Assembly (NCBI GenBank): GCA_021803215.1 | Contig: JAJZLV010000106.1 | Coordinates: forward strand, 4,443 to 40,198 | Source: Actinomycetes bacterium | GTDB taxonomy: Bacteria; Actinomycetota; Acidimicrobiia; Acidimicrobiales; Bog-793 | DNA: 35,756 bases | Direction of reading: 5' to 3' | Shown: positions 1 to 35,756 of the stretch, one piece after another | How the letters are laid out: every line of letters starts with the position of its first letter | How positions within the stretch are numbered: the first letter of the stretch is position 1 | Notes under the pieces: generated by a model | Seen by the model: only the letters and a program-made list of their open reading frames with translations | What the model was told of the DNA's origin: nothing | Databases searched by the model: none | Translations under genes and position numbers: made by a program

Positions 1-700
1 AGCTCGGCGCCCCCGGTCCGCCGTTCAGGTACTTGTAGGTGCAACCGACTGCCAGGTCGACCTCGTTCTCGCTGAGGCCGACCGGGACGGCGCCGGCCGA
101 GTGGCAGAGGTCCCAGATCATGAGGGCACCTGCCCGGTGAGCGGCCTGGGTGACCGCTGGCAGATCGTGCATGGTGCCGGTCCGATAGTCGACGTGGGTG
201 GCCTCGACAGCCGCCACCTCCTCGTCGATGGCCCCGAGCAGGTCGGAGCGCTCGACCACCCTCAGCTGGGCCCCGTAGCGCCGGGCCGTCTCCGAGCAGG
301 CGTAGAGGTCGCTCGGGAAGTTGTCGGTGCTGGAGAGGACAACCTTTCTCCCAGGGCGGGCCGCAAGGGCCGCCCCGAGAACCTTGTGGATCGCGATGGT
401 CGTGGTGTCGGCGACGATCACCTCACCCGCCTCGGCTCCGACGAGAGGAGCGATCAGGTCACCCACCCGCTCGGGGGCCGCCATCCAGCCGGACTGCTGC
501 CAGCCGGCGATGAGGCCCCTCCCCCACTCCTTGCGAGCGAGTCGCTCGAGGGCGATCGGCACCTCCTTGGCGAGCGCTCCGAGCGAGTTCCCGTCCAGAT
601 AGAGGACCCCATCCGGCAGGCTGAAGCGCTCCTTGGTGTGCTTGAGCGGGTCGCCGGCATCCGCCTGGCGAGCGCGCTCGAGGGTCCAGCTCTGTTCCAT
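1..700 (-). CDS. kynU: kynureninase, 5' portion (3' end outside window)
   Basis: PLP-dependent hydrolase that cleaves kynurenine to anthranilate and alanine in tryptophan catabolism. I translated the minus strand from the ATG at 700; 233 codons stay open to the window edge. The family hallmark LDGNSLG lies near residue 35. Further along are a DNFPSD segment, the PLP-binding DLCHSAGAVPV segment and the lysine-containing TYKYLNGGPG segment that holds the cofactor lysine. These order and spacing features separate it from other class V aminotransferases. It diverges from the LigD-type gene with 41 bp between start codons. A possible -10 (TACGAT) lies 10 bases upstream of the ATG and no clear Shine-Dalgarno is visible. 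The C-terminal third is missing only because the window ends. Confidence 0.93.
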   Translation of the reverse strand, partial: MEQSWTLERARQADAGDPLKHTKERFSLPDGVLYLDGNSLGALAKEVPIALERLARKEWGRGLIAGWQQSGWMAAPERVGDLIAPLVGAEAGEVIVADTTTIAIHKVLGAALAARPGRKVVLSSTDNFPSDLYACSETARRYGAQLRVVERSDLLGAIDEEVAAVEATHVDYRTGTMHDLPAVTQAAHRAGALMIWDLCHSAGAVPVGLSENEVDLAVGCTYKYLNGGPGAPS

Positions 701-741
701 GGCGCCTCGGATCGTACAGGCGAGCCGGGATAGGAGACGAT

Positions 742-1761
742 ATGGGGATGGCTGGACAGGAACCGCCCCTCGAGCTCCAGGTCGACGAGAGGGTTGTCGG
801 GGCGACGAGCCCGTCGAAGGTGTTCTTCTCGACCCGCGGCGAGACCGAGCCCGACCTCGTCAGGTACCACCTATCGCTCGGCGAGGGGGTGCTCCGCGGT
901 GTCCACCGGCGACCGACGGTGCTGAAGCGCTGTCCGAACGGCGCCGAGGGCGAGTTCTTCTTCCAAAAGCGCCTCCCGAGGCCCCGGCCCGACTGGCCCG
1001 AGAGCGTCGCCGTCCCGTCTCCGAGCGGCCGGAAGGCCGAAGAGCTCTGCCCGACAGAGCTCGCCCACATCGGCTGGGTGGTCGATCTCGGTTGCCTCGA
1101 TCTGAACCCCTGGCCCGTGCGCCGGGAGGACTTCGAGCATCCCGACGCGCTCCGCGTCGATCTCGACCCCCAGCCCGGGCTCTCTTTCGGCCAGGTCCGC
1201 CGGGTGGCTCTCGAGGTGCAGTCGGTCCTCGAGGAGCACCGGCTCTACGGCCACCCGAAGACCTCCGGCTCACGCGTCATCCATGTCAAGCTCCCCATCG
1301 GGACGCGCCGGGAGTCGACGGCCTTCAGGCGGGTGGGCCTCGCCATTGCCCGCGAGGTGGAGCGGCGCCTGCCCGGGATCGCCACCTCGACGTGGAGGAA
1401 GCAGGAGCGGGGCGATGCCGTTTTCGTCGACTGCAGCCAGAACGCCCGTGACCGCGCCGTCGCCTCGGCCTACGGCCTCCGGGTCGACCCCGCGGGCCGA
1501 GCCTCGTGCCCTGCCGAGTGCTCCGAGCTGAAAGAGGTGGAGCCGGCTGGGCTCACCATCGCCACGGTGCCAGGCATCTTCTCCGAGCGCGGCGACCCGT
1601 CGGCTTCGATCGACGACGTCTCCCACAGCGTGGAGAGCAGGCTCGAGCTGGCTCGCAAGGCGGAGCGAGACGGCCCCGGAGAGGCTCCCTGGCCGCCCCA
1701 CTTCGCCAAGCGAAAGGGCGAGCCTCGGCGGGTGCGACCGAGCCGGCGGAGTACAACGTAA
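742..1761 (+). CDS. stand-alone LigD-type DNA polymerase (primase-polymerase) domain protein
   Basis: Archaeo-eukaryotic-primase-type polymerase of the LigD PolDom family, which extends or fills DNA ends in bacterial NHEJ. The 339 residues cover the polymerase domain alone, with no ligase or phosphoesterase module. Visible motifs are SPSKVFF near 23-29 (family NPDKVLFP), FFQKRLP near 73-79, motif I DLDP with Asp140 and Asp142, motif II SGSRVIHV at 175-182 with His181, and motif III VFVD with Asp230 followed by SQNARDRAVASAYG. AGGAG lies six bases before the ATG at 742; a second in-frame ATG is at 748. The mscS-like gene begins two bases after its stop. No ku or ligD ligase is in the window. 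Polymerase family assignment is firm; an NHEJ role is inference. Confidence 0.9.
   Translation: MGMAGQEPPLELQVDERVVGATSPSKVFFSTRGETEPDLVRYHLSLGEGVLRGVHRRPTVLKRCPNGAEGEFFFQKRLPRPRPDWPESVAVPSPSGRKAEELCPTELAHIGWVVDLGCLDLNPWPVRREDFEHPDALRVDLDPQPGLSFGQVRRVALEVQSVLEEHRLYGHPKTSGSRVIHVKLPIGTRRESTAFRRVGLAIAREVERRLPGIATSTWRKQERGDAVFVDCSQNARDRAVASAYGLRVDPAGRASCPAECSELKEVEPAGLTIATVPGIFSERGDPSASIDDVSHSVESRLELARKAERDGPGEAPWPPHFAKRKGEPRRVRPSRRSTT
1752..1757 (+). promoter_or_regulatory. candidate -10 for a leaderless mscS-like transcript
   Basis: TACAAC lies exactly six bases before the ATG at 1764, the spacing expected when transcription starts on the A of the start codon. It overlaps the last codons of the LigD-type gene. 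The same geometry recurs at several other starts in the window. No convincing -35 is visible. Confidence 0.35.
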
Positions 1762-1763
1762 TC

Positions 1764-2660
1764 ATGGCCCGCCCGCTCTGGAAGGAGCTTCGCGCCGCGC
1801 GCAGGCAGCGACTCTCGGGCTCGTTCGGCCGCTATGGAGCCGTCCCGCCCCCACCCCGACCCCGCTTCGGTCTGGCGCTCATCTCCCTTGCCGTCGCAAT
1901 CGCCGCCCTCGTGCTGAACGGAACCCACAACGGATCGCTCCGGGCCCACGCCCTCGACCCGCGGATCTGGGCCGGAGCCTCGGCGGCCGCCTTCTTGGTC
2001 TTCGGCTCGATAGCCGTCCGCCGCTTCGCCACTCAGATCGGCCGCCTGGTCCACTCGGGCGGCGGCCCGACGGCAGGTGCTGCCCTGCGCCTCATCCTCA
2101 CCATCACCGGCATCGTCATCGTCCTCGTGGTCACGATCGGGATGCTCGGGGTGAGCGCCGCGAAGCTGTTGGCGGCCGCCGGGGTCACCGGCATCATCAT
2201 CGGCCTGGCGGCCCAGCAGAGCCTCGGCAACGTATTTGCCGGCATCGTGCTCATGGTCGCAAGGCCCTTCGTGGTCGGCCAGCGCATCCGGATCCGCTCT
2301 GGCTCCTTCGGAGGGATCTTCGAGGGGACCGTGCGCGGGATGGGCCTCACCTACGTCGAGATCGAGACCGACGACGGGGTCGTGAACATCCCGAACCTCG
2401 GCATGTTGGCGGCCGGGGTCGGCCCCGCCCCGCCGCCGGCCAAACCTGAGACCCCTGGGCTCTACGTGAACCGAGCCATCCCGAAGCGCCCGCCTCGCAC
2501 GGCGAGCAGCCATCCTCCCCGCCGGGTACGCAAGGAGCCGCCCGCTCCCCGCCGGCCCCGCGAGCTGATCCAGCGCATGCGCCAGCGGCGCCAGCAGACA
2601 GGTGAGGGCGAAGGAGGCGCCGGACCCGAGGCGGGTGGCCCGCGAAAGCCGATGCCGTGA
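1764..2660 (+). CDS. short MscS-family mechanosensitive channel protein
   Basis: Predicted small-conductance mechanosensitive channel of the cytoplasmic membrane, 298 residues. Hydrophobic segments lie at about 36-52, 68-86 and 108-130. They are followed by the amphipathic pore helix (AAAGVTGIIIGLAAQQSLGN, about 137-156) and the start of the beta domain (PFVVGQRIRI, then VNIPN near 207). Typical MscS proteins continue into an alpha/beta vestibule; here that is replaced after about residue 220 by a Pro/Arg-rich basic tail. The ATG at 1764 is preferred because homology begins after it, although the frame is open upstream into the LigD-type gene. The stop overlaps the next gene's GTG by four bases (GTGA), indicating translational coupling. 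Family call is firm; gating function without the C-terminal domain is uncertain. Confidence 0.88.
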   Translation: MARPLWKELRAARRQRLSGSFGRYGAVPPPPRPRFGLALISLAVAIAALVLNGTHNGSLRAHALDPRIWAGASAAAFLVFGSIAVRRFATQIGRLVHSGGGPTAGAALRLILTITGIVIVLVVTIGMLGVSAAKLLAAAGVTGIIIGLAAQQSLGNVFAGIVLMVARPFVVGQRIRIRSGSFGGIFEGTVRGMGLTYVEIETDDGVVNIPNLGMLAAGVGPAPPPAKPETPGLYVNRAIPKRPPRTASSHPPRRVRKEPPAPRRPRELIQRMRQRRQQTGEGEGGAGPEAGGPRKPMP

Positions 2661-4042
2661 GCGAGCACGAGGGGCTCCTCGCCGATCTCCTCTCGGCCCT
2701 CGGCCCGGCCAACTGCTCGAGCGACCCCGAGGTGGTGGCCTCGTACTCGACGGACTGGACGGGCCGGTTCGGCGGCCAGGCGCTCGCCGTCGCCCGCCCG
2801 GGTGACGCCGGCGAGGTGCGAGACCTCTTGGAGCTCGCCAGCCGCCACCAGGCAGCTCTCATCCCCCAGGGCGGCAACACCGGCCTCGTAGGGGCGTCGG
2901 TCCCTCGGGCCCGCCTGGAGGACGGGCGGCCCCAGGTCCTCCTCTCGCTCACCCGCCTCTCTGGGGTCGAGGAGGTCGACGTGAGCGGCCTGCAGCTACT
3001 CGCCGGGGCCGGCACCACCCTCGCGGCAGCAGCCGAGCAGGCTTCCCGTCACGGTCTCGGCCTCGGGATCGACCTCTCGGCCCGGGCAAGCGCCACGCTC
3101 GGAGGGATGGCCGCCACCAACGCCGGCGGGCTGAGCGTCTTCCGCCACGGTCCGATGCGAGAGCGCCTCAGGGGCATCGAGGCCGTCCTTCCAGACGGGA
3201 GCGTGGTGAGCGAACTGAGCGGCCTCGCCAAGGACTCGGTCGGCTGGAGCCCGACCGCCCTCTTCGCCGGCTCCGAGGGCACCTTGGCGATCTTCACCAA
3301 GCTGATCATGAGGCTCGTCCCGCTCCCCCGCCGACGCCTCGTCGCCCTCGTCGCCTTCTCCTCGCTCGAGGAGGCGCTCGAGAGCGCCGCAGCCGGGCGA
3401 GAGCTCCTCTCGTCCCTCGAGTCGATGGAGCTCACGCTCCGAGCCGGCATGGAGCTGGCCGTCTCCCACTTCGCGCTCCCCGCCCCTGTCGGGCTGAAAG
3501 AGGGGGCCGGCGCCTGGCTCACGATCGAGCTCGCCGGCTCGGGCGACCTCGAGAGCGAGCTAGGCGCGCTGGTGGGCCGCCACCGGCCGCTCTCCTCGGC
3601 CGTCGCAAGCGAGGCCCCCCTGCAAGAGCGGCTCTGGGCCTACCGCGAACGCCAGTCGGAGGCCGTCTCGCGCCAAGGAGTGCCCCACAAGCTCGACGTC
3701 GCCGTGCCGGCCGGCCGCCTGGCCGGGCTCTTCGCCGGCCTCGCCGAGCGACTGGCGGGCCTTCCATCGAGCGAGCTCTACATCTGGGCCCACCTCGCCG
3801 AGTCCAACCTGCACGTGAACGTGATCGGGCCGCCGCCCGAGGACCAGGCGGTCGACGATGCCGTCATCGACCTCGTCTGCGAGCTCGGCGGCTCCATCTC
3901 GGCCGAGCACGGCGTCGGCATCGCCAAGGCCGGCTACCTGCGGCGGGCCCGGCCGCCCGGCAATCTCGCCCTCATGCAGAGGGTGAAGGCCGCCTTGGAC
4001 CCCGAGCGGCTGCTCAACCCCGGGGTGCTGGAGCCGACCTAG
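2657..4042 (+). CDS. FAD-binding 2-hydroxyacid dehydrogenase (GlcD / D-lactate / D-2-hydroxyglutarate dehydrogenase family)
   Basis: Flavoprotein of the VAO/PCMH superfamily that oxidises a 2-hydroxyacid to the 2-oxoacid. The 461 residues have the N-terminal PCMH FAD domain with PQGGNTGLVGAS at about 70-81 and the ASATLGGMAATNAGG segment. The C-terminal FAD-oxidase domain has WAHLAESNLHVNV, SAEHGVGIAK and the terminal DPERLLNPGVL. The HLAESNLHVNV/EHGVG pair fits the D-2-hydroxyglutarate and D-lactate dehydrogenase branches, but substrate cannot be read from sequence. GTG at 2657 overlaps the channel gene stop. The last 29 bases overlap the 3' end of the convergent MFS gene. Confidence 0.9.
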   Translation: MSEHEGLLADLLSALGPANCSSDPEVVASYSTDWTGRFGGQALAVARPGDAGEVRDLLELASRHQAALIPQGGNTGLVGASVPRARLEDGRPQVLLSLTRLSGVEEVDVSGLQLLAGAGTTLAAAAEQASRHGLGLGIDLSARASATLGGMAATNAGGLSVFRHGPMRERLRGIEAVLPDGSVVSELSGLAKDSVGWSPTALFAGSEGTLAIFTKLIMRLVPLPRRRLVALVAFSSLEEALESAAAGRELLSSLESMELTLRAGMELAVSHFALPAPVGLKEGAGAWLTIELAGSGDLESELGALVGRHRPLSSAVASEAPLQERLWAYRERQSEAVSRQGVPHKLDVAVPAGRLAGLFAGLAERLAGLPSSELYIWAHLAESNLHVNVIGPPPEDQAVDDAVIDLVCELGGSISAEHGVGIAKAGYLRRARPPGNLALMQRVKAALDPERLLNPGVLEPT

Positions 4043-5336
4043 CCCGGGCGACGTCGGCGTCGAGATAGCGCCGGGCCCGCCAGAGGACCAGGGCCCCGGC
4101 GGCCACCCCGGGGCTAATGATCAAAAGGGCGGTCCGGTAGTTGTTGCCGAGCGCCCCGGCGATCGAGAAGACGACCACCGAAGCGGCCGCCTGCCCGGCG
4201 ATGACAGAGACGATGTTGAAGGCCGCGAAGCCGGTGCCCCGGATCCGGGCGGGAAGGACGTCGGAGAGCCCGGCCTTCAACGGCGGGACGGCCACGGTAA
4301 CGAGGAAGGTGCCCGCCAACTCGAGGACGTAGACGGCCGCAAAGGCCATGTGGATGAAAGAGAGGACGAAGACAGACCCTCCGAAAAGGAGCGCAATGGC
4401 CGGCAGCGCGACCCGCCCGCCCCTGTAGCGAAGAGCGATGCGGTCCGCCAGCCGCCCACCGACGAACACCCCGGGCACACCCGCGAGGACGATCAAAAGC
4501 CCGGTGAAGGCGGCCGCCTGACCAGTGCTCTTTCCGAGCTGGTGCTCGTAGAACTGCGGCAGAGCCGAGGCGGCAGCCGTGACGGTGAACAAGAGCGCCG
4601 AGACCCCGATCAGGGCGTAGCGGAGCGTCCTTATCGAGAGCACGGTGCGAAAGCCGACGAGGAGATGGGCAGTCATCTCCTTCAGGCCGTGCGCGAGCGG
4701 GAGAGCCGGCCCCAGCTCTTCTGGCGCCTGATCGACGGCGCCTCGTACCGGCTCTCTCAGGCGCCAGACGGCAAAGGCGATGAGTGAGCCGGGAAGCCCG
4801 ACCAGCAAGAAGGCGGCCCGCCAGCCGGCCGCGCTCGCCACGATGCCGCCGAGCGAGAGGCCGAGGCCGAAGCCGATGAAAGAGAGGCACTGCTGAGCAG
4901 CAAAAGCGAGGCCCCGGCGACGCTGCGGGTAGAAGTCGGCCAGCAGGCTCGAGGAGGAGGGCTCACTCACAGCCTCTCCCATCCCGAGGGCGGTCCGCAC
5001 CACCACGAGGGAGGCGAAGTCGAAGGCGGCTGCCGTCAGCGCGGTGATGGCCGACCAGACGACGAGGGTGATCGCTATGCCCCGACGCCTCACCCACCTG
5101 TCAGCCAGGTAGCCGGCCGGGACGCTCACTATCCCGTTCGCGATCGTGTAGCAAGAGAGGAGGAGACCCAGCTGGAAGTCGCTCAGGTGGAAGGCGTGCT
5201 GGATCGGGCTGGCGGCGCCGCGCAGGATGTTCTGGTCGACCTGGTCGATCATGAGGACGAAGGCCAGCACCCACATCGGCCAGAGAGAGGTGGCGTCTTC
5301 TGCCAGCTTGCCACCCGAGGTCATCGGCTTCGCCAC
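4014..5336 (-). CDS. MFS transporter (spinster-like / general organic solute type)
   Basis: Secondary transporter of the major facilitator superfamily with about 12 hydrophobic segments. The loop 2-3 signature GYLADRWVRRRG and the helix 1 segment DQVDQNILRG, typical of spinster-like members, are visible. A second loop signature, GGRLADRIALRYRGG, starts the C-terminal half. The open frame extends upstream to 5546, but that stretch is polar and non-homologous. I choose the GTG at 5336 because GAGGA sits about 8 bases upstream; ATG at 5324 is the alternative and ATG at 5423 is less likely. A short ORF ends four bases before this GTG. Substrate unknown. The 3' end overlaps the convergent FAD dehydrogenase gene. 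Confidence 0.88.
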   Translation of the reverse strand: MAKPMTSGGKLAEDATSLWPMWVLAFVLMIDQVDQNILRGAASPIQHAFHLSDFQLGLLLSCYTIANGIVSVPAGYLADRWVRRRGIAITLVVWSAITALTAAAFDFASLVVVRTALGMGEAVSEPSSSSLLADFYPQRRRGLAFAAQQCLSFIGFGLGLSLGGIVASAAGWRAAFLLVGLPGSLIAFAVWRLREPVRGAVDQAPEELGPALPLAHGLKEMTAHLLVGFRTVLSIRTLRYALIGVSALLFTVTAAASALPQFYEHQLGKSTGQAAAFTGLLIVLAGVPGVFVGGRLADRIALRYRGGRVALPAIALLFGGSVFVLSFIHMAFAAVYVLELAGTFLVTVAVPPLKAGLSDVLPARIRGTGFAAFNIVSVIAGQAAASVVVFSIAGALGNNYRTALLIISPGVAAGALVLWRARRYLDADVARARSAPAPRG

Positions 5337-5340
5337 TGGC

Positions 5341-5472
5341 TCATCCTCGCAGGCCCGGCCGGCGTGGCGGCGCCGGCCCAACCAGCTCTCGGACCCTTTC
5401 GACAGCGAGTCCTCCCCGAGCATGGAGAAAAGGGCTGCCCCTCTCGTGGCGCGGTCCAAGATCGCTCGGCAT
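5341..5472 (-). CDS. candidate 43-aa leader ORF coupled to the MFS gene
   Basis: On the minus strand an AGGAGG lies five bases before an ATG at 5472. It opens a 43-codon frame, rich in Arg, Gly and Pro, that closes with TGA at 5343-5341. The MFS GTG start follows after only four bases, and the Shine-Dalgarno of the MFS gene overlaps the leader's end. This SD is stronger than that of the MFS gene itself, and the leader frame differs from the MFS frame. That arrangement resembles a translationally coupled leader peptide. The peptide matches no family I know, and chance cannot be excluded. The rest of the gap up to 5709 shows no gene. Confidence 0.35.
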   Translation of the reverse strand: MPSDLGPRHERGSPFLHARGGLAVERVRELVGPAPPRRPGLRG

Positions 5473-5709
5473 GAAGCCCTCCTGTCGGGGCTACGAAGGA
5501 GGCAGCGCTGGACAAGAGCCCGGGCGCTGGCCGGGCTAGGGCACAAGACCAGACCGGGCGAGCAGGGCCTCGCCTGGACCGGGTGGCCGAGGTCCCGACC
5601 GGGCCACCGGCAAGGCGGGACCCAGCTCGGCTCAGTGTTCAGGAACGGTGAGAAAGGGACCGACGGTGTCTAGGCCGAGAGCCCGATCACGCTGGCCCGG
5701 CAGGCCCTC

Positions 5710-6915
5710 TTATACCTCGAGGTCGGCCTCGACCTCGGCCGAGTGCTGACCGAGGCGAGGTGGCGGGAGCCGGTACGAGACCGGCGTCCGGCTGAGCCCG
5801 ATCGGATTCGACACCTGGGCGGAGGGATCCGTCCGCGCCGCCACGTGAGCTCGGGCAGAACCCTCGCTCACCTCGACCGAGGGCGACAGCCCGAGGCGCT
5901 CAGCGAGGGCGAAAGCCTCGGAGATGTCGTTGACGACGCCGCTCGGCACTCCGGCGCGCTGCAGACCCTCCACCCACTCGGCGGCCGGGCGGGCGGAGAG
6001 GCAAGCCTCGAGGACGGCGACCATCTCCTCGCGGTTGGTCACGCGGGCCTTGTTGGTGGAGAAACGGGGGTCGCTTGCCAGCTCGCCTCGCCCGATCACC
6101 CGGGTGAAGGAGGCGAACTGGCCGTCGTTCCCGACAGCCACGACAAGTGCCCGGTCGGCGGCCGCCAGCGTCTCATAAGGCGCGATGCTCGGATGGCGGT
6201 TCGCCATGGCCCGCGGCACGCGCCCGCTCGTGAGATAGGTGCTCGCCTGGTTGATGAGAGCCGCCAGCGAGCTCGAGAGGAGATCGACCCGCACGCGCTG
6301 TCCGAGACCGCTCGTGCGCCGCTCATAGAGGGCGGCCGTGATGGCGTTGGCCGCGAAGAGAGCTGTCAACACGTCGACCACGGCTACACCCACCTTGCGG
6401 GGCTCGCCGCCAGTCTCGGGCGGATCGCCGGTAATCGACATGAGCCCGCCGACGGCTTGGGCCAAAAAGTCGTAACCGGGCAGCCTCGAGCCCTCTTCTC
6501 CCCAGCCAAAGCCCGAGACCGAGCAGTAGACGAGGCCGGGGTTGGCCTCCGAGAGTTGCTCGTAGGAGAGACCGAGACGGGTTGCCGAGCCGGGCTTGAA
6601 ATTCTCGATGAGGACGTCAGCCCTCTCTGCGAGCCGGCGCGCCTTCTCCCGTGCCTCGGGGACGGCCAGATCCCAGGCCACCCCCTTTTTGTTGCGGTTG
6701 ACAGATAGGTAGTACGAGCTGGTGGTCCCGCCCGCCCCGTCGTCGACGAACGGTGGCCCGAAACCCCTGGTGTCGTCGCCCGCTCCTGGCCGCTCGACCT
6801 TCACGACGTCGGCCCCGAGGTCGCCGAGCAGCATCGCAGCGAAGGGCCCGGCCACCACCCGGGAGAAGTCGGCCACGAGGATGCCCTCGAGGGCCCCTCT
6901 CGTCCCGGCACTCAC
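5710..6915 (-). CDS. class III CoA-transferase (CaiB/BaiF family)
   Basis: Transfers CoA between carboxylic acids; family members act on formyl-, carnitinyl-, succinyl-/glutaryl- or bile-acid CoA esters. The 401 residues start with the canonical LEGILVADFSRVVAGPFAAMLLGDLGADVVKVE-type N terminus (about 9-41). Also present are SVNRNKKG near 71-78, VLIENFKPG near 101-109, and Asp181 in VGVAVVDVLTAL, which aligns with the catalytic Asp169 of formyl-CoA transferase. The ATG at 6915 overlaps the pncB stop by four bases (ATGA), so the two are co-transcribed. Succinyl-CoA:glutarate CoA-transferase is one possible role, since kynurenine breakdown can lead to glutarate, but substrate is undetermined. 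Confidence 0.9.
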   Translation of the reverse strand: MSAGTRGALEGILVADFSRVVAGPFAAMLLGDLGADVVKVERPGAGDDTRGFGPPFVDDGAGGTTSSYYLSVNRNKKGVAWDLAVPEAREKARRLAERADVLIENFKPGSATRLGLSYEQLSEANPGLVYCSVSGFGWGEEGSRLPGYDFLAQAVGGLMSITGDPPETGGEPRKVGVAVVDVLTALFAANAITAALYERRTSGLGQRVRVDLLSSSLAALINQASTYLTSGRVPRAMANRHPSIAPYETLAAADRALVVAVGNDGQFASFTRVIGRGELASDPRFSTNKARVTNREEMVAVLEACLSARPAAEWVEGLQRAGVPSGVVNDISEAFALAERLGLSPSVEVSEGSARAHVAARTDPSAQVSNPIGLSRTPVSYRLPPPRLGQHSAEVEADLEV

Positions 6916-8243
6916 GACCGAGCCTCACCGCCGAGCCCGTAGCGGGTCTCGATGAGCGCTTCACCCTCGGAGAGGTCGAAGGCGGCCGCTCCGAGCTCTC
7001 GAAGCGACCGGCGGTGGTGCTCTCTTGTGGCGTCGAGGTCCGGCTGGACCCCGAACCTCCCGCCGTCGACGACCCGACGCTGGAGGGGGCGGAGGGCCCA
7101 GTCGGCCGGCAGCTCCGGCTCCCCCTCTCCCTCCAGCAACAGGAGCTCGGCTCTCGCCTCGCCCTCCTCATTGACGAGCCGAAAAGCCCGCTTCTTCCCG
7201 CCGCGCGACTGCTTGGCCGGTGAGAGCTTCTCGACGGCTCGTAGCTCGCCGGCGCTGTCGCCGACAGCCACCAGCTTGTAGACGAAGGCGGCCGTCGGGA
7301 CGCCCGATCCGGTCACGACGCGGGTTCCGACGCCGTAGGCATCGGCCGGCTCGCCTGCCAGCTGCTCGATGGCGTACTCGTCGAGGTCTGAGGTGATCAC
7401 GATCTTGGTCTCCTCGGCCCCGAGGTCGTCGAGCAGCCTGCGGGCCTCCTTGACCTCGGTGGCGAGGTTGCCCGAGTCGAGACGGATGCCGCCGGGGCCG
7501 CTCACGCCCCGCTCCCGGCAGAGCGCCACGGCGCGGCGGATGGCTCGCTCCACCTCGAAGGTGTCGACGAGCAGCGTCGTCCCGGTCCCCATGGCGTCTA
7601 GTTGGGCTGAGAAGGCCTCTTCTTCCGAGTCGTGGGCGAGGATGAAGGCATGCGCCGCGGTACCGGCTGTCGGGATGCCGTAACGCCTCCCCGCCTCGAG
7701 GTCGGAGGTCGAGGCGAAGCCAGCTATGTAGGCAGCCCGGGCGGCTGCCACCGCTGCCAGCTCGTTGGTTCGACGAGCGCCCATCTCGATCACGGGCCGC
7801 CCGGCAGCTGCTCCGACCATGCGGGAAGCGGCCGCCGCCACCGCTGAGTCGAAGTTGCAGATGGACAGGACGAGGGTTTCCAAAAGGACGGCCTCGCCGA
7901 AGCTCGACTCGATCGTCACGACCGGGCTGCCGGGGAAGTAGCACTCTCCCTCGTCGTAGGCCTCGACGGAGCCGGAGAAGGAGTATCCCTCGAGGAAGGA
8001 CAGACACTCGGGGGAGACGATGCGGTTCTCCTCGATAAAGCCCAGCTCGGCGGGGGAGAAGGAGAAGAGCTCGAGTGCCTCCAGCAGACGGCCAAGACCG
8101 GCGAAGACTCCGTAGCGACGCCCGGCCGGCAGCGACCTCGAGAACGTCTCGAAGACGGCCGGGCGCCAGGCGACGCCCGAGCGGAGGGCGGCGTCGAGCA
8201 TCGTGAGCTCGTAGTGGTCGGTGAGAAGGGCGCTCGATGCCAT
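6912..8243 (-). CDS. pncB: nicotinate phosphoribosyltransferase
   Basis: Joins nicotinate and PRPP to give nicotinate mononucleotide in the NAD salvage (Preiss-Handler) pathway. The 443 residues show the N-terminal LLTDHYELTM motif at 7-16 that typifies the family. The GTAAHAFILAHDSEEEAF region has His198 at the position of the autophosphorylated histidine, and RLDSGNL and GVGTRVVTGSG are the phosphate-binding segments. The ATG at 8243 gives the canonical N terminus. A TAGCCT hexamer nine bases upstream may be its -10, giving a very short leader. The CoA-transferase gene follows with a four-base overlap. Confidence 0.94.
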   Translation of the reverse strand: MASSALLTDHYELTMLDAALRSGVAWRPAVFETFSRSLPAGRRYGVFAGLGRLLEALELFSFSPAELGFIEENRIVSPECLSFLEGYSFSGSVEAYDEGECYFPGSPVVTIESSFGEAVLLETLVLSICNFDSAVAAAASRMVGAAAGRPVIEMGARRTNELAAVAAARAAYIAGFASTSDLEAGRRYGIPTAGTAAHAFILAHDSEEEAFSAQLDAMGTGTTLLVDTFEVERAIRRAVALCRERGVSGPGGIRLDSGNLATEVKEARRLLDDLGAEETKIVITSDLDEYAIEQLAGEPADAYGVGTRVVTGSGVPTAAFVYKLVAVGDSAGELRAVEKLSPAKQSRGGKKRAFRLVNEEGEARAELLLLEGEGEPELPADWALRPLQRRVVDGGRFGVQPDLDATREHHRRSLRELGAAAFDLSEGEALIETRYGLGGEARS

Positions 8244-8321
8244 GTCGAAGCGAGGCTACCTGGGCTCGCCGGGCGCCTTTCATGACCTGCCAGCCGGCGG
8301 GAGAGCTCCCTCCCGCCAAGC

Positions 8322-9164
8322 CTAGGGGCGAGGGCCGCCCCCGTAACGGGCGAGCTGCCGGCTCTCTGCCACAAGCCTCCCCTCCTTGTCGAAGAGGGCT
8401 CCTTGCTCATCGACATAACCACCCGTGTACGCCCGGGTCTCGAAGCTGGCGTGGCACCAGTCAGAACCTGGCCGGTGGCGCCAGTGGACCGTGTACTCGA
8501 TGGTGGGCGCTCCGGCGGGATCCGGCTCGAGAGTCCTTCCGAAAACGGCCGGCGGCCAGCAGTCGAGGAAGACCGCCACCGCCAGGGCGTCGGTCGGCCT
8601 CCCGTCAGCCAGGCGGGTCCAGCCGCCCGTCTTCGCCTCGCCGGGCTCACTTCGAAGGAAGAAGGCATCCTCCGCCCGGGCCACCCGCTGCTCGACCCGC
8701 TCCCAGAGGGGGACCTCACCGCCGACGCGAAGGAGGGCCGAGGATGACTCCGGGCCGGGCACCGAGGGGGCATCGGGCTGGAAGTCGTGGGACCCGGCCT
8801 CCCGCAGGCGCCCGAGCGTCACCAGAGCGGCACAGCGCACCTCGCCCGACTGGACCAGCTCCAACCGGTAGAAGGCATGGCCCCGCCCGACACGAAGCGC
8901 CCTCGCCTCTATCTCGCAGCTGGTCGTCTCGGGGCGAGAGAGGTAGTGCACCGTCATCGTGAGAGGGTCGGGCAGGCTGGACTCCTCGAGCGCCGCCCGC
9001 AGCAGCAAGGCAGCCAGGTAGCCGCCGTTCGGGCCCGGTCCGACCTCCCAACGCTCAGACACCATCGCGAGGTAGCGGCCATCGCCGAGCTCTCGCAGCG
9101 CCGTATCGGCGTCGAGCTCGTACCGCTCGCCGACGCTCTCGACCACTTCGAGGGAGCGATCCAT
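8322..9164 (-). CDS. acyl-CoA thioesterase-like protein (double hot-dog)
   Basis: Predicted cytoplasmic acyl-CoA thioesterase of the TesB-like/thioesterase-like superfamily, 280 residues. The N-terminal hot-dog half contains WEVGPGPNGGYLAALLLRAALE (about 38-59) and TMTVHYLSRP. The C-terminal half contains DALAVAVFLDCWPPAVF, PTIEYTVHWRHRPG and a terminal GGYVDEQGALFDKEGRLVAESRQL, the usual end of these proteins. AGGAGAAGGAG directly precedes the ATG at 9164. It diverges from the small membrane protein gene across 54 bp that hold two direct copies of CAGACTGG. Substrate is unknown. Confidence 0.82.
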   Translation of the reverse strand: MDRSLEVVESVGERYELDADTALRELGDGRYLAMVSERWEVGPGPNGGYLAALLLRAALEESSLPDPLTMTVHYLSRPETTSCEIEARALRVGRGHAFYRLELVQSGEVRCAALVTLGRLREAGSHDFQPDAPSVPGPESSSALLRVGGEVPLWERVEQRVARAEDAFFLRSEPGEAKTGGWTRLADGRPTDALAVAVFLDCWPPAVFGRTLEPDPAGAPTIEYTVHWRHRPGSDWCHASFETRAYTGGYVDEQGALFDKEGRLVAESRQLARYGGGPRP

Positions 9165-9218
9165 CTCCTTCTCCTATCAGACTGGTGACGGCGGCCGCCT
9201 CCCGGCAGACTGGCCGAG

Positions 9219-9635
9219 ATGGCAACCCAGCAGCTCGCTAGCGCCCTCACCGTCACCCGGCTCTCGCTCCATGTGCTTGGCGCCAGCGTCTGGGTCGGGG
9301 GTCAGATCACGGTCGGGGGCCTCCTCTCGACAGTCCGCAAGCTCGGAGAGGGAGCGGGCCGGAAGATCGCCCAAGCCTTCGGGCGTCTGCAGTGGCCGGC
9401 CTACGCGCTCCTGCTCGCGACAGGGGTCTGGAACGTCCTGGCCGTCCACGTCGGCCGCGCCACCGGCAGCTGGCTCGCGGTGCTGTGGGTGAAGATCGCA
9501 GTCGTCCTCCTCGCGGGCCTCGCCGCCTTCTTGCATCAGCGCTCTCGCTCGGCGGCCGGCCTCGCAATCTGGGGTGCCATAGCCGGCCTCTCCTCGCTCG
9601 CAGCCCTCGTGCTCGGTGTCGCCCTGGCCGGCTGA
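9219..9635 (+). CDS. small four-helix membrane protein, CopD-like
   Basis: 138 residues with four hydrophobic segments at about 13-35, 52-76, 86-104 and 112-136. The N-terminal LHVLGASVWVGGQ resembles the first helix of CopD/copper-resistance D-type and related membrane proteins, in which the helix-1 His is conserved. Nothing else allows a function to be assigned. Start ATG at 9219 has no strong Shine-Dalgarno. The PaiB-like gene follows after 19 bases and may be co-transcribed. Confidence 0.72.
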   Translation: MATQQLASALTVTRLSLHVLGASVWVGGQITVGGLLSTVRKLGEGAGRKIAQAFGRLQWPAYALLLATGVWNVLAVHVGRATGSWLAVLWVKIAVVLLAGLAAFLHQRSRSAAGLAIWGAIAGLSSLAALVLGVALAG

Positions 9636-9654
9636 GTCCGCCGAAAGGAGAACC

Positions 9655-10302
9655 ATGCTCATCCACAGCTGCGACGAACCACCCGAGAAAGACGACTGGT
9701 GGCACTTCGCGAGGAGACCTCAGCTCGGTCACCTGGTGGCTCCCGGGAAGCAAAGGAAGCTCCCGGTGGTGGTGCCGACCCAGTACGTGCTCGCTGGCAC
9801 TCCCGACCAGCCGGAGGTGCGCCTCCACCTCGCGAAGGCCAACCCGGTCTTCTCCGCCCTCGACGAGTCACCAGCCTGCCTGCTGAGCCTGGCAGGCGAC
9901 TGGGCCTTCATCCCCTCTTCCTGGAAGGCGATAGGGGACGAAGATCCGTCCCGGGGCGTCCCGACCACCTACTACACGGCTGTGCAGCTCTTGTGCCGAG
10001 CCGAACTGGTGGACGACGAGGCCGGAAAGGCATCCATCCTCCGGGACCAGCTCGCGACCTTCGAGCCGGAGATGGACCACGTCGATCCTGCCGAGCACGC
10101 CCGTCAGCTGCCGGCCATCCGCGGCCTGCGCCTCACGGTGGACGAGGTGAGGGCCAAGTTCAAGTACGGCGGCAACGTCGACGAGGCTCACCGCAGCGCC
10201 GTCGCCGAGCACCTGGCCGCCAGGCGGCGGCCCGGTGACGAGGCCGCCCGCCGACAGGTCCTTCGAAGCATCGCCAGGCGAGCCGGTCCGAGCTCCCTCT
10301 GA
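9655..10302 (+). CDS. PaiB-like FMN-binding protein / putative negative regulator
   Basis: 215-residue protein of the FMN-binding split-barrel family related to Bacillus PaiB, a repressor of sporulation and protease genes. PTQYVLAG followed by VRLHLAKANPVFSAL reproduces the usual core; the family's PSWY position reads PSSWKA, and VPTTYYTAVQLLCRAEL follows. An open frame begins at 9616, but AAGGAG four bases before the ATG at 9655 fixes the start. Members with this fold bind flavin and may act enzymatically, so the regulatory label is family-based only. Confidence 0.82.
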   Translation: MLIHSCDEPPEKDDWWHFARRPQLGHLVAPGKQRKLPVVVPTQYVLAGTPDQPEVRLHLAKANPVFSALDESPACLLSLAGDWAFIPSSWKAIGDEDPSRGVPTTYYTAVQLLCRAELVDDEAGKASILRDQLATFEPEMDHVDPAEHARQLPAIRGLRLTVDEVRAKFKYGGNVDEAHRSAVAEHLAARRRPGDEAARRQVLRSIARRAGPSSL

Positions 10303-10953
10303 GCAGGCAGCCGGCCTCGGAGCGGGCCCTCCGTTCACCATGCCATCGGAACCGTTGGCAGTGCCTCGAGCGGACCGGTGACTCAAGCCGTCAGGGGCCT
10401 CGGGCCCCGGGCCCGAGGCCCCACCTCGCCCGTGAGCGCCCATCCGGGTTGGGCAGGGAGTGTCGCCAACGAGTGCTGGATGGGATAGGACTGGTCCTCC
10501 CGCCGGCGCTGCCGGCCCCTGACAGCGTCGCCCTGCCGCGAGGCCTGACCGGCTGCTTGCGTCGCCGACCTGCCGGCGAGCAGGCGGTGGACCCTCCTCG
10601 CCGGATCACGTCGAGCCCGTATGAAGCCTTCGAGCTGGGAGGACATCTGGTCGCGCCTCGAGCGGGCGCTCGAAGACAGCTCGGGCGACCCGAGCGCCAG
10701 CGGGGAGGCGTCCGGAAGAACCGGCCGGGTGGCCGAACAGCAGCTCGCGTCCGAGAAGGACTCGCTCTTTCTTGCCGGGGTCCCGGTCGTGTTGAGCCCA
10801 CACGGCCCGCCGGGAGGTCAACCCCGTCGGCTGGTAGACGGCCGCCAGGCGCCCTCCTGATGCCGCCTGGGCCGAGATGGAGTCCTTTCCGGCTTCGGGC
10901 AGCTGCCCTCCGAGCAGTCGATTACGATCGCCCGTTCGATCACGGCGGGCTCC
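10303..10953. other. 651-bp stretch without a supported gene
   Basis: Only short frames of biased, Arg/Pro/Gly-rich composition are present. The least implausible is a 79-codon plus-strand frame from ATG 10621, which has no recognisable family or Shine-Dalgarno. A strong palindrome lies at 10394-10422. The stretch separates the PaiB-like gene from the end of the convergent amidase gene. Confidence 0.6.
10394..10422. repeat. 14-bp perfect palindrome, possible terminator hairpin
   Basis: Arms GGGGCCTCGGGCCC and GGGCCCGAGGCCCC are exact reverse complements around one central C. It lies 92 bases after the PaiB-like stop. There is no T-run, so a factor-independent terminator is not clear-cut. Confidence 0.6.
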
Positions 10954-12105
10954 TCAAGACGAGACCGCCTGCTCGACGAGAACTGCCAGCGCCACGAGGC
11001 GCTCCTCCCCCCCGGCAGGTGCCACTAGCTGCAGGCCGGTCGGCGGCCGGCCTGGGCAGGGGACCGGAAGCGTTATGGCCGGCAGCCCAGCGAGGTTGAC
11101 CGGCGAACAGAGGGCGCCGTAGCCGGAGCTGGACTCGCCTTCGAAGAACGGCCGTCTCGGAAGGGTTGGAAGCACCAGCGCTCCGAATCGCGAGAAGAGC
11201 TCCTCGAGGCTTTGAGAGAAGCTTCTCTGCACCCGCCGGGCGGCATCGAGACTGGCCGCGTCCTGCTTGGAGCTGGCGAGACGGCCTCGCACAGGCTCTC
11301 CGAGGCCGGCCACCCGATCCTGCTCCAGGAGGAAGGCGTCCGCCGCGAAGGCCTCGTCGGAAAGAAGGGTCTGCTGGGCAACCCAAGCCTGTTTCCAGCC
11401 GGCCAGAAGAGCCTCCTCGAAGACGATGCCGGTCTTCAACAGGGCGTCGTCCACGGCCGCCTCTATCGCCGGGTCGATCCCCAGCCTGGCACCCAGCTCG
11501 ACCCGCAGTCGGCCGAGATGGAACGAGAGGTCGGTCGCCGGCTCGAAGCCGCCTTCCAGCTCCGACATGGCGGTCACGACGCCTGCCACGTCCGGGGCGA
11601 TCGGCCCGATGGTGTCAAAGCTCGGAGCGAGCGGCCAGACGCCGTCGAGGGAGAGCCGGCCATGGGTCGTCTTCAGCCCGACCACGCCGCAAGAGGCAGC
11701 CGGGATCCTCACCGAGCCGCCGGTGTCAGAGCCGAGCGCCCAGTCCACCTCACCCCGGGCCACCGCGGCGGCCGAGCCGGAAGAGGAGCCGCCGGGAACC
11801 CGGCCCGGGTCGGCCGGGTTCTCCGGCGTACCGTACCAGGGGTTCACCCCCGAGATGCCGTAGGCGAGCTCGTGCAGGTTGGTCTTCCCACAGAGCCTGA
11901 CGCCGGCCGTTCGAAGGGCTGAGATGCAGGCGGCGTCCCGGCTCGCCGGCGTCGCCCTCTCGGCCACCGCCCGGCAGCCGGCCGTCGTCACCGAGCCGGC
12001 CACGTCGATCAGGTCCTTCACCCCGATGAGCGAGCCAGCCCCATCTCCTCGCAAGGGTCCTGGCCCGAACCGCTCGATCCAGGTGGTGTCCTTTTCGCTC
12101 ACCAC
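10954..12105 (-). CDS. amidase signature family hydrolase
   Basis: Ser-Ser-Lys amidohydrolase, about 383 residues. The catalytic Lys is in GVKDLIDVAG, the cis-Ser in VPGGSSSGSAAAVA and the nucleophilic Ser in GSDTGGSVRIPAASCGVVGLK. The C terminus PVNLAGLPAITLPV is also typical. This could be a free-standing amidase of unknown substrate; nothing nearby suggests GatA, since no gatB or gatC is present. A longer frame reaches 12489, but upstream sequence is the shadow of the Fur gene. Two adjacent in-frame GTG codons at 12105 and 12102 are preceded by AGGAGG at 5 and 8 bases. Start region lies 45 bases from the divergent Fur-family start. Confidence 0.9.
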   Translation of the reverse strand: MVSEKDTTWIERFGPGPLRGDGAGSLIGVKDLIDVAGSVTTAGCRAVAERATPASRDAACISALRTAGVRLCGKTNLHELAYGISGVNPWYGTPENPADPGRVPGGSSSGSAAAVARGEVDWALGSDTGGSVRIPAASCGVVGLKTTHGRLSLDGVWPLAPSFDTIGPIAPDVAGVVTAMSELEGGFEPATDLSFHLGRLRVELGARLGIDPAIEAAVDDALLKTGIVFEEALLAGWKQAWVAQQTLLSDEAFAADAFLLEQDRVAGLGEPVRGRLASSKQDAASLDAARRVQRSFSQSLEELFSRFGALVLPTLPRRPFFEGESSSGYGALCSPVNLAGLPAITLPVPCPGRPPTGLQLVAPAGGEERLVALAVLVEQAVSS

Positions 12106-12126
12106 GGCTCCCTCCTCATCAGCAGG

Positions 12127-12132
12127 TAGAAT
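12127..12132 (+). promoter_or_regulatory. candidate -10 of the Fur-family gene
   Basis: TAGAAT, one mismatch from TATAAT, is centred within the interrupted palindrome GCAGG-N6-CCTGC (12122-12137), which could be an autoregulatory site. Transcription would start about 12139, almost on the coding region. Confidence 0.45.
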
Positions 12133-12150
12133 CCTGCCATCAACGACCTC

Positions 12151-12549
12151 TTGGAGCGCCTGCGGGCCAGCGAGTGGCGGATGACGCCCCAGCGGCGGGT
12201 GGTGGCCGAGGTGCTCGACGGCGAGCACGTCCACCTCACCGCCGAGACCGTCCACAGCCGTGCCCAGGCGCGCCTGCCGGAGATCAGTCTGGCCACCGTC
12301 TACAACACCTTGAACGAGCTGGTTGCGATGGGCGAGGTGCTCGAAGTGCCCGGAGCCGCAGGAGCCAAACGCTACGACCCGAACGCCCACCTGCACCACC
12401 ATCATCTCGTCTGCACCGTCTGCGGCGAGCTGCGCGACGTCTTCCCGACGGGAGAAGAGGCGCTCTCGCTCTCGACCGACGACCGCCACGGCTTCGAGCT
12501 CCGATCGGTCCAGATCGTCTTCACGGGACTCTGTCCTTCCTGCCGCTAG
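12151..12549 (+). CDS. Fur-family metalloregulator
   Basis: Metal- or peroxide-sensing transcriptional repressor of the Fur/Zur/PerR family, 132 residues from TTG. The N-terminal winged helix has WRMTPQRRVVAEVL and ISLATVYNTLNELVAMGEV. The dimerisation domain has the His-rich NAHLHHHHLVC sensor segment. Two structural zinc pairs are present, CTVC (88 and 91) and CPSC (128 and 131). I cannot tell iron, zinc and peroxide sensors apart. No ATG or GTG lies between the upstream in-frame TAG (12127) and the homologous N terminus. TTG at 12151 has no Shine-Dalgarno, and an unusual ATC at 12139 is discussed as a finding. The stop shares the palindrome CTAG with the stop of the convergent gene. Confidence 0.92.
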   Translation: MERLRASEWRMTPQRRVVAEVLDGEHVHLTAETVHSRAQARLPEISLATVYNTLNELVAMGEVLEVPGAAGAKRYDPNAHLHHHHLVCTVCGELRDVFPTGEEALSLSTDDRHGFELRSVQIVFTGLCPSCR

Positions 12550-13073
12550 CCCAGCCTCGCCCGCTTCGGACCCGAGCTCCCGATCGCCGCTTCGAGCACC
12601 CGGCGCAGGCTGGCGGGCCGGAGCACGGCCAGCTCGACCGGCGGGGAGGTCCAGGGCAGAGAGACCTCCTTTCTCTCCTCGAAGAGGCGCTCGCCGTCGA
12701 CCCAGAAGATGCCGCCCGATGTAACGGCCAGCCTCGCTCCGCGGGCAATGGCCCGGACGCTCGGGGCAAGGGGCCGTCCGAGTCGCTCGGACCAGGTGAT
12801 CCGCCTCGTACCGAAGCGGTTCGAGAGATGCTCCTCGAGCTCTCTCGGACGCCCGACGGCCACGAAACAGGCCCTCTCCCCGTATCGCCCGGTCACCTCT
12901 GCTCTGACGGCCTGCAGATCAGCCAGCGAGAGGTCGCCCGAGCCGACGTATTGGAGGAGCTGATCGGCCGCCAGGTACCAGTCCGGCCTCTCGGCCAGGC
13001 GGAGCTCACGGGAGCGCCGCTGCTCGCTCACCAGGCCGCCCGGGGCTCGCTCCACCCTCTCATCTTGGTCCAT
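12546..13073 (-). CDS. hypothetical protein, 175 aa
   Basis: I recognise no family. The product is soluble and charged, with an alpha/beta appearance; it has no signal peptide or membrane segment. A segment near the middle (residues about 60-95) mixes hydrophobic beta stretches such as ACFVAVGRP with basic residues. The C terminus is basic. Codon use resembles neighbouring genes, and it neatly fills the space between the Fur-family stop and the divergent DUF3048 gene, which favours a real gene. The start at ATG 13073 follows a G-rich stretch rather than a clear Shine-Dalgarno. Confidence 0.62.
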   Translation of the reverse strand: MDQDERVERAPGGLVSEQRRSRELRLAERPDWYLAADQLLQYVGSGDLSLADLQAVRAEVTGRYGERACFVAVGRPRELEEHLSNRFGTRRITWSERLGRPLAPSVRAIARGARLAVTSGGIFWVDGERLFEERKEVSLPWTSPPVELAVLRPASLRRVLEAAIGSSGPKRARLG

Positions 13074-13090
13074 CCCCCCGTTTCTCCCCC

Positions 13091-13111
13091 CCGCTAAGTA
13101 CCCTTTAGCGG
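13091..13111. promoter_or_regulatory. palindromic operator candidate in divergent intergenic region
   Basis: CCGCTAA and TTAGCGG form a perfect 7-bp inverted repeat with a 7-base spacer. It lies between the divergent hypothetical gene (13073) and DUF3048 gene (13135), about 24-44 bases before the latter's start, where a repressor would cover the promoter. Confidence 0.5.
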
Positions 13112-13134
13112 CTGGCTACAAGGGAGAACGGACC

Positions 13135-14248
13135 TTGTCACAGGGAAGCACCCACCGGAGAAAAGGCCGCGTCGAGCGCCTCACCAAGCGGCAGAAGGTC
13201 GTGGCCGGTCTCGGCGCCTTGGTGCTGCTGGCAGCCATGGGCGGAGCGGCTGCCGTGCTTTCGAACGGGCCGTCGCAGGCGGCGGCCAAACCCCTTCGCC
13301 ACAGCCACAAGGCGCAGCCGGCGCAGCCGGCCAAGAACGTGGTGAAGTCGCCGAGCCACCTCTGTCCCTTGACCGGTACCCCGGCGCCTGGCGGCAAGGT
13401 ACCCGCCCGCCCCGCCCTCGGCATCAAGATCGGCAACGACCCGGCCTCGCGGCCCCAGACAGGCCTCGAGCACGCCGACATCGTCTACGAGGAGATGGCA
13501 GAGGGCGGCATCACGAGATATCTGGCCGTCTTCCAGTGCCACCAGGCACCGGTCCTCGGCCCTGTTCGCTCGGTCCGCTGGACCGACTGGCACGTCCTCG
13601 CCTCCTACGGCCACCCCATCCTCGCCTTCTCGGGCGGCATCAGCTACTGGGACAACCTCGTGGCGCGCCTCGGCTGGCTCTACGACGCCAACGGCTCCTT
13701 CCCGCCCGGCGAGTACGCCTACTACCGGACCTCGAACCGGGTGGCGCCCTGGAACCTCTACACCTCAACTGCCCGCATCTGGGCCCTCGACAGGGCCAAG
13801 ACTCCCCCGCCTCCCCAGTTCCGCTACAGCGATTCCCTGCAGGCAGGTTTCACAAAGGCGTCCGCTGTCACAGTCGTCGGATTCGCCGAGGGCGTCAATG
13901 TCGTCTGGAGGTGGAGCACAGCTGTCGGTGCCTGGCAGCGCTACTACGCCAACACACCCGACACCGACTCGACCGGGGTCCAGCTACAGGCGAAGAACGT
14001 CGTCATCGAGATGGTGCAGACCCACTCCGGGCCCTATGCCGAGAGCGGCTCGACCTTCGGGACCGACTCGATCACCAAGGGAAGCGGCGTCGCATACGTC
14101 TTTCGCGACGGCCACTTCGAAAAGGGGAGCTGGCGCCGTCCGAGCTACCACGACCCGATGGGCCTCTACTTCGCCAACGGGAAGCGGGTCGACCTGACGC
14201 CCGGCAACACCTGGGTCGAGATGGTCCCGACCACCTACGCGGTACAGG

Positions 14249-14259
<11 letters not shown>
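13135..14259 (+). CDS. DUF3048 (YerB-like) exported or membrane-anchored protein
   Basis: 374 residues. A basic N terminus precedes one hydrophobic segment at about 23-43, followed by an Ala/Pro/Lys-rich spacer. The exported DUF3048 domain follows: LCPLTGTP, RPALGIKIGNDPASRPQTGLEHADIVYEEMAEGGITRYLAVFQ-type core, GPVRSVRWTDWHVLASYGHP, then the C-terminal half with VVIEMVQ and TKGSGVAYVFRDGHFEKGSW. Related Bacillus YerB is a lipoprotein; here there is no lipobox, so a membrane anchor is more likely. Function of the family is unknown. TTG at 13135 is chosen because AGGGAG lies about nine bases upstream. The 3' end overlaps mmsA by 11 bases. Confidence 0.88.
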
Positions 14260-15777
<1,518 letters not shown>

Positions 15778-15778
<1 letters not shown>

Positions 15779-17193
15779 CAGTCGAGCGCGCTCATGACGT
15801 GCTTCACGCGGGTGTAGTCCTCGAAGCCGTAGATCGAGAGGTCCTTGCCGTAGCCAGAGTGCTTGAAGCCGCCGTGGGGCATCTCGGCGGCGATCGGGAT
15901 GTGGGTGTTGATCCACACGCAGCCGAAGTCGAGCCCCTTCGCCATGCGCATGGCCCGGGCGTGATCCCTCGTCCAGACCGAGGAGGCGAGTCCGTACTGG
16001 ACCCCGTTGGCCCACCTGAGCGCTTCAGCCTCGTCGCTGAAGCGCTGCACGGTGATGACCGGGCCGAAGATCTCGTTCTGGATCATCTCGTCGTCCTGGT
16101 GCAGGCCTGCGACCACCGTTGCCTCGAACATGTAGCCCTTCTCGCCCAGATGGTGGCCTCCGGTCAGGACCTCGGCGTGCGAAGGCGTCCGCTCGATGAA
16201 GCCGTTCACCTTCTCGAGCTGGTTGACGTTGTTGAGCGGGCCGAAGTCCGGCTCGGCTTCGGGCGCTCCGACCTTTTTGTTCCTTGCCTCTTCGACGAGA
16301 GCCGCCACGAAGTCGTCGTGCACCTTGGGAGCGGCGAGCACCCGCGTGGCCGCGGTGCAGTCCTGCCCGGCGTTGAAGTAGCCGGCCCCCGCTATCGTCT
16401 CGGCCGCCTTCTCGACGTCGGCGTCATCGAAGACGATGACCGGCGCCTTTCCGCCGAGCTCGAGGTGGACCCGCTTCAGGTCGTCGGCAGCCGCCTTGGC
16501 CACCTCCATTCCCGCACGGACCGAGCCGGTGACAGAGACCATGGCCGGCGTCGGGTGGGAAACGAGCGCCCGGCCGGTGTCGCGGTCGCCGCAGACGACG
16601 TTGAAGACTCCCTCCGGCAGGAACTCCGCCATCACCTCGGCCATGAGGACGGTCGAGACCGGCGTGGTGTCGGAGGGCTTGAGGACGACGGTGTTGCCGG
16701 CCGCCAGGGCGGGCGCCCACTTCCAGACAGCCATCATCAGCGGGTAGTTCCATGGCGTCACCTGGGCGCAGACGCCCACAGGCTCGCGGCGAACGAAGGA
16801 GGTGTGCCCCGCCAGGTACTCGCTGGCGGCCCTTCCCTCGAGGAGGCGGGCAGCGCCGGCGAAAAAGCGGATCTGGTCTGCCATCGGCGGGAGCTCCTCG
16901 CTCATGGTGAGGCCGAAGGGCTTGCCGGTGTTCTCGCACTCGGCGGCCACGAGCTTTTCGCCGCGGGCTTCCATCGCATCGGCTATCCGGAAAAGTGCCA
17001 GGCTGCGCTCGGAGGGTGTGGCGTCCCGCCAGCCTGGAAAGGCCTCCTCGGCCGCCTTGAAGGCGGCGTCAATGTCGGCCGCCCCCGACTTCGGCGCCTC
17101 GGCGTAGGCCTCACCTGTGCTCGGGTTGATTACAGGGGTCGTCTCGCCGCTTTGTGAGTCGACGAGCTTGCCGCCGATGAAATTCTGCAGCAT
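15778..17193 (-). CDS. aldehyde dehydrogenase, probable 4-aminobutyraldehyde dehydrogenase
   Basis: NAD(P)-dependent aldehyde dehydrogenase, 471 residues, most like PatD/YdcW-type enzymes that oxidise 4-aminobutanal from putrescine to GABA. Motifs: [21 protein letters not shown] (146-166), general base Glu245 in HLELGGKAP and nucleophile Cys279 in [13 protein letters not shown], the latter form being usual in aminoaldehyde dehydrogenases. [21 protein letters not shown] closes the protein. ATG at 17193 has AGGTG six bases upstream; an in-frame GTG at 17202 with GGAGG is an alternative. It is the first gene of a two-gene operon with mmsA and diverges from the PuuB-like gene across 152 bp carrying candidate operators. 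Confidence 0.9.
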
Positions 17194-17252
17194 GCGTGTC
17201 ACCTGGACCTCCGATAGTTCGTGTGCCCCGATTTTCCCAGATCGCTGCCGGC

Positions 17253-17267
17253 TTAACAAGCGAATCC
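17253..17267 (-). promoter_or_regulatory. candidate Lrp-type operator, copy 1
   Basis: On the minus strand this reads GGATTCGCTTGTTAA. It forms an imperfect inverted pair with copy 2 (17292-17306), centred about 38 bases away, between the divergent aldehyde dehydrogenase and PuuB-like genes. It matches GGAWTYSNTTGWNA, which also occurs twice upstream of the lrp gene. Confidence 0.5.
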
Positions 17268-17291
17268 GTCGTTGGTCGTCCCATTGGCGGC

Positions 17292-17306
17292 GGATTTCGT
17301 TGTGAG
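17292..17306 (+). promoter_or_regulatory. candidate Lrp-type operator, copy 2
   Basis: GGATTTCGTTGTGAG on the plus strand, lying 40-54 bases before the PuuB-like start codon and partner of the inverted copy at 17253-17267. Confidence 0.5.
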
Positions 17307-17333
17307 CAGTAGCCGAGACGACGGAGCCTGCAA

Positions 17334-17339
17334 TATCCT
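17334..17339 (+). promoter_or_regulatory. candidate -10 for a leaderless PuuB-like transcript
   Basis: TATCCT is separated from the ATG at 17346 by exactly six bases and no Shine-Dalgarno is present, so the mRNA probably begins at or next to the start codon. Confidence 0.45.
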
Positions 17340-17345
17340 CCAGCC

Positions 17346-18752
17346 ATGAGCCGCGCTCGGGACTACCGCCGCATCTCCTATTGGATGGACTCCGTCGGCG
17401 AGGAGATCGTTCCCCGCCCTTTCCTCGAAGGCGAGGTTGAAGCAGACGTCGCCATCGTCGGCGCCGGCTACACCGGCCTTTGGACCGCCTACTACCTGAA
17501 GCAGGCGGATCCTGCCGTGAGGGTCGTCGTGCTCGAACGGGAGGTGGCCGGCTTCGGCGCCTCGGGCCGCAACGGCGGCTGGTGCTCGGCTCTCTTCGCA
17601 GTCTCGGACAGCCGGCTGGCCGAGCTCTTCGGCAACGACACCATGCGGGCGATGCGCCGAGCCATGAACGAGACGGTCGACGAGGTCGGGCGGGTAGTCG
17701 AGGCGGAGTCGATCGACTGCCACTTCAGAAAGGCCGGGACGGTCGACGCCGCCCGCTCGCCCGCTCAGCTGGAAGCTCTTCGGGCAGAGGTCGAGCAGGC
17801 ACGGCGCCTCGGGCTTCCAGAGGAAGATCTGCGGTTCATCGGGCCAGAGGAGATGAAAGAGCTCTTCGCCACGACCAAGGTGCTCGGCGGCACCTTCACG
17901 CCGCACTGCGCCTCGGTCCATCCAGCCCGCCTCGCCCGCGGCCTGGCATCCAGGGTTGAGGCCCAGGGCACGACGATCTTCGAGCAGACGGAGGTCCGCC
18001 AGATCCTTCCTCGGGCCGGCGTGTTCGCCACGATCATCACGAAAGACGGGAGGGTCTCGGCTCGCAATGTCGTCCTCGCCACCGAGGGCTTCACGGCCGA
18101 GCTGCCCGGGCTCGAGCGCACGGTCGTCCCCATCTACTCACTCATGGTGGCCAGTGCCCCGCTCGGCGAGGAGCGGGTGCAGAGCCTCGGGACAGCCCTC
18201 GCGGCCGGTGCCACCTTCACCGATGGCCGCCACCTCCTCGTCTACGGGCAGGTGACGCCGGACGGCCGCCTGGCCTTCGGGGGACGGGGGGCGCCCTATC
18301 ACTATGGCTCCAAGACGAGAGACGAGTTCGGGAACGACCAGCGGGTGCACCCCCTCCTCGAGGAGGCGGCCCGCCAGCTCTTCCCCCAGCTGGGCGCGAT
18401 CACCTTCACCCACCGATGGGGAGGCCCGATCGGAGCCCACCGGGACTGGTTTCCCTCCGTGCTCCACGACCCCGCCTCGGGGCTGGCCTCGGCCGGGGGA
18501 TACGTCGGAGACGGTGTCTCCACCACGAATTTGGCAGGCCGGACGCTGGCTGATCTCCTCTTGAGCAAGCCGAGCGAGATCACGGCACTTCCATGGGTGG
18601 GGCACCAGTCACCCAGCTGGGAGCCAGAGCCTCTCCGTTGGGCGGGCATCAACGCCGGCCTGCGGGCAACCGCCCTGGCAGATGCCATCGAGAGCCGCAC
18701 GAACCGCCCCTCTGGGATCGCCAAGGTGATCGGGCGCCTCACCGGCGCCTAG
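17346..18752 (+). CDS. FAD-dependent amine oxidoreductase (DAO / PuuB-like family)
   Basis: 468-residue flavoprotein of the DAO family. The dinucleotide-binding motif is [19 protein letters not shown] (about 33-51), followed by [20 protein letters not shown], which is characteristic of gamma-glutamylputrescine oxidase and related amine oxidases. The C terminus contains [12 protein letters not shown] and the second FAD contact region [14 protein letters not shown]. It would oxidise an amine such as putrescine, a gamma-glutamylated polyamine or an N-methyl amino acid to the aldehyde plus ammonia and peroxide. No gamma-glutamylputrescine synthetase is in the window, so the exact substrate is open. 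Its stop lies one base from the end of the convergent gabT. Confidence 0.88.
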
Positions 18753-18753
18753 C

Positions 18754-20094
18754 TCAAAGCGCCCGGACGGCCTTTTCCATCACCTCGAGGCCGTCGATGA
18801 GCAGCTCCTCTCCGATCACGAGGGGAGGAAGGATCCGGACGACGTTGTCGAAGGTACCGGCCTTCAGGGCGATGACCCCCTGCTCGTGGCAGCTGGCGAG
18901 CACCCGGCTGGCCGCCCTCTGGTCCGGCGTGCGCGCCTTTCGGTCGGAGACGAACTCGATCGCCGCCATGGCGCCTCTCACCCGGACGTCTCCTACGGCG
19001 GCGCACTCCTCGACCAGGGGTCGCAGCCGGGCGGAGAAGATCTCGCCGATGCGCCAGGCAGCCTGCAACAGCTCCTTCGACCTCACCTCTTCTATGGCCG
19101 CCAGGGCGGCCGCGCAACAGACCGGGTTGCCGCCGAATGTCGAGCCGAGGCCGCCGGGGTGGACCGAGTCCATCAGCTCGGCGCGCCCGGTCACCCCGCC
19201 GATCGGGAGCCCCCCGCCGAGGCCTTTCGCAGTGGTGACGATGTCGGGAACGACGCCCGAGTGCTCGATCGAGAACCACTTGCCGGTGCGGGCGAAGCCG
19301 GCCTGCACCTCGTCTGCAACGAAGACGATGCCGTTCTCCTCACAGTAGGCCGAAAGGGCCTCCAAAAAGCCCTCACCCGGCACGACCACTCCGCCCTCTC
19401 CGAGAACCGGTTCGACGACGAGGGCGGCGATGCGATCGCCGCCGATCTGGCGATCCATCATCGTGATGGCCATCTCCGCACAGGCCGGCCCGCACTCATC
19501 GTAGGAGGCACCGGCTGCGCAGCGATAGGGGTAGGAGTAGGGCAGCCGGTAGACCTCGGGAGCCAGCGGGCCGAAGGCGCGCTTGTACGGCGCCGCCTTG
19601 GCCGTGAGTGTCATCCCCATGAGGGTGCGGCCGTGAAAGGCGTGGTCGAAGGCGACGACGGCCTGGCGTCCGGTCGCAGAGCGGGCCACCTTGACGGCAT
19701 TCTCGACCGCTTCGGCTCCCGAGTTTAGAAAGAGCGAGCGGCGCTCCACCTCGCCCGGCACGAGCGAGTTGAGCTGCTCGGCGAGGGCGACGTAGCCCTC
19801 GTAGGGGGTCACCTGGAAGCAGGTGTGGGTGAAGGCGGCTGCCTGGGCGGAGACGGCCGCTGCCACGGCCGGCGCGGCCGAGCCGACGTTCAACACCGCG
19901 ATGCCGGCTCCGAGATCTATGAGGGAATTGCCGTCGACGTCGACCACCACCCCGCCGGCCGCGGCGGCAGCGAAGACCGGCATGGTGATCCCCACCCCGG
20001 CCGGCACTGCCGCCCGACGCCGCTCCATCAGCTGGCGCGAGCGCGGACCAGGCAGCTCGGTGAGTATCTCTCTTCGTTGGCGAACCTCTGCCAC
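18754..20094 (-). CDS. gabT: 4-aminobutyrate (GABA) transaminase
   Basis: Class III PLP aminotransferase converting GABA and 2-oxoglutarate to succinic semialdehyde and glutamate. The 446 residues have LFLNSGAEAVENAVKVAR (121-138), HAFHGRTLMGMTLT, VVEPVLGEGG, the cofactor-binding DEVQAGFARTG (261-271) and the PLP lysine Lys290 in TTAKGLGGGLPIGG. These match bacterial GabT closely. A Cys-containing insert (RC...DECGPACAE, residues 191-207) is noted separately. Start is GTG at 20094 with GAGG nine bases upstream. It diverges from lrp over about 157 bp that contain two candidate operators. No succinate-semialdehyde dehydrogenase of the GabD type lies beside it. Confidence 0.93.
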   Translation of the reverse strand: MAEVRQRREILTELPGPRSRQLMERRRAAVPAGVGITMPVFAAAAAGGVVVDVDGNSLIDLGAGIAVLNVGSAAPAVAAAVSAQAAAFTHTCFQVTPYEGYVALAEQLNSLVPGEVERRSLFLNSGAEAVENAVKVARSATGRQAVVAFDHAFHGRTLMGMTLTAKAAPYKRAFGPLAPEVYRLPYSYPYRCAAGASYDECGPACAEMAITMMDRQIGGDRIAALVVEPVLGEGGVVVPGEGFLEALSAYCEENGIVFVADEVQAGFARTGKWFSIEHSGVVPDIVTTAKGLGGGLPIGGVTGRAELMDSVHPGGLGSTFGGNPVCCAAALAAIEEVRSKELLQAAWRIGEIFSARLRPLVEECAAVGDVRVRGAMAAIEFVSDRKARTPDQRAASRVLASCHEQGVIALKAGTFDNVVRILPPLVIGEELLIDGLEVMEKAVRAL

Positions 20095-20110
20095 AGCGGT
20101 CGTCCTCCTC

Positions 20111-20125
20111 GGAATCGGTTGTCAC
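20111..20125 (+). promoter_or_regulatory. candidate Lrp-type operator, copy 4
   Basis: GGAATCGGTTGTCAC matches GGAWTYSNTTGWNA. It begins 31 bases, about three helical turns, before the next copy at 20142, so both face the same side of the helix. Confidence 0.45.
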
Positions 20126-20141
20126 AGAGCTTACTGACGAC

Positions 20142-20156
20142 GGATTCCATTGACAC
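20142..20156 (+). promoter_or_regulatory. candidate Lrp-type operator, copy 3
   Basis: GGATTCCATTGACAC matches the motif and overlaps the -35 TTGACA of the lrp promoter. Binding here would block transcription, consistent with negative autoregulation. Confidence 0.5.
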
Positions 20157-20178
20157 ATAGGCCAGCGGATGTGACAAT
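20150..20178 (+). promoter_or_regulatory. candidate promoter of lrp-aminotransferase operon
   Basis: TTGACA (20150-20155), 17-base spacer, GACAAT (20173-20178). TTGTCACA (20119-20126) and TGTGACAA (20170-20177) also form an exact 8-bp inverted repeat flanking it. Confidence 0.6.
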
Positions 20179-20251
20179 GAGCACCGCTTTGCCCGCGCCG
20201 CCTCCTTCTCAGCCTAGGAGCGGAGGACCGATGACGAAAGGAGGCTCTCTC

Positions 20252-20716
20252 GTGGCCATGGCGGGAAACGGCCTCCTCGACGAGGTCTCCCGACAGCTCA
20301 TAGAGGCGCTGCAGCAGGATGGCCGCCGCTCGTACGCGGCGCTCGCCCAGGACGTCGGCCTCTCCGAGGCGGCCGTCCGCCAGCGGGTGAAGAGACTGCT
20401 CGACGAGGGTGTCATGCAGATCGTGGCGGTCACCGACCCCCTCACGGTCGGCTTCTCCCGCCAGGCCATGGTCGGCATTAAGGCGGAGGGCGACGTGCGC
20501 CAGGTGGCCAAACGCCTCGCCGAGCTGCCCGAGCTCGACTACGTCGTTCTCTGCGCCGGCGAGTACGACATCTTGGTCGAGCTTGTCTGCGAAGACGACG
20601 AGCACCTGCTCAGGCTGCTCGACGAGTCGGTCCGAAAGATCGAAGGGGTGAGGGAGACCGCCACCTTCATCTACCTCCGCCTCGAGAAGCAGACCTACTC
20701 CTGGGGAACCAGGTGA
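20252..20716 (+). CDS. Lrp/AsnC-family transcriptional regulator
   Basis: Feast/famine-type DNA-binding regulator, about 154 residues. The N-terminal winged helix-turn-helix reads DEVSRQLIEALQQDGRRSYAALAQDVGLSEAAVRQRVKRLLDEGV-like across residues 9-53. The C-terminal RAM domain includes GIKAEGDVRQVAKRLAELPELDYVVLCAGEYDILVELVCEDD. Small-molecule effector is unknown; position suggests an amine or amino acid. GTG at 20252 has AAAGGAGG seven bases upstream; ATG at 20231 with GGAGG is equally possible. The stop overlaps a possible GTG start (20713) of the aminotransferase gene, so they form an operon. It is divergent from gabT, and the shared motif copies imply control of the whole cluster. Confidence 0.92.
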   Translation: MAMAGNGLLDEVSRQLIEALQQDGRRSYAALAQDVGLSEAAVRQRVKRLLDEGVMQIVAVTDPLTVGFSRQAMVGIKAEGDVRQVAKRLAELPELDYVVLCAGEYDILVELVCEDDEHLLRLLDESVRKIEGVRETATFIYLRLEKQTYSWGTR

Positions 20717-20730
20717 GACCAAAGGAAGAG

Positions 20731-22143
20731 ATGACACAGACCGAGAACGAGATCGAAGTCCAGCCGGTCGGCTCGGGCCGGGACACCGAGTCGCTCAACG
20801 CGAGCGCCCGGGAGCACCTCTGGCTCCACTTCAGCCGGATGGGCGCCTACGGCCCGGACCACGAGATACCCGTCATCGACCACGGCGAGGGCGCCTACGT
20901 CTACGACTCCCGGGGAAAGCGCTACCTCGACGGGCTGTCGGGCCTCTTCGTCGTGCAAGCTGGACACGGCCGGAGGGAGCTGGCCGAGGCGGCCCGCGCC
21001 CAGGCCGAGAAGCTCGCCTACTTCCCGCTCTGGTCCTATGCCCACCCGGCCTCGATCGAGCTCGCGGAGCGCCTCGCCGGCTACACGCCCGGATCGCTCA
21101 ACCGCGTCTTCTTCACGACCGGCGGATCGGAGGCGGTCGAGACCGCTTGGAAGCTCGCCCGGCAGTACTTCCGCTCGACGGGCCAGCCCTCGCGCTACAA
21201 GGTCATAAGCCGCTCCATCGCCTACCACGGCACCACCCTCGGGGCTCTCTCGATCACCGGCATCCCCGAGGCTCGCCAACCCTTCGAGCCACTCGTGCCC
21301 GGCTCGCGAAAGGCGATGAACACCAACCGCTACCGCTGCATCGACTGCTCGAACCTCGACGCCTGCAGCCTCCGCTGCGCCGACTCGATCGAGCAGGCCA
21401 TCGAGTTCGAAGGACCCGAGACCGTGGCCGCCGTCTACGTCGAGCCGGTGCAGAACTCCGGCGGCTGCTTCCCGCCGCCCGAGGGCTACTTAGAGCGGGT
21501 CCGTGAGATCTGCGATCGCCACGGCGTGCTAATGGTCTCCGACGAGGTCATCTGCGCCTTCGGCCGGCTCGGTGAGATGTTCGCCTGCAACCGCTATGGC
21601 TACGTGCCCGACATCATCACCTGCGCCAAGGGGATGACCTCCGGCTACTCGCCGATCGGCGCCATGATCGCCCGTGACGAGCTGATGGAGCCCTTCTTGG
21701 AGGGGAGCCGCAGCTTCGCCCATGGCATCACCTTCGGCGGCCACCCCGTCTCCTCGGCAGTCGCCCTCGCCAACCTGGACATCTTCGAGCGTGAGGGGTT
21801 GAACGAGCACGTGAAGAAGAACGAGGCGGCCTTCCGCTCGACGCTCGAGAGTCTGAACGAGCTCCCGATCGTCGGCGAGGTGCGCGGGGCCGGCTACTTC
21901 TACGGCATCGAGCTCGTGCGGGACAAGAGCAGGAGGGAGACCTTCTCGGACGAGGAGGCCGAGTTCCTCCTGCGCGGCTTCCTCTCCCCCGCCCTTTTCG
22001 ATGCCGGCCTCATCTGCCGGGCCGACGACCGGGGCGACCCCGTGATCCAGCTGGCCCCACCGCTCGTCTGCGAACAGCAGCAGTTCGACGAGATCGAGTC
22101 GATCCTGCGCGACGTCCTGCAGCAGGCCTGGGCGAAGATCTGA
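20731..22143 (+). CDS. class III aminotransferase, putrescine/omega-amino-acid type
   Basis: PLP enzyme of the SpuC / beta-alanine-pyruvate transaminase branch, 470 residues. Motifs include YLDGLSGLFVVQAGHGRREL, FFTTGGSEAVETAWKLARQY (127-146), RSIAYHGTTLGALS, VYVEPVQNSGG, DEVICAFGRLG (271-281) and PLP lysine Lys300 in TCAKGMTSGYSPIG. Four cysteines cluster at 203, 206, 212 and 216 (YRCIDCSNLDACSLRC). Putrescine to 4-aminobutanal, or beta-alanine to malonate semialdehyde, would each feed a dehydrogenase encoded in this cluster. ATG at 20731 follows AAGGA; GTG at 20713, overlapping the lrp stop, is the alternative. Confidence 0.88.
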   Translation: MTQTENEIEVQPVGSGRDTESLNASAREHLWLHFSRMGAYGPDHEIPVIDHGEGAYVYDSRGKRYLDGLSGLFVVQAGHGRRELAEAARAQAEKLAYFPLWSYAHPASIELAERLAGYTPGSLNRVFFTTGGSEAVETAWKLARQYFRSTGQPSRYKVISRSIAYHGTTLGALSITGIPEARQPFEPLVPGSRKAMNTNRYRCIDCSNLDACSLRCADSIEQAIEFEGPETVAAVYVEPVQNSGGCFPPPEGYLERVREICDRHGVLMVSDEVICAFGRLGEMFACNRYGYVPDIITCAKGMTSGYSPIGAMIARDELMEPFLEGSRSFAHGITFGGHPVSSAVALANLDIFEREGLNEHVKKNEAAFRSTLESLNELPIVGEVRGAGYFYGIELVRDKSRRETFSDEEAEFLLRGFLSPALFDAGLICRADDRGDPVIQLAPPLVCEQQQFDEIESILRDVLQQAWAKI

Positions 22144-22166
22144 ACGAGGGAGCGAGCGGCCCCGGC

Positions 22167-22172
22167 TAGAAC
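22167..22172 (+). promoter_or_regulatory. candidate -10 of a leaderless oxidoreductase transcript
   Basis: TAGAAC with exactly six bases to the GTG at 22179 and no Shine-Dalgarno. Confidence 0.4.
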
Positions 22173-22178
22173 GTCTCC

Positions 22179-23051
22179 GTGCGACTAGGACTACACCTCC
22201 CCAACTTCACCTTCCCCGACGGTCCCGCCTACCTCGCACGGGACCTCGCCGTGATTGCCCGCACGGCCGAGGAGGTCGGCTTCGATCGGGTCTCTGTGAT
22301 GGACCACCTTTGGCAGATCCACATGGTCGGCCCCCGCGAGAACGAGATGCTCGAGGCCTACACCACCCTCGGATACCTGGCAGCCCGAACGGAGCGGGTC
22401 CGCCTCCTGACCCTCGTAACCGGGGCGGTCTACCGGGCACCTGGCCTGCTGGCGAAGGCGGTCACCACCCTCGACATTCTCTCAGGTGGGCGGGCGATGC
22501 TCGGGATCGGAGCCGCCTGGAACCAAGAGGAGGCGACCGGGCTCGGACTCGATTTCCCGCCGACGGCCGAGCGCTTCGAACGGCTCGAAGAGACGCTGCA
22601 GATCTGCCGGCGGATGTTCGACGGCGAGGACGGTCCCTACGAGGGCACCCACTACCGGCTCGGCCGCACCCTCAACTCCCCCCGCCCGCTCAACGGGCGG
22701 CGACTGCCGATCCTCATCGGCGGGTCGGGCGAGCGGAAGACTCTACGCCTGGTCGCCAAGTACGCCGATGCCTGCAACATCTTCAACTCCCCCGACGTGG
22801 CCCACAAGCTCGAAGTGCTGCGGAAGCACTGCGACGAGGTGGGGCGGGACTACGACGAGATCGAAAAGACCGTGCTTTTCAACTTCGACGTCGGCCCCAA
22901 CGGAGAGAACGCCGCCCAGATCGCCGGGCGCCTGGGAGAGCTCGCGGCCCTCGGCTTCAGTGTCGCCCACGGGTCGGTGGCAGAGGTCGCCACCATTCAC
23001 CCACTCGAGATTCTCGGAACAGAGGTCCTGCCCGAGATCGCCGAGCTCTAG
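22179..23051 (+). CDS. luciferase-like (LLM class) oxidoreductase, probably F420-dependent
   Basis: 290-residue TIM-barrel of the bacterial luciferase-like superfamily. Visible are VIARTAEEVGFDRVSVMDHL, AARTERVRLLTLVTGAVYRAPGLLAKAVTTLD, LSGGRAMLGIGAAWNQEEATGLGLDFPP and PRPLNGRRLPILIGGSGERKTLRLVAKYADACN, which together are the normal layout of F420-dependent LLM proteins. Flavin use cannot be excluded from sequence. The substrate is unknown. GTG at 22179 gives the canonical N terminus and is probably leaderless, so it is likely transcribed separately from the aminotransferase gene 35 bases upstream. Confidence 0.88.
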   Translation: MRLGLHLPNFTFPDGPAYLARDLAVIARTAEEVGFDRVSVMDHLWQIHMVGPRENEMLEAYTTLGYLAARTERVRLLTLVTGAVYRAPGLLAKAVTTLDILSGGRAMLGIGAAWNQEEATGLGLDFPPTAERFERLEETLQICRRMFDGEDGPYEGTHYRLGRTLNSPRPLNGRRLPILIGGSGERKTLRLVAKYADACNIFNSPDVAHKLEVLRKHCDEVGRDYDEIEKTVLFNFDVGPNGENAAQIAGRLGELAALGFSVAHGSVAEVATIHPLEILGTEVLPEIAEL

Positions 23052-23156
23052 GCGGCGCCGCTCCGCTCGCCCGGCCGCGGCGAGCTGCAGCCGGCTCTTG
23101 GAAGGCAGGCCGTCTGAACTACGCCAGAGCCATCACGGTCGGCAAGCGAAGCTGGA

Positions 23157-23162
23157 TAGGGT
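23157..23162 (+). promoter_or_regulatory. candidate -10 of leaderless glutathione peroxidase transcript
   Basis: TAGGGT with six bases to the ATG at 23169, and no Shine-Dalgarno. Confidence 0.4.
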
Positions 23163-23168
23163 CGGGGC

Positions 23169-23654
23169 ATGTCCATCTACGACACACCGATCGCCTCGCT
23201 TGATGGCGAGCCACTCGACCTGCACCAGTTCGAAGGAAAGAGCCTCCTCGTCGTGAACGTCGCCTCCAAGTGCGGCCTCACCCCCCAATACGAAGGCCTC
23301 GAGCGCTTGCAGGAGAGATACGCCGGACGGGGCTTCTCGGTTCTCGGAGTGCCCTGCAACCAGTTCGGCGAGCAGGAGCCGGGCTCCCCCGAGGAGATAA
23401 GGACCTTCTGCTCGACCAACTATGGCGTCACGTTCCCGATGACCGAGAAGGTCGAGGTGAACGGGGACGGCCGCCACCAGCTCTACGAGCAGCTCACGAA
23501 GACACCCGACGGCGAAGGCAAGGCCGGGGACATCACCTGGAACTTCGAGAAGTTCCTCATCGCCCCCGACGCCAGCATCACCCGCTTCCGACCGATGGTC
23601 GAGCCCGAGTCGGCCGAGGTCGTGGGCGCCATCGAGGCGAGCCTGCCGGGCTGA
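23169..23654 (+). CDS. glutathione peroxidase-family thiol peroxidase
   Basis: 161-residue Gpx/BtuE-type peroxidase reducing peroxides in the cytoplasm. The peroxidatic Cys35 is in NVASKCGLTPQY, Gln65 in VPCNQFGEQE, and Trp124/Asn125 in TWNFEKFLI, completing the catalytic tetrad. Cys81 (RTFCSTNYGVTFP) is placed like the resolving cysteine of thioredoxin-dependent two-cysteine Gpx proteins; since actinobacteria generally lack glutathione, thioredoxin is the likelier reductant. ArfB follows two bases after its stop. Confidence 0.93.
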   Translation: MSIYDTPIASLDGEPLDLHQFEGKSLLVVNVASKCGLTPQYEGLERLQERYAGRGFSVLGVPCNQFGEQEPGSPEEIRTFCSTNYGVTFPMTEKVEVNGDGRHQLYEQLTKTPDGEGKAGDITWNFEKFLIAPDASITRFRPMVEPESAEVVGAIEASLPG

Positions 23655-23656
23655 CA

Positions 23657-24076
23657 GTGGTCCGTCGGGCACCTGCGGACATAACCACCAAGCGGGGTAT
23701 CGTCGTACCGGCCCGCGCCCTCAGCTGGCACTTCTCGCGCTCGGGTGGCCCAGGAGGCCAGCATGCCAACACGAGCGACACGCGGGTCGAACTCGTGTGC
23801 TCGACGGGCCTTCTGGCGGGAGACAGCCAGCTGCTACAAGGGGTCCGCGAGCGCCTCGGCACCAAGACGAGGGTGGTCGCCTCGGCCGAGCGCTCTCAGG
23901 CCGCCAATCGTCAACTCGCTCTCGAGCGGCTCGTCAAACGCCTCGACGCCGCCGCCCGGCGACCGAGACCCCGCCACCCGACCCGTCCGACGAGGTCCTC
24001 GATGGAGGCCCGGCTCGAATCCAAGCACCTCCAATCCCGCCGAAAGCAGGCCCGCCGCCCGCCTGACGAGGAGTAG
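23657..24076 (+). CDS. arfB: alternative ribosome-rescue factor ArfB (YaeJ-type peptidyl-tRNA hydrolase)
   Basis: 139-residue release-factor domain protein that hydrolyses peptidyl-tRNA on stalled ribosomes. The catalytic GGQ is at 33-35 inside SRSGGPGGQHANTSDTRVEL. The central VVASAERSQAANRQLALERL segment is the normal class I release-factor fold. The C-terminal third is strongly basic (KHLQSRRKQARRP), as in ArfB, where this tail enters the empty mRNA channel; a codon-recognition domain is absent. Start GTG at 23657 is two bases after the peroxidase stop, which suggests coupled translation. The open frame reaches upstream to 23270, but that part is a shadow of the peroxidase gene. Confidence 0.9.
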   Translation: MVRRAPADITTKRGIVVPARALSWHFSRSGGPGGQHANTSDTRVELVCSTGLLAGDSQLLQGVRERLGTKTRVVASAERSQAANRQLALERLVKRLDAAARRPRPRHPTRPTRSSMEARLESKHLQSRRKQARRPPDEE

Positions 24077-24164
24077 CTCCACTCGAGCAGTCATCGGAGC
24101 GGGGGCAAGTGGGTATGTCGCCCGGAGCAGCCATTTCCGAGAGCGAGCCGAAAGAAGATGGCCG

Positions 24165-25730
24165 GTGGAGCCTGAACAGAACGACAGGCAGCTGCGAGCG
24201 GGGCAGCTGCTGGCCGGCAGGTACCGAATCGAGGAGCTGATCGGGCAGGGTGGCATGGCCGAGGTCTACAGAGGACGCGACGAACGCCTCGCCCGTCCAG
24301 TCGCCCTCAAGGTGCTGCGTCCCCGCTTCGCCCACGACCCGGAACTGCGCCAGCGCTTCGAGGAGGAGGCCAAAGCGGCAGCCCACGTCTCGAGCCCCCG
24401 AGTTGTGGCCGTCTACGACGCCGGCGAGGACGACTCGAAGTCGTTCATAGTGATGGAGCTCGTTGCCGGCGAGACTCTCCACGAGATCATCTCGCGCGGC
24501 CCGCTCTCGTCGGCGGCCGCCCGCTCGATCGGAGCCCAGGTGCTGGCCGCTTTGTCGGCGGCTCACGCGAAGGGCGTACTTCATCGCGACATAAAGCCCG
24601 CCAACATCCTCATCACCTCGGAAGGGGCAGTGAAGGTAGCTGACTTCGGGATAGCGAAGGCGATCCACCCCTCGCCCGGCTCGGAGCAGCACACGATGGA
24701 CGTGATACTCGGAACTCCCTCCTACCTCGCTCCAGAGCGCGCCCAGGGCTTGCCTGCCACGGTGGCCTCCGACCTCTGGTCCGTGGGCGTCCTCCTTTAC
24801 GAGTCGCTCACCGGTGCGAAGCCCTTCCAGGGCGAGAACGCGGTCGCGGTCTCGCTGGCAGCCAGCCAGGGCCGCTATCTACCCCTCACCGAGCTGCGCC
24901 CCGACCTCGACCCGAACCTGGCCGCGGTCGTCTCCCGGGCCCTCTCGCCCGTTCCTGCCGACAGGTTCGCCTCGGCCGACGAGATGGAACGAGCGCTCGG
25001 TCCAGCACCTCCCGGCGCGGCCGCTGCTGTCCTGCTCGACGACACCGCAGCCGCCGCGAGCGCGACGGGTCCGACCACCGTGAACCAAGGGCGCTCTGGC
25101 GAGGCCACCCCGCTCCTCGCACCGATGGGCGGCGCTATAGCCGCTCCACTCGTCGACGAGGCCCTCGTCGGCGGGCCAGTGGCTGAGTCGCCACTCGATC
25201 CGGCCAGGGTCGGCGCCGTAACGGCCGGGCACGAAAGCAGCCGCACAGGCACCGCGGTGCTGGCTGGCGCCGCTCTGGCTCTCGTTCTCAGCGGCCTCGC
25301 CGTCGCTCTCCTCGCCTCGCCGAGAGGCTCTCACTCCAAGCCTGCCTCGGGCAGAGTCGGTGGCGCGCCGACGACCACGAACCCCACCGAAGGCCCGTCA
25401 CAGCAGCCACCAGGCGATCGCCGGTGCCGCGACGACCACGACGACCGCACCGAAGGCCCGTCACACCCCGGCCAGCACCACGACGACGACCACGACCAAA
25501 CCGTCGGCCCCTCCCACAACCACGACATCGACAACATCCACCACGACATCGACAACATCCACCACCACGACATCGACAACATCCACCACGACATCGACGA
25601 CGACCACGACGACCACCACTGCTCCGAAGGCGGCGGCCAAAAGCTCGTAGCTAGGCGGCGAACCCTCCGAGGCAGGTCGTCTCCCAAACAGCTCAAGTGG
25701 CCGACCGCTTTCGACGATAACTACAGATGA
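24165..25730 (+). CDS. membrane Ser/Thr protein kinase (PknB type) with frameshifted extracellular tail
   Basis: Hanks-type kinase. Residues about 20-278 hold the kinase domain: Gly-loop GQGGMAEVYRG (27-37), Lys49 in VALKVL, HRDIKPANIL (140-149) with Asp142, DFG (160-162), GTPSYLAPER (183-192) and SDLWSVGVLLYE. A linker leads to one membrane segment at about 363-385, so the tail is outside; no PASTA repeats are seen. Read straight through, the tail becomes Asp/His-rich and ends at 25730. In the +1 frame it would be Thr-rich (TTTTTAPKA, TSTTSTTT) and end at TAG 25648-25650, as actinobacterial kinase tails usually look. The two forms diverge at a 2-base lesion near 25381-25389. GTG at 24165 is chosen because homology begins just after it; the Shine-Dalgarno is weak. 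Confidence 0.88.
   Translation: MEPEQNDRQLRAGQLLAGRYRIEELIGQGGMAEVYRGRDERLARPVALKVLRPRFAHDPELRQRFEEEAKAAAHVSSPRVVAVYDAGEDDSKSFIVMELVAGETLHEIISRGPLSSAAARSIGAQVLAALSAAHAKGVLHRDIKPANILITSEGAVKVADFGIAKAIHPSPGSEQHTMDVILGTPSYLAPERAQGLPATVASDLWSVGVLLYESLTGAKPFQGENAVAVSLAASQGRYLPLTELRPDLDPNLAAVVSRALSPVPADRFASADEMERALGPAPPGAAAAVLLDDTAAAASATGPTTVNQGRSGEATPLLAPMGGAIAAPLVDEALVGGPVAESPLDPARVGAVTAGHESSRTGTAVLAGAALALVLSGLAVALLASPRGSHSKPASGRVGGAPTTTNPTEGPSQQPPGDRRCRDDHDDRTEGPSHPGQHHDDDHDQTVGPSHNHDIDNIHHDIDNIHHHDIDNIHHDIDDDHDDHHCSEGGGQKLVARRRTLRGRSSPKQLKWPTAFDDNYR
25386..25465 (+). repeat. two direct copies of a 17-bp repeat inside the kinase tail
   Basis: ACCGAAGGCCCGTCACA occurs at 25386-25402 and 25449-25465. 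Both are preceded by GACGACCACGA, but the distance between these elements is 5 bases in the first copy and 7 in the second. This difference identifies the likely frameshift. Confidence 0.8.
25521..25601 (+). repeat. 18-bp tandem-like repeats encoding the low-complexity kinase tail
   Basis: CACGACATCGACAACATC occurs exactly at 25521-25538, 25542-25559 and 25566-25583, with a partial fourth copy at 25587-25601. In the +1 frame it encodes Thr/Ser only; in the kinase frame it gives HDIDNI. Such repeats are prone to slippage. Confidence 0.85.
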
Positions 25731-26486
25731 CGGATGGGGGCAGTCGAACGACCCGAGGTCCTGCAGCAGACCTCGGGTCGCTCGCTGCCTACCGTCACCG
25801 GGAGCGCGGGCCCGCTCCTCAGCGGTTGCATGCCACTCGACCTCGCCGGCTGCCTCAGCCGTGCCGCCCTCCTCGCCTTCGAAGTCCTCGGCTTCTCCCT
25901 GCTCGACGGGGCCCCGCTGGCGCGATGGTTCGGTCCGCTCGTACATGAACGCCATCGAGCACCACGACCTGCCACCTGCGGGACCTTTGACCCAGCCCCG
26001 GCCGCCAGCGTGATCTCGGCCCTCTTGGCCTGCTGGGCTCTCGGGTAGCCCGGGGCCTTCGGAGAGCCCTGACATGCGGGGGCGACAGCACAGGCTCGGG
26101 GTCGTGGTCGTCCCGCCCAGCGCTCGGCTTGAGAGCAGGGCCGAGCGAGCCTCATGAGCATCTGCGGGGCAATCGGCAAGGCGGTTCTCGTTGCCACCGC
26201 AAGGCTGCGGCAACGGTGAGGGGTTGAGCATCCAGGCTGGCCACGGGCTCTCGAGGGCGCTGGCAGCCCGCGCTGTCCCCTCCGGGCTCCTCGGGTGGAT
26301 CACAAGTCAACAGGGCCGGCACGTCGACTTCTTCGCCGCCCGGGCCCGCCGGAGTGCCGGCGCAGCGGGCCCCGCGTGACCAACGGGTCAGATCCGGTCA
26401 CATGTCGCCAGAAGAGCCTCCTTTTCTGACCGCAGGCCTGCTCGGCGACCAGGCCGCGGATTGCCCACTTTCGGCCTGCTCGCCCC
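25731..26486. other. gene-poor interval after the kinase gene
   Basis: About 750 bp in which no frame shows a recognisable family or clear start signal. Open frames occur on both strands with Arg/Pro/Gly-rich, shadow-like composition. It contains two hairpins, at 25749-25780 and 26190-26214 (GTTGCC/GGCAAC arms). Confidence 0.55.
25749..25780. terminator. 12-bp perfect hairpin downstream of the kinase gene
   Basis: CGACCCGAGGTC and GACCTCGGGTCG pair perfectly around an 8-base loop, 19 bases after the TGA in the kinase frame and about 100 bases after the Thr-frame stop. No T-run follows, as is common for actinobacterial terminators. Confidence 0.5.
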
Positions 26487-26492
26487 TATACT
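26487..26492 (+). promoter_or_regulatory. candidate -10 upstream of the GtrA-family gene
   Basis: TATACT, one mismatch from consensus, in otherwise GC-rich sequence. It would give a leader of about 90 bases before ATG 26590. The -35 is unclear. Confidence 0.35.
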
Positions 26493-26589
26493 CGCGGCGA
26501 CCGCCCTCACCAGGGGCCCCGGGCCTTGGTACGGTCACTTCGCACAGCATGAGACCTGCCTTTCGTCCCTCGCTCCGTCTGTGGTGAGC

Positions 26590-27162
26590 ATGCCCACCTG
26601 GCTCCGTCGCCTCCTCGAACACCCCTTCGCCCGCCACCCGCTCGTGCGAAAGATCACCGGCTACAGCGCCGGGTCGGTCATCGCACTCCTCTGCAGCCAG
26701 GCCGCCTTCGCCGCCACCCTGGGCTGGGCCCACAGGGGCACCACTATCTCCTCGGCCGTCGGCTTCATCGGAGGAGCGATCCCCAATTACATCCTCAACC
26801 GACGCTGGGCCTGGCGGGACAGGCGAGGACGTGGACGCAAGAGCGAAGTGACGCTCTACATGGTCGTATCGCTCGCCACCTTCATCGTCTCGGCCGGCGT
26901 CACCCACGTCGTGAAGGACTGGGCCTCCCACATCACAGCCGACAGAGGTGGCGTGGTGGGGCTCACGACCCTGTCCTACCTAGCCGTCTCGGCAACTTTC
27001 TTTGTCCTCAAGTTCTTCATCTACGAGAAGTTCGTCTTCAAGAAACACCCGGCAAAAAGGATGGTCGGTCCGCTGCGTCCTATGGAGACGCCCGAGATGG
27101 GGCCGGCGGCAAAGCTCAACCACGTCCTCCAACAGAAGAAGAGCGACCAGATCCTCGACTAG
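26590..27162 (+). CDS. GtrA-family membrane protein
   Basis: 190 residues with four hydrophobic segments and the family pattern: KITGYSAGSVIALLCSQAAF, then SSAVGFIGGAIPNYILNRRWAWRDR, whose NYILNRRWAW is the signature, then VVSLATFIVSAGVTHVV and a final helix ending KFFIYEKFVFK. GtrA-like proteins are thought to move undecaprenyl-phosphate-linked sugars across the membrane or to help cell-surface glycosylation. An open frame begins at 26461, but the ATG at 26590 fits family length; GTG codons at 26581 and 26584 are alternatives. The C-terminal cytoplasmic tail (about 35 residues) has no recognisable motif. Confidence 0.88.
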   Translation: MPTWLRRLLEHPFARHPLVRKITGYSAGSVIALLCSQAAFAATLGWAHRGTTISSAVGFIGGAIPNYILNRRWAWRDRRGRGRKSEVTLYMVVSLATFIVSAGVTHVVKDWASHITADRGGVVGLTTLSYLAVSATFFVLKFFIYEKFVFKKHPAKRMVGPLRPMETPEMGPAAKLNHVLQQKKSDQILD

Positions 27163-27200
27163 GCGGAGCTGTCAAGCGCGGCCGGCGGGTATGGCAACCC

Positions 27201-27716
27201 TTGCCCACGCTCAGCGCTTTCCACGCGCCGGAGTACCTCCGCCTGGCTTCTCTGCTCGTAAAGCACCGCCGAGTCGCCGGCGCCGGCTCGTCTCTTCCAG
27301 AGCACGAAGAGGTAGAGCGCGACGCGGCCGAGCTCGTTCGCGAGCTTGAGGCGATGGGCCCCACCTTCCTCAAGCTCGGACAGCTCCTCGCGAGCCGGAG
27401 CGACCTCCTGCCGACCGAGTACCTCCAGGCGGTGGGGCGCCTGCGCGACGGGGTAGCCGCTTGGCGCCGAGGTGAGACGCCTCTGCCGGGCTGTCTGTTC
27501 CCCCTCGTCACGGCAGAACTTGTACGCCTTTTCGCACCAGCCTCAGGGGATCTTGAAGCGGCTCACGGTGTGATCCTCTCTTTTGTCACCGCCGCTCTCC
27601 TCGGGGTTCTGATGGACCCGGACCTCGTGGCGGTTCGCGGCGAGCTCGACGTCCTCTGCGCGGACCGCCTTCTCTACCTGATCGGTCAACTCTCCTCGAA
27701 GGAGCTGATCGCCTGA
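27201..27716 (+). pseudogene. truncated ABC1/AarF/UbiB-family kinase-like fragment
   Basis: Residues 1 to about 88 match the N terminus of ABC1-family atypical kinases, above all ELEAMGPTFLKLGQLLASRSDLLPTEYLQAVGRLRD. Resemblance stops abruptly after RLRDGVA (about 27460). The remaining 83 codons do not contain the ATP-binding or catalytic segments. Intact family members are about 430-550 residues. This is therefore a gene remnant whose frame happens to stay open, or a recombined 3' end. TTG at 27201 is the only available start and may not be used. Confidence 0.6.
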
Positions 27717-28087
27717 CGATTGGCCAGCCCCGGCGGCGCCTCGACCTTTGGGAGGTCGCTTCTGATCTGTACGGTCGTCGCGAGGTGGGCGTTCGCGAGT
27801 TCCGTCACGGTTATCGAGGCTTTGGCAGGTGTAGCCGCCTCCAGGTGCATGGTCCAGTCGTCGATACCCGCCGGGTCCCGATGCTCTCCCACCCGGACAG
27901 GAGCACACCCGATTAAGCGGTCAGAGCTGCGAGCATCAACAGCGTCGCGGGAGCCTTGCCGCTTGGGCCGGCAGCTTCCGGAAAGCCGCCGCATGGAGGT
28001 CTCGGGCGTTAAGGTGAACAACAGGTAAACTGAGGGTGTCTCCAAGATGAACACCACCTCTACCAGGTCGAAGAGGAGCGAACGCCG
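27717..28087. other. 371-bp stretch without a supported gene
   Basis: A minus-strand frame spans it but matches no family I know. A -10-like TAAACT lies at 28026-28031, about 57 bases before the Pit-type start, and may drive the phosphate transporter genes. Confidence 0.5.
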
Positions 28088-29050
28088 GTGGGAACTGCAC
28101 TGCTCGTGGTCGCCGGCCTCTTCGCGGTCGTAGCGGGTGCCAACGACGGCAGCTCCCTCCTCTCTCCCGGGCTGCGCGTACCCGGCATCCGGCCAGTCGT
28201 CAGCTTTGCCGTCCTGTTGCTCGCCCTCGCCGTCGGGCCGCTCCTCATCTTCAGCACCAAGGTGGCCACGACCCTCGCCCATGGCCTTGTCCCCTTCAGC
28301 GGTCTCGAGGCACAAAGGGTGGTGCTCGCCGCCACCCTCTCGGCCATGGTGGTCGTCTTCGCCCTCGTGAGGGCCGGCCTCCCGACAAGCCTCACCCTTG
28401 CTCTAGTCGGGGCGATCACCGGCGCCGGGCTGGGCGCCGGCCTTCCCGTGAAGGCAGGTGAGCTAGCTACCATCCTCCTGCTCGGGCTGGCGGCTCCGGT
28501 CGTCTCCGCCCTCCTCGCCCTCTTGGTCGCTCCCCTCGTCCTCCGCCTGGCAGGCGGCGCCCAGACGAGCCGGCGGCTGAGGCGCTGGCACGGGGCGGCT
28601 TTCGGGCTCCAGTGCCTCGCCTATTCCGCCAACGGGGGGCAGAAGATGCTGGCTGTCTTCGCGATAGCCGCCGGAGCGGCCTCTGGTGGTCTCGTGCATG
28701 ACAGCTGGTGGCTGGCGATCGTGATCTCCGCTCTGTTCGGCCTAGGGGTGCTGGTGGGGCTGCGGAATGTCTCGGGCAGGCTCGGCAAGGGCATCCTCGC
28801 CGTCCACCTCCGCCACGCCGTCGTCGCCGAGGCTTGCTCGTTCGCCGTGGTGACGGCGGCCGGGCTCGCTGGCGTGCCGCTCACGATGAGCCAGTCGGTG
28901 GCCGGCGCCCTCATCGGCGCCGGCATGAGCGAATCGCGCATCAGGGTCCGTTGGCCGGCCGCGCTGCGCATGGCCGGCGCCTGGGCTGTCACACTGCCGG
29001 CCAGTGTGGCGGTGGCGGCCTTGGCTGGCGCACTTACGAAGGGAGTCTGA
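28088..29050 (+). CDS. Pit-family inorganic phosphate transporter
   Basis: 320-residue, mostly hydrophobic carrier of the PiT family (SLC20 type), about 9-10 membrane helices. The two inverted family signatures are GANDGSSLLSP near residues 18-28 and AYSANGGQKMLAVF near 178-191. GVPLTMSQSVAGALIGAGM near the C terminus matches the usual sorting of the second repeat. It would bring in phosphate with a cation. GTG at 28088 has GAGGAG nine bases upstream. The DUF47 gene starts one base after its stop, the standard Pit-accessory pairing. Confidence 0.9.
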   Translation: MGTALLVVAGLFAVVAGANDGSSLLSPGLRVPGIRPVVSFAVLLLALAVGPLLIFSTKVATTLAHGLVPFSGLEAQRVVLAATLSAMVVVFALVRAGLPTSLTLALVGAITGAGLGAGLPVKAGELATILLLGLAAPVVSALLALLVAPLVLRLAGGAQTSRRLRRWHGAAFGLQCLAYSANGGQKMLAVFAIAAGAASGGLVHDSWWLAIVISALFGLGVLVGLRNVSGRLGKGILAVHLRHAVVAEACSFAVVTAAGLAGVPLTMSQSVAGALIGAGMSESRIRVRWPAALRMAGAWAVTLPASVAVAALAGALTKGV

Positions 29051-29051
29051 G

Positions 29052-29711
29052 ATGAGAGGTCCGCGTTCGGTGGCTAGGGGCGTCACCCGTCTCGCCCGCG
29101 ATCTCACCGGCCGCTCCACCGACGACCTGATAGCTCTCCTCGACACCCAACTCGAGTGCACCGAACGCGGCGCGCGACTCGTGGCAGCGCTCGCAAAGGG
29201 CTCGATGTCGAGCGAGGACGCCCGCGAGTCGATGCGCGAGCTCGAGCACGATGGTGACCAGGCGCGGGCAAACCTCGTCACCACCCTCGGCCGAGTGCTC
29301 ACGACGCCGATCGACGCCGAGGACATCTTCCGGCTATCCCGTTCGATAGACGACGTGCTCGACAATCTGCGCGACTTCGTCCGGGAGGTCGACCTCTACC
29401 AGCCGGAGGCGCTCGACTTCGCCCTCCCCCTCAGCGAGTCTCTCGTCGAGGGCCTCGAGCGCCTCCGTCCCGCTCTCGGGGAGCTCGAAGGTCCTCGCGG
29501 GCGAGCCCGGCAGGCCACCCTTGCCACCCGCAAGGCTGCCGGACAGGTCCGCCGCCTCTACCAGACACAGCTCGCCGAGCTGTTGAATGCCCCGCTCGAC
29601 AACGAGACGTTGAAGCGCCGCGAGCTGCTGCGACGCCTGGACGTCGTCGGCCTCCGTCTCGGCGAGGCGGCCGACGCTCTGGCCGACGGCGCCTTGAAGC
29701 GGAGCCGATAG
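29052..29711 (+). CDS. DUF47 / PhoU-like Pit accessory protein
   Basis: 219-residue all-helical cytoplasmic protein. The PhoU-like repeat is visible in MRELEHDGDQARANLVTTLGR, TPIDAEDIFRLSRSIDDVLDNLRDF and a later coiled-coil-like helix LKRRELLRRLDVVGLRLGEAADAL. ExxxD-type metal-binding residues typical of PhoU helices are present. Such proteins are encoded with Pit transporters and are believed to modulate them. ATG at 29052 is preceded by GGGAG and lies one base after the transporter stop, so the genes are translationally linked. Confidence 0.9.
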   Translation: MRGPRSVARGVTRLARDLTGRSTDDLIALLDTQLECTERGARLVAALAKGSMSSEDARESMRELEHDGDQARANLVTTLGRVLTTPIDAEDIFRLSRSIDDVLDNLRDFVREVDLYQPEALDFALPLSESLVEGLERLRPALGELEGPRGRARQATLATRKAAGQVRRLYQTQLAELLNAPLDNETLKRRELLRRLDVVGLRLGEAADALADGALKRSR

Positions 29712-29764
29712 CTGGATTGCCACACCGCCAGGCTGCCTGCACGAGCTCCCGTCCCCAAAGGCCT

Positions 29765-29770
29765 TATTCT
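29765..29770 (+). promoter_or_regulatory. candidate -10 of the acetyltransferase gene
   Basis: TATTCT with seven bases to the ATG at 29778, consistent with a leaderless or nearly leaderless mRNA. Confidence 0.45.
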
Positions 29771-29777
29771 CCGGGCC

Positions 29778-30314
29778 ATGGAGCCGCCCGTCACCCTTCG
29801 GCCCTTGCAGTTAGCTGACCTCGGCCGGGTCGACCAGCTCTTGCGCGAGCCGCAAGTCGCCAGGTGGTGGACGTCCGATACGACGGCCGAGAGGGAGCTC
29901 GAGCGCTTCCGCCGCCGCCTCGTCGAGCCAGCTGAGACGGCAACGAGGATGTACGCCGTAGAGCTGGGCGGGACACTGGTCGGATGGTGCCAGTGGTACC
30001 GCTGGCAGGACTACCCGAGCGAGGCGGCGGCGGTGGGCGCAGGCCGGGGGGAGGTGGGGGCCGACTATGCCGTCGGAGATCCCGGCGCGATCGCCCGCGG
30101 CGTGGGAACGAGGATGGTCGCCGCCCTGGTCTCCGAGATATGGCGACACGAGCCGCTGGCAGGACTGCTCGTAGCACCGCAAGCCGCCAACACCGCTTCC
30201 AGGCGGGTGCTCGAGAAGAACGGCTTTCTCCTGGTCGAAGTCCGCCCCGTCTCGACCGAGCCGCACAACCGCCCGATGGCGATCTACCGCCTCGGGCCGC
30301 CGCCCGCCTCGTAG
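29778..30314 (+). CDS. GNAT acetyltransferase, AAC(6')-like
   Basis: 178-residue GCN5-related N-acetyltransferase. The N-terminal TLRPLQLADLGRVDQLLREPQVARWW and the acetyl-CoA region EVGADYAVGDPGAIARGVGTRMVAALV, with the modified Q/RxxGxG/A loop as ARGVGT, resemble aminoglycoside 6'-N-acetyltransferase relatives. NTASRRVLEKNGFLLVEV is the usual C-terminal segment. The natural substrate is not deducible; resistance activity must not be assumed. Probably leaderless. Confidence 0.87.
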   Translation: MEPPVTLRPLQLADLGRVDQLLREPQVARWWTSDTTAERELERFRRRLVEPAETATRMYAVELGGTLVGWCQWYRWQDYPSEAAAVGAGRGEVGADYAVGDPGAIARGVGTRMVAALVSEIWRHEPLAGLLVAPQAANTASRRVLEKNGFLLVEVRPVSTEPHNRPMAIYRLGPPPAS

Positions 30315-30394
30315 CAGGGGGCGAAGCTGCCTCGGGGGCGGTCGTCGCCATCATCGGCTGGCCCCGACCACCCCGGGAAAAGCTGGCGGCGAAA

Positions 30395-30400
30395 TAAGGT
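30395..30400 (+). promoter_or_regulatory. candidate -10 of leaderless glycosidase transcript
   Basis: TAAGGT with exactly six bases to the ATG at 30407; no Shine-Dalgarno. Confidence 0.4.
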
Positions 30401-30406
30401 GCGGGC

Positions 30407-31309
30407 ATGAGGATGCTCGGTGCTCTCGTGGTTGCCGCCCTCTCGCTCGGGCCGGCCGGGACCGGCCTGCCCGCCCACAAGGGCTGGTGGCAGCCGAGAC
30501 CGCTCAGCTCCTGGGCATACGTCATCGGGGAGAACTATCCGCTCACCATCCCGCCTCTAGTCGGTGGTCACAGGACCAAGGTGCAGGTCGTCGACGCCGA
30601 CCTAGGGGACGAAAGCGGGCTCGAGCCGAGTGGACGACCCAAGGTCGACCCGACCATCGTGGCCTCCGTGCGGCGGATACATGCCATGGGCGCCCATGCC
30701 ATCTGCTACCTCGACGCAGGCTCCGCCGAGTCATGGCGAAGCGACTACCGGAAGTTCGACCCGGCCGAGATGGGCGGGCCGCTCAGCGGCTGGCCTGACG
30801 AACGGTTCATCGACGTCGCCGACTGGTCGAAGCCGGTGCCCAAGAGGTACGAGACCTTGCGCACGATCATGAGCTACAGGATCGGCCTTTGTCGCCGGGA
30901 GGGATTCGATGCGATAGAGGCCGACAACGTGAACACCTACACGAACGGCGATCTCGGCGGCTTTCGGCTGTCGATGGCCGAGGAGCGGACCTATGTGGAA
31001 CGTCTCATCCTTCTCGCCCATCACGACCACCTCGCCTTTTTCCTGAAGAACGAGATCAACGGCGACGGCCTGCTGAAGGAGCTGGCTCCGAAGGTAGACG
31101 GCGAGATCGACGAGCAGTGCTGGCAGTACAGCGAGTGCACCGCGCTGCGGATATTTGTGGGCGAGCGAAAGCCGATCCTTAACATCGAGTACGAGAAGAT
31201 CCCTCGCGACAAGCTCTGCCCGAGGGCGAGAGCCTTCCCGATGGCGACGATCCGGGCCGGGCTCGATCTCGCGGGCAAGATCACCTACGGCTGCTGGACC
31301 AGCTCCTGA
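30407..31309 (+). CDS. secreted GH114-like glycosidase (endo-alpha-1,4-polygalactosaminidase family)
   Basis: 300 residues. A short signal-like N terminus (about 1-23, ending near GLPAHKG) suggests export. The TIM-barrel shows VQVVDADLGDE, GAHAICYLDAGSAESWRSDY, WPDERFIDVADW, GFDAIEADNVNTY and FFLKNEINGDGLLKELAPKVDGEIDEQCW. These are the serial strand motifs of GH114/TM1410-like proteins, with conserved acidic residues in CYLDAG and EADN. Family enzymes cut galactosaminogalactan-type exopolysaccharides. Substrate is inferred only; a lipoprotein Cys is absent. Next gene is convergent. Confidence 0.87.
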   Translation: MRMLGALVVAALSLGPAGTGLPAHKGWWQPRPLSSWAYVIGENYPLTIPPLVGGHRTKVQVVDADLGDESGLEPSGRPKVDPTIVASVRRIHAMGAHAICYLDAGSAESWRSDYRKFDPAEMGGPLSGWPDERFIDVADWSKPVPKRYETLRTIMSYRIGLCRREGFDAIEADNVNTYTNGDLGGFRLSMAEERTYVERLILLAHHDHLAFFLKNEINGDGLLKELAPKVDGEIDEQCWQYSECTALRIFVGERKPILNIEYEKIPRDKLCPRARAFPMATIRAGLDLAGKITYGCWTSS

Positions 31310-31881
31310 AGATCCCTGATGCCCGGCGGCGAGCGCCCTGGCAGGGCCGCGACCCTCAGAGACGGTCGGCTTCCCGCACCGGGATCAGATCCTGCTCCGT
31401 GCCGCCTGCAGCACCTGTCGAGGATGAGCCCTCATCTCGACCTCATCTCGTGCGTCTCCAGGCGTTCGAGATCGGACCGGGCGGGACTGAGTCTGAGGGC
31501 GAAGTGGGACGATGCGCCGAGCCACACCCCGGCGAGCGGAGCCAGGGGCAGGGACTTGGACCCAACTGAAGCACAGGTGTTTTCCTCTATCTGCCGGAAC
31601 GCCCGCGGCAGGTACCGCTAGAGAGCCGCACCGCCCGAGGTGTCGGCGGCAAGCCAACCGGTCCGACTGCCGCTGGCGCGAGCAGGCGAGTTTGACGGTC
31701 GTGATACCGACGACGGCGTGGAGGCAGCACGGGATCTCCCGCTCGGGGGACACTGATCGACAGCCACGGTTCATCTGCCGCTGCAGAGGATCTCTTTCAG
31801 CGCCCCTGTCCGGCAGGCGAGCCTGTTCTGCGGGCTCGCGCCGCGAGAACGCTCCTCCTCCCTGAGGCCGAGGTCGCCTTG
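31310..31881. other. 572-bp stretch without a supported gene
   Basis: Between the convergent ends of the glycosidase and carbamoyltransferase genes. Open frames here are Arg-rich and lack family similarity or start signals. I see no strong T-run terminator. Confidence 0.5.
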
Positions 31882-33630
31882 TCAGGCCGGTGGGCGGGTG
31901 AGCACGCCAGGAGGCTCGCCAACCTCCTCGGCGACATGCGCCTTCTCGAGGACATGGTCGCCGATCACGAGGGCGTCCATCGCGGTCGCGGCAAAGTCGG
32001 CGAGCGCCTCCTCCGGCCGGTTCACCATCGGCTCGCCCCTGACGTTGAAGCTGGTGTTGAGCACTACTGGCACACCCGTCAGCCGGTCGAACTCCCGGAG
32101 CAGCCGGTAGAAGAGGGGGTTGGGGGCCTCCATCACGCTCTGGAGCCGCCCGGTCCCGTCGACATGGGTGACGGCCGGGATGTCGTCGCGCCTCTCGGGC
32201 CGCACGGTCTCCACGAGCAACATGAACGGATTGGCTCGATAGTCGACGAAGTATTCGGCGCCGCGCTCGTCGAGCACGCTCGGGGCAAACGGGCGAAACC
32301 ACTCGCGGTGTTTGACCCGATCGTTTACGACCTCCCGCATCTCCGCCCGGCGGGGATCGGCCAGGATCGACCGGGCACCAAGCGCCCGCGGACCGACCTC
32401 TGCTCTGCCTTGGAACCACCCGACGATCCACCCGGCGGCCACCAGCCGGGCAGCCTCGACCGCGGGATCGGGTACCCGCCGGACCGACACGCCATCTGTC
32501 AGCATCCCTCGCTGGCTCGCCGCCATCACCGCAGCGGAGATCTGGCGATCGCTCGCCGCCGGGCCGAGGAAGGCATGGTCCATGACCCAGCGGCGCGGCC
32601 GCCCGAGCAGCTGGTGCTCCACCCATAGGGCGGCCCCGAGGGCGTTCCCGGCGTCGGAGGATGCCGGCTGCACGAACACCTCGTCGAATCCGGCCTCGGC
32701 CAGCAGGCGGTGATTCATGACTGAGTTGAGCGCCACTCCGCCGGAGAGGCAGAGCCGACCGATCTGGCTCTGGCTCCGCAACCACCGGGCGACGTGGAGC
32801 CCGACGTCCTCGGTGACGGACTGGACCGCGAAGGCGAGATCTTTGTCGCGCTGGGTAACCTCCGACTCCGGCTGCCGGGGCGGCCCGAAGCGCCTGACGA
32901 ACCGCCGCGACACAGGCCGTCCGTCCCGCTGGTAGCCGAACCAGTCGAAGTTCACCCGAAAGCGTCCCCCGTCCTCGAGGACGACGAGATCCTGTAGCTC
33001 CTTGACGTACCGGTCCGTACCGTAAGGTGCGAGCCCCATCACCTTGCCCTCGTCCGCGTTGGTCGAGAACCCGAGGTACCACGTGAGCCCGCTGTACACC
33101 TCACCCACCGAGTGCGGGTTGGCGATCTCGGCGATCGTCCGCATCCGGTTGCCCGATCCGAGCCGGAACGTGGTGGAGAGATAGTCCCCTCCCCGGTCGA
33201 TGGTAAGCACCGCTGCCGAGTCGTACGGACTGGCGAAGAAGGCGGCCGACGCGTGGGCATCATGGTGGCCAACGTGGACGACCCGTCCCCTGTACCCCCA
33301 CCGCCGCCGGAAGGCGGCCTCACGAGCTGCCAACCGGGCGTCGGTGTAGAGCTGAGCCGCGAAACGCTTTGGCGCGCCGCGCTCGACTGCGTCGCGCGCT
33401 CCCCGGGCGAGGTCAACCAGAGGGCGCTGGGCGAACGCGACGACATCCACGTCCGCGATGCGAAGCGACCCCTCGGCGAGGCAGTAGGCAATGGCGTCGT
33501 CCGGGAAGGCCCGGCTGTGGCAGGTCCGGTCGAGCCGCTCCTGCTCGACCATTGCCACGACGAGCCCGTCGACCAGCAGGCACGCGGCCGTGTCGTGGCT
33601 GAAGCAGTTGATCCCCAGAATTGCCGTCAC
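31882..33630 (-). CDS. NodU/CmcH/TobZ-type O-carbamoyltransferase
   Basis: 582-residue two-domain enzyme that makes carbamoyl-adenylate from carbamoyl phosphate and ATP and carbamoylates a sugar or antibiotic hydroxyl. The N-terminal Kae1-like domain begins ILGINCFSHDTAACLLVDG (4-22) and holds the metal-binding HHDAHA at 122-127 and VLTIDRGGDYLST. The C-terminal YrdC-like domain has FQGRAEVGPRALGARSILADPR and VVLNTSFNVRGEPMV. GTG at 33630 is preceded by AGGGGA seven bases upstream; the frame is open far upstream, but that region is low-complexity. No antibiotic cluster is visible, so a surface polysaccharide target is possible. Confidence 0.9.
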   Translation of the reverse strand: MTAILGINCFSHDTAACLLVDGLVVAMVEQERLDRTCHSRAFPDDAIAYCLAEGSLRIADVDVVAFAQRPLVDLARGARDAVERGAPKRFAAQLYTDARLAAREAAFRRRWGYRGRVVHVGHHDAHASAAFFASPYDSAAVLTIDRGGDYLSTTFRLGSGNRMRTIAEIANPHSVGEVYSGLTWYLGFSTNADEGKVMGLAPYGTDRYVKELQDLVVLEDGGRFRVNFDWFGYQRDGRPVSRRFVRRFGPPRQPESEVTQRDKDLAFAVQSVTEDVGLHVARWLRSQSQIGRLCLSGGVALNSVMNHRLLAEAGFDEVFVQPASSDAGNALGAALWVEHQLLGRPRRWVMDHAFLGPAASDRQISAAVMAASQRGMLTDGVSVRRVPDPAVEAARLVAAGWIVGWFQGRAEVGPRALGARSILADPRRAEMREVVNDRVKHREWFRPFAPSVLDERGAEYFVDYRANPFMLLVETVRPERRDDIPAVTHVDGTGRLQSVMEAPNPLFYRLLREFDRLTGVPVVLNTSFNVRGEPMVNRPEEALADFAATAMDALVIGDHVLEKAHVAEEVGEPPGVLTRPPA

Positions 33631-33772
33631 CCGTTTTTCCCCTGGCTCTCGGCCTCCAGTCCCTGTGCAACCCCGGCGCTTTCGAGGCTGAGGAGAAGAT
33701 GCCCGCCTGCCCCCCAGTCCAATCCCTATTTTTCCCGCTCCCACCGGCCCCGTCCACGCGAGGAGCGCCCGG

Positions 33773-34000
33773 GTGATGAGCCGGCCGCCCGGTGAGCGCT
33801 CGGGCCCCCCGCTCGTCTGGTCGGTCCCTCGACCGGTATCGCGTAGCTGGCGCTCCGTGGAGGTGAGCCCAAAGCTCCTCCGCCAGCGCCAGCTGGTACG
33901 CCCACGAGCAGCTCGAGCCACCGGGAGAGAGCGCCGGCGAGGAGGTGGTCGTTTCGAAGCCGCTGATCTGGTCCGCTGGGACCGGGACAGCCGTCCGTGA
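33773..34000 (+). CDS. VapB-like antitoxin candidate
   Basis: 75-codon frame ending in EAADLVRWDRDSRP, like the C-terminal toxin-binding tails of actinobacterial VapB proteins. Its stop overlaps the GTG of the PIN-domain gene by four bases (GTGA), the usual antitoxin-toxin coupling. GAGGAG precedes the GTG/ATG pair at 33773/33776. The middle part is Arg-rich and does not look like a normal DNA-binding fold, so the gene may be frame-damaged. A GTG at 33857 starting SVEVSPKLL is another possible start. Confidence 0.45.
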   Translation: MMSRPPGERSGPPLVWSVPRPVSRSWRSVEVSPKLLRQRQLVRPRAARATGRERRRGGGRFEAADLVRWDRDSRP

Positions 34001-34314
34001 CGACGCTCCTCGTCGACACGTCGATCCTCACAAAGTGGTTCCACAGCGAGAGTGAATCCCAAGTCATCGAGGCACGCGCGCTATCCGAGGCGACGAGGCG
34101 GGGTGGGATCGAAGCTCGGGTCGTCGACCTAACGCTCTACGAGATGGGCGACCTGCTTCTTCGCTCGCTTCATTGGAGTGGTCCCTACGTCGCCGACCAG
34201 CTCGACGACCTCATCGTCATCTGTGGCTCCGTTCCCGGAGAGTGTGCAGTATTGCACGCTCCATCGGCGGCCTATGAACTTCAGGCCGTGCCGTTGCCTC
34301 GGACTGACGCGTGA
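33997..34314 (+). pseudogene. 3'-truncated VapC-like PIN-domain toxin
   Basis: The N-terminal part is a PIN-domain ribonuclease: LLVDTSILTKWF with Asp7, then VVDLTLYEMGDLLLRSL with Glu49, and VADQLDDLIVICGS. After residue 78 (about 34230) the sequence stops resembling VapC. The C-terminal acidic residues that complete the Mg2+ site are missing; family length is about 125-140 and this is 105. A hairpin at 34241-34260 follows the break directly, so insertion of the tnpB element most likely replaced the 3' end. Probably inactive. Confidence 0.7.
34241..34260. repeat. imperfect 8-bp hairpin at the vapC break, candidate element end
   Basis: AGTGTGCA and TGCACGCT pair with one G-T wobble around the loop GTAT. 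Subterminal hairpins of this size mark the ends of IS200/IS605-type elements. Confidence 0.5.
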
Positions 34315-34396
34315 GCATCAGGCCACCGCCTTTTTGGGGCTGGGTAAGGCTCTATCGACATGGCCGACAGAGCCGGTGGCGACAACAGCTTCCCGA

Positions 34397-35756
34397 TCAA
34401 AGGGGCGGTCCCCGGTAGAACAGCGCCGGGCGGTCTTCCTCCCCCCTCCATTGGCCCTTTGGCCTCCGGCTCGGGCACACCCCCGCGAACTGCGGGTGTC
34501 TTTTTTGGGCCTCCCGGCCGTAAGGACGCACTGGGAGCTTGGACCAGTCGACTGGCTCCCCAGTCAAGAGCTGGAAGAGAAAGGCCAGACAGGCGAGCTC
34601 CGCCAGCGATTGCAGGTTGTACGCGGCATTCAAGTCGCGATCGATCACGAGGTCAGACTTCTGGCACCTGAACACAGGTTCTGAGCGCTTCAGGTCGTGG
34701 TTCACGACCTTGCAGGCAGAGCACGTCTTCGACGACGGATACCACCGGCTGGCAAGCAGGAGGATGCCGCCGAACCATACGTGCTTGTAGGAGAGCTGCC
34801 GGCGAAGCTCGGCCAGGGCCGAATCGGCATGGGATCGGTTGGATCCGCGCTTGCCCGGACCTCTCCGCATCATGCCCGAAGCGTTCAAGTCCTCGACCAC
34901 GTTCACGCTTAGGTGCTCGCAAGGCGGTGCGACTCCTTGTGGAGCGGGTCGCGTCGCAGGTTTGCGGCCTTCGCGTGAGCACGGCGGAGCTTGGCCTGGG
35001 TGTCCTTCGACCGCTTGGAGCGGGCCTTCTACTGGCAGGTGCCGGCGATGGGCGTTCCATCAGGCTTGAAGCACGCCGGGCTGGCTGTGGGGTGCTGGCG
35101 GTCCATCCGGCGCTGGTAGCGGTTGATCGTCTGGCGGACCCGCTTTTCGGCTCGCGGGTTCTCGACGACATGACCATCCGAGGAGGTGGCGAGGTGTGCA
35201 ATGCCGACGTCGGTGCCGCAAACGCCTTGTGTCCTTGGCACCGCGACTTCCCGCCTCACAATCACGTTGAACGAGACGAAGCGCTGGCCTCCCTGCTCCG
35301 ACAGCGTGGCCCGGAGGATCTTGGCGGAGCCGTCCTTGAGCCTCAGCCTGAGCTTGTCCGTCGGCTCTTTCGTGCGGCGTACCCCGATCACCGCCAACCG
35401 CACATGGTGGCGGTCGATGACCCCGGTACCCCCTGTTGTGAAACCCACCGATTGGCGCCCGCGGTGCTTGGGAGCTGGGTGTGGCCAGGCGACCGACGAG
35501 CCTTTCCGCGTGCCTTTTTTCGAGTCGAAGTAGTTCTTCAGCACAAGTGACGCGGCCTCGAAACCAGACGAGTAAGCCTCCTTGGAGCTCGCCTTCCACC
35601 AGCCGGCCGAGGCTACGACATGGTCGGCGTAGTTCCTCGCCTCTATCGTCGGTGCACCCTGGCGAAGAGCAAGGACTTCGAGCACCTCCTCGCGTGGATG
35701 CTCTCTACCGCCGCTTCGCGCTCGGCGTCGTCCCTTGGCGTGATGAGGTCCTTCTG
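34397..35756 (-). pseudogene. tnpB: degenerate TnpB (RNA-guided transposon nuclease), 5' end outside window
   Basis: Two frames add up to a TnpB protein. From 35685 to 35029 the N-terminal half reads SSKEAYSSGFEAASLVLKN, SVGFTTGG and the RuvC-I segment GTDVGIAHLATSSDG. A TAG at 35031-35029 sits in GTCQ*KARSKRS, where relatives have Trp, so TGG to TAG is likely. The frame continues KARSKRSKDTQAKLRRAHAKAANLRRDPLHK until a probable 1-base deletion near 34910. The frame from 34906 to 34397 then gives NVVEDLNASGM (RuvC-II Glu), SRWYPSSKTCSAC and DLVIDRDLNAAYNL (RuvC-III Asp). The zinc ribbon lost its fourth Cys (FRCQKSD instead of FxCxxCG). All three acidic catalytic residues remain. Confidence 0.85.
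34477..34506 (+). terminator. hairpin with T-run inside the tnpB 3' region
   Basis: ACACCCCCGC pairs with GCGGGTGT (two-base bulge) around GAACT, followed by C and six T on the plus strand. It could stop transcription entering from vapC, or be a structural part of the element's 3'-end RNA. Confidence 0.5.

What the first reader, a model, noticed from the sequence alone, without database searches (positions are those of the whole stretch)
25370..25730. Two-base lesion switches the extracellular kinase tail from Thr-rich to Asp/His-rich
The kinase frame yields a tail of HHDIDN repeats, while the +1 frame of the same DNA yields the Thr/Ser-rich tail usual in actinobacterial kinases. A 17-bp repeat occurs twice in the tail. 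In its first copy the gap to the preceding GACGACCACGA is 5 bases, in the second 7; restoring two bases near 25381-25389 joins the kinase to the Thr-rich frame ending at 25650. This may be an assembly error, a fixed mutation, or slippage-based phase variation of the surface part of a signalling kinase.
Basis: partly seen in the sequence, partly recalled or inferred. Interest (0 to 1): 0.6.

Follow-up and report, generated by a model that had tools for sequence, protein, structure and literature searches.

The report
Frameshift in a Thr-rich kinase tail
The odd Asp/His-rich tail of this bacterial membrane kinase is an ordinary threonine-rich tail read out of frame after a one- or two-base indel, either a recent mutation or an assembly error, and not a new surface domain or a switch.

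Summary
In the kinase frame (GTG 24165 to stop 25728-25730) the part beyond the membrane helix reads as HHDIDN-type repeats. The +1 frame of the same DNA reads as a Thr/Ser-rich tail ending at 25650. The 5-base versus 7-base gap is real.

All four orthologues with a readable full Thr-rich tail, including the one from the same genus, carry it directly in the kinase frame (48-75% T+S, 5% D+H or less). None has an Asp/His tail. A codon model trained on other genes of this genome gains 48 log units from one +1 switch at 25380-25407; the same test gains nothing in those four orthologues. Six other Thr-rich genes of this genome are intact, and their off-frame readings give the same Asp/His pattern. 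So the Asp/His tail is a shadow frame.

Phase variation is unlikely: the longest run at the lesion is CCCC, and the 21-base tail repeat cannot change frame. Programmed frameshifting is not conserved. A fixed mutation and an assembly indel cannot be told apart without reads. No other base-level frameshift was found in 15 neighbouring genes (18.7 kb).

Interest is low. A conserved WhiG/FliA-like promoter and hairpin RNA just downstream is the more promising lead.

The parts
24165..25385 (+). Intact part of a membrane Ser/Thr protein kinase gene: Pkinase domain, proline/alanine-rich juxtamembrane stretch, membrane helix, and start of the outer tail (GTG start inferred)
   Evidence: Pfam PF00069 179 bits; start matches GTG starts of relatives
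25248..25316 (+). Single predicted membrane helix GTAVLAGAALALVLSGLAVALLA (by eye)
   Evidence: sequence; aligned hydrophobic stretch in relatives
25357..25402 (+). First copy of duplicated tail unit, two bases shorter than the second
25418..25465 (+). Second copy of duplicated tail unit
25380..25407 (+). Interval that holds the frame switch (net +1 or -2); the duplicate comparison narrows it to 25381-25385
   Evidence: codon-model gain 48 log units, positions within 3 units; duplicate alignment
25386..25650 (+). Thr/Ser-rich tail in the +1 frame, ending TAG 25648-25650: the ancestral reading
   Evidence: orthologues
25519..25613 (+). 21-base tandem repeat (4.4 copies, one 3-base insertion): TTTSTTS in the Thr frame, HDIDNIH in the kinase frame
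25651..25730 (+). Extra stretch read only in the kinase frame; it runs across a conserved non-coding promoter-like element, so it is probably not genuine coding sequence

Best explanation
The gene encodes a membrane-anchored eukaryotic-type Ser/Thr kinase whose outer part is normally a low-complexity Thr/Ser-rich tail, as in its orthologues. In this assembly one small indel (net +1 or -2 bases) at about 25381-25385 moves translation out of the Thr frame. Because a run of ACN codons read one base off gives GAC/CAC/AAC/ATC codons and no stops, the result is a long open Asp/His-rich shadow tail instead of a truncation. Shown: the frame break, its place, the Thr-frame ancestry, and its absence in relatives. 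Inferred: if the indel is in the cell, it is a recent, probably tolerated mutation, since the kinase domain and membrane helix are untouched and tail sequence and length vary freely in relatives. If not, it is a base-level assembly error. I put these at about 55:45.
For: Four orthologues keep a Thr/Ser-rich tail in the kinase frame: G031, G025, G026 and, in the same genus, G001 (its two contigs overlap by 126 identical bases). T+S is 48-75% and D+H at most 5%, against 62% and 3% for the window's +1 frame and 12% and 31% for its kinase-frame tail. A codon model trained on other genes of this genome gains 48.1 log units from a single +1 switch at 25380-25407; a +2 switch gains nothing, and the same four orthologues gain nothing from any switch. 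In 25490-25620 the variable base falls on the third codon position of the Thr frame, which is the first of the kinase frame; the kinase-frame third position is C in 43 of 44. 0 of 48 Asp/His/Asn/Ile codons end in T, against 12.4% in neighbouring genes, P = 0.0017. Six other Thr-rich genes of this genome are read in the Thr frame and show the same Asp/His pattern only off frame. The internal duplicate places the indel at 25381-25385.
Against: No reads and no second genome of the same species could be examined, so existence in the cell is untested. The nearest orthologue kinase is about 70-77% identical in protein, and its tail cannot be aligned base by base. One orthologue (G028) has a short tail without Thr repeats, so the Thr-rich tail is usual but not universal.
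Confidence: 0.92

Rival explanations
1. The frameshift is fixed and the new Asp/His-rich tail is now a selected extracellular metal- or proton-responsive domain of the kinase.
For: The kinase frame stays open for about 115 codons past the shift. Named relatives are metagenome bins labelled DS4, YP2, TL1-5 and WH2; I guess, untested, that these are acidic metal-rich sites.
Against: Openness follows from the ACN repeat composition and is seen off frame in other Thr genes. Codon third positions show no sign of selection in this frame. The extra 3' part runs across a conserved non-coding element. No relative has it.
Confidence: 0.03
2. Slippage-based phase variation toggles the tail between the Thr and Asp/His frames.
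For: Tandem repeats lie in the tail, and short duplicated units flank the switch.
Against: At the lesion the longest homopolymer is four C; the only dinucleotide run in the tail region is three units, and lies upstream at 25363. The 21-base unit and its 3-base insertion cannot change frame. All four relatives are in the Thr frame.
Confidence: 0.03
3. A programmed +1 ribosomal frameshift joins the kinase to the Thr-rich tail.
For: A CCC-A step lies in the kinase frame near 25383-25386, where proline tRNA can slip (general knowledge).
Against: Orthologues need no shift. The kinase frame has no stop near the site to pause on. No conserved slippery site or signal was found.
Confidence: 0.02

Closest known systems
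Actinobacterial membrane Ser/Thr protein kinases (Pkinase, PF00069) with low-complexity Thr/Ser/Pro-rich outer tails; here an orthologous group in one uncultured family
   Same: Cytosolic kinase domain, one membrane helix, Thr-rich outer tail in the orthologues
   Different: Only in the window is the tail read out of frame; no PASTA or other folded outer domain was matched in Pfam
Frameshifted genes (recent pseudogenisation or assembly indels)
   Same: A single small indel, the rest of the gene intact, relatives intact
   Different: The off-frame reading of ACN repeats has no stops, so the gene is lengthened and not truncated
Contingency loci (slipped-strand phase variation)
   Same: Repeats present in a surface-exposed segment
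   Different: No unstable tract whose unit is not a multiple of three at the switch

Membership tests
Membrane Ser/Thr protein kinase (PF00069) | Protein kinase domain above gathering score with HRD/DFG motifs | tested here: met
   179 bits against cut-off 31.7; HRDIKPAN and DFG present
Membrane Ser/Thr protein kinase (PF00069) | Single membrane helix after the kinase domain | tested here: met
   Hydrophobic stretch 25248-25316 aligned in relatives; judged by eye, no predictor run
PASTA kinase (PknB/PrkC/StkP type) | PASTA repeats in the outer part | tested here: not met
   No PASTA match in Pfam at E 0.001
Frameshifted gene | Coding signal moves from one frame to another at one point | tested here: met
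   Gain of 48 log units for one +1 switch, none in four orthologues
Frameshifted gene | Relatives have both parts in one frame | tested here: met
   Four of four orthologues with a readable full Thr-rich tail; G028 has a different, short tail
Frameshifted gene | Indel present in the living population, not only in the assembly | not testable with these tools
   No reads and no conspecific genome held
Slipped-strand contingency locus | Long simple repeat of unit not divisible by three at the switch point | tested here: not met
   Only CCCC at 25382; no dinucleotide run at the lesion
Programmed +1 frameshifting | Conserved slippery site and conserved need for the shift in orthologues | tested here: not met
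   Orthologues read through in one frame

The most novel reading that the evidence does not exclude
A fixed frameshift has turned a neutral Thr-rich surface tail into a 115-residue Asp/His-rich, potentially metal-binding outer domain of a signalling kinase in one step.
Probability: 0.03. Interest if true: 0.55.

Novelty: new member of a known kind. Interest (0 to 1): 0.14.

Why it matters
Mainly as a caution. Asp/His-rich 'metal-binding' repeat tails in high-GC genomes should be checked against the neighbouring frame, because Thr-rich ACN repeats read one base off give exactly that pattern with no stops, and gene callers will accept it. If the mutation is real it is a small example of a surface tail being replaced wholesale without loss of the kinase.

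Tried and rejected
A Thr tail missing from the nearest relative: rejected. G001's kinase contig simply ends in the gene, with a terminal AGATCGG that looks like an adapter remnant, and contig C104 overlaps it by 126 identical bases and carries the full Thr-rich tail. Poor assembly in general: the tblastn census flagged several apparent further frameshifts against G001. The two strongest were examined: one is a 10-N scaffold gap just before the window's first base, the other lies upstream of a start codon. The remaining flags are weak matches or overlap another gene on the opposite strand, or flank a 320-base insertion, and were set aside by inspection. That leaves none in 15 genes, 18.7 kb. 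Thr tails as a hot spot for assembly indels: six other Thr-rich genes of this genome are intact. tRNA or known RNA at the lesion: none. No structure was predicted, since both tails are low complexity.

Full report
Observation. The kinase ORF is open to 25730 and its tail beyond the membrane helix is Asp/His-rich. The +1 frame of the same DNA is Thr/Ser-rich and ends at 25650. It lies in a duplicated unit, 25357-25402 and 25418-25465. The 5' halves are 61 bases apart and the 3' halves 63. Reading the 5' half of copy 1 in the kinase frame and its 3' half in the +1 frame gives VGGAPTTT...PKARHSS, which parallels IAGAATTTTTAPKARHTP of copy 2 read in one frame. So the duplication itself places the indel at 25381-25385.

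Relatives. The window lies in a 2.6-Mb, 148-contig assembly of an uncultured organism, whose close relatives are recorded as Actinomycetes metagenome bins. Searching the genus and family gave orthologues of this kinase in G001, G025, G026, G028 and G031. G025, G026 and G031 run straight from kinase to membrane helix to a Thr/Ser-rich tail in one frame (the G026 contig starts inside the kinase domain). The same-genus orthologue in G001 is split over two contigs that overlap by 126 identical bases. The second contig carries helix, Thr-rich tail and stop in one frame. G028 has a short Ala/Gly/Arg tail with no Thr repeat in any frame. No relative has an Asp/His tail. Tail compositions are T+S 0.48-0.75 and D+H 0.05 or less, against 0.62 and 0.03 for the window's +1 frame and 0.12 and 0.31 for its kinase-frame tail.

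Coding statistics. A codon model with a globular and a linker state was trained on 15 neighbouring genes and on the Thr-rich parts of six other genes of this genome. It prefers a single switch to the +1 frame by 48.1 log units, with positions 25380-25407 within 3 units. A +2 switch gains nothing. The four orthologues gain nothing from any switch. In the tail (25490-25620) the base that varies freely (C15, G15, A12, T2) is the third position of the Thr frame and the first of the kinase frame; the kinase-frame third position is C in 43 of 44. Of 48 Asp/His/Asn/Ile codons in the kinase-frame tail none ends in T, though 12.4% do in neighbouring genes (P = 0.0017; repeat units are not independent, so this P is optimistic). 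The tail has therefore evolved as Thr/Ser coding. Its lack of decay in that frame says the shift is recent or not real.

Why Asp/His. Codons ACG, ACC, ACA and TCG read one base off in a repeat become GAC, CAC, AAC and ATC. The six other Thr-rich genes found in this genome show similar Asp/His patterns in an unused frame. No stops arise, so the gene looks longer, not broken, and runs on to 25730 through a conserved non-coding element.

Cause. Against G001, 15 neighbouring genes (18.7 kb) show no base-level frameshift in the window's contig, and six other Thr-rich genes are intact. The assembly is thus not generally error-prone, which leans slightly towards a real mutation. But relatives' assemblies are of very low nominal coverage (record titles), one of them breaks in this very gene, and no reads were available. 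I give 55:45 for mutation over artefact; this is a judgement, not a measurement. Phase variation is unlikely: the only run at the lesion is CCCC and the tail repeats come in multiples of three. Programmed frameshifting is not conserved. A selected Asp/His domain has no support.

Side lead. Just downstream (25692-25779) is a conserved element: CTCAAG-N17-CGATAA, then GGATGGGGGCAGTCGA and a long hairpin. It occurs in six genomes of the family, in five of them after this kinase and in G034 after the upstream ArfB-like gene (named by eye) with no kinase between. The hairpin has changes on both sides that keep pairing in 7 of 27 predicted pairs. The genome has a FliA/WhiG-class sigma factor (267.8 bits, cut-off 189.6) but no flagellin was found, and its only exact CTCAAG-N15-18-CCGATA site is upstream of a pilT-like gene (named by eye). 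In Rubrobacter, WhiG is proposed to drive type IV pilus genes from promoters of the flagellar consensus with -10 GCCGATAA (PMC8325347). The element therefore looks like a WhiG-type promoter followed by a structured RNA of unknown role. An order-wide model search, a sample of 148 genomes under strict filters, found no strong further match.

Noticed in passing
window 25692-25779 (+): Conserved CTCAAG-N17-CGATAA promoter-like boxes followed by GGATGGGGGCAGTCGA and a long hairpin with compensatory changes, 3' of the kinase in five genomes and without the kinase in G034: a possible WhiG/FliA-type promoter with a structured RNA that has no Rfam match.
   Followed up: partly
L156 (G000:C40:12573-13241) and L155 (G000:C105:2713-2739): The genome has a FliA/WhiG-class sigma factor but no flagellin was found, and the one exact CTCAAG-N15-18-CCGATA site lies upstream of a pilT-like gene, which suggests type IV pili under a WhiG-like sigma as proposed in Rubrobacter.
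   Followed up: partly
window 1 (G000:C32:4433-4442): The window begins directly after a 10-N scaffold gap inside a kynureninase-like gene (named by eye); the gap length does not keep the reading frame.
   Followed up: yes
L140 end (G001:C191:39346-39352): The relative's contig ends in AGATCGG, an apparent Illumina adapter remnant, within the same kinase gene; contig C104 continues it.
   Followed up: yes
L060 / L055 (G031:C133), downstream of the kinase: A 10-N gap is followed by a second copy of the tail's last bases (GTCGGCGGGGAGACCTGCCTAG), so that scaffold join duplicates the end of the Thr-rich tail.
   Followed up: no
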